DNA of 51,576 nucleotides, taken from Acidilobaceae archaeon (GTDB taxonomy: Archaea; Thermoproteota; Thermoprotei_A; Sulfolobales; Acidilobaceae). The notes below the pieces were generated by a model. It was given only the letters and a program-made list of their open reading frames with translations. It had not been told where the DNA came from and did no database searches. The stretch lies in contig JALWEI010000005.1 in NCBI GenBank assembly GCA_027014125.1, forward strand, positions 1 to 51,576. The letters run 5' to 3'. Of the stretch, positions 1-51,576 are shown piece by piece. The translations under genes were made by a program, and so were the position numbers. The first letter of the stretch is position 1; each line of letters starts with the position of its first letter.

Positions 1-122
1 ACCCCCAACCCTGAAGCCGAGCCTGCCAGTGGTGCCAGGCAACGTGTCTACAGGCCCCGGAGCCGGGGCCTGTAGACACGTTGCCTGGCACCACTGGCAG
101 GCTCGGCTTCAGGGTTGGGGGT
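1..122. repeat. Perfect 60-bp inverted repeat (fold-back) at the window edge
   Basis: Bases 1-60 are the exact reverse complement of bases 63-122, with only AG at 61-62 between the arms. The right arm (63-122) is in frame with the pilin-like gene read leftward from 679. The left arm adds a Cys/Trp/His-rich tail unlike the rest of that protein. A perfect 60-bp palindrome inside a coding region at a sequence end is typical of a fold-back chimera from library preparation or assembly. A genuine biological palindrome cannot be excluded from this window alone. Confidence 0.9.
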
Positions 123-679
123 AGCCCGCCGCCCTCTACGGGGTGTATCACCCCTGGTACCGATTCCACCCTTATTATGATGGATTCCTCCTTCCCGTGG
201 ATCAAGGGATGGGTCTCGTTGAACCTTAGGAGGAGGGATGAGCCGGGGGGTAGGGGGAGGGGCTCCCCCTTGGGCGGTAGGTACGTGTTGTAGTTAACCA
301 GTGTCATGTCCACTACTATGTCGTTGCCTGTGCTCCCGGGCCTCATGCTCTTGAGGTCGAGCATCGCTATGAGCCTGTTGGAGGCCCTGTCGAATAGGTA
401 TACGACGTCTAGGTCTACTGTTATAGTACCCGTGTTGTTTATCCACACAGCCGGGAAGTAGGGGGAGCCCTCTGGGACCCCTAGTATTGTGACCTTCTCG
501 TTCAGCACGTTTATTGCCTCGAGCTTCTTTGTAGAGGCGTACCTGGTAGTCTCCGCCGCGTTCTGGACTAGGCTCATGACTAGGGGGACCGCTATCAGGA
601 ATATCAGGGTGAGTACTATCAGGCCCCCCACAACCTCTGCCTGCCCCCTGCGCTGCCTAGCCAATCCCAGGGCACCCAT
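1..679 (-). CDS. Secreted pilin-like protein with class III-type N-terminus (3'-partial)
   Basis: The frame is open from an ATG at 679 to the window edge. The protein begins MGALGLARQRRGQAEVVGG and then has one hydrophobic stretch (about residues 18-40). A short basic leader, a Gly/Gln-Ala boundary and a hydrophobic helix is the usual look of archaeal type IV pilin-like or class III signal-peptide proteins. The rest is beta-rich, with NNT and NET sequons and a Pro/Gly-rich part near residues 180-205. Residues encoded left of about base 63 come from the fold-back repeat and are probably not real, so the true C-terminus is unknown. A TATA box about 26 bases upstream suggests a leaderless mRNA. 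The role (pilus, adhesin or other surface filament) is inference. Confidence 0.6.
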   Translation of the reverse strand, partial: MGALGLARQRRGQAEVVGGLIVLTLIFLIAVPLVMSLVQNAAETTRYASTKKLEAINVLNEKVTILGVPEGSPYFPAVWINNTGTITVDLDVVYLFDRASNRLIAMLDLKSMRPGSTGNDIVVDMTLVNYNTYLPPKGEPLPLPPGSSLLLRFNETHPLIHGKEESIIIRVESVPGVIHPVEGGGLPPTLKPSLPVVPGNVSTGPGSGACRHVAWHHWQARLQGWG

Positions 680-697
680 GCTATAATACGCCCTGCA

Positions 698-709
698 TAT
701 TATATAGCT
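698..709 (-). promoter_or_regulatory. TATA-box promoter of the pilin-like gene
   Basis: Read leftward, this is GCTATATAATATGC, centred about 25 bases before the ATG at 679, so transcription should start at or next to the start codon. A second similar box (CTATATAATTTAC) lies at about 718-730. The 680-835 interval holds these two boxes and no gene. Confidence 0.55.
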
Positions 710-835
710 ATAACGCTGTAAATTATATAGCGTGTGTAGAACCCTGCATTCAGTCTACACTATTATAGGGAGTAATGTTCCCTAGGCTAAATGCAGTGTT
801 AAAGAGGACAGCTTGCAACGCTATAAATATGGGGG

Positions 836-1393
836 CTATGCCTGGGGGCCGCCAGTCACCTCCTGGCCCCCGTGGAGGAATCTCCTCCTCTCCTCTACTA
901 TAGCCTCCAGGGAGTCCAGGCTCTCCTGGAGTGTCTGTATATAGCGGGGGTCGAAGCTCCTATAGCTCCTAACCTGCGCTAGGATGGCCTTTGCAGTCTC
1001 CAGTATAGCGTTCGCGAACCCTATCATCCCGTTGTCTATCTCCAGCAGCTTCTGTAGCTCCTCCTCCTTTACCTTGAGCCTGTCGAAGCTTGGGGAGTAT
1101 CCCGCCTCTAGGTGCTCTACTCTGGCCGCGATGTTGTAGATCCTCTGCTGCATCGTGTTTAGCGTCTGGAGCGGGTTCCCGGGCTGCTGGAGCATGTACT
1201 GAGCCTGGAAGCCTAGGGCTTGCACCATCTCGTTCGCCGCCTGCTGGAGGGTGTTACTGGCCTGCCTAAGCACGTCGGCAACATATCTCCTGAGTATCCT
1301 GTCGTCCTCCCTTAGGAGCTCCCTCTTCTTGTACCCCCTGTATCCTGGTACCAGCATCATCGCCTTCTCTATCCAGCCTAGCCTGGCCGACAA
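836..1393 (-). CDS. Coiled-coil protein of unknown function
   Basis: 185 residues starting at TTG 1393, with AGGCAGGAG a few bases upstream as ribosome site. The protein is almost wholly helical. It has a basic N-terminus (KKRELLREDDRILRRYV), a Gln/Asn-rich middle (about residues 45-85) and a long charged C-terminal helix (DSLEAIVEERRRFL). No signal peptide, membrane helix or catalytic motif is visible. It follows the gene at 1418-2002 by 24 bases on the same strand, so the two probably form an operon and may act together. I do not recognise a family; a structural or scaffold role is only a guess. Confidence 0.7.
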   Translation of the reverse strand: MSARLGWIEKAMMLVPGYRGYKKRELLREDDRILRRYVADVLRQASNTLQQAANEMVQALGFQAQYMLQQPGNPLQTLNTMQQRIYNIAARVEHLEAGYSPSFDRLKVKEEELQKLLEIDNGMIGFANAILETAKAILAQVRSYRSFDPRYIQTLQESLDSLEAIVEERRRFLHGGQEVTGGPQA

Positions 1394-1417
1394 GGCTCCT
1401 GCCTCACGTGCATGGGG

Positions 1418-2002
1418 CTATATTAGGCCGAATGTTTTGAGCTTGGTCTCTAGGTACTCCCTCAGCTTCTCCCTGTTTATCTCCTTTGTCTCGTAGTTGA
1501 TATAGTCAGAGGATTTGAAGGAGAACCTGCCTAGCCTGACCTCGTGGTCGTCCCTGGATACCCTGCCGAGGAACCCCTTCTTCTCCACGTAGTAGCGTAG
1601 CATCGCCTCGACGCTGACATCCTCCACGTGGCTCGGGCTCATCAGCACGGCCACCTGCTGGCCCCTCCTGGTGTATGAGACCCTGAACTCCACGATGTCG
1701 GGTATCACCTGCACTATCTTCTCCCTGTCCCGGGGCGAGTAGCGGCGCAGCATATCCCTCTCAACCAGCGGCTTAACCTTATCCATGTCGTCTACAGCCA
1801 TCTTGAGCACATAGACGCCGCCACTCTCCTCCTGGCCTAGGCCCCTGTACCCATGCTCCTGGAGTATCTCCGCTATGGTTGAGGCGACGACCTCGTCAAA
1901 GTCCTTGAGTAGGCGCTCGAATTCCATAGCCTCACTAACCATCTCGATACCCTTCTCTGCAACCTCCTTAGCCTTCTTGAGGAAATCCTTGAACGCGGGC
2001 AT
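1418..2002 (-). CDS. Conserved hypothetical protein with N-terminal coiled coil
   Basis: 194 residues from ATG 2002. I chose this start because GGGGGTGG precedes it and a TATA box sits at 2048-2057; the 46 upstream codons of the same frame lie over the promoter. The N-terminus (MPAFKDFLKKAKEVAEKGIE) is an amphipathic helix. The remainder is a mixed alpha/beta domain with REKIVQVIPDIVEFRVSYTRRG and a C-terminal charged helix. No transmembrane segment or enzyme motif is seen. It is the first gene of a two-gene unit with the coiled-coil protein at 836-1393. Function unknown. Confidence 0.75.
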   Translation of the reverse strand: MPAFKDFLKKAKEVAEKGIEMVSEAMEFERLLKDFDEVVASTIAEILQEHGYRGLGQEESGGVYVLKMAVDDMDKVKPLVERDMLRRYSPRDREKIVQVIPDIVEFRVSYTRRGQQVAVLMSPSHVEDVSVEAMLRYYVEKKGFLGRVSRDDHEVRLGRFSFKSSDYINYETKEINREKLREYLETKLKTFGLI

Positions 2003-2047
2003 CAAACCACCCCCGGCGCCGCCAATTATATCAATTAATCTATACTT

Positions 2048-2057
2048 CTTTATATAG
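2048..2057 (-). promoter_or_regulatory. TATA box for the 2002-836 operon
   Basis: On the minus strand TATATAAAG lies about 50 bases before ATG 2002. This predicts a start site near 2027 and a leader of about 25 bases carrying the GGGGGTGG ribosome site. Confidence 0.5.
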
Positions 2058-2198
2058 ATGACCCTTGTGGCTATAAAAGTCGCCGCGTGTATGCACCCTC
2101 TGGTGCCCTCTCTGGGGATGGGGAGGCGCTGTCCCACCACGACCCCCCAGGGGATGAGTGGCCTAGGCGGGGTTTACCGACCCCCAAATAAACATGCG

Positions 2199-2223
2199 CA
2201 GCCCCCACTATCCGTGGGGGCTG
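2199..2223. repeat. Perfect 10-bp hairpin in a divergent intergenic region
   Basis: CAGCCCCCAC (2199-2208) and GTGGGGGCTG (2214-2223) pair perfectly around a TATCC loop. It sits in the 2003-2303 gap between divergent genes, about 80 bases before GTG 2304. No T-tract follows. It is too far from either gene end to be a terminator, so it may be an operator or leader hairpin of the dehydrogenase gene. Apart from this and the promoter at 2048-2057 I see nothing in the gap. Confidence 0.5.
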
Positions 2224-2303
2224 TGAGGAGGATAGCGGACTAGAGGTGGATTGGTGCCTGGGGATCAACCGTCCGAGCCCCCATAAGGGAGGGGTGAGGC
2301 CTG

Positions 2304-3170
2304 GTGGAGGGTCCCAGGGTAGCGATTATAGGTACTGGCCAGATGGGCTCGGCAGCCGCTAGGAGGCTAGCGGGGCTCGGGTATAGCATTATCCTTTGGA
2401 ATAGGACTCGCAGCAAGGCGGAGAGGCTAGCCTCCAGTATAGGAGCCAGGGTTGCCTCCACACTGGAGGAGGCTGTTGGATATGCCGAGTACGGGCTTGT
2501 CTTCCTCCTAGACGACGACTCTCTGGCGTGGCTTGCCGCTACGCTACCCAGGAGTGATGGCCTGGTGCTGGTTAACCATTCAACCAATACGCCTAGGATG
2601 AGCGTGGCCGCCGCTAGGAGGCTCGAGGGCCTCGGTGTGTGCTATGTGGAGGCTCCAGTGATCGGGGGGCCAAGTGCCCTAGAGGAGGGAAGGGCTAAGG
2701 TACTTGTTGCTGGTGAGGATAGGTGTATCAGGAGGGCGGCTAGCCTCCTCAGGGACCTCGCTGGAAGTACGGTTAAGACCGGCCCCCTGGGCTCGGCCAT
2801 GGCAGCAAAGCTGGCCTATAACATGGTCATCATGACTAGCCTAGCGGTTCTAGGCGAGGCGGTGCTACTGGCGGAGAGCCACGGGGTCGGGCTAGGCCTC
2901 CTCGGGGAGGTTCTAGAGGGCACCCCGCTGGAGGAACTCTCCAAGTATCTAGCCAGGGTTGCTGGCGTGGAGGACCCGGGAGGGGCTAGGATGCATATAG
3001 CTGCTAAGGATCTGGAGCATGCCGGGAGGGCGCTCTATGACTCTGGCATCCCGGGCCCCGTCTCGGCTGCCGCTGGCAACTTGTATAGGATGGGGCTTGC
3101 GGGTGGCTGTGGCGGGTACTATTATGGGGCTACCTCTAGGATCCTCAGGGGTTGCAGGCAGGAGGAGTAG
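2304..3170 (+). CDS. Beta-hydroxyacid dehydrogenase (3-hydroxyisobutyrate dehydrogenase-like)
   Basis: 288 residues, the usual size of the family. The N-terminal Rossmann motif VAIIGTGQMGSAAARRLA (residues 6-23) followed by LWNRTRSKA indicates NADP preference (Asn-Arg after the second strand). The family substrate signature appears as VEAPVIGGPSALEEG, and the catalytic lysine as GSAMAAKLAYNMV (about residues 170-182). These enzymes oxidise beta-hydroxyacids or reduce semialdehydes such as succinic or glyoxylic semialdehyde; the substrate cannot be read from the sequence. Start GTG 2304 follows GGTGAGG. The stop lies 5 bases from the convergent tRNA-Gln gene. Confidence 0.9.
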   Translation: MEGPRVAIIGTGQMGSAAARRLAGLGYSIILWNRTRSKAERLASSIGARVASTLEEAVGYAEYGLVFLLDDDSLAWLAATLPRSDGLVLVNHSTNTPRMSVAAARRLEGLGVCYVEAPVIGGPSALEEGRAKVLVAGEDRCIRRAASLLRDLAGSTVKTGPLGSAMAAKLAYNMVIMTSLAVLGEAVLLAESHGVGLGLLGEVLEGTPLEELSKYLARVAGVEDPGGARMHIAAKDLEHAGRALYDSGIPGPVSAAAGNLYRMGLAGGCGGYYYGATSRILRGCRQEE

Positions 3171-3175
3171 CTGGT

Positions 3176-3251
3176 TGGTAGCCGGGCGGGGATTCGAACC
3201 CCGGTCACGGGGGCCAGAGCCCCGCATCCTTGGCCGCTAGACGACCCGGCT
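3176..3251 (-). tRNA. tRNA-Gln (anticodon CTG)
   Basis: Read on the minus strand, a full cloverleaf folds. The acceptor stem AGCCGGG pairs with CCCGGCT, T8 is present, the anticodon stem is CGGGG/CCCCG with loop CTCTGGC (anticodon CTG, reading CAG), and the T arm is CGGGG-TTCGAAT-CCCCG. The discriminator is A and the terminal CCA is encoded (3176-3178). No intron is present. It has its own upstream A/T-rich box at 3283-3290 (minus strand TAATATAG). Confidence 0.95.
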
Positions 3252-3319
3252 ACCCGGTTATTGCCTTGGATCACTGTGGGGGCTATATTAGCCTTTACCC
3301 GGGCCAGGGGCGTCCAACC

Positions 3320-3328
3320 TTAATATAG
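3320..3328 (+). promoter_or_regulatory. TATA box for the Nudix gene
   Basis: TTAATATAG lies 42-50 bases before GTG 3370, preceded by a purine-poor stretch and followed by GC-rich DNA. The predicted start near 3348 leaves a short leader with GTGGAGG. Confidence 0.5.
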
Positions 3329-3369
3329 CCGCTGGCCCCCCGGGGGCTAGCCGTGGAGGCTGACCCTCG

Positions 3370-3843
3370 GTGGGCTATAGGTATCCTAGCCTCCCCGTGG
3401 TTGGCGTTGGCGCGCTTGTCTATCGTGGTGGCAGGGTTCTCCTGGTTAAGAGGGCTAACGAGCCTGGGGCTGGATTGTGGAGCCTGCCTGGCGGCGTGGT
3501 TAAGCTGGGGGAGCCCCTGCTGAGAGCCGCTGTCCGGGAGTTGGAGGAGGAGACTGGGGTTAGGGGGAGGCCTCTTGGCGTTGTTAATATCGACGAGGCT
3601 GTGGTTGTTGATGATGGTGGCAGGATCAGGTATAACTATGTCCTGGTGACTGTGCTGGTCGAGTACCTCGAGGGGGAGCCTAGGCCTATGAGCGACGCCG
3701 TGGATGCAGGGTTCTTCACGGTCAAGGAGGTCCTCAGTATGGATCTTACCGAGTCTACCCGTGGATTGTTTGGGAAAATAAGTAGGGGCGAGGTTTGTAT
3801 AGATAGGCCCCTACAGCCAGTCACGTATAGGCCCCGGTACTAG
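3370..3843 (+). CDS. Nudix hydrolase
   Basis: 157 residues starting at GTG 3370. The Nudix box is complete: [20 protein letters not shown] followed by ETGV (about residues 41-64) gives the GX5EX7REXXEEXG metal-binding and catalytic pattern. The preceding [10 protein letters not shown] is also typical. Members cleave nucleoside diphosphates linked to another moiety (ADP-ribose, dNTPs and similar); the substrate is not evident, though the small single-domain form resembles ADP-ribose pyrophosphatases and MutT-like proteins. The last four bases overlap the convergent FUN14-type gene. Confidence 0.92.
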
Positions 3844-4163
3844 CCGTACTTGAAGCCTAGGGCGAATGCTGCTAGGAAGGAGGATGCGAAGGGTACATTG
3901 GCTATTATGTGGGCCTTGAGGCTCTCCCCCGTAGCCTCTACTACTCCCATGGCCTCTTCAACGCTGGCCACTAGGGCGTCGTAGTTGACGTTTATGATCC
4001 CCTTGTACTCGAGTAGGAGTAGGCCGCCGGTCATCACGCCTAGCACTAGTAGGGCTAGTTTGAGTAGCTTCTTGGCAGCGTAGCCGGAGGCGAAGCCTAG
4101 GAGGGCGCCTCCGCTGACTTGGAATAGGAGCGCCGTCATTATGTCTTCCGCCAGTCCTGCCAC
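3840..4163 (-). CDS. FUN14-family small membrane protein
   Basis: 107 residues. A Gly-rich helix pair typical of FUN14 proteins is visible: [20 protein letters not shown], then [20 protein letters not shown], then a soluble loop ([16 protein letters not shown]), and a last hydrophobic helix ([18 protein letters not shown]). Archaeal members are of unknown biochemical function; eukaryotic FUNDC1 acts in mitochondria. It lies downstream of, and on the same strand as, the split kinase, 81 bases away, so a link is possible but unproven. Confidence 0.75.
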
Positions 4164-4244
4164 ACCTCCCCCGGGTTATGGTGGTATAGGGAGCCTCCCT
4201 TGTACGGTATAAGGGGTGCGTGTATACGTTTAAAAAGCCGGGGG

Positions 4245-4934
4245 CTATATTGCCCTGACCTTCAACGCAACATCAATCATACTCCTCGGCCTATCGTCCT
4301 TGTGGAGGGTCATGGACTCCATTATCAGCTTCCTCAGGCCCCCGGTTATTGAGTGTATCTCGTTGCCCAGGCAGCCCTTGAAGTCCCTGTTTATCCTGCC
4401 CATTATCCTGTCTGGCCTGCTCCTCCCCAGCTCCTTGTAGACGTTCTCGTAGAGCCTCCTTGACTGGCTGTCCAGGTCCACGTCTAGGTTGATCTCGTAT
4501 AGCCTGGATAGTATCGCCGCGTTCATCGCCCTCACACAGAGCGGGGGCTTGCCCTCGTGGATCGTTATGAGTATAGTGGAGTAGCTGAACACGTCGTACC
4601 TGGGATCCGGCCTGCCGGTAGGGTCGATTAGCTGGTGGGGGTCTATGAAGGATAGGTCCCCGGGGTTTATGTACTTTAGCGTCGTCTGGGGGTGGGGTAT
4701 GTAGTTCATGAAGTCGGCTACATACGCGTGGACCTCCCCCTCCTTCTCCCCCAGTAGTATGTTCTGTGGCTTCAGGTTGAAGTGGCCTATGCCCACGGTG
4801 TGGGCTAGGGCTAGGGCTCCTGCTATCTCCCTTATCAGCGTGTTCATATTGTAGTTGTCTAGCCTCCTCAGCAGGGCTAGGTTGCCCAGCATCTTCACGG
4901 TTGCCACTGCCACCTTAGAGGCTCCGTTAGCCAC
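4245..4934 (-). CDS. C-lobe half of a eukaryotic-type protein kinase-like protein (split gene)
   Basis: 229 residues. A kinase C-lobe is recognisable: AHTVGIGHFNLKPQNILL (about residues 45-62) corresponds to the catalytic loop HRDLKPEN, and VADFMNY to the DFG segment. DPRYDVFSYSTILITIHEGKPP matches the F-helix region. The catalytic Asp of HRD is replaced by Asn (HFN) and the DFG Gly by Met, so this may be a pseudokinase. The GTG start at 4934 overlaps the TAA (4927-4929) of the upstream frame, which carries the N-lobe. A one-base frameshift would join both into one kinase with no missing segment. Confidence 0.7.
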   Translation of the reverse strand: MANGASKVAVATVKMLGNLALLRRLDNYNMNTLIREIAGALALAHTVGIGHFNLKPQNILLGEKEGEVHAYVADFMNYIPHPQTTLKYINPGDLSFIDPHQLIDPTGRPDPRYDVFSYSTILITIHEGKPPLCVRAMNAAILSRLYEINLDVDLDSQSRRLYENVYKELGRSRPDRIMGRINRDFKGCLGNEIHSITGGLRKLIMESMTLHKDDRPRSMIDVALKVRAI

Positions 4935-5718
4935 GAAAATTACCGGAAACTAGGACTACCGGGACTATGTTCTCCCTGTACCTCACCATGGACTTTGCCA
5001 GGGTCTCATTGTAGTTCCTGGCCCTGAGCCCCCTGTAGAGTAGGAGCTCGTTCACATACCTAAGCTTCATGGTTATGGAGGCGCTCTGGACTAGCCTGAA
5101 GTCGGTCTCCGCGACGACCGCCATCACATCATCAGGGTAGCGTGGGGTCTTGACTATCAGCTTAGTCCCGGCCAGGTCCTCGGCCTCGTAGGTGGTGCTG
5201 AAGGGGCCGCCCCCGACCTTGTCCCCTAGCTTTATGCCGAGGGCCAGGTTGACCACCGGGGCTACCTGGGGCTGTCCTCCCTCCTCCTGCCTGGCCTCTG
5301 CCTCCTCGACGTCCTGGGTGGGGTCTATTATGACCTCCCTGAAGAAGCCTACGGTATCCTCATCCATGGCCCCGGTGTTCAGGGAGAATATCTCTACTAT
5401 ACACTTATCCTTATAGTCCTCTAGGTATGTAAGCGCGTCCCTCCCATAGAGGGTCTCTGAGCCCCTCTCGAGTATAGCGGCTGCAACTATGCCGTTGTAG
5501 ATGAAGATGGTGGCCCTGAACTTGGGCGTGTCCAGCTTGAGCATGCCTATAGCGTCTCCCACGTACTCCATAGCCTTCTCCAGCACACTGGGCAGGTTGC
5601 AGTCGCCCCTTATGCTGGCCTGGTAGGAGGAGTACAGTATCAGCTTGGTCTGGACAAGGGGATCAGCCAGCCTGGCGCTCGCCTCATCTATCTTCTTGGT
5701 TAACTTGATTGCTGGCAT
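4927..5718 (-). CDS. N-lobe half of the split kinase, with an extra N-terminal domain
   Basis: 263 residues from ATG 5718. Residues 1-135 form an alpha/beta domain I do not recognise (it includes RATIFIYNGIVAAAILERG). A Glu-rich linker (DVEEAEARQEEGG) follows. From about residue 155 there is a kinase N-lobe: glycine loop GDKVGGGPFSTTYEAEDL and the ATP-anchoring lysine in LIVKTP. The frame stops at IVPVVLVSGNFRG, just before the hinge that continues in the other frame (4934). Either the genome has a real frameshift or a sequence error here, or two polypeptides are made by coupled translation through the GTGGCTAA overlap. Confidence 0.7.
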   Translation of the reverse strand: MPAIKLTKKIDEASARLADPLVQTKLILYSSYQASIRGDCNLPSVLEKAMEYVGDAIGMLKLDTPKFRATIFIYNGIVAAAILERGSETLYGRDALTYLEDYKDKCIVEIFSLNTGAMDEDTVGFFREVIIDPTQDVEEAEARQEEGGQPQVAPVVNLALGIKLGDKVGGGPFSTTYEAEDLAGTKLIVKTPRYPDDVMAVVAETDFRLVQSASITMKLRYVNELLLYRGLRARNYNETLAKSMVRYRENIVPVVLVSGNFRG

Positions 5719-5761
5719 TGACTAACCCTCACTGCCCCACACCCATATACCGGCTACTACA

Positions 5762-5771
5762 GTTTTATATT
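5762..5771 (-). promoter_or_regulatory. TATA box for the kinase operon
   Basis: AATATAAAAC on the minus strand lies about 48 bases before ATG 5718. A GTGAGGG ribosome site follows in the leader. The rest of the 5719-5952 interval shows only short G/C-rich symmetries and no gene. Confidence 0.5.
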
Positions 5772-5952
5772 CTTACCCGGACGCCCTTGAGGTGCGCCTG
5801 TATAATGCATTTAGGCTAGTAGGCCCCAGGGGCCCCGTAAAAAGGAGGGGTCGTATGCCTAGGATCAGCATTCTAGGTAGTCGGGGAGCCACTCGTTCTC
5901 GTAGTCCTCCTCCCCCCGGGGGCGTGGGGGGTGGAGGCAAGTTACGTGCCCT

Positions 5953-8187
5953 TCACCCGAGCTCGAAGACGACTTCATCCTCAGCCTTGGAGCCCGCACC
6001 CTTTGCTCCCCTCTTCTTACTGGTGTTGTATATGTATACTCCCACGAGTAGGGCTAGGCTGGCTGCCACGAAGTAGGGCTTTATGGAGACCGCTAGTATT
6101 GAGATAACTACCATTATCGCCCTTAGCGTCTTGTTCTCTATGAGGCCTGCTAGGTAGCCTGTGAACCCGCTGGAGGCTGTGTGTATTATTATGAGTAGCG
6201 CGGCCACTGCGTATAGTAGTGAGGCGATTGATGCCATATCCCACTGGTCCACTGTGACGAGCAGTATCGTAGGTGCGCTAACTATCACGAATGGTATTAT
6301 GTACTTGGCGAAGCCGAATATGGTTGCGTTTATAGCGGTCTTCCAGAAGTCCGCCTTAGCTAGGGCGGCACCCACGAACGCGGCAAGGGCTACAGGCGGG
6401 GTTATATCGGCTAGTATACCGTAGTAGAAGACGAACATGTGAGCGGCGATCAGAGCCACCTCCTCCGTGTAGCCTAGGTTATCCATAGCGAAGGATACTA
6501 TTGCAGGCGCTAGTATCGTCGCTGTTATAATGTAATTCGCCGTTGTAGGGACGCCCATGCCGAGGATTATTGAGAACACCGCTGTCATGATTAGGAGCAG
6601 GTAAAGGTTACCCATGCTGGCCGTTAGGAGGAAGTGGGCCAGCTTGGTGTCAAGGCCTGTGAACGTTATCATAGCCTGTATGACGCTAGCCACCGCTGCG
6701 GCAAGGAAGACCGGCACGCTATTCCTCAGCGTCTGGTCAACCGCACCGATTAGTGCATCAGCAACATACTTTGCGCCACGGTCTAGGTACGCAGCTATTA
6801 TACCGAGGACAATCGAGATCACGCCCGCCACGAAGAGGCCCGTGGCGAATCCTAGCCCTCCTATCTGGGCCACTATCCCTATAACAGCTGCCACAGCTAG
6901 TATCAGGCCCAGCTTCATTGGCTCCTTGAGCCCCTCAGAACCTATCCAGCCTATGATTACGGCGGAGCTGACGGCGGCCATAACGGCGTCTTGGGGCTCC
7001 AGCTTGAGTAGTGTGAAGACGATTATCGGTATGGGGAGCACCATGTAGATCTTCTTTATTAGCTTCTTGAAGTTCGGCAGCTCCTCATCGCTCATCCCCC
7101 TTACTCCCAGGGCCTTGGCCTTCTTGTCCACGAAGATGTAGATGCTGTAGAAGTATATGACTGCTGGGAGCGCCGCCGCTATTATGATATCCCTGTAGGG
7201 TCTCCCAATGAACTCTGCCATTATGAAGGCTGCTGCACCCATTATGGGGGGCATCAGCTGGCCTCCGGTGGAGGCTACCGGCTCTATGGCCCCTGCAACC
7301 TCCGGGGGGAACCCTGCCCTCTTCATTGTCGGGATCGTGAATGTCCCCGTCGTTAGAGTATTCGCCACGCTGCTGCCAGATATGGTGCCCATGAGTGCGC
7401 TTGAGACTACTGCAACCTTAGCCGGGCCTCCAGGCCTCTTACCTACAAGTGAGAGGATCAGGTCTGTTATGTACCTTCCTATCCCCAGCCTGTCCAGGAC
7501 ACTGCTGAAGAAGAGGAATATGAAGACGTAGGTCACCATGACCTCCAGTGGTATTCCGAGGAAGCCTGTATTCTGTGCTACGAAGAGGTTGAGGAGCCTT
7601 CTGACCCACTGGCCTTCCTCAACCCCTACTGTCGGCCTGGTCGTGTAGGCGTAGAAGAAGCCGTAGAGCGAGAATATGATCATGATTGTGGGCAGGACCC
7701 ATCCCATCGCCCTCCTTGTCGCCTCCGCGATGAATGCTATTATGAATATTATGATGAGGGTGTTGGCTAGGGTTGCCCTCTCTATGGCGGACTCCACGCT
7801 CTCATACTTCACGTAGAGGTATACTATGTAGAGGGGGAGCAGGAAGCCTATGAAGGCCAGCACCCAGTCGTACCATGGGATCTCGTCTTTGAGGTACTTC
7901 TCCGTCCTCCTGAATGGGTAGAGGATGAATGCTGTCCCCACTATTATCGCCAGCACTATTGCCTTAGCAGGGTAGAGCTGGTTGAATATGTCAGGCTGTA
8001 GGAAGAGCTCGCTGGTCCACCCGAGGTTCCTGAAGAACCTGAAGAGGGTCTCGTTGAAGGGGAGGATGTAGAATATCTCTAGGAAGGCGAAGAACGCTGC
8101 GATCGCGAAGACGGCCTTCTTACCCTTACCCGTCTTTCCCCTCTCAAAGAGGAGTGCTTTAAGCTTCTTCTCGGCATCAGTTCCCAC
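5953..8187 (-). CDS. TRAP transporter fused permease (4TM/12TM type)
   Basis: About 744 residues, very hydrophobic, the size of TRAP permeases in which the small (4-helix) and large (12-helix) subunits are one chain. The N-terminal third carries the small-subunit helices. The rest has the DctM-type repeats, for example GTISGSSVANTLTTGTFTIP, the GGQLMPPIMGAAAFIMAEF segment, and its second-half counterpart ILGMGVPTTANYIITATILAPA. Such fused permeases normally work with a TAXI-type extracytoplasmic receptor and import dicarboxylates or amino acids driven by ion gradients. No receptor gene is present here. I prefer GTG 8187 because GAGGGGGGTG lies just upstream; GTG 8196 is possible. Confidence 0.92.
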   Translation of the reverse strand: MGTDAEKKLKALLFERGKTGKGKKAVFAIAAFFAFLEIFYILPFNETLFRFFRNLGWTSELFLQPDIFNQLYPAKAIVLAIIVGTAFILYPFRRTEKYLKDEIPWYDWVLAFIGFLLPLYIVYLYVKYESVESAIERATLANTLIIIFIIAFIAEATRRAMGWVLPTIMIIFSLYGFFYAYTTRPTVGVEEGQWVRRLLNLFVAQNTGFLGIPLEVMVTYVFIFLFFSSVLDRLGIGRYITDLILSLVGKRPGGPAKVAVVSSALMGTISGSSVANTLTTGTFTIPTMKRAGFPPEVAGAIEPVASTGGQLMPPIMGAAAFIMAEFIGRPYRDIIIAAALPAVIYFYSIYIFVDKKAKALGVRGMSDEELPNFKKLIKKIYMVLPIPIIVFTLLKLEPQDAVMAAVSSAVIIGWIGSEGLKEPMKLGLILAVAAVIGIVAQIGGLGFATGLFVAGVISIVLGIIAAYLDRGAKYVADALIGAVDQTLRNSVPVFLAAAVASVIQAMITFTGLDTKLAHFLLTASMGNLYLLLIMTAVFSIILGMGVPTTANYIITATILAPAIVSFAMDNLGYTEEVALIAAHMFVFYYGILADITPPVALAAFVGAALAKADFWKTAINATIFGFAKYIIPFVIVSAPTILLVTVDQWDMASIASLLYAVAALLIIIHTASSGFTGYLAGLIENKTLRAIMVVISILAVSIKPYFVAASLALLVGVYIYNTSKKRGAKGAGSKAEDEVVFELG

Positions 8188-8223
8188 GCTAAGCACCCCC
8201 CTCGATGGGTCGGCCTTGGGATG

Positions 8224-8236
8224 GTTTTATATAAGT
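8224..8236 (-). promoter_or_regulatory. TATA box for the TRAP permease
   Basis: CTTATATAAAACC on the minus strand lies about 28-50 bases before the start codons, predicting a leader of roughly 10-17 bases with the GAGGGGGGTG ribosome site. The 8188-8325 gap is the divergent control region shared with the aminotransferase gene. Confidence 0.6.
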
Positions 8237-8325
8237 ATGTGATTTCTCATATATGGATACTGATTGCTAATCTATGACCCCGGGTATGACTAGCATGAGG
8301 GCCAGATGCGTGATGGCGGTGAGGG

Positions 8326-9654
8326 TTGGAGCCCGGGGAGTACTATAGGGAGGCCCTGGGGCTCTTCCCAGGGGGAGCCCCAGGGGCGTTGAGGAGGGCC
8401 TTCCACAAGTGGGGGCCACTAGTAGTCAAGTCGGCTAAGGGAGCGAGGCTCAAGACCGTCGATGGCAGGGAGTTCCTCGACTACCACATGGCCTTCGGCG
8501 CTATACTCCTAGGCCACACCGACCCAGACGTGGTAGAGGCTGCCATAGCCGAGGCTAGCCTCCTGGACCTCCACGGCGCTGGCGTCACCGATGTCGAGGT
8601 CGAGTATGCTAGGATGATCGTGGACCTCATACCCTCCGCGGAGAAGATCGTCTTCACCAACTCCGGCTCGGAGGCAGTCCTAGTCGCCTTTAGGCTTGCG
8701 AGGGCCTACACTGGAAGGACTAAGATACTCAAGTTTGAGGGCAACTACCATGGCTGGCACGACTACGCGCTGATCAACGTCTCCACGCCCCTGGCTAGGG
8801 GCAAGATACCGGAGACTGACGGGGTGCCGGGCAAGGTCCTCGAGACCATAGACGTGCTACCCTACAATGATGTAGAGGCGCTGGAGGACTACATGGATAG
8901 GCACGGAGAGGAGGTGGCAGCCATAATACTAGAGCCTGTGGCCCATAGTATGGGAGTGGTCCCCGCGGAGCCGAGATTCATCAAAGCGGTAGAGAGGCTC
9001 GCCAAGACCCACGGTGCCCTCCTCATACTCGACGAGATCGTGACAGCCTTCAGGCACAACATACACGGCCTCCAGGAGGAGCTAGGGATAAGGCCAGACC
9101 TAACCACGGTAGGCAAGGCAGTGGCCAATGGCTACCCCGTGGCAGCTGTCACGGGTAGAAGACAGATCCTAGACCTTGTAACCGAGGGGCTCGTCAGGAC
9201 CTCGGGCACATACAGCGCCCACCCTGTAGCCATGGCCGCGGGCAAGGCAGCGCTGGAGAAGATCGTCAAGACAAGAGCCGACCTGGAGGCGGCCAGGAGG
9301 GGGGAGGAGCTGGCCAACGGGCTAAGGGAGATACTGGGCGACGCCGGTATAACAGCGTTCGTAGCCAACTATAGGAGCATAACAACGATATACTTCGGCA
9401 TAGAGGAGCAACCCCGGAACCTAGAAGACGTGACAAGGATAGACAAGGCCATGTACGAGCTGTTCAACAGGGAGATGTGGCATAGGGGGATCCTCTACAG
9501 CCCCAACCCCTCAAAGAGGATCCACCTATCAACCGCCCACACCAGGGAAGAGATACAGGCGTTCCTAGAGGCAGCGGCTAGCGCCGCGAAGAGCCTGACC
9601 AGGCCCGGCGAGGCTAAGCCAGTGGCAACGATCAAGACGAGGAGGAGGAAGTAG
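8326..9654 (+). CDS. Class III (PLP-dependent) aminotransferase, glutamate-1-semialdehyde aminomutase-like
   Basis: 442 residues. Fold-type I aminotransferase motifs are in order: cofactor-phosphate segment NSGSEAV (about 112-118), YHGWHD stacking the PLP ring (141-146), LLILDEIVTAFR with the pyridine-N Asp (233-243), and the Schiff-base lysine in TVGKAVANGYPVAAV (Lys about 264). True HemL proteins usually have GKIIGGG at the lysine; here it is GKAVANG. The gene neighbours a transporter rather than tetrapyrrole genes. I therefore call it an HemL-like aminotransferase of unknown substrate, perhaps acting on a compound imported by the divergent TRAP system. The TTG start follows a stop codon by one codon, which limits the choice of start. 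Confidence 0.85.
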   Translation: MEPGEYYREALGLFPGGAPGALRRAFHKWGPLVVKSAKGARLKTVDGREFLDYHMAFGAILLGHTDPDVVEAAIAEASLLDLHGAGVTDVEVEYARMIVDLIPSAEKIVFTNSGSEAVLVAFRLARAYTGRTKILKFEGNYHGWHDYALINVSTPLARGKIPETDGVPGKVLETIDVLPYNDVEALEDYMDRHGEEVAAIILEPVAHSMGVVPAEPRFIKAVERLAKTHGALLILDEIVTAFRHNIHGLQEELGIRPDLTTVGKAVANGYPVAAVTGRRQILDLVTEGLVRTSGTYSAHPVAMAAGKAALEKIVKTRADLEAARRGEELANGLREILGDAGITAFVANYRSITTIYFGIEEQPRNLEDVTRIDKAMYELFNREMWHRGILYSPNPSKRIHLSTAHTREEIQAFLEAAASAAKSLTRPGEAKPVATIKTRRRK

Positions 9655-9686
9655 CCCATCCTGGCGGCCGTCCCCCTAACCTTATA

Positions 9687-10178
9687 CTAGCCCGAACCAT
9701 CCATAACCTTGATTTCTATACTCCCACAGTCCCCACTGGAAACCGGTATGCCAGCTATGGATATGTTCGGGTCGACTACATCCCTTAGATTATAGTATAT
9801 GGACCCTGCTAGGGCCCCGCTGCCACCCTGGTAGACTATGAAATCGCCGCTTGTATCCTCCAGCGAGCCGCCTATAGCCTGGGGGCCCTCAGGCACGCCC
9901 GCGCCGTACTCCTGGAAGGCGATAGCCCTGATCCTCATAACGGATCCAGGGGACACAACGTCGATCTCGGGCGTCTTATGGACGCTGTGCGTGAACTCGA
10001 CCACTATAAAGGCCCCCCGGGGCGTGGGTATTAGGTATGTCGAGGCGTCGCACCTAACCAGGACCATGCTTGGGGCCCCACCCCGGGGCGAGGCTACTGC
10101 TACACCAAGCACAGTTAACAGGATGATGGAGAGGAGTATAGCGGCCCTAGCCTGGTCGGTTGGACTAGGATTCTTCAT
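9687..10178 (-). CDS. DUF1850 family protein, TRAP-transporter associated
   Basis: 163 residues. A signal peptide or N-terminal anchor is visible (AAILLSIILLTVLGVAVASP, about residues 12-31). The core motif FTHSVHKTPEIDVV followed by GAGVPEGPQ matches DUF1850, a small exported domain that commonly sits beside TAXI/TRAP transporters. Its biochemical role is unknown; it probably acts outside the cell with the permease. The permease (5953-8187) is on the same strand but separated by the divergent aminotransferase gene, so they are not one transcript. The last coding bases carry a Gly-rich tail. Confidence 0.72.
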   Translation of the reverse strand: MKNPSPTDQARAAILLSIILLTVLGVAVASPRGGAPSMVLVRCDASTYLIPTPRGAFIVVEFTHSVHKTPEIDVVSPGSVMRIRAIAFQEYGAGVPEGPQAIGGSLEDTSGDFIVYQGGSGALAGSIYYNLRDVVDPNISIAGIPVSSGDCGSIEIKVMDGSG

Positions 10179-10297
10179 CGGCCCAGCCTCGGCCAGTCCG
10201 GGTTCTACTCCCCACCACCACTACCCTAAGGCATGGCCGTAGTATAAATCCCCGCCATATAATCCCCAGGCGGATCTAGACCGCCTAAAGGGGTCTC

Positions 10298-11431
10298 ATG
10301 GGGGCTAGAGGGTTGGGTGTCAGGGTAGAGCTCATAGGGAGCAATGATAAGCTGCTGGAGGCTGCATCGTTGTATGGCCTCAAGCCGGGTACAGGGCCAA
10401 GCGGGGCCAGGTATGTTGTCCTACTCCTAGCAACACAGGAGGGATCTGACGCTGCTATCGAGGTCCTCAACCAGCCTCATGTAGAGGGCGGGGCTGTGAT
10501 GGTCCTGCAAGGCTCGGGGGCCCTGGGTGGGGCTCTAGACGTTATAGCAGAGGCTAGAGACAAGGGCAGGAGGGTAGCCCTGCTCGTGGCGACCCGTGAG
10601 GGTCTTGTTGAGGATTGGATGGCTGATGCGCTTCGGGGCCTCAGGGCGGGGGCCTCAGTCAGGGATATGACGGTCCTCCTCTACGGCTTCACGGAGGAAG
10701 AGGCCAGTAGATATGCCATCGAGGATACACGGTTCTATGAGCCTAGCGATGCTGCCGACACTGTCAGGGAAGCCCTAGGCTATGGGGGCCTCTATATAGG
10801 GACGTACCTGGCCGAGTACTACCCCGTTGAGGGTCTAGACGAGGACCTCCTATCTAGGGGCCTTGGGGGATACCTGGCGGTGAGGAGCGTCCTCGAGGCC
10901 TCGGGCGCCAATGCCGTGGTGTTGAACTGCGGGCTTTTCCGGGGTGAGGGAGTGGAGCCTGGCTTGGCCCTCCACCTCCTCCTCGATGAGGGTGTCCCCG
11001 CTGTATGCGGTGGGATGGAGGAGATGCTCGGCCCTATAATGCTGTCGCTCTCGCTTACCGGAAAGCCCCCGGCTATAGGCCGTGTGGCGGACTACGGGGA
11101 TGGCCTCATGCTTGAGCCCCTCCTAGTCCCCACTCTGGTGGCGGGGGAGAGGGGGCTGGAGCCCAGTGGATTGGGGTACACGCCCCGTAACAGGGTTAAG
11201 CCGGGCAGGTACACCCTCGTATCCCCCGGTGGGGGCCAGGTATTCCACAGGATCGTCGAGGCTAGGCACGGTGGGGACTATATCACGGTGGGGGCCGTGG
11301 AGCCCTGGCTCCTCCCCTCATCCAGGATAGCACTCATACCAGGTGAGGTAGGGGGCCCGCTGGCCTGGAGCCTATACTTCCTTGGGCTAGCAGGAGCCAG
11401 TCCTCCTATACCTCTCAGCCAGCTCGACTAG
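10298..11431 (+). CDS. Sugar isomerase-like protein (L-fucose/L-arabinose isomerase fold)
   Basis: 377 residues. The N-terminal half has alternating hydrophobic strands and helices with YVVLLLATQEG and VALLVATREG. The middle and C-terminal half show VVLNCGLFRGEG, then EGVPAVCGGMEEMLGPIMLSL and TGKPPAIGRVADYGDG. This order (substrate-binding Cys/Gly segment, helix, then TGKP and a Gly/Asp turn) resembles fucose isomerase C-terminal domains. The protein is shorter than bacterial FucI, so the reaction may differ. Start ATG 10298 is preceded by a TATA-like element at about 10242-10262. The 3' end overlaps the convergent BtpA-family gene by 45 bases. Confidence 0.6.
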   Translation: MGARGLGVRVELIGSNDKLLEAASLYGLKPGTGPSGARYVVLLLATQEGSDAAIEVLNQPHVEGGAVMVLQGSGALGGALDVIAEARDKGRRVALLVATREGLVEDWMADALRGLRAGASVRDMTVLLYGFTEEEASRYAIEDTRFYEPSDAADTVREALGYGGLYIGTYLAEYYPVEGLDEDLLSRGLGGYLAVRSVLEASGANAVVLNCGLFRGEGVEPGLALHLLLDEGVPAVCGGMEEMLGPIMLSLSLTGKPPAIGRVADYGDGLMLEPLLVPTLVAGERGLEPSGLGYTPRNRVKPGRYTLVSPGGGQVFHRIVEARHGGDYITVGAVEPWLLPSSRIALIPGEVGGPLAWSLYFLGLAGASPPIPLSQLD

Positions 11432-12256
11432 GCTCCGGGCCCTCTCTAGGCTAACTGGGTTCTCCACTACACCTCCAACCTTGACAGAGGTTCCCACTAT
11501 GAAGCCATCCACGTGCTTCCAGTAGAGGGGCAGGTTGTCATGGTTGATCCCGCTGCCAGCTATGAGCGGGACCCTGAGGTCCCTGGCTGCCCTGGCCGCC
11601 TCCTCGGCCACCTCAACCCCAGGCTCATCCCCGCTCCTTGACCCTGTGACAACTAGGCCACCCACCTTGAAGCCGGCTCTCTCAATACACTCCCTGGCCG
11701 CCTCCTCGAGGCTATAGTTGCAGTGGAGCGGGTGGGAGTGCTTCACCCCTACATCAGCTAACACTAGGAGGTTGCCTGCTTCCACGCTGTCGTATGCCTC
11801 CAGCTCCATGAGGGCCCTGGCTATCTCGTGAGCCGCAGGGTAGAGGATTCCCTCCGGGGACACCCTGACCTCGCAGAGGTTGTTCACCCTGAGGAAGCTG
11901 GCCCCGGAGAGTATCGAGGCGTATACAGACTCGTACCCGCTATTCCTAAGCAGGTTCACGCCCACGGGTATGCCCACGCTCCTCCTGAGCTCCCTGACTA
12001 TCACCGCAATGGATACGGTGGAGCCTAGGCTCGCCCTTGCCCCGTAAGGCTGATCCCCATAGTTCTCAACGATCACGGCATCGAACCCGGCCTCCTCGTA
12101 CTTCCTAGCCTCGTCAACCGCATAGGAGAGTATATCCTCGAAGCCCCACCGCCTCCCGTAAACCCTAGGGTAGGGCCCCCTCATGTAGCGGGGCGACCCT
12201 GGCAGTGGGGGTAGGTGGATTACGCCTATCAGGGGCTTGCACTTGCCCAGTAACAC
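11387..12256 (-). CDS. BtpA-family TIM-barrel protein
   Basis: 289 residues from GTG 12256. The family opening KPLIGVIHLPPLPGSPRY (about 7-24) is clear. It is followed by DEARKYEEAGFDAVIVENYGDQPYG, the barrel strand SILSGASFLRVNNLCEVRVSPEG, VLADVGVKHSHPL, and the C-terminal phosphate-binding-like strands PLIAGSGINHDNLPLYW and GFIVGTSVKVGG. BtpA homologues are named for photosystem I assembly in cyanobacteria. In archaea and other bacteria they look like metabolic TIM barrels, often with nucleoside or sugar genes, so a role with the adjacent isomerase-like protein is plausible. Confidence 0.85.
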   Translation of the reverse strand: MLLGKCKPLIGVIHLPPLPGSPRYMRGPYPRVYGRRWGFEDILSYAVDEARKYEEAGFDAVIVENYGDQPYGARASLGSTVSIAVIVRELRRSVGIPVGVNLLRNSGYESVYASILSGASFLRVNNLCEVRVSPEGILYPAAHEIARALMELEAYDSVEAGNLLVLADVGVKHSHPLHCNYSLEEAARECIERAGFKVGGLVVTGSRSGDEPGVEVAEEAARAARDLRVPLIAGSGINHDNLPLYWKHVDGFIVGTSVKVGGVVENPVSLERARSLVELAERYRRTGSC

Positions 12257-12432
12257 CGCCCGGCACCCGGCCTGCTATCCGGATCCCCCTAGTGCAGCCC
12301 CTGGATATTAAACCCGGGGAGCCACAGCGGCTCTATGACCTACTATAACCCTCTTAACCCCGATTGGGGCTTCACAGTGTATCCGGTGCCCGGGGACACG
12401 GTGTTGCCCTAAGACTGTAAAAGGGGACAGGG

Positions 12433-13422
12433 TTGAGGTACAAGATACTAGGGCGTGGCGGGCCCAGGGTCAGCGTGCTGGGCCTCGGCCTATGGCAGGC
12501 AGGCTCCAGGATGTGGTCGTGGCGTAGCGGCGTCGAGGACAACGTTAGGAGGGCCCTCGGCTACGCTATCGCCTACGGGATCAACTTCCTAGACACGGCT
12601 GAGATCTACGGTGCCGGGTACTCCGAGAGGATCCTTGGCAGGATACTCAGCGACCTATGGGATGCCGACCTCATAATTGCGAGTAAACTGGCAGGGTACA
12701 GGTGGACCATGGGGAGCCTGAGGAGGGGCGTGGAGGGTATCAATAGGAGGCTCGGGAGGACTGTAGACCTGATCCAGCACCACTGGCCTCCCCCCGCCTA
12801 TGTAGGGGTGTGCAGGGTCGTTAGGGGCCTTGAGAGGGTGGTGAAGGAGGGCCTGGCCCACTACTACGGCCTCTCCAACTACCCTGCAAGGCTACTCGAG
12901 AAGGCGCTGGAGTGCACTAAATCAGTGGAGCCAGTTAGCAACCAGATCCAGTACAGCCTAGCCTATAGGGCCCCCGAGGCCAGCCTCATACCCGTAATGA
13001 GGGAGGCAGGCTTGAGCGTGATAGCCTGGAGCCCCCTAGCGAAGGGGGCGCTAGCAGGGGCTAGGGGGGCCAGGGCCATGGCGCAGAGGCTTGACCCTGT
13101 CTTCCGCAGGGCCAGCCGTGACAGGGTCCTCCTAGATGCTGTGAGGCGGGTGGCGGAGAGGAGGAGGGCAACTATGGCCCAGGTGGCGCTGGCCTGGCTC
13201 ATGCACAAGGGTGCTATACCTATACCCGGGTTTAGGAGGGTGGAGAGGGTTAAGGAGTATGTGGGCGCAGTGGACCTTGTGCTCACCGCCAGCGACTTGG
13301 ATGAGCTGGATAGGGCCTCGGCCAAGTATGTAAACCGGGGGGTTTACACCCCCCTCCAGGGGATGCGCCTCCTACCCGGGCTAGTGCAAATGCTTATGAT
13401 AAAGATGATGGGAGGGGTCTAG
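12433..13422 (+). CDS. Aldo/keto reductase
   Basis: 329 residues, standard AKR length. Catalytic-tetrad segments are visible: NFLDTAEIYGAGYSERILG with the Asp and Tyr (about residues 52-70), the Lys in LIIASKLAG (about 80-88), and the His in LIQHHWPP (about 115). The cofactor-binding end has AWLMHKGAIPIPGFRRVERVKE. It should reduce an aldehyde or ketone with NADPH; the substrate is unknown. The start is TTG 12433 behind GGGGACAGGG. The last 4 bases overlap the convergent DUF1641 gene. The 12257-12432 gap shows T/A-rich promoter-like patches but nothing decisive. Confidence 0.9.
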   Translation: MRYKILGRGGPRVSVLGLGLWQAGSRMWSWRSGVEDNVRRALGYAIAYGINFLDTAEIYGAGYSERILGRILSDLWDADLIIASKLAGYRWTMGSLRRGVEGINRRLGRTVDLIQHHWPPPAYVGVCRVVRGLERVVKEGLAHYYGLSNYPARLLEKALECTKSVEPVSNQIQYSLAYRAPEASLIPVMREAGLSVIAWSPLAKGALAGARGARAMAQRLDPVFRRASRDRVLLDAVRRVAERRRATMAQVALAWLMHKGAIPIPGFRRVERVKEYVGAVDLVLTASDLDELDRASAKYVNRGVYTPLQGMRLLPGLVQMLMIKMMGGV

Positions 13423-13793
13423 GCCCTCCCCAGCGCCTTGAGTACCTTAAGGAGCCTCGCCAGCCCCCTGAGGACCTCCGGGTCTCTGAGGCTGGAGACA
13501 AGCTCTGAGAGGGGCACTGGCTCGACGGGTTCTGAGAGGGCCTGGGCGACCTCCCCCGCTGCTCTAGTCAGCTCTTCTATATTGTCCGCGAGCTTCATGG
13601 TCCCAGTTGTTACTAGCATGCTGGAGAGCCTGGCGACGACCTCCTCATCCGCCATGGCCAGGAGCACGTCTAGGAGGCCGCTCCTGTTGAGGGCCTTAAC
13701 CAGCTTCACCATCTTCTCTAGAGACTCCTGGAGCTCGGGGTCACCCAGCTCCTCTATAAGCATCTCCAAGGGGTCTCTGGCCTGCATCACCAT
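13419..13793 (-). CDS. DUF1641 family protein
   Basis: 124 residues, nearly all helical, with a repeated Leu-rich half pattern: DPELQESLEKMVKLVKALNR near the start and SLRDPEVLRGLARLLKVLKA at the end. This internal repeat and the D-x-E-x-L spacing fit DUF1641, a family often encoded beside SQR-like flavoproteins or formate dehydrogenase genes. Its ATG overlaps the stop of the SQR-like gene (ATGGTGA), indicating translational coupling. It is the last gene of the sulfur operon. A role as partner or membrane adaptor of the flavoprotein is inference. Confidence 0.78.
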   Translation of the reverse strand: MVMQARDPLEMLIEELGDPELQESLEKMVKLVKALNRSGLLDVLLAMADEEVVARLSSMLVTTGTMKLADNIEELTRAAGEVAQALSEPVEPVPLSELVSSLRDPEVLRGLARLLKVLKALGRA

Positions 13794-14965
13794 CCCCCAC
13801 TTATCACCCTCGGGTCGGTGGCATTAAAGTATGCCCTGAAGATGGGGGCCCACCTCTCCGGGTACTTCAGGCTAGACCAGTAGCTGGCTATGAAGAGGTC
13901 CTCGAGCATCCTCTTGAACCTGGTAAACTTGACGGGCACCGGAGGGTGGCCATAGCTACTGATCACGAAGCTGGCGGTGCCGTCTGCGACTATGGGGCAG
14001 TTGGTCCTGCCGTTGAACCTTGAATCGTACCCCATGATCCTGTCTACAACAACCTCGGCCCCCAGGTGGGCGGTGACACCAGTCTTGCTCGTGGGCGCGT
14101 TGCTGGAGTCCCCAATGGCGTATGCATCATCGTAGCCCTCGACGTTGAGCCTGTACTTGTCTACCTTTATAAAGCCGTCCTCGTCGAGGACCTCGCCCGG
14201 CTCCACCCTAATCATGGGTCCCCTATGGGCGGGGATAACGGCTGCCAGGCTGAAGTCGAGCTCCTCCCCCTCCAGGGAGTAGATCTTGCCCTCCCTAACG
14301 TCTATGCTCTCCACAGTGAAGAGGGTGGAGACCCTGACCCCGTCATCCTCAAGCTTCGGGGCCACGATCCTTGCAACAACCTCGGAGGGGTACTCGTGTA
14401 GGAATGGGAGGGCTAGGTGGACCTCTACGCTACCAAGCCTGCCCATCCTCTTAAGGGTGTAAGCGGCTAGGAAGGCCGCCTTGTGTGGGGCTGGGGGGCA
14501 CTTGTACAGCGGGTCGGCCGCTGCTATGACCAGCCTGCCGCTGGTTAGCTCCCTGAGGTGGCTCCACATCTTCTCAGCCGCGCTGGCCCCGGAGTAGAAG
14601 TCGCCGTACCTCTCGACCAGCTCCCTGTGGCCGGGCGTGGCGTCGTAGTCTAGGTGGGCTCCTAGTGCTATGATTAGGGTTGTGTAGGTGAAGGTTCTGC
14701 CATCGGCTAGGCGGACTAGCCTATCTCCTAGGTCTATCCCCGCGACCTCCCCGTGGACAAGCTCCACTCCTGGCCTGACTAGCTCCTTTACTGGCCTAGT
14801 GTACCTCGATGGGTTGTGGCCTTGGAATGCTATCCATAGCATGCCAGGCTGGAAGAGGTGGGTCTCCCTCTTCTCTATCAGGGTGACTGGGTAGCCGTGT
14901 GAGGCCAGCAGGTTGGCGGCGACCAGGCCTCCAGTGCCTGCTCCTAGTACTAGGATCCGCTCCAT
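13787..14965 (-). CDS. Sulfide:quinone oxidoreductase-like flavoprotein
   Basis: 392 residues. N-terminal FAD-binding motif RILVLGAGTGGLVAANLLA (3-21) with LIEKRETHLFQPGM. A KCPPAPHKAAFL motif (Cys about 157) matches the active-site Cys region of SQR-type enzymes, and a second Cys lies in RTNCPIV (about 322). The second dinucleotide motif region includes YDDAYAIGDSSNAPTSKTG (the C-terminal FAD-binding D). Members pass electrons from sulfide or polysulfide to quinone at the membrane. The exact substrate is uncertain because related NADH dehydrogenases share the fold. Its position after DsrE- and TusA-like genes supports sulfur chemistry. Confidence 0.85.
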   Translation of the reverse strand: MERILVLGAGTGGLVAANLLASHGYPVTLIEKRETHLFQPGMLWIAFQGHNPSRYTRPVKELVRPGVELVHGEVAGIDLGDRLVRLADGRTFTYTTLIIALGAHLDYDATPGHRELVERYGDFYSGASAAEKMWSHLRELTSGRLVIAAADPLYKCPPAPHKAAFLAAYTLKRMGRLGSVEVHLALPFLHEYPSEVVARIVAPKLEDDGVRVSTLFTVESIDVREGKIYSLEGEELDFSLAAVIPAHRGPMIRVEPGEVLDEDGFIKVDKYRLNVEGYDDAYAIGDSSNAPTSKTGVTAHLGAEVVVDRIMGYDSRFNGRTNCPIVADGTASFVISSYGHPPVPVKFTRFKRMLEDLFIASYWSSLKYPERWAPIFRAYFNATDPRVISGGW

Positions 14966-14992
14966 GCAGGTGGCACCCCTTGATGGCCGGGG

Positions 14993-15229
14993 CTACTTCT
15001 TCCCGGTAACCCTTATCACGGCCCTGATTACCCCGTTCTCCTCTGCCAGCTCGACTATCTCGTTCCCCGTCCTCTTCGCCCACGCCTCCACATCGGGCTT
15101 GAAGCCAGGGTCGGTTGCCAGGACCTCTATCAAGGCCCCGGGGCTGGCCTTCCTGTAGGCCCTGACTAGCTTTGTTATAGGGCCGGGGCATGCCATGCCC
15201 CTTGCATCCACAGTTATCCTCTCGCTCAC
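14993..15229 (-). CDS. tusA: TusA/SirA-like sulfur carrier protein
   Basis: 78 residues, typical size. The signature CPGPITKLVRAYRKASPGAL (Cys about 14) is the persulfide-carrying TusA motif. The following LIEVLATDPGFKPDVEAWAKRTGN is the standard second half. It should accept sulfur as a persulfide and hand it on in the cytoplasm. It lies 20 bases after the DsrE-like gene and 27 bases before the SQR-like gene, all on one strand, so the three are probably co-transcribed. Confidence 0.92.
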   Translation of the reverse strand: MSERITVDARGMACPGPITKLVRAYRKASPGALIEVLATDPGFKPDVEAWAKRTGNEIVELAEENGVIRAVIRVTGKK

Positions 15230-15249
15230 CGCACCCTCACCCCCAGGGG

Positions 15250-15657
15250 CTATATGAATATGACCTGGTAGCCTTCGGTGCTGGTCATGAAGAATGCCGC
15301 CCCCACCATATCGTCTACTATAGGGTCTAGGTCCTCCCTCTTCAGCCCCATGACCTCTACCATCAGGCTACAGACGTATACCTTCACATCCCCAGCCTCC
15401 TTAGCCTCCTTGAGTATATCGTACCACTGGGGCATGTTCAGCTTCTTCATGCCCTCCAGCAGGGCTGGCGCCATGTCTTCGAACTCCTTGGTGAACCTGG
15501 GCTGGGGCTTGTTCTTTGTAAAGTATGGGAGCGCGTAGCCTGTTACGAATACTCTCACGGGTACCCCCAGGTTGGCTGCCGTCTGGGTCAGGACCGCGAG
15601 GGGGATGAACTTCTCTGCCTCCCCTGAGAACATTATGATCGCGAGGCCCTTGGTCAA
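15250..15657 (-). CDS. DsrE-family protein (DsrE2-like)
   Basis: 135 residues from TTG 15657, with GGAGGTGG 8 bases upstream. The sequence LAIIMFSGEAEKFIPLAVLTQTAANLG opens the DsrE/F fold. VYVCSLMVEVMGLKREDLDPIVD (Cys about 105) resembles the conserved Cys segment of DsrE-like sulfur transferases, and the end GAAFFMTSTEGYQVIFI is typical. It probably moves sulfane sulfur with the TusA-like protein encoded next. It is the first gene of the minus-strand sulfur operon. Confidence 0.87.
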   Translation of the reverse strand: MTKGLAIIMFSGEAEKFIPLAVLTQTAANLGVPVRVFVTGYALPYFTKNKPQPRFTKEFEDMAPALLEGMKKLNMPQWYDILKEAKEAGDVKVYVCSLMVEVMGLKREDLDPIVDDMVGAAFFMTSTEGYQVIFI

Positions 15658-15670
15658 GGCTTATCCACCT

Positions 15671-15735
15671 CCATATCTACATATTACCATATATGTGGAA
15701 AGTGGATATGGGTTAACACAACAGTTTGAAACTGT
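15671..15735. promoter_or_regulatory. Divergent control region with nested palindromes
   Basis: Two symmetric elements lie between the sulfur operon and the CoA-binding gene. First, CCATATC (15671-15677) and GATATGG (15705-15711) enclose ACATAT (15680-15685) and ATATGT (15691-15696), giving nested symmetry. Second, ACAGTTTGAAACTGT (15721-15735) is a perfect 7+1+7 palindrome. The first set overlaps the likely TATA region of the sulfur operon. Both have the look of operators for a dimeric regulator; the regulator is not encoded nearby. Confidence 0.55.
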
Positions 15736-15837
15736 CAAACACATGATCCCCATATTAAAGAAAACTGAAAACCACGCTATCTAATACATACATAATCATA
15801 CAAGCCCCAGGAGCCCATAGACCAACGGGTGGAGAGC

Positions 15838-16284
15838 ATGGAGTACAGGGACGAGGACCTGGCAAGGATCCTAAGAGAGGCTCGCGTTATAGCAGTCATA
15901 GGGGCCTCCAGGAGCCTTGGGAAGGATGCGGGTAGGGTACCTGCATTCCTCAAGGAGAAAGGATACAGGATCATCCCGATAAACCCTGTAGCCAGCGAGA
16001 TACTGGGTGAGAGAGCCTATCCCAGCCTCCTAGACCTGCCAGAGGAGCTGGCAGGTAGCGTGGATATTGTAGACGTATTCAGGCCTCCAAGGGAGGCAGA
16101 GGCCGTGGTGGAGCAGGTCCTAGAGCTTGCAAGGAGGACTGGTAGAAGGCCCGTGCTATGGTTCCAGCCAGGCACCCACACCCCGGAGGCTGTGGAGAGG
16201 GCCCAGGGGGCCGGGCTTAGGGTGGTCTACGGGAGGTGCATAATGGCGGAGTACTCTAGGCTCGAGGCGATGGGCCTCCTCTAG
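15838..16284 (+). CDS. CoA-binding domain protein (Rossmann fold, YccU-like)
   Basis: 148 residues from ATG 15838; GGTGGAG sits just upstream, while the in-frame GTG at 15829 lacks a ribosome site. The motif VIAVIGASRSLGKDAGRVPAFL, then GYRIIPINPVASEILGERAY, VDIVDVFRPP and VLWFQPGTHT marks the stand-alone CoA-binding family. It should bind CoA or a related nucleotide; no catalytic function is established for small members. It is divergent from the sulfur operon and shares its palindrome-rich control region, so co-regulation is possible. Confidence 0.88.
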   Translation: MEYRDEDLARILREARVIAVIGASRSLGKDAGRVPAFLKEKGYRIIPINPVASEILGERAYPSLLDLPEELAGSVDIVDVFRPPREAEAVVEQVLELARRTGRRPVLWFQPGTHTPEAVERAQGAGLRVVYGRCIMAEYSRLEAMGLL

Positions 16285-16434
16285 CCGACTTGCGCTTAAT
16301 AGAAGCGTATATATCCTTTATTATAGAATATTGTTTATTTTTACAGTGTAAAATATGGTCGATTCTTGTATTAGCAAATACCATTACTCGTTAGAACAGG
16401 TCAAACCCGGGAACGGTGAAGGGGTGCACTGCTC

Positions 16435-17094
16435 TTGGCAGAACTCGTACCTCCACAGGAGTACTGGTGGATGCTATTCAACTACTACCTAATCGCAGCG
16501 GTCATACTAGCGGGAGGCGTCACAATGCTCCTAGTATACTTCCTCCTCAGGTACAAGACGAGCAACGAGGATGAGTACGGGGAGGACTACCCAGGCCCGG
16601 GCAGGCTCCCCACCAGGTACGCCAAGATAGGGCCAACCAGGTACCTCCTAGTAGTGACGGGGATAATAGTCCTCGGCCTCACCGTGGCCACGTTCCCCTA
16701 CACCGAGTACGTGGAGCTAACCCCCCAGGCCCCTGACATGACGATATGGGTAACAGCCTACACATTCGGATGGAGATTCCAGTACCCCGACGAGATGGGC
16801 GGCTTCACCACGATCAACGAGGTTATAGTCCCCACCGGGACCATGGTCGAGTTCAAGGTCACCAGCCAGGACGTGTTCCACGCCTTCGGCATACCAGAGT
16901 TCAAAGGGGCTAAGGTCGACGCCATACCGGGGATCGTGAACTCCCTCTGGATCATCACGCCAGACGAGCCCGGGGAGTATGACATCTTCTGCTACGAGCT
17001 CTGCGGGGTGGGCCACAGCCTCATGGTTGCCAAGCTGAAGGTGGTCACACCCGACGAGTTCCAGAGGTTCCTGGAGGAGAAGGCCGGGAGGTGA
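16435..17094 (+). CDS. coxB: Cytochrome c oxidase subunit II
   Basis: 219 residues. Two N-terminal membrane helices (about 12-38 and 66-85) precede a periplasm-facing cupredoxin domain. The CuA site is complete: His in SQDVFHAFGIP, then CYELCGVGHSLM, with two Cys, His and Met ligands (about residues 187-198). WRFQYPDE is the aromatic electron-entry segment. The start is TTG 16435 after GGGGTG. It is the first gene of the terminal oxidase operon. The upstream 16285-16434 region is A/T-rich and probably holds the operon promoter. Confidence 0.95.
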   Translation: MAELVPPQEYWWMLFNYYLIAAVILAGGVTMLLVYFLLRYKTSNEDEYGEDYPGPGRLPTRYAKIGPTRYLLVVTGIIVLGLTVATFPYTEYVELTPQAPDMTIWVTAYTFGWRFQYPDEMGGFTTINEVIVPTGTMVEFKVTSQDVFHAFGIPEFKGAKVDAIPGIVNSLWIITPDEPGEYDIFCYELCGVGHSLMVAKLKVVTPDEFQRFLEEKAGR

Positions 17095-17099
17095 TAGGC

Positions 17100-19508
17100 A
17101 TGGCCACGTGGAGCTGGGTTAAGAGGTGGCTAACCACTACCAACCATAAGGATATCGGGATACTCTACATGGTTACGAGCATATACTTCTTCCTAGTAGC
17201 AGGAGTACTTGCGATGCTATTCAGGACACAGCTAGCCTTCCCCGAGAAGGAGATACTCATAGGCTCGGAGTTCAACCAGGCAGTAACAATACATGGCCTG
17301 CTAATGCTCCTCTGGTTCATGAGCCCCTTCGAGGTTGGCCTGGCGAACTACCTGATCCCACTCCAGATCGGGGCCAGGGACCTAGCCTTCCCGAGGCTCA
17401 ACGCCTTGAGCTACTGGCTCTACCTAGCCAGCGGGCTAGTGCTCATAGCCGGCTTCTTCGTCCCAGGCGGGGCTGCTGACATGGGCTGGACCCTCTACGC
17501 CCCGCAGAACGTGCTCCTAACCGGCGATGGTACGATACTCGCCGCGGTCGCGATCATACTGATCACGGCCTCAGTCACGGTTGGCACCGTGAACTTCGTG
17601 GTCACCATAGCGAAGATGAGGGCCCCGGGGATGACGTGGAGCAAGATACCAATGTTCACCTGGGGCGTCCTGTTCTCTGTACTGATGATGTGGCTGGCCT
17701 TCCCACCCCTAGCAGTGGGTGCTCTAGCGCTAATCCTCGACAAGATGCTCGGCACTACATTCCTGACATCGCTGGAGGGCGGCGCGCTACTGTGGGACCA
17801 TCTCTTCTGGTTCTTCGGCCACCCGGAGGTCTATGTGCTACTCCTCCCAGCCCTAGGCGCGATGGCCGATATAGTATCGGTATTCGCCAGGAGGCAGCTC
17901 TATGCCAGGAGGTTCGTCATCATATCCCTATTCGTGGCCACCGCCCTAAGCTACCTTGTGTGGATGCACCACATGTTCATAACCGGCACCAGCCTCACGG
18001 TTAGGAAGATCTTCAGCGTGACCACCGCGCTGATCTCCATACCCTTCGAGCTGGCGACACTAGCCCTGATAATGACGCTCTACAAGGGCAGGGTAGTCTA
18101 CAGGGCCCCACTACTATACGTCATAGCAGGGATCCTATTCTTCATAATCGGGGGCTCTACAGGGGTATTCCAAGCCGCCATAATACTCGATAGGGCCTTC
18201 AGGGGCACCTACTGGGTCGTAGCTCACTTCCACTACATAATGGTCGGCGCCGTACTGCTAGGCCTCCTAGGCGCGCTCTACTTCTGGTGGCCCAAGATAA
18301 CCGGGAGACTATACAACGAGAAGCTGGCCAAGATACAGCTCCTCCTACTGGGGGTTGGCGTGACAGCCACATATCTACCCCAATTCCTGCTCATGGACAT
18401 GCCTAGGAGGTACTACACGTACCCAGAGGAGTGGCTAGGCCTCAACAGGATCTCAACGCTAGGCGCCTTCATACTACTAGCCGCATTCCTGCTCGGCCTC
18501 TACATACTCATAGACTCGCTGGTCAGGGGCAAGCCAGCCCCACCCAACCCGTGGAAAGCGTGGGGCCTCGAGTGGGCAGTCCCCTCCCCGCCGCCCAGGC
18601 ACAACTATGACGGGCAACCAGTGGTCAGGGAGGACGGCTCCATAGTCTTCGTCCCAGAGCACGAGCTGGAGAGGATTGGCGTGGAGAATGTGATGAAGAG
18701 CAGCGGTAACCCCGAGCTGGCTCCAAAGGGCGTGCTACCCAACGGCGGGGCTGGCGTGAAGCACGTGCACCACGAGCACTGGAGTATGACGCCCATGCTG
18801 GTTGGCCTCTCAACCCTAGTCATGGGCCTGGGCCTTGTGGCCGGGAAGCCGGTCCTCCTCCTAGGCCTGGCGATCCTAGCCGCTGCTATAGCGAAGTGGG
18901 CTATAGACGACTATAGGGAGAGGTTCCACGAGGACGAGCCTAGGTTCAGGGAGGATTGGCCGTTCAGCGGGACCAACAAGCTGAGGCTAGGCATGTGGAC
19001 CTTCATAAGCAGCGAGGTCTTCCTCTTCGGCTCGCTGATAAGCGTCTACCTCTTCATAAGGAGCAGGAGCCTGGCATGGCCTCCAGGGTATGAGCACCAC
19101 GACCCCTATATCGGCCTGCTGAACACGATAATACTGTTCACCGGCACACTCTTCTACAGCCTAGCATACCTATATGCTAAGCATGGTAAGATGATCAAGA
19201 GCGCTGCCCTCATGCTGGGAACCATCGCCACCGGCGGCCTCTTCCTCGGCGTCAAGGCCTTCGAGTGGTGGGGGCTATTCACCCAGGGCTACGGGATCAA
19301 TAGTAGCCTACCCTTCCAGCTATACTTCGTGCTAACAGGGATACACGCCCTCCACGTCATAGCAGGGCTCATAGCAACCATATACATGGTGGCCAAGATA
19401 CTCTCAGGCAGGAGGCCCAGCCTGACATCAATACTAATGCTCGGCATTTACTGGGGTATAGTGGAGATCGTGTGGACCTTCCTGTTCCCCATGTTCTACC
19501 TAATGTAG
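17100..19508 (+). CDS. Fused cytochrome c oxidase subunits I and III
   Basis: 802 residues. Residues about 1-500 are subunit I: it starts near TTNHKDIGILY, has the heme a His in NQAVTIHGLLM, the CuB/Tyr motif FGHPEVYVLLLP, the CuB His pair WMHHMF, and the heme a3/a His in HFHYIMVG. A soluble linker (about 500-555) leads to a subunit III domain with GTNKLRLGMWTFISSEVFLFG and LTGIHALHVIAGL near the end. The I-III fusion is known from aerobic crenarchaea and some bacteria. I start at ATG 17100 because GGAGGTGAT lies 5 bases before it; the upstream GTG overlaps the coxB stop. Confidence 0.95.
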   Translation: MATWSWVKRWLTTTNHKDIGILYMVTSIYFFLVAGVLAMLFRTQLAFPEKEILIGSEFNQAVTIHGLLMLLWFMSPFEVGLANYLIPLQIGARDLAFPRLNALSYWLYLASGLVLIAGFFVPGGAADMGWTLYAPQNVLLTGDGTILAAVAIILITASVTVGTVNFVVTIAKMRAPGMTWSKIPMFTWGVLFSVLMMWLAFPPLAVGALALILDKMLGTTFLTSLEGGALLWDHLFWFFGHPEVYVLLLPALGAMADIVSVFARRQLYARRFVIISLFVATALSYLVWMHHMFITGTSLTVRKIFSVTTALISIPFELATLALIMTLYKGRVVYRAPLLYVIAGILFFIIGGSTGVFQAAIILDRAFRGTYWVVAHFHYIMVGAVLLGLLGALYFWWPKITGRLYNEKLAKIQLLLLGVGVTATYLPQFLLMDMPRRYYTYPEEWLGLNRISTLGAFILLAAFLLGLYILIDSLVRGKPAPPNPWKAWGLEWAVPSPPPRHNYDGQPVVREDGSIVFVPEHELERIGVENVMKSSGNPELAPKGVLPNGGAGVKHVHHEHWSMTPMLVGLSTLVMGLGLVAGKPVLLLGLAILAAAIAKWAIDDYRERFHEDEPRFREDWPFSGTNKLRLGMWTFISSEVFLFGSLISVYLFIRSRSLAWPPGYEHHDPYIGLLNTIILFTGTLFYSLAYLYAKHGKMIKSAALMLGTIATGGLFLGVKAFEWWGLFTQGYGINSSLPFQLYFVLTGIHALHVIAGLIATIYMVAKILSGRRPSLTSILMLGIYWGIVEIVWTFLFPMFYLM

Positions 19509-19520
19509 GGGGTGATCGTT

Positions 19521-19805
19521 GTGGGCGAGAGGGATGCTCTGGTCTACGTGGGGGCCTGGGGGGCCCTGATCTCAACGGCGATACTCGAGGTCCAGCTAAT
19601 ACTGCTGGGCATAGTGCAGAACCTGACAGCCTTCCTCCTATCAATGGCTGTGATACAATCGGTGATAATAGCCTACGCCTACCAGCACCTGAGAGAGGAG
19701 AGGAGCTCCACCGCGATAATGCCATTCACATCATTCATAATGCTCCTGGTACTAGTCTCGGCGGCGATAACCAGCGTGCTTGCATGCACACCATACCTGG
19801 GGTGA
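19521..19805 (+). CDS. Cytochrome oxidase subunit IV-like membrane protein
   Basis: 94 residues, three hydrophobic segments: VYVGAWGALISTAILEVQLILLG, LTAFLLSMAVIQSVIIAYAY and FTSFIMLLVLVSAAITSVL. Size, three-helix layout and position right after the I-III fusion fit prokaryotic subunit IV (CyoD-like) proteins. I prefer GTG 19521 since GGGGGTGAT lies upstream with good spacing; GTG 19512 would place the ribosome site inside the gene. Small subunit IV proteins support oxidase assembly. Confidence 0.8.
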   Translation: MGERDALVYVGAWGALISTAILEVQLILLGIVQNLTAFLLSMAVIQSVIIAYAYQHLREERSSTAIMPFTSFIMLLVLVSAAITSVLACTPYLG

Positions 19806-19825
19806 CCCCGGGGTTGGAGGGCAGG

Positions 19826-19903
19826 ATGCTAGTGATAACAGGACTGGCGGCCGCAGGCCTATTACTCCTAGCTGCCATAGTCTACGTCCTCCTCGCCGGC
19901 TAA
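19826..19903 (+). CDS. 25-residue single-helix membrane peptide in the oxidase operon
   Basis: A tiny frame encodes MLVITGLAAAGLLLLAAIVY followed by VLLAG, one continuous membrane helix. A strong ribosome site (GGAGGGCAGG) stands directly before the ATG, and the gene lies 20 bases after the subunit IV-like gene. Terminal oxidases of bacteria and thermophiles often carry short single-helix subunits (for example subunit IIa of ba3 oxidase), so an accessory oxidase subunit is a reasonable inference. There is no conserved motif beyond hydrophobicity. Confidence 0.55.
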   Translation: MLVITGLAAAGLLLLAAIVYVLLAG

Positions 19904-19997
19904 CCCTCCATACATATTTTCCATGCTCAATTACATATTCCAATGTAATCACCCGGGATCTCCTCACCCCCGCCATGGGTAGCAGCGGGGGCCTGCA

Positions 19998-20450
19998 ATG
20001 GATGCAAAAAGACTGTACATGGTGTCCCTCGCCTCGATAACACTCATGGCCCTAACCATAGTCATAGGAGGGCTCGTGAAGGCCCACGGGGCGGGGCTCG
20101 CATGCGGTACGGATTGGCCGCACTGCAATGGGGTGCTCATACCGGACCTCACAGATAGGGGCGTGCTCCTGGAGTATATGCATAGGGTTGTTGGGGGCCT
20201 GGCGTACCTCACAATAGCCTACATAGCGCTGACCCTCCTACGCCACGGCGAGAGGGGGCTCGCCTCCCTCGCACTAGCCGCACTCGCCGCCATAACGGTG
20301 CAAGTCCTCCTCGGCATGGCTGTGGTTAGGAGCCTCCTGGACCAGTACCTTGTCGCCGCCCACCTGTCCATGGCGATGGCTTCCCTCGTCGGCGCGACCG
20401 CGCTGACCGTGCTCCTAAGGGTCAGGGCTACGGGGGCTTGCAGGGGTTGA
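19998..20450 (+). CDS. ctaA: Heme A synthase, compact archaeal form
   Basis: 150 residues, about half the length of bacterial CtaA, with four membrane helices. It has the family's opening helix ending GGLVKAHGAGLACGTDWPHC (Cys pair about residues 36 and 43) and the heme-ligand segment EYMHRVVGG (His about 62). A second His lies in VAAHLSMAMASLVG. The compact four-helix form is known from Aeropyrum pernix and converts heme O to heme A. No heme O synthase (CtaB) gene is visible in the window. The 3' end overlaps the SCO-type gene. Confidence 0.92.
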   Translation: MDAKRLYMVSLASITLMALTIVIGGLVKAHGAGLACGTDWPHCNGVLIPDLTDRGVLLEYMHRVVGGLAYLTIAYIALTLLRHGERGLASLALAALAAITVQVLLGMAVVRSLLDQYLVAAHLSMAMASLVGATALTVLLRVRATGACRG

Positions 20451-21142
20451 AGCTAGGCCTCAAACATATGGCGGCCACCCTAGTCTTCATACTCGGCTTC
20501 TCTATATCCCTCAACCTCTACCTCTACTTCGAGGGCTACTATAAGAAGGCCGAGCCAGAGATACAGGACCTTATGGGCGCCTCCAGCGACGTGTTCCAGG
20601 TTAACAAGAGCATGTTCCCCATGGAACTAGAGACCACGGCAGGACGGGTCAGAATCCCCGTAGAGGGCAGGATAAACGTGTTCGTACCCCAGTACATAAA
20701 CTGCCCTGATATATGCCATATCGAGACTATGATAATGGTTTATGTCATGAATAAGAGCCTAGAGGAGGGGTGGGCGGATAGGGTTGCATGGGTGACTGTG
20801 GAGGTAGACCCCTGGAGCACCAGCGAGGAGGGAGTGAGGGAGTACATGGAGGGGGTTGCAGGCCCCCTGCTTGAGAGGGGGGTCACCTGGATCTGGGTCC
20901 TCGACCGGGGCGAGGGCCTAGACAAGCTGTGGGGGCAGCTGGGGATCAAGTCCCAGAAGGACCCTGAGACGGGGCTGGTCGGGCACACGGCCGGCTTCTA
21001 CATAGTCAGCGGCGATGGCTTCATAATGTACTATATAAAGCCGAAGACCACGGCCGTGGGGAATGCTTGGGAGAATCCTAGGGACGTGGCCGAGGGCCTC
21101 TACAGGGTGCTCCGCTACCTGGCGCTCGATGGCGATAGCTAA
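20438..21142 (+). CDS. SCO1/SenC-type copper chaperone
   Basis: 234 residues with an N-terminal membrane anchor (about 10-30). The copper-binding motif appears as YINCPDICHIE (CxxxC, about 88-92) and the third ligand His as GHTAGFYIVSGDGF (about 184). A thioredoxin-like fold is implied by VTVEVDPWSTSEEGVREYME. SCO proteins deliver copper to the CuA centre of subunit II, encoded at the start of this operon. The start is uncertain: TTG 20438 is used, while TTG 20447 and ATG 20468 are alternatives. Confidence 0.88.
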   Translation: MQGLKLGLKHMAATLVFILGFSISLNLYLYFEGYYKKAEPEIQDLMGASSDVFQVNKSMFPMELETTAGRVRIPVEGRINVFVPQYINCPDICHIETMIMVYVMNKSLEEGWADRVAWVTVEVDPWSTSEEGVREYMEGVAGPLLERGVTWIWVLDRGEGLDKLWGQLGIKSQKDPETGLVGHTAGFYIVSGDGFIMYYIKPKTTAVGNAWENPRDVAEGLYRVLRYLALDGDS

Positions 21143-21190
21143 ATATATACTACACCCTCTAATACAACAAAAAAACTTTTTAGCATAACG

Positions 21191-21784
21191 GTGCCCGGAG
21201 TGAAGGGACTACCACTCGCGGCCACGATACTCCTAATACTAGCCCTAGCAGGCTACGCAACCCAGACCACCCAAGCACAGCCAAGCCCCGAAGAGGCCAG
21301 ACAGATATTCGAGAACATAGGATGCATAAGCTGCCACGCAGGCAAGCCACTCCAGCCAGCGGCAAGCTGGGACCTAATCATACAGTTCATGGAAGACTGG
21401 AGCCAGAAGTACCCGAGCATAGACGAGGCGATAAGAAACGAGGTAACATACTACGGGGGCCAGAAGTTCAACAGCTTCGACGAGCTCATGGAGAGGATGA
21501 GCCAGAACGTGGGCAAGACCCGGAACGACCCCGAGATACAGCAGCTAGAAGCCTTCTTCAGAAGCTTCTGGGGCGAGCAGCAGACCGAGACGCAGACACA
21601 AGAGGAGACAACCCAGGCAGCAGAGCAGACAGAGGCCCCAACAGAGACGCAGACACCGGAGGAGCAGGTAGAGGGCGTCAGGGGCGGAGAGGAGCCCAAG
21701 GCCGGAATCACGCTCACCGTCGTCAGCATAGCACTAGTAATACTAATCACAGTCGTAGCCGCTGTATACCTAACAAGGAGATAA
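21191..21784 (+). CDS. Membrane-tethered monoheme cytochrome c
   Basis: 197 residues from GTG 21191. A signal peptide (LPLAATILLILALAGYA) is followed by a small domain with one heme site, NIGCISCHAGK (CxxCH, about residues 44-48). A Thr/Glu/Gln-rich linker (about 132-165) leads to a C-terminal membrane helix (LTVVSIALVILITVVAAVYL) and RR stop-transfer. Met ligands are possible in the helix around ERMSQNVG. It is well placed to carry electrons to the CuA site of the oxidase encoded upstream. A/T-rich DNA at 21141-21185 with TAAATATATAC suggests its own promoter. Confidence 0.85.
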   Translation: MPGVKGLPLAATILLILALAGYATQTTQAQPSPEEARQIFENIGCISCHAGKPLQPAASWDLIIQFMEDWSQKYPSIDEAIRNEVTYYGGQKFNSFDELMERMSQNVGKTRNDPEIQQLEAFFRSFWGEQQTETQTQEETTQAAEQTEAPTETQTPEEQVEGVRGGEEPKAGITLTVVSIALVILITVVAAVYLTRR

Positions 21785-21834
21785 GCCAGCCCGGGCCCCC
21801 GGCTGGGGGCGTCATTCACCTCCTCTTTACCACC

Positions 21835-22905
21835 TTAAGCACCCGGCAGGCTACGGGGCCTCCTAACCACTACCTCACCCCACGCACCCTCCAAGAGCCC
21901 CTTGGACTCGAGGAGTACTGCAAGCCATGCAGGGGCCTCCTCCCTCCTACCCCTCCTAAGCTCGACCTCGAAGCCCAGAACCTCAACCCCACTTATGCTT
22001 GTCGAGGCGACCACCTCCAGGGTGCCCCTGAAGGGGGAGAGCCTCCTAGGCTCCGGGGTGAAGCCGTGGGTTGCCTCCTGCGCTATGAGCCCTGCTTTCC
22101 CGTTGAGGGTTCCAGGCACCCTTGTAAGCCTGGTTGGGTCCTGGGTTACCTGGTGGTCTACACCGGGCCTCCATCCTTGGACTGAGCTCGTTATCCTGTC
22201 CCTCCACTCCTCTCCTAGGGCCTCCTCGATGCTTGTCCCCGCCTCGAGGCCTAGGATCTCCGCTATCCGCCCCCTCCACCCTGGATCCTCCCTGCTTGGG
22301 GTGGCTGGTGAGACCCCCTTCCGGGGCTGGGGGAATATCTTTGCTGGGTCTAGGTCGGAGGCTGTTAGGTATACTGCTATCCTCCTCCTGGCCTCTCTCG
22401 ATAGGGTTAGGATCTCGGGGCTCGTGGCCTTTATGTGGAAGCCCTTGTGCCCGGTGTAGTATATGCGGGGCTTGAGGCCCATGTCCCTCTCCAGTATAGA
22501 GGCGGCCCTCTGGGCCTCCTTGTAGGCCTTCTCTAGGCAGTCGTCGCCGGGGATCCCCTCCCTGACTGTGCAGCCCTCCCCGGGCTCCGGGTCTATGTCT
22601 ACCAGTAGCTCGGAGCCTGTCCACCCCTTCTCCTCCATGCTCCCCGCGTCGGGGACCTCGTAGAGTGCTATGGAGTAGTAGGCCTGCCGCGGGTGGTTCT
22701 CCTCCAGGTACGCCCGTAGCTCTTCTAGGCTTGTGAAGGACTTGTGCCTAACGTATGTGTCTGTCTCGAATGGCTGGAACGCGAATTCCCGCCTCGTGAT
22801 CTCGGGCGGCTCCCCGAGGGGGGGCTTTAGGCTATAGTATGCCCTGTAGAGCTGGGGGAGCCAGCCTCGGCCCCTGACCCTGACTACCCTCTCCCTAGCG
22901 TACAA
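21835..22905 (-). CDS. priS: DNA primase small (catalytic) subunit
   Basis: 356 residues. Archaeal/eukaryotic primase features: YRAYYSLKPPLGEPPEITRR at the start, REFAFQPF then YVRHKSF, catalytic acidic motif ELLVDIDPEPG (about residues 99-109), a possible Cys pair of the zinc knob in GCTVREGIPGDDCLEKA, and YYTGHKGFHIKAT. The VDHQVTQDPTRLTRVPGTLNGK region is the conserved nucleotide-contact segment. PriS makes RNA/DNA primers with PriL, which is not in the window. The start is TTG 22905. Confidence 0.93.
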   Translation of the reverse strand: MYARERVVRVRGRGWLPQLYRAYYSLKPPLGEPPEITRREFAFQPFETDTYVRHKSFTSLEELRAYLEENHPRQAYYSIALYEVPDAGSMEEKGWTGSELLVDIDPEPGEGCTVREGIPGDDCLEKAYKEAQRAASILERDMGLKPRIYYTGHKGFHIKATSPEILTLSREARRRIAVYLTASDLDPAKIFPQPRKGVSPATPSREDPGWRGRIAEILGLEAGTSIEEALGEEWRDRITSSVQGWRPGVDHQVTQDPTRLTRVPGTLNGKAGLIAQEATHGFTPEPRRLSPFRGTLEVVASTSISGVEVLGFEVELRRGRREEAPAWLAVLLESKGLLEGAWGEVVVRRPRSLPGA

Positions 22906-22980
22906 TGCCCTGGGGGCACCCCTACCGCCTGGTGGGTGTGAAGGGCTTTATAGGGGTAGGTGTGATCCTAGCTTGGGTGC

Positions 22981-23259
22981 ATGGTGGTGGCTGAGCCTAG
23001 GCCAGTTAACCCTCTGAGGTACCTTAGGGATGCCGTGAATACCCAGATCTACGTGAGGCTGAAGGATGGGAGCGAGTACCTTGGCACGCTCCTCGTCACG
23101 GACTCTACGATGAACCTGATACTGGATGACACCATAGAGCTGCGGGGTGGAGGGAAGAGGATCGTGGCTAAGATAGGCAAAGCCATGATCAGGGGCAGCA
23201 TGGTCCAGTACATAAGCTTCGACCCCGACAAGGCTGCCGAGGAGGCGCTCACCAGCTAG
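22981..23259 (+). CDS. Sm-like archaeal RNA-binding protein (SmAP)
   Basis: 92 residues. Sm1 motif in TQIYVRLKDGSEYLGTLLVTDSTMNLILDD, and Sm2 motif KIGKAMIRGSMVQYIS (about 64-79). It should form a heptameric ring that binds U-rich RNA. A TATA-like CTTTATAG lies about 30-37 bases before ATG 22981, so the mRNA may be nearly leaderless. The last 4 bases overlap the convergent nucS gene; priS is divergent. Confidence 0.93.
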   Translation: MVVAEPRPVNPLRYLRDAVNTQIYVRLKDGSEYLGTLLVTDSTMNLILDDTIELRGGGKRIVAKIGKAMIRGSMVQYISFDPDKAAEEALTS

Positions 23260-24068
23260 TCCGGGAGGAACCTCAGTATACCACTACTCCTCCTAGCCCT
23301 AGCCTTGAGCCTCTCGTACAGAGCGTGGAGGTCTATCCTCCTATACTCCAGCCCCTCCCTCTCCAGCCTGTATATCGCAGCCTCCGTGGCGTCCGGGGCT
23401 ACTAGTATGCCCCTAACCCTCCTCCCCTGCCTCCTTAGGTGGCCCACGTACCTTGCCAGCTGCTTGGCCGCCTCCTCCCCCGCCTTGACCCTCTTGATCT
23501 CTATCACCACCAGGTTCCCCTCCCTGTCGACCGCGTAGAGGTCTATGAAGCCAGGGGCCACCTTCTTCTCCACCTCCACTATCCTAAGGCCCTCCTCAAC
23601 TATGCCCGGGTCCTCCGCTATCAGGTCCCTTATCTCGTGCTCGTTCAGGTACATCCAGAATCCCCCCTCCTCTGGGTTGACGAGCGTGGCCACCACGTGG
23701 ATCTTGCCACACCTGGCGATGAGCACCTCCCTAGGCCTCCTCCTCACCGCCTTCAGGACGAGTAGCCCATCCTCCACTGATACGGTGATGGATGAGGTGT
23801 CTGGCTGCCAGTTGTCTGGCCTGAAGCCCCGGGGGCCGTGTATGATCACGCTCCCATCGGGCTTAACTATGATGAGCCTATCCCCCGGCGTGGCCCTGCT
23901 CGCCGATCTGCCCTCATACTCTACCATGCAGTTGGCGTACATAGCAACCCAGGCGTGGGAGTCTATGGCCTTGGAGAGCGCTTGCCTCGCCTCCTCCAGG
24001 CCTGGCTCCTGTAGCACCTCTCCCAGGGGCACGCTATACCGCCTCCGGGCCCTCCCTTTGGGCTTCAT
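23256..24068 (-). CDS. nucS: Endonuclease NucS / EndoMS
   Basis: 270 residues. N-terminal domain: NCMVEYEGRSASRATPGDRL, KPDGSVIIHGPRGFRPDNWQ. C-terminal RecB-like nuclease: GFIDLYAVDREGNLVVIEIKR (Asp about 183, Glu and Lys of the ExK motif about 193-195) and the QLARYVGHL helix. NucS/EndoMS cuts both strands at mismatches in archaea that lack MutS/MutL, and usually works with PCNA. The C-terminal tail GILRFLPD may serve as a PCNA-contact peptide, but this is only a suggestion. Confidence 0.93.
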   Translation of the reverse strand: MKPKGRARRRYSVPLGEVLQEPGLEEARQALSKAIDSHAWVAMYANCMVEYEGRSASRATPGDRLIIVKPDGSVIIHGPRGFRPDNWQPDTSSITVSVEDGLLVLKAVRRRPREVLIARCGKIHVVATLVNPEEGGFWMYLNEHEIRDLIAEDPGIVEEGLRIVEVEKKVAPGFIDLYAVDREGNLVVIEIKRVKAGEEAAKQLARYVGHLRRQGRRVRGILVAPDATEAAIYRLEREGLEYRRIDLHALYERLKARARRSSGILRFLPD

Positions 24069-24165
24069 GGCTTGAGGGGGTTATTCTGGGGTGATACCGT
24101 GGCTCCTCCTCATTACCCTGGTGGCCGGGTATATACTGTAGTACTGGGTGAGGTGTAGATAGGTT

Positions 24166-25005
24166 ATGGTAGTAGGGACGCTGAAGAAGCTACTGGGCAT
24201 TGGGGTGGGTAGGGAGTGGGCTAGCGGGGCCGAGGCTCAGGACCCTGCCGACGCCTACGGCTTCCCCGCTGCTGAGATAGACTATGACGACATAATAGCT
24301 AGGCTCCAGGTAGCGAAGATGGAGATTGATAGGATGAAGTACCAGCTCCTGAGCGAGATAGACAAGCTGAACACCAGCCTGCTGGAGGCGGCTAGGAGGA
24401 GGAATATGGATGCTATGGAGGAGTACGCTGCGGAGATAGTGCTCAAGAAGAAGGTGCTGAAGAGCGTGATAATGTACCAGAAGCTGATAAACATAGCGAT
24501 CAACAGGGTGAACGAGGCCAGGAGCATAGAGTCCCTGGTCAAGGCCCTAGCACCGCTAGACTACGCGATGAGGGGCATGAACGAGTTCCTATACACCATG
24601 AGCCCGGAGATAGTGACGAAGCTCAACGCGATCAAGGAGTCCACCGAGAGGCTGATAAGGGGCACCGACATGCTAGCCAACGGCCTGCCACGCGGCAGGG
24701 TCAACCTGGGTATAGACGAGGAGGTGAAGAGGGAGATAGCCAGGGCGCTGAGGGAGGCACAGGTGGAGAGCGACAAGCTCATACCGAACATACCCATACA
24801 GGGGATAGCCAGGGAGAAGATAAAGAAGAGGGACCTCGAGAAGGAGCTGCTGGACTACATAAAGAAGAGCGGGGGTGTAATCAACCTCAAGAAGGCTGCC
24901 GAGGAGCTCGGTGTCGACGTGGCGGAGCTGAAGAAGGCCCTATACAGGCTACAGGAGAAGGGCCTGATCAAGGTCTCCAGGGGCAGGAGCCTACAGGAGG
25001 CCTAG
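24166..25005 (+). CDS. cdvB: CdvB-type ESCRT-III cell division protein
   Basis: 279 residues. Helical ESCRT-III core about residues 38-185 (MEIDRMKYQLLSEIDKLNTS, ALAPLDYAMRGMNEFLYTMS). A Pro-rich segment KLIPNIPIQGI (about 205-215) fits the MIT-interacting motif 2 that recruits CdvC. A C-terminal winged-helix domain (about 224-275, LLDYIKKSGGVINLKKAAEE) is the part that binds CdvA in crenarchaea. It forms the division ring that CdvC remodels. cdvC follows 14 bases downstream. Confidence 0.93.
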   Translation: MVVGTLKKLLGIGVGREWASGAEAQDPADAYGFPAAEIDYDDIIARLQVAKMEIDRMKYQLLSEIDKLNTSLLEAARRRNMDAMEEYAAEIVLKKKVLKSVIMYQKLINIAINRVNEARSIESLVKALAPLDYAMRGMNEFLYTMSPEIVTKLNAIKESTERLIRGTDMLANGLPRGRVNLGIDEEVKREIARALREAQVESDKLIPNIPIQGIAREKIKKRDLEKELLDYIKKSGGVINLKKAAEELGVDVAELKKALYRLQEKGLIKVSRGRSLQEA

Positions 25006-25019
25006 GGGGGATACGGGGG

Positions 25020-26192
25020 ATGATGAAGTCATACTCAATGCTAGAGCTGGAGAGGGTCGTCAGGAGGCACGCCATAGCTGCGATGAAGGCGGAGAGGGAG
25101 GGAGACCTAGAGGCTGCGCTCCACAACTGGAACAGGGCGGTGGAGGCACTCAAGAAGCTGATAGCATACCACCCCGACCACCCCCTGATAGAAATGTACC
25201 GCAACTACCTGGCCCAGTACGAGAGGAGGATCAAGAACCTGGAGTCCCGCCTGATCCCAGTCGGCGAGGGCGACGAGGAGGTACACGTAGAGGTCAGGGA
25301 CGAGAAGGGGGGCAACGGCCGCGCAGGCGGGGGAGAGGCCCCCTCGTTCGCGGTCAAGGAGAAGCCCAACGTGAGGTTCAGCGACATAGCCGGCCTGGAG
25401 GAGGCGAAGGAGGCCATAAGGGAGGCGATAATATACCCGATAAGGAGGCCGGACCTCTTCCCCCTAGGCTGGCCCCGCGGCATACTACTCTACGGCCCCC
25501 CGGGCACGGGGAAGACCATGCTAGCGGCGGCGGTAGCCAACGAGGTTGACGGGGAGTTCCTCTACATAGACGCGGCTAGCATAATGAGCAAGTGGCTGGG
25601 CGAGGGCGAGAAGAACGTGAAGAAGCTATTCGAGTACGCCAGGTCCAGGGCAAGGGAGGGAGTGCCAGTGGTGATATTCATAGACGAGATAGACGCCCTG
25701 CTGGGGGTGCACAGCAACGAGGTGGGCGGAGAGGTCAGGGTGAGGAACCAGTTCCTCAAGGAGATGGACGGCCTCCAGGATAAGAGCAGCAAGCTCCACG
25801 TATACGTGATCGGGGCAACGAACAAGCCCTGGGCCCTGGATGAGCCATTCATAAGGAGGTTCCAGAAGAGGATCTACGTGCCCCTACCCGACAAGGAGGC
25901 GAGGAAGCAGCTGCTCAAGCTGCTAACCAGGAAGATAAAGCTAGCCCCCGACGTGGACCTAGACAAGCTGGCCGACATGCTGGAGGGCTACTCCGGGAGC
26001 GACATAAAGGACATAGTACAGGACGCCTACATGATCACGGTAAAAGAGGTATTCAAGAACGGCGGAGGCGGGGACCCACGCCCCGTGACGATGAGGGACT
26101 TCGAGCTCGTACTCGAGAGGAGGAAGCCCAGCGTGGATCCGAGGACACTGAAGCTCTACGAGGAGTGGAGCCGCAGGTTCAGCGCAGTCTAG
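25020..26192 (+). CDS. cdvC: CdvC (Vps4-like AAA ATPase)
   Basis: 390 residues. N-terminal MIT domain (about 1-78, with EGDLEAALHNWNRAVEALKK). A disordered Gly/Glu linker leads to the AAA core: Walker A GPPGTGKT (159-166), Walker B IFIDEID (219-225), sensor 1 GATNKPW and the Arg-finger region PFIRRFQKRIYVPLP. It disassembles ESCRT-III polymers using ATP. It shares an operon with cdvB. ATGATG at 25020 offers two adjacent starts. Confidence 0.95.
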   Translation: MMKSYSMLELERVVRRHAIAAMKAEREGDLEAALHNWNRAVEALKKLIAYHPDHPLIEMYRNYLAQYERRIKNLESRLIPVGEGDEEVHVEVRDEKGGNGRAGGGEAPSFAVKEKPNVRFSDIAGLEEAKEAIREAIIYPIRRPDLFPLGWPRGILLYGPPGTGKTMLAAAVANEVDGEFLYIDAASIMSKWLGEGEKNVKKLFEYARSRAREGVPVVIFIDEIDALLGVHSNEVGGEVRVRNQFLKEMDGLQDKSSKLHVYVIGATNKPWALDEPFIRRFQKRIYVPLPDKEARKQLLKLLTRKIKLAPDVDLDKLADMLEGYSGSDIKDIVQDAYMITVKEVFKNGGGGDPRPVTMRDFELVLERRKPSVDPRTLKLYEEWSRRFSAV

Positions 26193-26230
26193 CCCCACCC
26201 CCTCCTTCACTGAAAATATTAACGGGCACA

Positions 26231-26242
26231 ATACTATTTATA
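26231..26242 (+). promoter_or_regulatory. TATA box for the small membrane protein gene
   Basis: ACTATTTATACT lies about 28-39 bases before ATG 26270. The predicted start near 26262 leaves almost no leader, which favours ATG 26270 over the in-frame ATG 26246. Confidence 0.5.
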
Positions 26243-26269
26243 CTAATGTATAAGGAGAGGAGCAGGGAT

Positions 26270-26647
26270 ATGGAAGCCCAACCCCCAGAAAGGGCGGAGA
26301 GGCCCCTAGGAGTCACGATCCTCGCAGTCCTCGCAGCCATCTCAGGAATCCTAATGCTACTGGCAGCACTGGCACTAGCAAGCCTAGGCATACTAGCAGG
26401 CCCAGCCGCTATAATCCCCGCTGGCCTAGGCTCCGGGGTGCTACTAGTCCTAGCCCTCCTCTACCTAATCGTAGCCTACGGCCTATGGAACGGCCAAACC
26501 TGGGCCTGGTGGCTCTCCATAATACTGGCAGCCATAGACCTGGTAGGCGCCCTGCTGGCACTCAACATAGTAAGCCTAGTCATAGCAGCAGTGATACTAT
26601 GGTACCTAACCCGAGGCCACGTCAAGGAGTACTTCAACGTGGCCTAA
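26270..26647 (+). CDS. Small polytopic membrane protein (DUF2127-like)
   Basis: 125 residues with four hydrophobic stretches: LGVTILAVLAAISGILMLL, a Gly/Ala-rich helix with IIPAGLGSGVLLVLALLYLI, TWAWWLSIILAAIDLVGALL and IVSLVIAAVILWYL. The pattern PLGVTILAVL and LIVAYGLWNGQTWAWWLSI resembles DUF2127-type proteins. Function unknown. It is downstream of cdvBC but has its own TATA box, so a link with division is not implied. The 3' end overlaps the convergent deacetylase gene by 14 bases. Confidence 0.7.
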   Translation: MEAQPPERAERPLGVTILAVLAAISGILMLLAALALASLGILAGPAAIIPAGLGSGVLLVLALLYLIVAYGLWNGQTWAWWLSIILAAIDLVGALLALNIVSLVIAAVILWYLTRGHVKEYFNVA

Positions 26648-27623
26648 CAGCCTCCCACCTCCCCCACACGTCCCCGCCACTACTAGTAGCCTCGTCCCCC
26701 ACCGGGTCATCCTGGCCGAGTAGCCCGGCTATGAACGCTGGAGCGCCCCTCTCCAGTCCAGCCCCGTAGCCTCCCTCCAGGACCGCCACGACACGGTACC
26801 TCGAGGCCAGCCCGCCTAGCCTGTGGAAGCTTGCCGAGGTTAGCCTGAGCCTAGCGAAGCTATTATCACCCCTATACGCGTCGAAACCAGCGGAGACGAC
26901 CAGGTACTCGGGGCCCCACTCCTCCAGTACATCCTCCACAAGCCCAAGAGCATCCCTGTACACATCATCACCCGCCCCCGGGGGCAGGTTAATGTTAACC
27001 AGGTTCCCCCCACCACGTAGCCCAGGGTCGCCTGTCCAGGGGTATATCGTCCTATAATCCTGGTGCAGGTCAACATGAAGTATACTAGGCCTCTCCAGGA
27101 GTATCTCCTGCGTCCCATTCCCATGATGCACGTCAAAATCCAGCACCGCTACCCTACCCCTCTCAGCAAGCATATCGGCAAGGAGCGCCGCGGTATTCAC
27201 GAGGCAGAAGCCCTGCGTGGGAGCCCCCAGCCCGGGGCCTGCAACCCCGGCATGGTGGCCCGGTGGGCGGCCAGCTATAAACACTGGGCCCCCATCCACC
27301 AGGTCCAGGGATGCAAGCGCCGCCCCGGCCAGGGCCTGTATGGCCTGCATCGTCCCCGGGGACACATAGGTATCAGGATCAATGAAGAACGTGTCAAGAA
27401 CCATCTCCAACTCGTTCACAAGCTCATCAATATACAGGCTGTCATGAACCCTCCTAAACAACCCCACATCTGCAAGCCTAGGAGAAACACGCTCCACCAC
27501 ACCCCAGAGCCCGTAAGACTTCAACCCGCGAGACAAAAGCTCGAGGCGCACCGGAGACTCGGGGTGGCCAGATCCAGCGGGAGGCTCATGCATCCTAAAG
27601 TACATGTGCCAAACCAGGTACAA
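26634..27623 (-). CDS. HDAC-family (AcuC-like) zinc deacetylase
   Basis: 329 residues. Motifs in order: HPESPVRLELLSRGL near the N-terminus, RPPGHHAG (119-126, catalytic His pair), DFDVHHGNGT (162-171, zinc Asp and His), and SAGFDAYRGD (zinc Asp about 248). All key residues are present, so it should be an active deacetylase, on protein lysines, polyamines or acetoin-type substrates. A badly decayed homologue lies at 35500-36213, also upstream of a tRNA-Arg copy. The start is TTG 27623, which includes the first beta strand (YLVWH). Confidence 0.92.
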   Translation of the reverse strand: MYLVWHMYFRMHEPPAGSGHPESPVRLELLSRGLKSYGLWGVVERVSPRLADVGLFRRVHDSLYIDELVNELEMVLDTFFIDPDTYVSPGTMQAIQALAGAALASLDLVDGGPVFIAGRPPGHHAGVAGPGLGAPTQGFCLVNTAALLADMLAERGRVAVLDFDVHHGNGTQEILLERPSILHVDLHQDYRTIYPWTGDPGLRGGGNLVNINLPPGAGDDVYRDALGLVEDVLEEWGPEYLVVSAGFDAYRGDNSFARLRLTSASFHRLGGLASRYRVVAVLEGGYGAGLERGAPAFIAGLLGQDDPVGDEATSSGGDVWGRWEAVRPR

Positions 27624-27706
27624 CCCCCTAACCCACCCCCACTACACGCAAAGCCCCAGGCAAACAATAATAACACACCCAACAAAACAGCCAAGACAGG
27701 GAGCAA

Positions 27707-27785
27707 GGGCCCGTAGCCTAGCCAGGACAAGGGCGCCGGCCTCCGGAGCCGGAGGTCCCGGGTTCAAATCCCGGCGGGCCCGCCA
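27707..27785 (+). tRNA. tRNA-Arg (anticodon CCG), intact copy
   Basis: A perfect cloverleaf: acceptor GGGCCCG/CGGGCCC, anticodon stem CCGGC/GCCGG with loop CTCCGGA (anticodon CCG, reading CGG), T arm CCGGG-TTCAAAT-CCCGG, discriminator G and encoded CCA. A fragment (29122-29168) and a degenerate full-length relative (36280-36360) lie downstream in the same orientation. Confidence 0.95.
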
Positions 27786-27915
27786 CAAACACCACTAAGT
27801 CATTATTAATCTATGCGGGAAAGGTATAGATAAACGAGACCACAGAACGCGGCCGAGGCTCCTCGCAGGTCTGATAATCTCAGTGGCATTGCAATGAAGT
27901 CATTAGTGCCTTTAT

Positions 27916-28230
27916 TTATGATTCGTAGAATATTTTGTATATTTGCGCGTGCTCTTCTTTCTCCAGGAGGTATTGTCCGTCCTCCGGATAGTATTTGGCC
28001 TTCCACGGGTCTCTGCCTGTAAAGCATTCCATGGCCTCGATGGAGTCCCATATTGTTATAAGGAGGAAATGAAACACCTCGCCCTCGTCTCTCCTAGTGA
28101 AGACGGCCTTCCTCAGGCCGGGTACGCTTTCATAGTCTGGGACAGCCCTTTCTATGAGGAATTTCTCACACTCGTCTGCCACACTCCGCCTAGTAACACC
28201 GTGCCAGATCCTGACAAAACCCAGCAACAC
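27916..28230 (-). CDS. ABM-like (dimeric ferredoxin-fold) protein
   Basis: 104 residues from GTG 28230, chosen because GGGGGTG stands just upstream. The sequence VRIWHGVTRRSVADECEKFL, then PGLRKAVFTRRDEGEVFHF, then IWDSIEAMECFTGRDPWKAKYYPED follows the pattern of antibiotic-biosynthesis monooxygenase domain proteins: a W at the start, a PG turn, W-x-S-x-E-A-x-x-F. Such proteins can be oxygenases, heme-degrading enzymes or simple ligand binders; the function here is unknown. Confidence 0.75.
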   Translation of the reverse strand: MLLGFVRIWHGVTRRSVADECEKFLIERAVPDYESVPGLRKAVFTRRDEGEVFHFLLITIWDSIEAMECFTGRDPWKAKYYPEDGQYLLEKEEHAQIYKIFYES

Positions 28231-28327
28231 TAAGCACACCCCCGCTTGGATACCTGCAGGGCTACAGATTTATTATCTCCATAACTATCGGGAAATAATA
28301 TTAGACTGCCTCGGCACGATTCTCTCC

Positions 28328-28771
28328 TTAGGGGAGAACTGCTAGCCAGGGCACCCGCTTGAAGTCCTCGTCAAACGTTAGGATCCTCTCTATACCGTAG
28401 TGCTTGCAGGTGAGTGCTATTATAGCGTCGCTGGGTAGTAGCCTGTAGTTGAGTAGCGTTTCGTAGAGCTCCTTCTCTGTATAGATGCTTTGGACTAGTC
28501 TTATGTCGAGCCTTTTGATCAGCTCTTCGACAGCGTGTACGACCTCCCCTGGATAACCGTGTTTCCTTATCCATTTCCTGGCAGAGTAAGCTCCCTTGAC
28601 GCCGTGCCTGTGCTCTAGGTAGTGGAGTGTCGAGGTGTAGATTAGCTCGTTGTGCACAATCGTGTCTACCACGTACTCTCCCGGGTTGTCATCGAGTAGT
28701 GTTAGCGCTTCCTCTGTGAGGCTGGTCTTATGGAGTATGTGATAGAGAATATTTGTATCTAGGAGGATCAT
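28328..28771 (-). CDS. vapC: VapC toxin (PIN-domain ribonuclease)
   Basis: About 147 residues. PIN-domain acidic residues are visible: MILLDTNILYH (first Asp), VHNELIY (Glu), LPSDAIIAL (Asp) and ILTFDEDFKRV (last acidic pair). It should cleave RNA when free of antitoxin. The start ATG 28771 overlaps the vapB stop as ATGA, so the two are translationally coupled; an ATG three codons earlier is possible. Confidence 0.92.
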   Translation of the reverse strand: MILLDTNILYHILHKTSLTEEALTLLDDNPGEYVVDTIVHNELIYTSTLHYLEHRHGVKGAYSARKWIRKHGYPGEVVHAVEELIKRLDIRLVQSIYTEKELYETLLNYRLLPSDAIIALTCKHYGIERILTFDEDFKRVPWLAVLP

Positions 28772-28965
28772 TGCCGCCATGCCTCCTCAAGGTACCTCTC
28801 CAGCTCCTCCTCGCTAGACTCTCCTAGTATACCGACGAGATCCTTTAGCCTCTCCCGGACACTCCTCTCAATCTTTATTCTAACCTCCTCGCCCTCCCTT
28901 AGATCCAATGGCTCCAGCGGCCTAAGCACACCCCTCTCATACTTGACCCTGACTACTTTTGACAA
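28768..28965 (-). CDS. vapB: VapB-type antitoxin
   Basis: 65 residues from TTG 28965. KVVRVKYERGVLRPLEPLDL followed by REGEEVRIKIE is the standard start of the archaeal AF2212/DUF104-type antitoxin family, usually upstream of VapC. The C-terminal helix (SSEEELERYLEEAWRQ) is the likely toxin-binding part. It overlaps vapC by 4 bases. Confidence 0.88.
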   Translation of the reverse strand: MSKVVRVKYERGVLRPLEPLDLREGEEVRIKIERSVRERLKDLVGILGESSEEELERYLEEAWRQ

Positions 28966-29327
28966 CCGTGTCTCCCTCCTTACATGTGGATAATGGGGCC
29001 TCTAAGCTTTTCCCTCCTCGTATGTTGCATTCTTATCGGACCTGAGATTCAAGGCGGATTCTCATGTTTGGGTGAATGTTGCATTCACCCATGGATCCGT
29101 GAAACCTGGGTATTTAAGTGTTGGCCTCCGGAGCCGCAGGGGTCCCCAGGTTCAAGCTCGCGGCGACCTGTCACTAGATACCCCCATATATGGCCTTCCT
29201 ATTCTAAAGAGCTAAAGAGTAGGATCTATAGTACTAAGTCAAAGCTACAATCTAAGTTAGTTTTTACTTCAGAACAAGAATTACAGAATCACTTTGAGCC
29301 GCGGCACCCGTTTGAAGTCCTCACCTG
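28966..29327. other. Gene-free stretch holding a hairpin and decayed repeats
   Basis: This 362-base interval contains no convincing gene. It holds two copies of ATGTTGCATTC (about 29021 and 29076), a perfect 9-bp hairpin at 29070-29090 (GGGTGAATG and CATTCACCC around TTG), a tRNA-Arg fragment (29122-29168) and the start of a vapC remnant (29296-29362). It reads as a scar left by duplication or element insertion. Confidence 0.6.
29122..29168 (+). pseudogene. tRNA-Arg(CCG) fragment
   Basis: GGCCTCCGGAGCC matches the anticodon arm of the intact tRNA-Arg (27707-27785) exactly, followed by a recognisable but damaged T arm (AGGTTCAAGCTCGCGGCG against GGGTTCAAATCCCGGCG). The 5' half (acceptor and D arm) is absent and the 3' acceptor strand is not complementary to anything nearby, so it cannot be a working tRNA. 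Confidence 0.75.
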
Positions 29328-29362
29328 ATGCTAGCATCTCCTATACTTCTATGCCTGCAAGT
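29296..29362 (-). pseudogene. 3' fragment of a vapC-like gene
   Basis: Read on the minus strand, this gives LAGIEV, a stop, then EMLASGEDFKRVPRL. This aligns with the last part of the intact VapC (YGIERILTFDEDFKRVPWL). The DNA match to 28340-28410 includes CACCCG, TTGAAGTCCTC and CTGCA blocks. The order tRNA-Arg fragment then vapC 3' end mirrors the intact order at 27707-28400, as if a second copy had collapsed. Confidence 0.7.
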
Positions 29363-29762
29363 TTTAAGACTGCTTGAGCATAGTTTGGTTTTGGTACCAG
29401 TCAGCAAACTTAATTGTCTTGGCAAGGGTGCACTCCTTGCATTGAGGATCATGGAGGACAGGAATCCAGGCTCCAGTGAAGAGTTGCTTAAGGGGGCCGG
29501 AAGTCTAGTAGATGAGAGCCTGCTGGAGGAGAAGTTTAGCATACTCACGCTAGCCGGTTACGGCATGATAGTTCCCAGCACTGGCAAGGATCCTAGTGAT
29601 GCCGCAAAAGCCGTCATGACGATTATAGAATATCTCAACAACATGACGTTTAGGCTATCTGCAACAAAGGCTGTAGATGCAAAGCTAGGTCAAGCACCCT
29701 CAACATTGAACGAAGTAGCTAAAGTAGCAGAAACTCTCTGCACTATATATAAGTTATCTTAA
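29328..29762 (+). CDS. Hypothetical protein, possibly a truncated remnant
   Basis: An open frame of up to 144 codons. The first part (to about residue 20) overlaps the vapC remnant and is unlikely to be original coding. From about residue 30 the sequence looks like a real helical protein (ALLALRIMEDRNPGSSEELL, KDPSDAAKAVMTIIEYLNNM). The start is unclear; ATG 29451 would give 103 residues. I do not recognise it. It may be the tail of a longer gene cut by the rearrangement. Confidence 0.4.
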   Translation: MLASPILLCLQVLRLLEHSLVLVPVSKLNCLGKGALLALRIMEDRNPGSSEELLKGAGSLVDESLLEEKFSILTLAGYGMIVPSTGKDPSDAAKAVMTIIEYLNNMTFRLSATKAVDAKLGQAPSTLNEVAKVAETLCTIYKLS

Positions 29763-30178
29763 TTCTAATATAATTTTCTTGTAAATATATTAAATTTACT
29801 ATTAAATATTACTTATATGACACTACTTATATGTCTTAAGATATTAAAAAGTGTATTAAGGTGAGTAAAATAATGTCTTCGATTACCTTCAAATGAGTTT
29901 AGTAATTGTAGTTTTAAATCTTTTTCACTACTTAACCTGAAGCTGTTAGTCATAAATCTTAATCAGCGATTATCATGTAAGACACCGTGGAAGTTTGTAT
30001 GTTGTACCAATTCATGAGCAAATGTAGCCTTGGTTTTATGGCATTGGTCTCTAGGTTGGGCTACCATGGAGTGCGCAATCCCTGGCCACTATCCGGTTGA
30101 AGATAATCAATAGGGAGTAAGTTTTTATGCTTTAATGCCTTAAGTTTCTCAGCGAGCCATCAATCATCAAAAGTAATC
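29763..30178. other. A+T-rich intergenic region
   Basis: A 416-base gap without a gene. Two direct copies of ACTTATATG (29811-29819 and 29824-29832) sit in very A/T-rich DNA. Short T-tracts (for example near 29930) could end transcription of the plus-strand frame or of the HerA operon, whose last codon is at 30179. I see no tRNA or clear structured RNA. Confidence 0.4.
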
Positions 30179-31588
30179 TTAGATAATGTCCATTACATCA
30201 CTTAGATTCTTAGCTATAGGCAGGCTGTTCTCGCTAATTGTCCTTCTTTTCAGGCGTTCAAGTAATGGCCTAGCCCGCTTATTATAGAGTAGCTTTAAGG
30301 CCTCAAGCACTACCTTGTCTATGGCATCGTCGCCGGTTAGAAATTGTTGTCGAACAAACATTTCTCTACCACGTCTTTCTAACTCTAATATTCCTAAGCG
30401 TTCGAGCCGCTTAAACTCACGAGTATTGACTGTTTTGAAGCTACTTAACTCTCGAAGTTCAGAGTAACTGAGCCATCTTTGCTCTCTCGCTAGGACATAG
30501 ACATGCGCAATTGTTGACGGGGCTGTGCCTGCGAGGATTAGTACAAGTCGTATCAAGATTTCTAAGGCCCTCTGACTTGGAATAGTTACAACTTCCTTTT
30601 TACGCTCGTGCCCATCAGTTCTATCTTTCAAGGTATTAGGGATACTACCTTCAATAATATAATGGTGGCTAGGTTCATGATGAATGCTTTGTATAGCGTT
30701 CGTCTGTAACTCGATCATGGACAAGATGTGCTCTAAAAGGGATCGGTCAATGCTTCTTAGTTGAAAGTTCATCTTAGAATAAGCATTTGGCGTATAGCCT
30801 AGATGGATTGTTTGGCGTTTTCTCACCTTTACCTTTCTAACATATATACCATCATAGAACAATGCTTCGCCAACGTCTAGCTTAGGTACAACGTCTTCTA
30901 CTTCTCTAGGATTCAGGGGAAGCAGCTCTTTGTACACACGTAGATCAGCTGGATGCATGACCTTGTGCAACACGTAGTACTCTGCTTGTGATAGAACATC
31001 CTTGTCTACCTTCGCACTCCGTTGTGAAACCATTATCAAGCCTAGTCCACGTTTTCTTCCACGCAGTGCTATACGAACTAACACATTCTTTACAGAACTA
31101 GAATACCCTTGAGGAATGAATTCATGTGCTTCTTCTATTACAAGAAATAATGGACGTCTATACAACTTTGAGCTTCTCCATACTTCTTCTAAGAAGGCAT
31201 TGAGATATTCGCTGTAATCATCGACTATGAATTCCGATAAATCTATAACAGCGGGAAGATAGATATCAAGGAGTGCTCTTGCAAGCCGAGATGCCTGCTC
31301 GCTATCACTGATATCAAGTGGTATATCAGCCTTCTCATCTGCTGACACTATAAGGGTATCATAATTCTCTCGAAGGGTCCAATATTCTCCGTCGATATCA
31401 AGCACTATAACTGGTATCCCTTTCATGAGAAGCTCTTCTATAAATACAGCAGCAGTATTAGTCTTGCCTGAACCTCTTACACCAAGTATTGCAATAGCCT
31501 TTCCATAGATATTTTCAAGCCTTATACCATCGTGTTCAACAAATATCCCCAGAACATTACTAGTTATATTGTTTTTGTTCTTTTCCAC
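30179..31588 (-). CDS. HerA/DUF87-type ATPase
   Basis: 469 residues from GTG 31588 (GAGGG upstream). ATPase motifs: Walker A GVRGSGKT (36-43), VLDIDGEYW (62-70), Walker B LFLVIEEAHEF (147-157), then ALRGRKRGLGLIMVSQRSAK (sensor/Arg region typical of HerA/FtsK helicases) and LSQAEYYVLHKV. The C-terminal third (about 330-469) carries a predicted winged helix (YSELRELSSFKTVNTREFKR). HerA-family pumps move DNA; they also occur in viruses, plasmids and defence systems. There is no NurA nuclease gene here, so it is not the standard HerA-NurA repair pair. It is the last gene of the A/T-rich operon. Confidence 0.88.
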   Translation of the reverse strand: MEKNKNNITSNVLGIFVEHDGIRLENIYGKAIAILGVRGSGKTNTAAVFIEELLMKGIPVIVLDIDGEYWTLRENYDTLIVSADEKADIPLDISDSEQASRLARALLDIYLPAVIDLSEFIVDDYSEYLNAFLEEVWRSSKLYRRPLFLVIEEAHEFIPQGYSSSVKNVLVRIALRGRKRGLGLIMVSQRSAKVDKDVLSQAEYYVLHKVMHPADLRVYKELLPLNPREVEDVVPKLDVGEALFYDGIYVRKVKVRKRQTIHLGYTPNAYSKMNFQLRSIDRSLLEHILSMIELQTNAIQSIHHEPSHHYIIEGSIPNTLKDRTDGHERKKEVVTIPSQRALEILIRLVLILAGTAPSTIAHVYVLAREQRWLSYSELRELSSFKTVNTREFKRLERLGILELERRGREMFVRQQFLTGDDAIDKVVLEALKLLYNKRARPLLERLKRRTISENSLPIAKNLSDVMDII

Positions 31589-32138
31589 TAAGCATCCCTC
31601 TTACAAGTTCCTCTCCTTTTCTCGTGATATAGTAATTATTAGACTCTATATCTCGTGCTATATATCCCTTCTTATTAACAGCATTATTAAAGTCTCTGCT
31701 AAGATTAGCAGGAACCTTCAGTCCAACAGCCCTAAAGTAATCCTTAACCTCCTTAGTTGAGAATTTTTTCTTATTCTCATAGTGCTTCATATAATAAGCA
31801 AATACTGTTATCCATTCAGCATTAGACTTAGGCTCATTACTTAACATATTAACGAAATCACTTAGACTAGTCTCTTCTTTATCCTTACTGGCTTTAATGT
31901 CTCCTAATGTTTGGCTAAGTTCGGGAACAACCGCAGGAGTAGATGTTTCTAATTTTCTACCTGCATGGGAAGAAACAACACCTATACCACGACTACCATA
32001 AAACGTTAAAAGATATCTATAGGTTTCTATGAAGGCATCCTTCTTGTACTCTGTGGGCAAGGTATTCACTATGTCAATAGCTAGAGAGGCTAGTTTCTTC
32101 AATCTCTCCGCTATTTCCTTGATTTCGTCTTCTTGCAT
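31560..32138 (-). CDS. Winged-helix-type protein B2 of the HerA operon
   Basis: About 192 residues from ATG 32138 (GGAGG 8 bases upstream; GTG 32144 also possible). N-terminal helical part with KKDAFIETYRYLLTFYG, a polar linker, then EWITVFAYYMKHYENKKKFS and a helix-turn-helix-like tail: KVPANLSRDFNNAVNKKGYI, NNYYITRKGEELV. It is clearly paralogous to the protein at 33511-34042 (same DAFIETY, EWITVFAYY and PAN-SRD blocks). Function unknown. It overlaps the HerA gene start by 29 bases and follows the 32141-32575 gene, so the genes are tightly coupled. Confidence 0.75.
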   Translation of the reverse strand: MQEDEIKEIAERLKKLASLAIDIVNTLPTEYKKDAFIETYRYLLTFYGSRGIGVVSSHAGRKLETSTPAVVPELSQTLGDIKASKDKEETSLSDFVNMLSNEPKSNAEWITVFAYYMKHYENKKKFSTKEVKDYFRAVGLKVPANLSRDFNNAVNKKGYIARDIESNNYYITRKGEELVRGMLSGKEQKQYN

Positions 32139-32140
32139 AC

Positions 32141-32575
32141 TCACTTCCTCCTGTTATTCCCTGTACACTTTCTTTTAGAATTTATTATTCTCTTAGCAAT
32201 ATTCTCGATAAGGGAAGTATTTATTGAATAATAGCCGCGTGCCTTCGGTATAACATATTTTTCCTTAGCAAGCCGTGATAGTTCTGAACGTACGGTATTA
32301 TAATTTATTCCTAGCTTCTCTGAGAGTTCTTTAACAGACACTGTATCGGTTTCACGCCATCCAATAATACTCATAGCCTTGTAGCCTAAAAGCCCTATGA
32401 GTATCTTATCTGCTGCACTGACCTTACACTCACTGAGGAGAGAACCTATAACTAGTTCCTTTGTACTCTCATCTAAGCCTATAAATCCCTCTAGAGCATT
32501 CTCCATAAGTTCCTCTACTTTCTTATTCGTGTTTACACGTAGTCGAGCAAACTTTATCTCTTCAAATTCAGCCAA
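32141..32575 (-). CDS. Winged-helix protein A2 of the HerA operon
   Basis: About 144 residues from TTG 32575; GGAGGTGG lies 4 bases before it, which decides this start over the upstream TTG 32596. The C-terminal half is a winged helix: TVSVKELSEKLGINYNTVRS, ELSRLAKEKYVIPKARGYYS. The N-terminal half is helical with DKILIGLLGYKAMSII. It has the same layout as the protein at 34032-34544. It probably binds DNA; whether it regulates the operon or serves as a structural subunit is unknown. Confidence 0.75.
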   Translation of the reverse strand: MAEFEEIKFARLRVNTNKKVEELMENALEGFIGLDESTKELVIGSLLSECKVSAADKILIGLLGYKAMSIIGWRETDTVSVKELSEKLGINYNTVRSELSRLAKEKYVIPKARGYYSINTSLIENIAKRIINSKRKCTGNNRRK

Positions 32576-32615
32576 GGTACCACCTCCACACCCCAATATA
32601 TTTATAAAAATAGTT

Positions 32616-33449
32616 CTAGAGGGTTATTAATTTTTTAATTGTATCGTGGATGAACTTTCTACCTTTGCTCGTTATCTCATAGCACCCTTTCCTACCACCA
32701 ACTTTAATTATAAGATTTTCCTTTGCAAGCTCACGAAGTTCACGATAAATGGTCCCCGGCTTAGCCTCTGGAATGGTATTAATAATGTCCTTAGGTGATA
32801 GACAACTATTTTTAGATGACATCAGCGTAAGAAGTATAAGGTCTTTGATCTTTAACTCATCCACAAGTGGCACAAGCTTGTCGTCTATGTTCTCTACTAC
32901 CCTAAGAATGTAAGTAGATATTGAAAATGGGGAGAATATATTCTCAATAACTTCTTCACTAAGGTTACCATATATGCGTAGAAACTCTTCCAGTAACCAT
33001 GTTGCGGTCTCAATTATATGGCGTGCATCCCATTGCGAGATAGGTGTTTGATTAGCGTGTGCGGCATCCCTACTATTTCTGAGAGTATATATAGAATAGT
33101 ATGCTACCTCTAACATAATTTTCTTCTCCTTGCCTTTGTTTCCTTTTCCTTTGTGACTAAGGGTACTATTAATTTTGTCGATTGTTGTCTTCACCTTAGA
33201 AGATTCAACGGGTACACCCTCGATACTTGATACTATCTTGATAAACTCTTCGACAAACTTTCCAGCATCAACTCCAAGCTTGTCAAACATACCAAGCCTG
33301 TAATCATTAATTAACTCAATGTACCGATCGTAAAGATATTTACCTTTATCTGAAGCTACATCCTCTAGCTTATGCCGAAGACTTTCAGGAAAGAGACTTT
33401 GACGAATGAGCTTTCTAACTCTGCTAGTACTTGTCTCAGTTTTATCCAC
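32616..33449 (-). CDS. HEPN-like domain fused to a winged helix (HerA operon, gene C)
   Basis: About 277 residues from GTG 33449, supported by GAGGTGGAG just upstream; an earlier TTG (33479) is possible. The N-terminal two-thirds are helical. YYSIYTLRNSRDAAHANQ contains R-N-S-R-D-A-A-H, an Rx6H arrangement like the catalytic motif of HEPN ribonucleases (Arg about 124, His about 131 in this numbering). ARHIIETATWLLEEFLRIYG follows, as in apea-type HEPN helices. The C-terminal 75 residues form a winged helix (LSPKDIINTIPEAKPGTIYR, ELRELAKENLIIKVGGRKGC). The HEPN assignment is based on pattern only. Confidence 0.65.
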   Translation of the reverse strand: MDKTETSTSRVRKLIRQSLFPESLRHKLEDVASDKGKYLYDRYIELINDYRLGMFDKLGVDAGKFVEEFIKIVSSIEGVPVESSKVKTTIDKINSTLSHKGKGNKGKEKKIMLEVAYYSIYTLRNSRDAAHANQTPISQWDARHIIETATWLLEEFLRIYGNLSEEVIENIFSPFSISTYILRVVENIDDKLVPLVDELKIKDLILLTLMSSKNSCLSPKDIINTIPEAKPGTIYRELRELAKENLIIKVGGRKGCYEITSKGRKFIHDTIKKLITL

Positions 33450-33510
33450 TTTCTCCACCTCTTTATAAAATTTATACAAAAGACGTTAGCCGCTTCCCCT
33501 CTTCAACAAT

Positions 33511-34042
33511 TTAGTTAGCACTACTGGTTTGGATTAGGCTTTTTCTTAACTCAGAAGCTCCACCAATTAACATCTCTTCCACAAGAGCCTCTCCGCTTCT
33601 GGTTATGTAATATTTTTTTTGTCTCTTTATCAAATGCGATATAACCGTGTCTCACGGCATCTTTCAGGTCACGAGAAATATTGGCTGGTATTTTGCGTCC
33701 AGTTTGCTTGAAGTATTCTACTATTTCTTTTTTATCAAAAAAGTTATTATTTTCGTAATATTTTATATAATAGGCAAACACTGTAATCCATTCTTTATTA
33801 GCCTTAGGTTCTCTCTTTAATTTATTAATAAACTCGGGAAGGGATAATTTATCTATTATCGTCTCACTGGAGGGAGCTTCTCGTGGAGTCACCCTAGGCT
33901 GTACATAAATCGATAGTAGGTGTTTATAAGTTTCTATAAATGCGTCTTTCCTGTATTCTTCGGGCACGTTTTTAACAGCTTCACTTGATATATTAATTAA
34001 TGTTTCTAATAGTTCCTTTAATGCTTCAAAGTTATTTTTCAT
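33511..34042 (-). CDS. Winged-helix-type protein B1, frameshifted at an A8 run
   Basis: The frame from ATG 34042 runs to a stop at 33551 (163 residues). Up to about residue 143 it matches the paralogue at 31560-32138 (RKDAFIETYKHLLSIY, EWITVFAYYIKYYENNNFFD, KIPANISRDLKDAVRHGYIA). At 33612-33619 the coding strand has eight A in a row. Skipping one A restores KKYYITRSGEALVEEML, matching the paralogue's NNYYITRKGEELVRGML, and ends at a TAA at 33511. So this is either a one-base frameshift (pseudogene or sequence error) or a slippage-dependent gene. Its ATG overlaps the end of the 34032-34544 gene. Confidence 0.7.
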
Positions 34043-34544
34043 TTCTTACACCCCTATTCTTATATTTCTCCTTAACTTTATTACTCTTTAAGCTAATTTC
34101 TTTTAAATAATCTAGTGCTTTAGATAGGCTATAAATTGTATAAACACCCTTTGATGTTTTCTTCACTATACCTTCTTTGTGTAGCTCAGAAAGTCGTGCT
34201 GCAATAGCCTTAGGGTCCTTCCCTAGAATGCTAGCAATCTGCTCAACTGTAGTTGTTGGCTCGGTGCTCTTTACTACTTCCTTACCCTTTAATTCATTTA
34301 TCTTGTAAGCTAAATAACGTGAAAGAATGACTAGAAATACTTTTTCCTTATCTCCTATGTCTGTTTTTACGATTTCTACGGTACCATCTTGATATACCTG
34401 GACAAATTTACTAGCTACTGAAAGAATCTCTTTAACTAACTCAATCTCTCCACTAGTTGTTATAACAAATCTCTCAATTAGATTGTCTAATTCACCCCCA
34501 GCTTTATCTATCTCCACTGTGTCACACCCTAGAGTACGCCACAT
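34032..34544 (-). CDS. Winged-helix protein A1, first gene of the HerA operon
   Basis: About 170 residues from ATG 34544. This start is chosen because a TATA box (CTATATTAAAG, about 34564-34575) lies 25 bases upstream, predicting a leaderless mRNA; the frame upstream of it lies in promoter DNA. Helical N-terminal half (GGELDNLIERFVITTSGEIE, KVFLVILSRYLAYKINEL) and C-terminal winged helix (TTTVEQIASILGKDPKAIAA, RLSELHKEGIVKKTSKGVYT). It shares layout with the protein at 32141-32575. The tail is Lys/Asn-rich. Confidence 0.75.
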   Translation of the reverse strand: MWRTLGCDTVEIDKAGGELDNLIERFVITTSGEIELVKEILSVASKFVQVYQDGTVEIVKTDIGDKEKVFLVILSRYLAYKINELKGKEVVKSTEPTTTVEQIASILGKDPKAIAARLSELHKEGIVKKTSKGVYTIYSLSKALDYLKEISLKSNKVKEKYKNRGVRNEK

Positions 34545-34823
34545 GACATATATTCCTACAGCTTTAATATAGATTATGTATACCAATTACGATTAATAGT
34601 ACAATGATAGTCTATTGAATCGTATTACTAATTGCTAACTACTATATAGAGTATTAGTGTCTACTAGAGTAACATATCGTGTAGCTACATTTAAAGATTA
34701 ACATGGCAAACAGAGTTAGATATGTATTACACGTGACATTTTAACATACATGCTGATAAAGAGCGCTATAGCTTAAAATATAGAGGTCAAGTACAGCATC
34801 TAGAGTTCAACCCTTAAACACTA
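34545..34823. promoter_or_regulatory. A+T-rich control region upstream of the HerA operon
   Basis: The minus-strand box CTATATTAAAG at about 34564-34575 is well placed for the operon. The remaining interval is A/T-rich with no gene. It marks the sharp boundary where base composition returns to the G+C-rich host type at about 34,825. Confidence 0.5.
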
Positions 34824-35490
34824 ATGAAAACTAGGGTCTACACGCTACTATCACGTGGGGTGGTTGAGGGGGTTGAGCGTAGGCGGCCTTCCCTCCTGGA
34901 TATTGCCAGCTCTTACAGGAGGCTTCTAAGCCCCCGGCCCGGGCTAGGGAGGATATTCCTGTTTATCGGTGCGGATCGGCTAGCATAGGGTATGTGGCTC
35001 CCCATGCTCAGCGCCCACCTGTATAGGATTAGATATAGTGAGGAGGTTGTGAGTCTCCTCCTATGCCTACACGGCCTGATAAACACTATCCTGTTACCCC
35101 TGTCGGGTAGCCTTGTTGACTGAGTGAATCCTGCCTACGGCCTCATGCTATCCGAGGCGGCTAGGGCCCTCTCGGCACTCCTACTCTCTGACCCCAGCCC
35201 GCTGGCCCGTGCTGACGCTGGCATAGTGGTTATGGGCTTCTCCTTCGCCAGCTGGATACCCTCATATAACCTAGTTATAGCCAGGCTCGCTGGGGGCAGG
35301 CTGGGGGAGGCTTATTCGCAGGCCAATGTTTATCGTAGCATAGCCTCCGGGGCCATCCCTATATCAGGGGCGCACTAAATGACTACGTGTCCCCCGCCGC
35401 CTCATACATGGTGCCAGCCGTAATGCTTACGATACTGGCATTGTATGCACTGCTGCTAGGCAGAGGGCTTGAGGCCCGCGGGCGACAGGT
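34824..35490 (+). pseudogene. MFS transporter remnant
   Basis: In one frame from ATG 34824 the translation reads RRPSLLDIASSYRRLLSPRP, LGRIFLFIGADRLA, stop (TAG 34986-34988), GMWLPMLSAHLYRIRYSEEV, LPLSGSLVD, stop (TGA 35121-35123), VNPAYGLMLSEAARAL, then MGFSFASWIPSYNLVIARLA. This is an MFS-like order of helices. Near 35375 the frame changes, and LNDYVSPAASYMVPAVMLTI with a last helix and a basic end follow. With two in-frame stops, a frameshift and only about 220 codons of an expected 400, it is a decayed and internally deleted gene. Confidence 0.8.
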
Positions 35491-35499
35491 TCCTCCTCC

Positions 35500-36213
35500 G
35501 CCACCCCCACTCCCTACCGCCACTCTCCGTAGCCCGTCTCCGTAGTCTCCCTCTAGGAATACTATATTCTTCATCCTGGACGCCATCAACCCTATCCTGT
35601 TGAAGGAGGATGAAGTTGCCCTTACATTGGGTATAGGGTCCTGTAGTCCTGGTGGATATCAACATGGAGTATACCCGGACGGCCCAGCAGGATCTCCTGG
35701 GTCCCATTACCATGATGCACGTCAAAGTCTAGCACAGCAACCCTACCCCTCTCAGACAGCAAGACAGCCAGGAGGCGTCAGTATTGACAAGGCAGAAGAC
35801 CTAGGTAGGAGCATTGAAAGCCGGGCCAGAAACCCCCGCATGGTGCCCCGGAGGCCGACCAGCAATAAACACCAGAGCCTCCGTGGCACGATCCACTGCA
35901 TACAACACAAACCCAGCCAGGACCTCGTGAGCCTGCTGGGTACCAGGCGACATATAGTATCAGGATCAATAAAGCAGTGGTCCAGAGCAGATTCAAGGTC
36001 CTGCCTCAAGTCAAACAAATACTCCTCACTATGAACCCAACCATACAAATCTAATCCAGCAAGTCTGGGAAAGACCCTATTAACCCCCATCCCACAACCC
36101 GGAAACCCTGAAGACCTCCCTCAAAATCCTAAGCCTCTCAGGCCTCTCAGGATGATAAACCCCGAGGAGGCTCATATATCATAAAATACATGTGCTAAAC
36201 CAGATCCAAACCC
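35500..36213 (-). pseudogene. HDAC-family deacetylase remnant
   Basis: This is homologous to the intact deacetylase at 26634-27623 at DNA level along most of its length, including the His/Asp catalytic block (plus strand near 35700-35740, CCATTACCATGATGCACGTC against CCATTCCCATGATGCACGTC). The 5' end reads LDLV, stop, HMYFMIYEPPRG against YLVWHMYFRMHEPPAG. Further stops and frame changes follow. About 200 bases that encode the segment before the C-terminal LEGGYGAG motif are missing. It sits upstream of the degenerate tRNA-Arg, copying the order of the intact pair. Confidence 0.85.
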
Positions 36214-36279
36214 AACATCATACACCCAATGAGAAGAATAAAACACGCCAAGGGAAAAACATAACCCCCCGGGGAAGGA

Positions 36280-36360
36280 GGGCCCGTAGCCTAGCCAGGA
36301 CAAGGGCGCCGGTCTCCGGAGCCGGGAGGCTCCTGGGTTCAAATCCCGGCCGGTCCGCCA
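36280..36360 (+). tRNA. Degenerate tRNA-Arg(CCG), probably a pseudo-tRNA
   Basis: 81 bases against 79 in the intact gene. The first 33 bases and the anticodon loop CTCCGGA are identical to the copy at 27707. Differences weaken it: an acceptor strand of CCGGTCC gives one C-C mismatch and one G-T pair, the anticodon stem has a T-G pair, the variable loop is two bases longer (GAGGCTC) and the T stem has a T-G pair. CCA is still encoded. Some function cannot be excluded. Flanking DNA on both sides also resembles that of the intact copy. Confidence 0.75.
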
Positions 36361-36407
36361 CCACATACCACAAAACCATCATAAATCTATGAAGAGAATT
36401 GCATTAG

Positions 36408-36728
36408 TTATAGATTCTTTATATATTCACGTCTTATGACTATAAGTAGCCCATGCTTGGATTCTAGCTTTCGTCGGCTAGAAGTTTCGGCAACGATTAC
36501 AACTCTCCTCAGCGCCTTAGATGTAAACCTTAACGCCTCATATACCGCTTCTACCGTATATATCAAATTCCTCGACAACTTCCCTAGGGTTTCTAGAATA
36601 CCATAAACAGTTACACGGGTCCCCCTAACAGTTCGACCTACCACCACGCCCACCAGGTACCACTTCGAGCCATTTGTATCCTGGCAGCAATACCATATTC
36701 TAGCCACCATCATAGCAGCCAGTTCCAA
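36408..36728 (-). CDS. Hypothetical protein
   Basis: A 106-codon open frame with ATG 36728. It has beta-like runs (WYLVGVVVGRTVRGTRVTVY) and a helical middle (LIYTVEAVYEALRFTSKALR). It ends basic. No family is recognised and no strong ribosome site is visible. It lies just past the degenerate tRNA-Arg and may be a remnant of the mobile region. Confidence 0.4.
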   Translation of the reverse strand: MELAAMMVARIWYCCQDTNGSKWYLVGVVVGRTVRGTRVTVYGILETLGKLSRNLIYTVEAVYEALRFTSKALRRVVIVAETSSRRKLESKHGLLIVIRREYIKNL

Positions 36729-37158
36729 CTAAAAGAAGATGCAACGCTATAATTCTTAAAGGGTCTTAAACATCAGGATCACCTACAGAATACAGAATAG
36801 GCTCCAAGCCTCTAAACGTTTAGTCATAGATGCCGAATTATTTTTTGCAGATGGATATTGAATCTAACGGTGAAACTGTGCAACATATTTAGTAGCTTGG
36901 TTCTGCGAGCCGCGGATCCCCGTTGGCCATGGGTATAAGTACTGCCTACTCGATAGGAATTAGGACCGGAAGAAGGCGTGCTGGTGTAGTATGGGTTTCT
37001 GGGGGCCCGGGTGTAAGTAAGGTGGGGTGGGGGCTTTCGCCAGTATATTAAAGCTGCATGCTATAGACGTGGTTGCATGGGCTCCCTGGGGGCTTTAACC
37101 TGGGAGGGAGTTCCTGGATAAGTATGTAAACGTGTAGGATCCCTTAGGTGGAAGGAGA
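36729..37158. other. Intergenic region before the DNA methyltransferase
   Basis: 430 bases without a supported gene. Composition changes from A/T-rich (to about 36900) to G/C-rich. Near 37051 there is CAGTATATTAAAGC, a TATA-like box that could serve the methyltransferase gene with a leader of about 80 bases; GGTGGAAGGAGA directly precedes its TTG start. Confidence 0.4.
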
Positions 37159-38076
37159 TTGAAGAGCAAGAAAGGTGGCAGGAAGAGGACGAGGACTAGT
37201 AGTTTTGGTGTGCAGGGCAGGATAGCGCACGACTCCACCCCGTTCTACTCTAGGCGGCTGTACCGGGAGCTTCCCCTGCCTAGGCCTTCGCCTAAGGACC
37301 TTGTGGAGAACCCTGTTCCGGGGGAGTTTCTGGATAGGGTTGTGCTTGGTGATGCGAGGGAGGTGTTGAGGAGGCTACCAGACAATAGTGCGCACCTTAT
37401 GGTGACCTCGCCGCCCTATAACGTGGGGAAGGAGTACGATGAGGACCTAACGCTGGGGGAGTACCTCGGCTTCATAGAGGAGGTTATGAGGGAGGTCTAC
37501 CGGGTCCTGGTGTGGGGTGGGCGTGTCTGCTTCAACGTGGCGAACCTGGGGAGGAGGCCTTACATACCCCTCCACGCCTACCTTATAGAGCGCTTCGAGA
37601 GGATAGGCTTCCTCCCCAGGGGCGAGATCATCTGGGACAAGGGGGAGGCGGTATCCGGCTCTAGCACGGCCTGGGGCACGTGGATGAGCGCCGTCAACCC
37701 TATACTCAGGGACCAGCACGAGTATATCATTGTATTGAGCAAGGGAGACTACAAGAGGAGGAAGGCGCCAGGCAAGAAAGATACTATAACCCGGGACGAG
37801 TTCCTGGAGTACACGAGGAGCGTGTGGAGGTTCCCCCCGGAGAGCGCCAGGAGGGTCGGGCACCCGGCACCCTTCCCCGTGGAGCTGCCGTACAGGTGTA
37901 TACAGCTCTACACCTTCACAGGAGACATAGTCCTAGACCCCTTCGCAGGCTCAGGCACAACCTGCGTCGCAGCAGTGAAGACGGACAGGCACTACATCTG
38001 CATAGACACAAACCCAGAGTACACGAGGATAGCCGAGCACAGGATCAGGGAGGCGAGAAGTCACGCCCGCCTATAG
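37159..38076 (+). CDS. DNA amino-methyltransferase (probably N4-cytosine, beta class)
   Basis: 305 residues. The catalytic motif TSPPYNVG (83-90) precedes the SAM-binding motif LDPFAGSGTTCVAAV (about 259-273), the beta-class order. SPPY rather than NPPY favours N4-cytosine methylation, though N6-adenine cannot be excluded. The start is TTG 37159 after a strong GGTGGAAGGAGA. No restriction endonuclease gene is adjacent, so it is an orphan enzyme or its partner is elsewhere. It may protect DNA or act in regulation. G/C-rich composition suggests long residence in the genome. Confidence 0.9.
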   Translation: MKSKKGGRKRTRTSSFGVQGRIAHDSTPFYSRRLYRELPLPRPSPKDLVENPVPGEFLDRVVLGDAREVLRRLPDNSAHLMVTSPPYNVGKEYDEDLTLGEYLGFIEEVMREVYRVLVWGGRVCFNVANLGRRPYIPLHAYLIERFERIGFLPRGEIIWDKGEAVSGSSTAWGTWMSAVNPILRDQHEYIIVLSKGDYKRRKAPGKKDTITRDEFLEYTRSVWRFPPESARRVGHPAPFPVELPYRCIQLYTFTGDIVLDPFAGSGTTCVAAVKTDRHYICIDTNPEYTRIAEHRIREARSHARL

Positions 38077-38082
38077 GGCGCC

Positions 38083-38088
38083 TTTTTT
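38083..38088 (+). terminator. T-tract terminator of the methyltransferase gene
   Basis: Six T in a row stand 7 bases after the stop codon, following GGGCGCC. Archaeal RNA polymerase stops at such tracts without needing a hairpin. Confidence 0.5.
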
Positions 38089-38304
38089 GACGCAACCCGT
38101 GAGGACTCATGGACTCGTCCGGCACCTGCTGGAGCCCTCCTACGCTAGTTCCATATCCTAGCAAAACTCTTGAGGCTCAAGACCGGGGCCATGTGGATTC
38201 TCGACAGTGGTAGCACTGGATGCTTTTTTACTTGTTGTAGAGGTGAAATTTTTAGAGGTGCTTTATTGAAATTTAAGTATCAGTATGGGGGTAGATGTTG
38301 TTGT

Positions 38305-39414
38305 ATGGTTATGGCGATAATTAGATGTGTTGTAGTTATGGTATTTGTTATTGTTGCTGCTGTTGGTGGTCTAGTGAGTCATGGTTATGGTGGTGGTTAT
38401 GTTTTGTTTAGTGATGGTAATGTTACGGTTCAGTATATAGATAATATGGTTGAGTTGTTGGAGCCTGATGTGGTTTTTGAGTATTGTGGTGTTAACTATA
38501 TTAGTCTTGGTTTTAGTGTTATGCGTGATATAGAGCTTGTGGGGGATGGAGCCAGTGTATTCTCTATGATCAATGATAGCTTAGCTGGGCTTAGGGTTAT
38601 GGAGGAGGCTAGGAGGAACTTAACGATTGCCCTGGAGGAGTATGCTGGTTATGTTAGGTTTGATGGCAGGCAGCTGCTTGTGGATGTCGATAGGGGGAGG
38701 GGTGGCGTCTATTTTGTCGTGGTTGTACTTGATCGGGGTTATGGAGAGGCGGAGGCTAGGCTCATTGCCGAGAGGCTTATACCCCTGCTCAGGGAGTGGG
38801 GCATAGAGGATTTGGTCATAATGCGTGGGGAGTCAAATGCTACCTACGAAGAGCTGGAAGGGCTCATTGTGTCCATGAATCATGCGTTGAGGAAGCAACC
38901 TCTAGGCTCAGGGGCACCTGAAATCGTGAAGAGGTATAGGAGCATGATGGAGAACGAGGAGGAACCCAGTGATACTGTGTTCCGGGTCTTCTACACAATG
39001 GCTATAACCGATACTGGAAGGGTAGACGTGTACATCCACGGGATCAGGCCCACCCAGGGCGAGGCGATTGAGTTCGTTAGGTGGGTTAGGGACGCAGTTG
39101 GCTACTGCAACGTTCCGATCCACTTCATCTTCACTGGGGCCAAGCCCCCCACGGCGACCCTCCCCATGGAGGTTAGGAGCCACACTATCACCGTTAGCAA
39201 AGCCAGCGCTATGGAGAAGCCGAGCAGGACAAACACTATACCAGATGCGACGCACCGCAATGAAGCGGGAGACACGAGTGACGCCCCTACACGCGGGCCC
39301 GCCACCAGCGGGCTAAACGAGGCTAGGAGGAGACCAGTGCAGGTCCTAGCTGTGCTAATGCTCCTACCCTTTATAATGGCGGCGTTTCTGCTAGGCTACT
39401 ATAGGAATCACTAG
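38305..39414 (+). CDS. Secreted, C-terminally anchored protein of unknown function
   Basis: About 369 residues from ATG 38305 (ATG 38311 possible). The upstream part of the open frame is low-complexity and lies in promoter DNA. A signal peptide (AIIRCVVVMVFVIVAAVGGL) precedes an exported domain with an alpha/beta middle (RGGVYFVVVVLDRGYGEAEA), NDS, NLT and NAT sequons, and a C-terminal membrane helix (VQVLAVLMLLPFIMAAFLLG). The first 250 bases use T-rich codons (GTT, GGT, TTT), unlike the later G/C-rich part, so the gene may be composite. No family recognised. Confidence 0.65.
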   Translation: MVMAIIRCVVVMVFVIVAAVGGLVSHGYGGGYVLFSDGNVTVQYIDNMVELLEPDVVFEYCGVNYISLGFSVMRDIELVGDGASVFSMINDSLAGLRVMEEARRNLTIALEEYAGYVRFDGRQLLVDVDRGRGGVYFVVVVLDRGYGEAEARLIAERLIPLLREWGIEDLVIMRGESNATYEELEGLIVSMNHALRKQPLGSGAPEIVKRYRSMMENEEEPSDTVFRVFYTMAITDTGRVDVYIHGIRPTQGEAIEFVRWVRDAVGYCNVPIHFIFTGAKPPTATLPMEVRSHTITVSKASAMEKPSRTNTIPDATHRNEAGDTSDAPTRGPATSGLNEARRRPVQVLAVLMLLPFIMAAFLLGYYRNH

Positions 39415-39563
39415 GGCCCCGCGGTTTAGGGCTTAGCTTTAAGCGGTTGTACGGAGGCGGGGGGATCCGGTCCCTGGCTTGGGCGTGTGCCTAGCAGCCT
39501 CGAGGCCCCGCTCTGGCCCTGTTGCTATCGTGGAATGCGGGGATATTCCTAAAAGGTACTATG

Positions 39564-39574
39564 TATATATAAAT
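39564..39574 (+). promoter_or_regulatory. TATA box deciding the start of the 39593 gene
   Basis: TATATATAAAT is a strong box. Its centre lies about 25 bases before TTG 39593, which predicts a leaderless mRNA beginning at that codon. Confidence 0.6.
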
Positions 39575-39592
39575 ATATGCTTGGGGAGCCCA

Positions 39593-40594
39593 TTGGGGTC
39601 AGGCAGGGTTCCTGTATACTCTACCCGACCCTCTATACTAACAACCCTCTTCATACTCTTCGTGGGCCTAATCTCCCTGTGGGGGGCTATCGAGTCGCTG
39701 CTCATAACGGGTGAGGAGCTTTTCTACGGCGTGTTCCTAGCTGGGGTGGCCGCCGTGAGTATATATCTAGTGGTTCATGATGTAGTGTCTGGCACCCTGG
39801 CCTGGCTCACCGGGAGAAGGCTACGAGACCTACTACGCCTTGAAGGGGGCAAGGTTATCCTATCCCGGCCCGTGAAGCTTGAGCCGGGTAGGCTCCTCAT
39901 GGGATCAATAAGGGTCTACTCCGCAGGCCGTGTACCTGTAAGGGAGAAGATGGAAGTGGTGAGGTATAGGAGGGGGCCGGGGAGCCCCTTCACCGCTTCC
40001 GAGCTAGACCCGGAGTCGGTGCCTCCTGTGGATGGTGTTCTACCAGGTGACTATGCATATAAGGGAAGCCACGCCTTTCCTGTAGAGATTCCTGCATTTA
40101 AGATACTGGATCTGGCCAGGCTGGGGGTTTACCCGCTCATAGTTGTGGCTAGGATAGAGGCGCCTCCACTCATGCCTGAGGCGGATAGGCTGGAGGTGGA
40201 CGACGGCAGGGCTAGGGCCACGTTAACCCTAGCCCCCGACCCTCGGGGTGGGGTGAAGGGGACGCTCACCTTCACTGGGGAGGCGATTGGGGCCAAGGTG
40301 GAGGTACGGATCGAAAGGGGTGATGCTAGGGTCGATGCCACGATAGCACGGTTAACCCGGCCGGGGACTGTGGAGATACGGTGGCCCCGCATGGTGGGGG
40401 GGACGCGCTTAGCTGCCTTGAGTGTCCACGAGTCGTTCTCTGTTAAAAAGTTCATGAGGTTCCTGGGCCTGGAGGCTGGGGATGCATCTGGTAGCGTCTT
40501 CTGGGAGGGTAGGGTGGAGCTGGTCCTGGTGTTGGAGAGGAGGCTCGCGAAGGACCTGAAGAGGGTAACCGCTCTACGGCCCCTCCGTGGCTAG
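39593..40594 (+). CDS. Membrane protein with large soluble domain, unknown function
   Basis: About 333 residues from TTG 39593; the same frame is open back to 39479, but the TATA box lies inside that upstream part. Two N-terminal membrane helices (ILTTLFILFVGLISLWGAIE and LFYGVFLAGVAAVSIYLVVH) precede a beta-rich domain: RLLMGSIRVYSAGRVPVREK, and Ig-like strands GTLTFTGEAIGAKVEVRIER. The layout resembles archaeal proteins with membrane hairpin and beta sandwich, but I cannot name a family. It ends before the promoter of the large surface protein. Confidence 0.65.
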   Translation: MGSGRVPVYSTRPSILTTLFILFVGLISLWGAIESLLITGEELFYGVFLAGVAAVSIYLVVHDVVSGTLAWLTGRRLRDLLRLEGGKVILSRPVKLEPGRLLMGSIRVYSAGRVPVREKMEVVRYRRGPGSPFTASELDPESVPPVDGVLPGDYAYKGSHAFPVEIPAFKILDLARLGVYPLIVVARIEAPPLMPEADRLEVDDGRARATLTLAPDPRGGVKGTLTFTGEAIGAKVEVRIERGDARVDATIARLTRPGTVEIRWPRMVGGTRLAALSVHESFSVKKFMRFLGLEAGDASGSVFWEGRVELVLVLERRLAKDLKRVTALRPLRG

Positions 40595-40644
40595 CCTACG
40601 GCCCTCTCTTAGTCTTGGGATAGTATATACGCTCCGCCTGGAAC

Positions 40645-40670
40645 GCTTATAAACAGGCGGTATATATTAA
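40645..40670 (+). promoter_or_regulatory. Promoter of the large surface protein gene
   Basis: Two TATA-like boxes, CTTATAAAC (40646-40654) and TATATATTAA (40660-40670), lie 50-75 bases before GTG 40721, in otherwise G/C-rich DNA. Confidence 0.5.
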
Positions 40671-40720
40671 TTATTGTGATTTAGCAGTGCGACTCCAACC
40701 CTTAATGAGGGTGTTGAGGG

Positions 40721-43357
40721 GTGAGAGCCGCCACCCTCTGGGCTCTTGCCCTCATAGGGCTCCTCCTAGTACCCTCCATACTCCCGACTGTAACACTCCA
40801 AGCGCAGGAGAGGAGGTATGTGGTAGTTGCTATGCCATTCTTCCTCCAGGAGAGCCTCGGCTCGGCGCAGGCGGTATTTGTATATGCCTACGAGCACCTA
40901 GAGTTCGCCGTGGACCTTAACTACAATGGCAGGGTGGACCCCGGGGAGCCTTACATCAATAAGACGAGGCCCGGCGAGTACCTCTATGCCGCCGTGGGCA
41001 TCTCAACGATCCATAGGGTAGCGGTAAAGATGGCCCGGGGCCCCTCGCCCCTCTGGCTCCTCGTACCCAGCGACGCCCCAGTATCGGTGGGCCTGCTGGC
41101 TGCGGATAGCAGCGGGTACAGGGCCGCTTATAACGCGCCCCCACCTGGGACCAGGCTGCTGGTCCCGGGCTTGCCCGGCAAGCTCTACGTAACCCCTGCA
41201 ACCCCCGAGGGGGCTAGGGTAACCCTGAGGAATGAGACGGGCAAGCTGGACTACACACTGGCCCCGGGCCAGGTGCTCGTCTTCCCCACCGGGTCTAGCC
41301 CTGTGTGGGTTGTTTCCGATAAGCCCGTTTCAGCCGTTCTATACGGAGAGAGGGGTAGGGGGAGGTTCCTCACCGAGATCATACCCTTGGACCCCGCTTA
41401 CGCACTCTACGACTTCGCCCTCCCGCTATATACAGACAGGATCTCCCGGTACCTAGAGGGGTTCACAGTCTACACTATACTAGTCGAGGCTGATGGGGAT
41501 GATGCGGGTAACTATACCTGGCTCCTCACCAGGAAGCCAGCCTCGTACAGGGACTACATGGACTCGCCCGGGATAGCATACATAGTGGCGGTAAACGATA
41601 AGGATGGTATCGCAGTCACGCCGATCTACAACCTAGCCGGCTGGTCTAGCTGGGGCTTCCAATCCACGACCACAGGCCTGGTAGCATATACCTCCTGGTG
41701 GCAGTCGCCCGAGGAGAATGCGGGCGTCATCTACGTTCCAGCCATCACGACCCCCGGCAGGGCCCCATGGCTGGCGCTCTCCCAGGAGAGCAGCCGCGGG
41801 TACGATGTCCTCGTTGATATGACCAACACCAGCGCCCCTCTGGTATTGATCCCTGCCAGAAGCGCCAAGACTAGGATGCTTGGTATAATGGACTCGGTAG
41901 TCCCAGTACTATACTATAGGAACATGCCCGACTCGCGAGGAGGGGACTTCATACTAAGAACAATGTGGCACCCGCTAACCCCCCAACAGGCAAGCCAAGC
42001 CATAGACATGGCCCTCCACGACCCCACAGGCGCATACTATAATAAGACCACGACCCCCTTCCAAGAAGGCATAGCCATCCCGTTGAAGCCGGTCGTAAGG
42101 GATGGCAGTATACAGGTATCAGTCGAGGGCGTGAAACACATACGAGGGGCGTCAGTACTAGCACTAGTAGACTCCGCGCTCAAGCCGGTGAGCGTAGAGG
42201 CGAGCACCAGCCTGAGCGCCAGCCTAGAGGCGAGCCTAGACCACAGGACCAACGGGTTCCTAGCCATATACTACGCCTGGACCCTCGAGGATAACGTGAT
42301 CTACGCCTACAGGCCCACAGGCTTCCCCATACCAGCAGACCACGTAGACCCCAAGGCCAACACACGTGCAGCCCCCACACTAGCCACACCAGGAGGGGGT
42401 GCAGAGCTCCTAAACCCAGGACCCAAGGTACTATCGGCTGGCGGCAGATACTACCACAAGGAGTTCGCCTACACCCACCTCTACGACATAAAGTACCACC
42501 TAAGATGGACCCTCGGGGTGGACAGCGAGACGCTACAAACACTACTAGGCAGCCTAACCAAGCAACAAGGAGAGGAGGCAACCACGACAACCCAGCAGCC
42601 AGTAACAACAACCCCCGCCCAGGAGGCAACCACGAGCCCCCAAGAGGAGACGACGAGAACCCAGGAGGAGATGGCAGGGCCAAGGGAAACCACTACACAA
42701 GCCACACCTACAACAGGCCAAGCAACCGCAGAAGAGGAGACGGGTACGGAGACAGGAGGAGAGGAGGCTGGAGGATCCATACTCAAGGCCGGGGATACGA
42801 TAACCTACGAGATCACGATAGGAGGCACGGGGCCAGAGGGAGAGGGCAACTGGAACGGCATACTTGCCCTGAAAGCGCTAGGCGCAGACTCTGTTAAGCC
42901 AGTGAAGAACACACTACCAGAGGAGGCTAGAGCCCTAGCAACAAGCCTGGCCGACGTGTCAGACCTCTTCCAGCTAGCCGGGATGCCGCCGCTCTACTAC
43001 TCCTTCTACCCACACAACCCCTCCAGCGCCTGGGACGAGGGCGTCAGGTGCCCCCTGCTACTGCAAGACGGCATGGTGGATAAGGAGGTGGAGGGTGCAA
43101 TAGACTATCTAGGCCTTGACGGCAGCTACACATGCAAGTACACCAAAGGAGTACTAGTCCAATTAGACTTCAACGCCAAGGGCGAGATAAGAGGCCAGGA
43201 GACCAGGATAAACGCGGAGATAAGACTAGTCAATACAACCATAGAGGGCCTCCAGCCAAGTAGCCTAGGAGGCCCCATAAATAATAACATTGCGGTAGCG
43301 GGGCTAGCAGCAGCTATACTCATAGCCCTAGTGTTCATAGTACGCCGCAGGCGGTGA
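40721..43357 (+). CDS. Large secreted, membrane-anchored surface protein
   Basis: 878 residues from GTG 40721. A signal peptide (TLWALALIGLLLVPSILPTV) is followed by about 600 residues of beta-rich ectodomain with many sequons (NKT, NET, NYT, NTS). A Thr/Gln/Glu-rich linker spans about residues 615-680. A second small domain (about 685-850) begins ILKAGDTITYEITIGG and has two Cys (VRCPLLLQ, SYTCKYTK) that may form a disulfide. The end is a membrane helix (IAVAGLAAAILIALVFIV) and RRRR. This is the build of archaeal cell-surface proteins; it may be an S-layer-associated or binding protein. Its specific function is unknown. Confidence 0.75.
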   Translation: MRAATLWALALIGLLLVPSILPTVTLQAQERRYVVVAMPFFLQESLGSAQAVFVYAYEHLEFAVDLNYNGRVDPGEPYINKTRPGEYLYAAVGISTIHRVAVKMARGPSPLWLLVPSDAPVSVGLLAADSSGYRAAYNAPPPGTRLLVPGLPGKLYVTPATPEGARVTLRNETGKLDYTLAPGQVLVFPTGSSPVWVVSDKPVSAVLYGERGRGRFLTEIIPLDPAYALYDFALPLYTDRISRYLEGFTVYTILVEADGDDAGNYTWLLTRKPASYRDYMDSPGIAYIVAVNDKDGIAVTPIYNLAGWSSWGFQSTTTGLVAYTSWWQSPEENAGVIYVPAITTPGRAPWLALSQESSRGYDVLVDMTNTSAPLVLIPARSAKTRMLGIMDSVVPVLYYRNMPDSRGGDFILRTMWHPLTPQQASQAIDMALHDPTGAYYNKTTTPFQEGIAIPLKPVVRDGSIQVSVEGVKHIRGASVLALVDSALKPVSVEASTSLSASLEASLDHRTNGFLAIYYAWTLEDNVIYAYRPTGFPIPADHVDPKANTRAAPTLATPGGGAELLNPGPKVLSAGGRYYHKEFAYTHLYDIKYHLRWTLGVDSETLQTLLGSLTKQQGEEATTTTQQPVTTTPAQEATTSPQEETTRTQEEMAGPRETTTQATPTTGQATAEEETGTETGGEEAGGSILKAGDTITYEITIGGTGPEGEGNWNGILALKALGADSVKPVKNTLPEEARALATSLADVSDLFQLAGMPPLYYSFYPHNPSSAWDEGVRCPLLLQDGMVDKEVEGAIDYLGLDGSYTCKYTKGVLVQLDFNAKGEIRGQETRINAEIRLVNTTIEGLQPSSLGGPINNNIAVAGLAAAILIALVFIVRRRR

Positions 43358-43413
43358 AAGCGGCTAAGCCACCCGAACCCGATCATCAACATCGGTCCAA
43401 GCCCTTATTTCCC

Positions 43414-43435
43414 GCCCTAAAGGGCTCTTTAGGGC
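43414..43435. terminator. Hairpin between convergent genes
   Basis: GCCCTAAAG (43414-43422) and CTTTAGGGC (43427-43435) form a perfect 9-bp stem with a GGCT loop, placed between the stops of the surface protein (43357) and the permease (43446). A two-way termination or mRNA end-protecting role is likely. Confidence 0.6.
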
Positions 43436-43445
43436 ACCTCAGCCC

Positions 43446-44009
43446 CTAAGGCCCTCTCTGCATCCTAACTCTAATGTCTAGGCCTCCAGGCCCAGTTATG
43501 CAGGCTAGGGGCGCCATGGCCATGCCTAGTAGGAGGCTAGCGACTACAAGTGCTTGGGGCCCGTTGCCCAGCCTCAGTGCTAGGTATAGGGCCATGAGTA
43601 TCGGGATGCTTGTCCCGAGCGGAAGCACCGTAAGGGTATAGGAGGCCCCTAGCATGAGGGCAACCGCTATCGTGAAGGGCTCCGGCGTTGCGCCGAGAAT
43701 GAGGGAGACGGGGATGCTGACGATGGCCGACGCTACCCCGGCTCCAAGGGCGAGGAGAGCCACCATTAGTGGGCATGACAGCGAGCTGCTGGCATACTCG
43801 AGGAAGCCCCTGCTCCTAGCCGCTATGGTATAGAGCGTGATAGCGACGGCTAGGCCAGAGTAGACGGCTGGGATCAGCCAGCCGCCCTCGCCGATGCCTG
43901 ATAGCCTGGCTAGGAAGAGGGCGCCGCCCAAGGCTACGCCGTGAATCCGTGGGCTCCTAAGGAGCCTTATGGCGGAGACAGCCACCAGCCTCTCAGGCCT
44001 CAGGGGCAC
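43446..44009 (-). CDS. Polytopic membrane protein, probable ABC exporter permease
   Basis: 187 residues with about six hydrophobic stretches (for example WLIPAVYSGLAVAITLYTIA, LMVALLALGAGVASAIVSIP, LVVASLLLGMAMAPLACITG). It follows the frameshifted ABC ATPase on the same strand, with a 10-base overlap, so permease is the natural call. It is short for a full ABC-2 permease. With its partner gene broken it may no longer work. Confidence 0.65.
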   Translation of the reverse strand: MPLRPERLVAVSAIRLLRSPRIHGVALGGALFLARLSGIGEGGWLIPAVYSGLAVAITLYTIAARSRGFLEYASSSLSCPLMVALLALGAGVASAIVSIPVSLILGATPEPFTIAVALMLGASYTLTVLPLGTSIPILMALYLALRLGNGPQALVVASLLLGMAMAPLACITGPGGLDIRVRMQRGP

Positions 44010-44521
44010 CTGAGCTCACCCCCACCCGTGACAGGGCAGTCTAGGTAGCGAGCCCCAGCCTCGGCCAGCAGGCTTAGGACACGGGGCGCCGCCCCTGCTA
44101 GGGCCCCACTAGCAGGCGTCTCCGCTCCTCGTCTAGGCCTGAGAAGGGCTCGTCGAGTAGCATTACACGAGCCCGGCTTAGGGATGGTGCCAGGAGGCCT
44201 GCAAGCCTCCTCCACCCCCTACTCAGGTTATCCATGCTAAGCCAAGGCCTGCCAGCTAGTACCATTCCCTCACAAGCAAGCCATGCATGTGTATCTCATC
44301 AGGCGGGGCATAGAATCTCGGCTTGGCAGACCATATACTCCCCCTAAACCTCCCCCGGGGCCGAGCCCGGCAAGACGGCGGAGCAGGAGGGTCTTCCCGG
44401 CGCCATTAGGTCCGTGGATCACCGCAACCACGCCGCAGGGCAGGGAGAGGCTTAGCCGTAGAAGGGGGGCCTTGAGCCCGGGGGCCTCAAGCACTCCATT
44501 GGCTGTGGCGCAAAGCCTCAC
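44000..44521 (-). pseudogene. ABC transporter ATPase with frameshifts
   Basis: From GTG 44521 one frame gives CGVVAVIHGPNGAGKTLLLR (Walker A). It ends at a stop near 44261. Other frames carry the following parts in order: PDEIHMHGLLVREWY, then LSMDNLSRGWRRLAGLL (signature region, LSRGW for LSGGQ) and VMLLDEPFSGLDEERRR (Walker B), then AGAAPRVLSLLAEAGARYLD to a stop at 44000. Two or three indels are needed to read it through. Either the gene is dead or the sequence has errors here. Confidence 0.75.
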
Positions 44522-44677
44522 CCTGGCCCCACCGGTACAATAACATTATGGGTAATGTTGAGGGAATAAATGTCAACGATGGACCCGACGTATAGAGAGG
44601 CGCGGGGGTGTGCTACGAGCCCGTGTAATCCAGCTCTATTAAGGTATTAAGGGTGGGCAGGATACCCTCGGGGTGTC

Positions 44678-45463
44678 TTGAGGAGGGTTGTAGGCTTGCC
44701 TGAGTGGTTCGAGGTCTTCTTTGATAGGTTCTACTATGAGACTTACAGCGTGTTTCAGGGTGAGGAGAGGAATGAGGCTGAGGCCCGGTTCATAGTAGAT
44801 GCCCTAGGCATAAAGCCTGGGATGAGGGTGCTCGACGTTGCCTGCGGCTATGCCAGGCACGCCGTCTACCTAGCCCGCTGGGGGCTGGACGTGGTATGCT
44901 ACGACCTTAGCCCCTACCTCCTAGAGAAGGCCAGGGAGAGGATACGGGAGTTCAACGTAGAGGACAAGGTCGAGGTTGTCAGGGGAGATATGAGGAGCCT
45001 CCCCTACAGAGGGGAGTTCGACGCAGCCTACCTCTTCTACACGAGCTTCGGCTTCTTCAGCGACGAGGATAACATGCGCGTGCTCCAGAGCCTACACAAC
45101 TCCCTCCGGCCCGGCGGGAGGCTGCTCATAGACCAGTCCAACACTCTACGCCTCATAAGGGACGCGGTTGAGCACAGGGGCTCCTGGAGGATATGGTACG
45201 AGGCAGGCCCCTACATAGTCCTGGAGGAGTCGAGGCTAGACCCCCTCGAGGGCAGGCTGCATGTGGTCCGCGACTACCTAGACAAGGAAACCGGGCGCCG
45301 CCAGGGCCAGGCCTGGTTCACGCTGAGGGCCTACACACCCTGGGAGCTGACCAACCTCATAGACAGGGCAGGCATGAGAGTGGAGAAGGTGCTGGGTTCC
45401 CGGCGGGGAGAGGAGTACCAGGCAGATAGCCCCCGCATAATAGTAATCGCTAGGAAGCAATGA
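44678..45463 (+). CDS. SAM-dependent methyltransferase
   Basis: 261 residues from TTG 44678. Class I motifs: MRVLDVACGYARHAVYLARW (motif I, about 49-68), VVCYDLSPYLLEKAR (motif II, acidic Asp), GDMRSLPYRGEFDAAYLFYT (motifs III-IV) and LRPGGRLLIDQSN (motif VI). It resembles small-molecule or ubiquinone-biosynthesis type methyltransferases. The substrate cannot be inferred from neighbours. GGGGTG precedes the start, and CTCTATTAAGG near 44632 may be its promoter. Confidence 0.9.
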   Translation: MRRVVGLPEWFEVFFDRFYYETYSVFQGEERNEAEARFIVDALGIKPGMRVLDVACGYARHAVYLARWGLDVVCYDLSPYLLEKARERIREFNVEDKVEVVRGDMRSLPYRGEFDAAYLFYTSFGFFSDEDNMRVLQSLHNSLRPGGRLLIDQSNTLRLIRDAVEHRGSWRIWYEAGPYIVLEESRLDPLEGRLHVVRDYLDKETGRRQGQAWFTLRAYTPWELTNLIDRAGMRVEKVLGSRRGEEYQADSPRIIVIARKQ

Positions 45464-45565
45464 TAGGAGCTCCTGGCCTCGGGAAACATGGATCCGATGC
45501 CCCCCTTAATTATATTCTTAACTAACACAAAATATTAATAAAATATCTATTGAGTATATTGTTAG

Positions 45566-45574
45566 TTTAAATAT
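45566..45574 (+). promoter_or_regulatory. TATA box of the STAND gene
   Basis: TTTAAATAT lies about 30 bases before ATG 45600 in a very A/T-rich 45490-45600 stretch, predicting a leaderless mRNA. Confidence 0.55.
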
Positions 45575-45599
45575 TTGCAGGCTTTTAATTTAACATTAA

Positions 45600-48581
45600 A
45601 TGGGAGACATCTTGTCTAGGATACGTGACAGGAGTCGAAGAAGTTATAGAAAGAAACACGCTATAAACATAGATTCTTTCATTGAGGATATCGGAAGCGA
45701 CGCTGTAAATATTCTTATCAATTCCGTCAGAGAGATGGACTATAATCTAGCGCCTTACGCAGTATTAGCAATCATTGCATCTATACTCCCCGAGGCACTT
45801 GCGATATCATTTCTTAGCAAGCTTTTAGGCGCATCTATGGCCAAAACCGTTATTAGTATAGTTAGTAGATTCAGGCAGAAGAATGAACGTGATCTTAATG
45901 AGCTAGCATCGAAGCTTCGCATAGAACTGGGTTTAACCAGCGAGGAAGAGGAGAAGTTATTAGATAAGCTGGAGTCGTTTGACTATAATAAATATGTCGA
46001 GACCCTGGGGAAGGAGAATACCGCTATTATACTCGCACTTGCGCCTGTATTAAAGGAGCTTAAGGCCAAGCTTAAGACTGTTGAAGGCAAGGTAGAGAGG
46101 CTCGAGCTTTTACTCTCCGTTAGGTATGAACGGGATCTCGAGAGCCTTGGCGTGTATCTCGGCCTTCAGCCGAGAATCCTAGCTAAAGGTGTGGTTAGGT
46201 ATGAGAGGTTGGAGAAACTTGCGGCCAGGATAGTGGAGGATGTGAAGCGTGGCATGACTGTTATAGTAGCTGGGCCTCCCGGTATAGGGAAGACGGTCCT
46301 ACTCTACCTTGCCACCCAGAAATTGGTTAATGAAGGGTGGAAGGCGGCGATAACCTCGCTTACGAACCCCACCGGGCTCGAGCCGAATTCATTCATACTC
46401 GTTCCAGAGCTGAATAGGGAGTACAAGTGGCTTCTAGCAAGGACCTCAATAGCTGCTCTCTCTAGTGCTAGGAGCCACGATTTGAGGAACCTGCTATCGG
46501 GCTCCGGGGAGGAGAGAAGGCTGGTCTGGATGCGCTGGGACTCCTACCTTGCCAGGGAATCTACCCCGAGTTGGAGCCGTGTCATTGTTGTCGAGCTCAC
46601 TTCCAGCTTGTATGATAAGAGTCATCTTATGGCGATAGCCCGCCAGACGTTCGAGTATATCACTGGAAGGATCCCGGGTGAAGAGGTCTTGTCGGTTATC
46701 GAGGAGGCATTGGGTGTGGTAGAGCCTACGCCCTTGTGCGCGGCTTTAATAGGCGAGAGGGTCGCGAAGGGGGTTAGCCCTACACGTGCCACCAGGTCCA
46801 GGGTTCAATGTCTAGAGTATATCACCGATATTCTGGCTCATAGTAGCGATGAGGAGCTACTGGGGCTAGCCATAGTAAGCTATGCGGCTAACCATTCGAT
46901 ACACGAGCTGCTCTTGAAGAGGATCGCCTCTGCTATCAACGCGGATTTCAGGAGTATAGTAACGTTCTTGGAGAGGAGGATAGGAGGAGAGTATATGGCG
47001 CCGCACCCCTTATGGCTCGACTCCATACAGAGGCTGCTGGATAAGCGCCCGAGCCTACAAGTCCTGGTAGGGGAGGCGTTATCTCGCGTGCAGGAAGCCT
47101 TCGCGGATGTGCTAGCAAAGCTCGAAAAATCGCCTGTAAGCGTGAGGGAGGCAGTTATATCATCGACGGTAGAGAATTTTCCCCAGAAAGCGCTGGAGAC
47201 GGCGTACAAGTGGAGGGACCTAGGCTTAGATACGGCTAGCCTAATACTTATCGGGGAGGCGACGGCGCGTCTCCTCAAGCCAGAATTGCTGAACGAGTTT
47301 ATCGCGAACACCGGGTTAGACCTCCGCGACATAGATCCGGGTGTAGCGCCTAGGCTATGGCTCTATTACTATGAGAAACAGGCGGGCAAGGAGGGTTACG
47401 GCGAAGCTAGGTGCGATGGAGAATACACTAGAGCCAGGGTTCTCTACAGGCTCGGCGCAATAAACGAGGCTCTTGAAACGGTTAATCACATACTAACGCT
47501 AGAGGGCGAATGCACGCCGGGGACCATAGCAAGAGCCCTGCTTTTGAAGGGGATAATACTACAGTCGGTGAACAAGCCCGCGGAGGCCGTAGAGGCCCTG
47601 AGGAATGTTGTTAAAGTAATTAGCAAGGATGATCCTAGAGGGCTGGTTGCTGCAAGGGCCCTCATGTACCTTGGCAGGGCATTGCATGCCCTTGGCAGGT
47701 ATAGAGAAGCGCTAGAAACCTACATAGAGGCCGAAGAGGTGTTCAGGGACGCTAGCGCTTATGAGAGTCGGGAGATGTATGATGCTGCATGGCTCCATGT
47801 CTATAAGGGCAGCGCGCTTCTCTGGCTAGCCCGCTACGAGGAGGCGTTGCGGGAATTCGAAATAGCGGAGGATAAGTTCCGAAGGCTCCAAATGATCATA
47901 GCCCATGGCACTGTTGATCCTGCTAGACGGGGTAGAGAGCATCTAGAGTCGTTTGGCGTAACTACTGGAGGTGGAGGGCCGGAGATCGAGTCAAAACTCG
48001 CAATTGCATTGATGAATAAGGCTTTAGTACTCATTAGCATTGGTGAATACCTGGAAGCGATAAAAACGATTGAGGATGCTGAGGACATAGCAAACAGTAT
48101 AGTTAATGTTCAAAGACTTAGAGAACATATAGTGAAACTAGTGCTTATCCTAATGTATAAAGCATATATCTACTGGAGAACGTGGAAAGCTGGCATTAAA
48201 AGTATAGACATATATCTAGCACAGGAAATCGCCGAGGACTCGGTAAATTACTACCAGAAATTAATAACGGAAGGAAGAGTAGATCAGCTGCAAGGATACG
48301 CTAGAGCGCTCCTAGTAGCCGGGCTCATATCCAAGGACCTCGGCGACATAGAAAAGGCGTCCTATTACTTTAAGAAGACTATTGATACGGTTCGCGGTCT
48401 TATAGAAAACCGGATATACTGGATGTTGGAGTTGGGCATTATAGCGGCATATCACCTGGGCTCATATAGTGAATTATGCTACTTTTATTCATTGGCTGTT
48501 AAGGAAAGTATAAATATGGAGTTTTTTGTGCCTAGAGAGATTATTAGTAAATGCAGTGATGTATGTAGTAATCTAATATGA
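45600..48581 (+). CDS. STAND-type NTPase with coiled coil and TPR-like repeats
   Basis: 993 residues. An N-terminal part (1-95) has a hydrophobic block (APYAVLAIIASILPEALAIS, about 51-80) that could sit in a membrane. A coiled coil spans about 95-175. A P-loop NTPase follows with Walker A VAGPPGIGKTVLLYL (222-236); Walker B is not canonical (VIVVELTSS is the nearest). Helical repeats fill about 430-980, with clear TPR-like units such as ALMYLGRALHALGRYREALE and GSALLWLARYEEALREFEIA. This sensor-switch layout is that of STAND proteins, many of which act in antiviral defence or signalling. No known effector enzyme domain is fused. The 5' and 3' ends are A/T-richer than the host. Confidence 0.8.
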   Translation: MGDILSRIRDRSRRSYRKKHAINIDSFIEDIGSDAVNILINSVREMDYNLAPYAVLAIIASILPEALAISFLSKLLGASMAKTVISIVSRFRQKNERDLNELASKLRIELGLTSEEEEKLLDKLESFDYNKYVETLGKENTAIILALAPVLKELKAKLKTVEGKVERLELLLSVRYERDLESLGVYLGLQPRILAKGVVRYERLEKLAARIVEDVKRGMTVIVAGPPGIGKTVLLYLATQKLVNEGWKAAITSLTNPTGLEPNSFILVPELNREYKWLLARTSIAALSSARSHDLRNLLSGSGEERRLVWMRWDSYLARESTPSWSRVIVVELTSSLYDKSHLMAIARQTFEYITGRIPGEEVLSVIEEALGVVEPTPLCAALIGERVAKGVSPTRATRSRVQCLEYITDILAHSSDEELLGLAIVSYAANHSIHELLLKRIASAINADFRSIVTFLERRIGGEYMAPHPLWLDSIQRLLDKRPSLQVLVGEALSRVQEAFADVLAKLEKSPVSVREAVISSTVENFPQKALETAYKWRDLGLDTASLILIGEATARLLKPELLNEFIANTGLDLRDIDPGVAPRLWLYYYEKQAGKEGYGEARCDGEYTRARVLYRLGAINEALETVNHILTLEGECTPGTIARALLLKGIILQSVNKPAEAVEALRNVVKVISKDDPRGLVAARALMYLGRALHALGRYREALETYIEAEEVFRDASAYESREMYDAAWLHVYKGSALLWLARYEEALREFEIAEDKFRRLQMIIAHGTVDPARRGREHLESFGVTTGGGGPEIESKLAIALMNKALVLISIGEYLEAIKTIEDAEDIANSIVNVQRLREHIVKLVLILMYKAYIYWRTWKAGIKSIDIYLAQEIAEDSVNYYQKLITEGRVDQLQGYARALLVAGLISKDLGDIEKASYYFKKTIDTVRGLIENRIYWMLELGIIAAYHLGSYSELCYFYSLAVKESINMEFFVPREIISKCSDVCSNLI

Positions 48582-48682
48582 TATGCTGTTGTGGCGTAAA
48601 TTGGGTTGATAAAGATGCGGCTGGGCGCTCTTGGCTGCGTCTTGCTGTTGTTCTCCTAGTGGTTTGGGGTTTCTCTAGGCCC

Positions 48683-50155
48683 TTATTCTGTTTGGGGCTT
48701 TGCTCGTCTTAGGGTTGCCGTGTAGAGTATTATCAGTATGCCGGCTGTTAGGGTGTAGATGCTCGTGGTTCCCGGCTCTTGGGTGGTGTGTGCTGTTCCT
48801 CCTACTAGTGGTGGGCATAGCCTGTATGTTTCTACCGTTATGTTTGTGTAGGATAGTGGTTGTGGTGTTGGTGTTGTGGTGTATGCGAGTATTGTGGGTG
48901 TTATTGGGGTTATGGGTGGCGTGTATGGTGCAGTTGTTAGGGTGGTGTTCCTTATTAGGGGGCAGCTTATCATGCCCCCGTCGCTGCTTAGCCTTAGTAT
49001 GATCACGTCGTCCCACGCGTCTGGTGTGCCGTATCCCCCTATGGCGTAGACGTTTCCTGCCTGGTCTACGTAGGTCCTGTAGGCCCAGTCGTCGTTAACG
49101 GAGCCTATGATCCTGTGCCATGCCAGTCTGCCGTCTGCTAGCCTTACCTTGGCTACCAGGGTGTCGTTCCCGTACCTGTCGGGCTCTGGCTGCGCCCAGC
49201 CTGAGACGTATACGTGCTCCCCATCGGTGTGTACTCCGAAGAGCCTGTCTGTGCCGTTGCTTCTGAGGAGGAGGCCCCAGTTTAGGGTGCCGTTGTCCTG
49301 TATGGAGATTATCGCGGCGTCCTCTCCCCCGAGGTCGTCGGTTACGCCGACGAGGATTATCTGGCCGTCCTCCACTGTCACCCCGTAGTATTTGTCGCCC
49401 CTGGAGTCTCCGACCTTGTAGGCGTACTCTATCGTATTGCCTGTTAGGTTGTATCCTAGTACGAAGCCTGGGTTGGTGTATCCGTAGCCAGCGATTACTG
49501 CCGTGTCGCCTTCTATGTGTAGGGAGAACGTTATGGGGTAGTAGTAGGGCGCCCCTAGGTCTATGCCCACGCTGGAGATCACGGTCCCATTCCTGTCTAG
49601 CACAACGATCCATTGTATAGCCTTGTACCTTGACAGGTCGTAGAAGAACCCTACCGCAACTATATTGTTGCCGTGGAGGTCGACGCTGGTCAAGCCGATG
49701 GAGTAGACGGGCACTCCGGGGCTAAGGTACTCGTAGTACACCGGGGTACCATTGGCGGCTATCCTAGCCACAACCGCCTCCCTGTAGTCCCCAGTAGACC
49801 CAACCACGACGATGCTGCCATCAGGCAGCAGGGCGGAGTCGTAGAATATAGCGGGCTTGGGCGGGGTGTACAGCATGGATAGGGCTAGCCGCCCCTCTGG
49901 AGTGATGCGGGTGACCCACAGGCTCCCATCGTACCTCTGGAGGTGGGGCTGGCCGAATGACTGGGTTGTAGCCGCTACTATGAAGCCTCCTCCTGGCAGG
50001 GGCTCCATGGTCCAGGGATAGTCGTAGCTGTCGCCCCCGTATACCAGGTCCTGGAATGTAGTCTGGTACAAGGCTGCCCTGGCCGGGGAAACGGCTGGCG
50101 AAATACCTAGTATTATAATTAACATAATTAATAACACGTGGGTATATATTTTCAT
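48683..50155 (-). CDS. Secreted beta-propeller-like surface protein
   Basis: About 490 residues from ATG 50155, where GGTG stands upstream and the signal peptide (YTHVLLIMLIIILGISPAVS) begins. The ectodomain has repeated units of the form DSALLPDGSIVVVGSTGDYR, VRLADGRLAWHRIIGSVNDD and VDQAGNVYAIGGYGTPDAWD, typical of propeller blades in SBBP or delta-60-type repeats. Many sequons occur (NGT, NLT, NDT, NTT). A Thr/Pro linker (about 410-450) leads to a final membrane helix (IYTLTAGILIILYTATLR). It is convergent with the STAND gene. Confidence 0.75.
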   Translation of the reverse strand: MKIYTHVLLIMLIIILGISPAVSPARAALYQTTFQDLVYGGDSYDYPWTMEPLPGGGFIVAATTQSFGQPHLQRYDGSLWVTRITPEGRLALSMLYTPPKPAIFYDSALLPDGSIVVVGSTGDYREAVVARIAANGTPVYYEYLSPGVPVYSIGLTSVDLHGNNIVAVGFFYDLSRYKAIQWIVVLDRNGTVISSVGIDLGAPYYYPITFSLHIEGDTAVIAGYGYTNPGFVLGYNLTGNTIEYAYKVGDSRGDKYYGVTVEDGQIILVGVTDDLGGEDAAIISIQDNGTLNWGLLLRSNGTDRLFGVHTDGEHVYVSGWAQPEPDRYGNDTLVAKVRLADGRLAWHRIIGSVNDDWAYRTYVDQAGNVYAIGGYGTPDAWDDVIILRLSSDGGMISCPLIRNTTLTTAPYTPPITPITPTILAYTTTPTPQPLSYTNITVETYRLCPPLVGGTAHTTQEPGTTSIYTLTAGILIILYTATLRRAKPQTE

Positions 50156-50296
50156 GTTTACACCACATACACCCTGCACCCTTCCGGGTTATTAACTATA
50201 CCCGATCGCATCCTAGTACAAAACGGGCAATGGAACCTGGCTGAGGGGTCTACCCAGCGTAGCAGGGCCTGGGGGCCTGGCTCATACTAGTATAGG

Positions 50297-50304
50297 TTTA
50301 AATA
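50297..50304 (+). promoter_or_regulatory. TATA box of the last gene
   Basis: TTTAAATA lies 28-35 bases before GTG 50332 and predicts a leader of about 10 bases or less. Confidence 0.5.
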
Positions 50305-50331
50305 CGATATCCAGCCCCTGTGATACCCTTG

Positions 50332-51576
50332 GTGACTCGGCTTATTAAGGAAAAATCGTTTACCTATATCGTGCTAGTAGCTGCTGCCGCCCTGGCTCTC
50401 CTAATACTAGCTGGGCCAGTGGGCCACCCTGGTGTGGATCGCCCCTCTGCCCCCCATCATCTGTTCCCTACTTACCTACACTTCAGCGTGATCAATCTCT
50501 CAAGGCTGGGAGGGCTGGAGGAGGGGTGGGGAAGCCCGTATATTCTATCCCACGATTTCAACCTTCAGGGGCTAGAGGGCTGGAGAGCCAGGCTAGGCAG
50601 CTACGAGCTCTCCCCTGTACCCGGTTACTTGGAGGTCGAGTACCTTACCCCTGTACATCATGTGCACATTGATGGCCAGTATAGTGCTGGTGCAGCCCTT
50701 CTACTACACGCCAACAAGTCTACCGTCATGCTGGTGAGGGCCCTGGATACGCCTCCCAGTAGCATGGAGGGGGTGAGGGCTGCGAGCTATGCCCTTGCAT
50801 CCAGGCCTGACTGCCGGGGCGAGGTTACAGTGCATGCTGGCCTCTACTACGTGGGCCGCGGGCTGGGTGCTGTGTCTAGTACTGGGGGCTTAACTTACGA
50901 CTCGATCCTACCCTACATCATCGGCAACGGGTCTAACTGGATCCTCTCCGGGCCGACGGGCCTGCTCGAGATCTACAGCCCCACTGGGGACCTCGTGGTC
51001 AGGAGCGTTGAGGCCTACAAGGCGCCCCCTGGCACATACCTGGTCGGCGGGGAGCCGTATAGGGCTGTGGGGGAGGCTGTAGGGGTGGTGGCTAGGCAGG
51101 AAAACGGTGGAGCCCAATCCTACCCTGCTGGGGAGCTTGATGGCCTCCCAGTGGCGGTGGTGCCTGGGAACCCCCTCATAGTGTCTCCCGTCAAGCCGGT
51201 TAGGGGTGCGCTCCTCCTCGACCTTGCCCCAGGGTTCTCCCGGCTACCCGGCCTGTTAGAGATGTATAGGCTGGAGGACGGCTCGTGGGTAAGGGTTGGC
51301 GCGGCCAGGGTTGTCCCGGCTAGTGGTAGGATAGGGTTTCATGTAGACGCTGGTCCTGGCAGCGTGTTTATGCTCAAGTCTACAGTGACGGTTAGGATCG
51401 ACAGGTTGTTCTTCTCCCAGGTCGAGCGGGTGGACCCCAGCTCGCTTGGGGCTATAGGCAACGTCTCTGTAGCGGAGATCCCGGGTGGGGTTAGAGCCTC
51501 CTACGACCCTGGAGGGTATGACGGGCCTGTGCTGTTCAGGGTTGAGGCATGGGTGGGGGGTGGCCCCGTGCTGTAT
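50332..51576 (+). CDS. Secreted surface protein (3'-partial)
   Basis: The frame is open from GTG 50332 to the window end, 415 codons without a stop. It starts TRLIKEKSFTYIVLVAAAAL, LALLILAGPVG, a signal peptide or membrane anchor. The remainder is beta-rich with repeated two-strand units (LEIYSPTGDLVVRSVEAYKA, LLLDLAPGFSRLPGLLEMYR) and sequons (NKS, NVS). It resembles the other anchored surface proteins of this window in style, but not in clear sequence. The C-terminus, where an anchor helix would be expected, lies beyond the window. Confidence 0.7.
   Translation, partial: MTRLIKEKSFTYIVLVAAAALALLILAGPVGHPGVDRPSAPHHLFPTYLHFSVINLSRLGGLEEGWGSPYILSHDFNLQGLEGWRARLGSYELSPVPGYLEVEYLTPVHHVHIDGQYSAGAALLLHANKSTVMLVRALDTPPSSMEGVRAASYALASRPDCRGEVTVHAGLYYVGRGLGAVSSTGGLTYDSILPYIIGNGSNWILSGPTGLLEIYSPTGDLVVRSVEAYKAPPGTYLVGGEPYRAVGEAVGVVARQENGGAQSYPAGELDGLPVAVVPGNPLIVSPVKPVRGALLLDLAPGFSRLPGLLEMYRLEDGSWVRVGAARVVPASGRIGFHVDAGPGSVFMLKSTVTVRIDRLFFSQVERVDPSSLGAIGNVSVAEIPGGVRASYDPGGYDGPVLFRVEAWVGGGPVLY

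Follow-up and report, generated by a model that had tools for sequence, protein, structure and literature searches.

Gene content and setting of the locus

Six ORFs lie on the minus strand within 30179-34586 of the window, i.e., the whole 51,576-nt stretch of DNA that was analysed, roughly where the original prediction had placed them. In order, they are A1 (34032-34544), B1 (33551-34042), C (32616-33449), A2 (32141-32575/96), B2 (31560-32144) and HerA (30179-31588). A1 (170 aa) and A2 are A-family winged-helix proteins, the former recognised by its ORF, its 47% identity to A1' of a second copy of the locus and its ArsR/HTH_24-type winged-helix (wHTH) matches. B2 combines N-terminal helices with a C-terminal winged helix, and B1 is a second winged-helix protein of the same B family. 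C joins a HEPN-like helical domain to a C-terminal PadR-type winged helix, and HerA is a HerA-type DUF87 ATPase. Starts had been claimed to overlap stops throughout, which is true of three of the five junctions (A1/B1, A2/B2 and B2/HerA) and not of B1/C or C/A2. Likewise, the B1 gene proposed at 33511-34042 exists, but not as one open frame: its uninterrupted ORF ends at 33551, an apparent frame shift lies at a T8 run (33613-33620), and homology to B2 runs on in another frame to 33511. A TATA-like box, TATATTAAAG (34571-34562, minus strand), was read approximately 23 nt ahead of where A1 starts, and it fits a candidate leaderless promoter matching that start at 34544.

The GC content of the module is 37.8%, compared with 56.9% in the remaining window. 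On the plus strand, an intact tRNA-Arg(CCG) gene is located at 27707-27785, a second copy at 36280-36360, where the HDAC/tRNA region is duplicated with 70% identity, and a degenerate 43-nt tRNA-Arg(CCG) fragment with 79% identity to the 27707-27785 gene at 29123-29165. This piece of a tRNA 3' end adjoins the module and is an attachment scar left by integration; a Pfam scan covering part of the window's ORFs, those flanking the module, revealed no integrase. The proximity of cdvB-cdvC (24166-26192) is probably a coincidence, as the visible flank of the second copy carries no cdv genes. Cdv genes nonetheless flank the NurA-HerA loci of another archaeal family (f24).

The second copy, in Pyrodictiaceae MAG JALSNP010000090, reads A1'-C'-A2'-B2'-HerA'. 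The A-B-C-A-B-HerA order, whose recurrence the original prediction had proposed to check, is the same there as in the window, except that B1 is missing. From C through HerA, the two copies share 79% DNA identity, the HerA/B2 overlap is present in both, and dN/dS (NG86) was approximately 0.17-0.28 for HerA, B2, A2 and C, with the lowest value (0.17) for HerA. The proposed acquisition was borne out by the AT-rich composition, the tRNA-Arg surroundings and the 79% DNA identity to a copy in a different family. We conclude that the locus is a genuine mobile module, horizontally transferred and under purifying selection. C-A2-B2-HerA makes up its conserved core, whereas A1-B1 is a head that evolves separately; B1 is missing in the MAG and frame-shifted in the window. 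The objection raised with the original prediction, that A, B and C might never co-occur, did not hold, since A, B, C and HerA are found together elsewhere.

The HerA-type motor and the C protein

The HerA core matched DUF87 (PF01935, E=1.3e-15), with the Walker A motif GVRGSGKT at residue 36. The HAS barrel is absent: only 35 residues precede Walker A, versus 160 in the f24 HerA, which adjoins NurA and has its Walker A motif at residue 161. Against the NCBIfam HerA equivalog, the protein scored 86 bits, a long way short of the cut-off of 970. The C-terminal extension of approximately 210 aa looks winged-helix-like by eye only. As claimed earlier, NurA is absent, with no match in the six module proteins or in the neighbouring ORFs scanned. 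The locus shares with the HerA-NurA end-resection pair a RecA-fold motor of the DUF87/HerA superfamily, whereas it lacks both the HAS barrel and NurA and has a C-terminal extension of its own.

Known defence systems were also compared. In HerA-SIR2, HerA-DUF4297 and MADS, too, a HerA-type motor is paired with a toxin or a nuclease, whereas the partners in this module are HEPN and wHTH proteins. PADLOC HerA models matched the HerA core at up to 1e-28, and mad8 matched it at 2e-20. Of the MADS mad1-mad8 set, only this mad8-like ATPase and a marginal mad1 wHTH (0.017) were detected, and neither SIR2 nor DUF4297 was found in the six proteins (PADLOC, Pfam). None of the module proteins has a recognisable DNA-cutting nuclease domain, which counts against the defensive role considered below.

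C may resemble Abi_C (PF14355); a PF14355 search of 21 relatives gave no match, but the controls were silent too, which makes the search uninformative. HEPN domains are defined by an Rx4-6H motif whose R is followed by a polar residue, and by a further acidic residue conserved upstream (PMC3710099). C carries all three: its motif is R124-N-SRDAA-H131 (R-N-x5-H, i.e., Rx6H), and R, N and H, as well as the upstream acidic residue E67, are invariant in all four proteins compared, namely C, C' of the MAG, a C-like protein of another genome (G375) and a Natronomonas protein. The C-terminus matched a PadR-like winged helix (PF03551, E=4.5e-4). No HEPN match was obtained in Pfam, NCBIfam or PADLOC. 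In contrast to known HEPN toxins and effectors, C matches no catalogued HEPN family, has no MNT antitoxin, and its type of domain is fused to a PadR-like wHTH or an A domain. The low-confidence AlphaFold model of C (pLDDT 44, shallow alignment) was all-helical in its N-terminal half, Foldseek gave no match below E=0.3, and neither the C nor the B2 model had a significant PDB match. These negative searches and the poor model weigh against a HEPN effector in defence. The HEPN-like character of C stands by motif and homology and not by fold, and C is a predicted HEPN RNase. It was found in just three thermoproteotal genomes, which weighs against the defensive role; matches in many more genomes, made through the wHTH alone, were dismissed as PadR-like regulators.

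HEPN proteins are frequent as toxins (PMC3710099), and together with the many small wHTH proteins this could suggest a regulatory or selfish toxin-antitoxin-like cluster, in which A and B act as transcription regulators or antitoxins of C, with HerA carried along as a co-transcribed passenger. A HEPN-A fusion encoded by the Natronomonas plasmid PL131 (tblastn 8e-9; fused part versus A2, 6e-7) and the four A copies scattered among unrelated genes on pCBA1229 are in keeping with this idea. However, HerA overlaps B2 in both copies and is under the strongest constraint (dN/dS 0.17), and the A/B-HerA linkage recurs without HEPN. We regard such a cluster as quite improbable.

A and B families in other archaea

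With 43% identity, B1 is a homologue of B2, and the two share, as predicted, the blocks DAFIETY, EWITVFAYY and PAN-SRD. The claimed likeness of A1 and A2 did not appear in a one-to-one BLAST alignment, but both fall within one wider A family. A2 matched haloarchaeal relatives by blastp (E 2e-8 to 3e-6), and blastp with closer A-family members was significant, unlike a direct hhalign comparison of the A alignment with a single haloarchaeal A protein. The AlphaFold model of B2 (pLDDT 55 overall) was confident in the wHTH alone (residues 108-186, pLDDT 70-91). Resemblances of A to DUF4194/JetB, Nse1, Csa3 and AbiEi, and of B1 to JetC, were set aside as weak matches covering mostly the winged helix alone. 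A and B each represent a winged-helix family that had not been described before.

Search profiles for A and B were built from members in the window and on haloarchaeal plasmids, for which the scores are circular; the independent test was a search for B loci in Thermoproteota. With B alone, 17 further loci were found there, A being the immediate neighbour in 10, and among 284 ORFs there was no A match below 1e-4 away from B.

A and B occur with HerA-type motors in three settings: the island, haloarchaeal plasmids and NurA-HerA operons. On plasmids pSTJ003 and SYNS111, A/B adjoin HerA-type ATPases. The HAS-less DUF87 ATPases of haloarchaeal plasmids, and perhaps the arCOG00280-type HerA-like ATPases of archaeal mobile elements, resemble the window HerA, with approximately 35% identity over the ATPase core, a short N-terminus and a long C-terminal extension; two plasmids also carry A-B-A1-like operons. 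Unlike in the window protein, their C-terminal half is a coiled coil; A/B are usually undetectable with them, and no HEPN gene adjoins them. Most DUF87 relatives lack detectable A/B, including a stand-alone 250-aa ATPase (f11) and most haloarchaeal plasmids among the matches listed, which speaks against the defensive reading.

These plasmids raise the alternative of maintenance or transfer of a plasmid or integrated element, with HerA pumping or segregating the element's DNA, A/B binding a site that resembles a centromere or oriT, and HEPN serving as accessory or as addiction toxin. Haloarchaeal kin of HerA, A, B and HEPN-A are located on plasmids, the tRNA-Arg scar adjoins the module, the C-like gene of G375 (E=4e-18) adjoins B and a tyrosine integrase, and the HerA-like ATPases of arCOG00280 that occur in dark-matter islands of archaea carry the annotation of possible pumps for viral DNA (PMC4158269). 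On the other hand, the module contains no ParA (nor ParB, among its six proteins), replication protein, relaxase or integrase; the contigs of both crenarchaeal copies carry ordinary host genes, and A/B recur in chromosomal NurA-HerA operons. A viral or phage origin was rejected: four scans of IMG/VR viral contigs returned no relative of HerA, B or C, which also speaks against a maintenance role, and tblastn against phages yielded distant HerA matches and chance B matches only. Overall, we consider a maintenance role somewhat unlikely.

The chromosomal operons have the orders gatE-B-A-A'-NurA-HerA-CdvB-CdvC (f24), gatDE-X-A-A'-NurA-HerA (f29) and X-A-NurA-HerA (f42), so A, and in f24 also B, adjoins the HerA-NurA pair. 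The original prediction had separated the module from the standard HerA repair pair; NurA is indeed absent, but a clean split from a novel system does not hold with A/B also beside NurA-HerA. These contexts are apparently housekeeping, and defence there is unlikely, which speaks against a defensive role. The island copy might accordingly be viewed as a transferred variant minus NurA, an offshoot of DNA-end processing or chromosome handling with A/B as general HerA accessories. We find this unlikely, as the island HerA belongs to the HAS-less and not the NurA-linked branch, NurA is missing, and neither a HEPN partner nor an AT-rich composition nor a patchy distribution fits a set of housekeeping genes. 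At other loci, B adjoins PLD-type PADLOC candidates (PDC-S05; L118, E 4e-18; L117, 2e-12), and an McrB-like AAA+ gene lies near A-B (L106).

A possible role in defence

The cassette appears to be an undescribed DNA-handling system, possibly a defensive one. Our tentative reading is that A/B form the DNA-recognition or adaptor part for a HerA-type translocase, with the HEPN RNase C as effector, probably in anti-element defence; a defensive reading is suggested because A/B-family proteins adjoin related DNA pumps in other archaea. A/B would bind particular DNA, for example a DNA end or an element that is invading or being replicated; they would then load or gate the HerA motor, a HAS-less hexameric DNA translocase. 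ATP-driven translocation or remodelling by HerA would disrupt the target DNA and/or release the HEPN protein, which, with its own winged helix, may cleave RNA and so stop growth or the expression of the element. In favour of this reading are the shared order and low dN/dS of the MAG copy, the adjacency of A and B, the three settings in which they neighbour HerA-type motors, the C-like gene beside B in G375 and the HEPN-A fusion of Natronomonas, the PLD-type and McrB-like genes near B, and the PADLOC HerA and mad8 matches. The A/B-HerA link rests on synteny, and we infer the functions, namely that the proteins form a complex, that HerA is loaded by A/B, that C is an RNase and that the module acts in defence.

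A broader version, possible but doubtful, is that A/B constitute an undescribed archaea-wide HerA accessory complex, in which two winged-helix proteins recognise DNA. It would help NurA-HerA to maintain chromosomes and, captured by mobile elements, would be the part that drives HAS-less HerA and swaps effectors (HEPN, PLD-like), which would make it a new archaeal immune family.

HerA-type motors are central in archaeal DNA repair and in several bacterial immune systems. To our knowledge, little has been learned about their loading or targeting in archaea. A and B, which recur in crenarchaea, on haloarchaeal plasmids and in NurA-HerA operons, are concrete candidates for the missing partner of HerA, and the HEPN-linked variant would be an archaeal DNA-motor/RNase system of six genes or a four-gene core.

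Layout and genomic setting of the module

All six minus-strand open reading frames of the original prediction (A1-B1-C-A2-B2-HerA, 30179-34586) were recovered at their predicted positions, and the operon is indeed A+T-rich, with a GC content of 37.8% against 56.9% in the rest of the window. HerA contains a DUF87 core (PF01935, 1.3e-15), A1 and A2 gave winged-helix matches, and B1 and B2, which had been described as alike, share 43% identity. The predicted B1 gene is present but not as a single frame to 33511: its open frame ends at 33551, and homology to B2 extends past this stop to 33511 in another frame, with the shift located at a T8 run (33613-33620). Gene overlaps, expected throughout, were found at A1/B1, A2/B2 and B2/HerA, whereas short gaps separate B1 from C and C from A2.

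In the host genome (1.82 Mb, 99.8% complete), the AT-rich tract is bounded by two tRNA-Arg(CCG) genes, in line with the tRNA-Arg surroundings predicted. One of them belongs to a duplicated stretch (27040-27815 and 35629-36391, 70% identity) comprising the 3' part of a histone-deacetylase (HDAC)-family gene and a tRNA-Arg(CCG); in the second copy the HDAC gene has decayed into a pseudogene, and the tRNA still scores as intact. The interval separating the tRNA-Arg gene from the module contains a PIN-domain (VapC-like) toxin gene (28328-28780) and a 68-nt VapC gene fragment (29297-29362) resembling the VapC 3' end, and a 43-nt tRNA-Arg fragment is found at 29123-29165. Both fragments are scars of earlier insertion. 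The flanking ORFs that were scanned include no integrase.

Elsewhere, an apparently solitary N6/N4 DNA methyltransferase gene (37159-38076; PF01555, 9e-45) lies downstream of the second tRNA-Arg. A 993-aa AAA_16/nSTAND-like NTPase with TPR repeats (45600-48581), an architecture typical of conflict-system STAND proteins, is encoded in a locally AT-rich stretch. The near-perfect 122-bp palindrome at 1-122 (98% inverted repeat) is likely a contig-end artefact.

A transferred core in a Pyrodictiaceae genome

Among 197 genomes of the order, full-length C outside the window genome was found only in a MAG labelled Pyrodictiaceae (G149; JALSNP010000090). There, about 1.3 kb from a tRNA-Thr gene, the order is A1'-C'-A2'-B2'-HerA', without B1; homologues of A, B and C do co-occur outside the window genome. 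The two loci share 79% DNA identity over 30174-33475, a span that begins at the HerA end and closes at the C start, where the similarity stops. At the protein level A1 shares only 47% identity with A1', indicating that the operon head (A1-B1) has a history separate from that of the core (C-A2-B2-HerA). The dN/dS values (NG86) of HerA (0.17), C (0.21), A2 (0.28) and B2 (0.28) indicate that the core was transferred and kept under purifying selection. Given such DNA identity to a MAG of another family, the acquisition originally proposed is supported for the core.

Pairing and contexts of the A and B families

In tblastn and blastp searches, B2 matched B proteins of Halorubrum (3e-7) and H. hubeiense (1e-7), and A2 matched a Haloarcula protein (2e-8); the Halorubrum B scored 36-38 bits against B2 and B2', compared with 27 at most over 100 shuffles. 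An A2-like/B-like/A1-like operon convergent with HerA is present on both H. hubeiense pSTJ003 and the Haloarcula SYNS111 plasmid; the A1-like match is weak taken alone (E=0.002). Both plasmids have a further A-like gene two genes upstream of HerA.

A B profile built from the window, MAG and haloarchaeal sequences (E<=1e-3) matched 18 of the 200 phylum genomes searched, the window's own included. With A profiles made before the 17 new B loci were scanned, A directly adjoined B on the same strand, within 40 nt, at 10 of them. All A matches with E<1e-4 among 284 ORFs lay beside B or one gene further; the one exception, an A match at E=1.6e-4, was itself a B match. This adjacency is far beyond chance. 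In another genome (G375), a C-like gene overlaps a B gene, with a tyrosine integrase gene close by. Neither the A/B families nor this gene set was described in the titles and abstracts returned by searches of the freely accessible literature.

Three archaeal families place A genes next to NurA-HerA: gatE-B-A-A'-(143 aa)-NurA-HerA-CdvB-like-CdvC (f24), gatD-gatE-X-A-A'-(158 aa)-NurA-HerA-NurA-HerA (f29) and X-A-NurA-HerA (f42), where X is a small gene without a match to the B profile and the NurA assignments in f24 and f42 fall below Pfam's cut-off. At L133:952-8221 (genome G245), two tandem NurA-HerA pairs immediately follow A-family genes and gatDE. In the window, cdvB-like (winged-helix C-terminus) and cdvC/Vps4 genes occur at 24166-26192, roughly 4 kb away from HerA; this is probably a coincidence, although Cdv genes also flank the f24 cluster.

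Other contexts are effector-like: A-B followed by a B-type wHTH+PLD-like gene (PDC-S05, 4e-18; L118), B with a wHTH+PLD-like gene (L117), A-B near a McrB-like AAA+ protein (L106) and B-HEPN (L115). At many B loci (L116, L119-L122), however, both A and HerA are missing from the neighbourhood, and A/B are absent from most DUF87 plasmids; the linkage is therefore recurrent, not obligatory.

HerA, C and the proposed function

Walker A starts at residue 36 in the window HerA versus residue 161 in an archaeal HerA adjoining NurA, so the window protein lacks the HAS barrel; it reaches 86 bits with NCBIfam HerA, whose cut-off is 970. This HerA is closest (about 50% identity) to the stand-alone 250-aa ATPases found in family f11, presumably Sulfolobaceae, which have no A/B/C neighbours; DUF87 proteins on haloarchaeal plasmids follow (33-36%). 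HerA-like arCOG00280 of dark-matter islands has been annotated as a putative pump for viral DNA (PMC4158269).

The Rx6H motif and winged helix predicted in C were both found: R124-N125-x5-H131 and E67 are invariant across C, C', the G375 protein and a Natronomonas pharaonis plasmid protein, in agreement with the HEPN criteria of PMC3710099, and a PadR-like winged helix occupies the C-terminal end. AlphaFold modelling of C did not confirm the HEPN fold, giving a pLDDT of 44 and no significant structural match. The Natronomonas protein carries an A-family domain in place of the PadR winged helix (blastp against A2, 6e-7), a fusion that links C and A. A B-type winged helix of Halorubrum pCBA1229 is, judged by eye, apparently joined to a HEPN-like region (RANANAH); within 8 kb (L085:14874-15647 and L080:836-7065), this wHTH/HEPN-like gene, a B gene and a total of four A-family genes are interleaved with unrelated genes.

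HEPN effectors are of an already known kind, as are systems joining a HerA motor to toxic partners. We tentatively read the module as a possible anti-element defence, in which C may be the effector and HerA the sensor or motor. Plasmid-type maintenance is a less likely reading, and an offshoot of repair and, after it, a TA-like regulatory cluster are improbable. In the simplest reading, A and B would be putative DNA-binding adaptors for HerA-type hexamers, and the island variant would add a predicted HEPN RNase (C) to the A/B-HerA set. If A and B prove to be general HerA partners, this would open a credible path to something larger.
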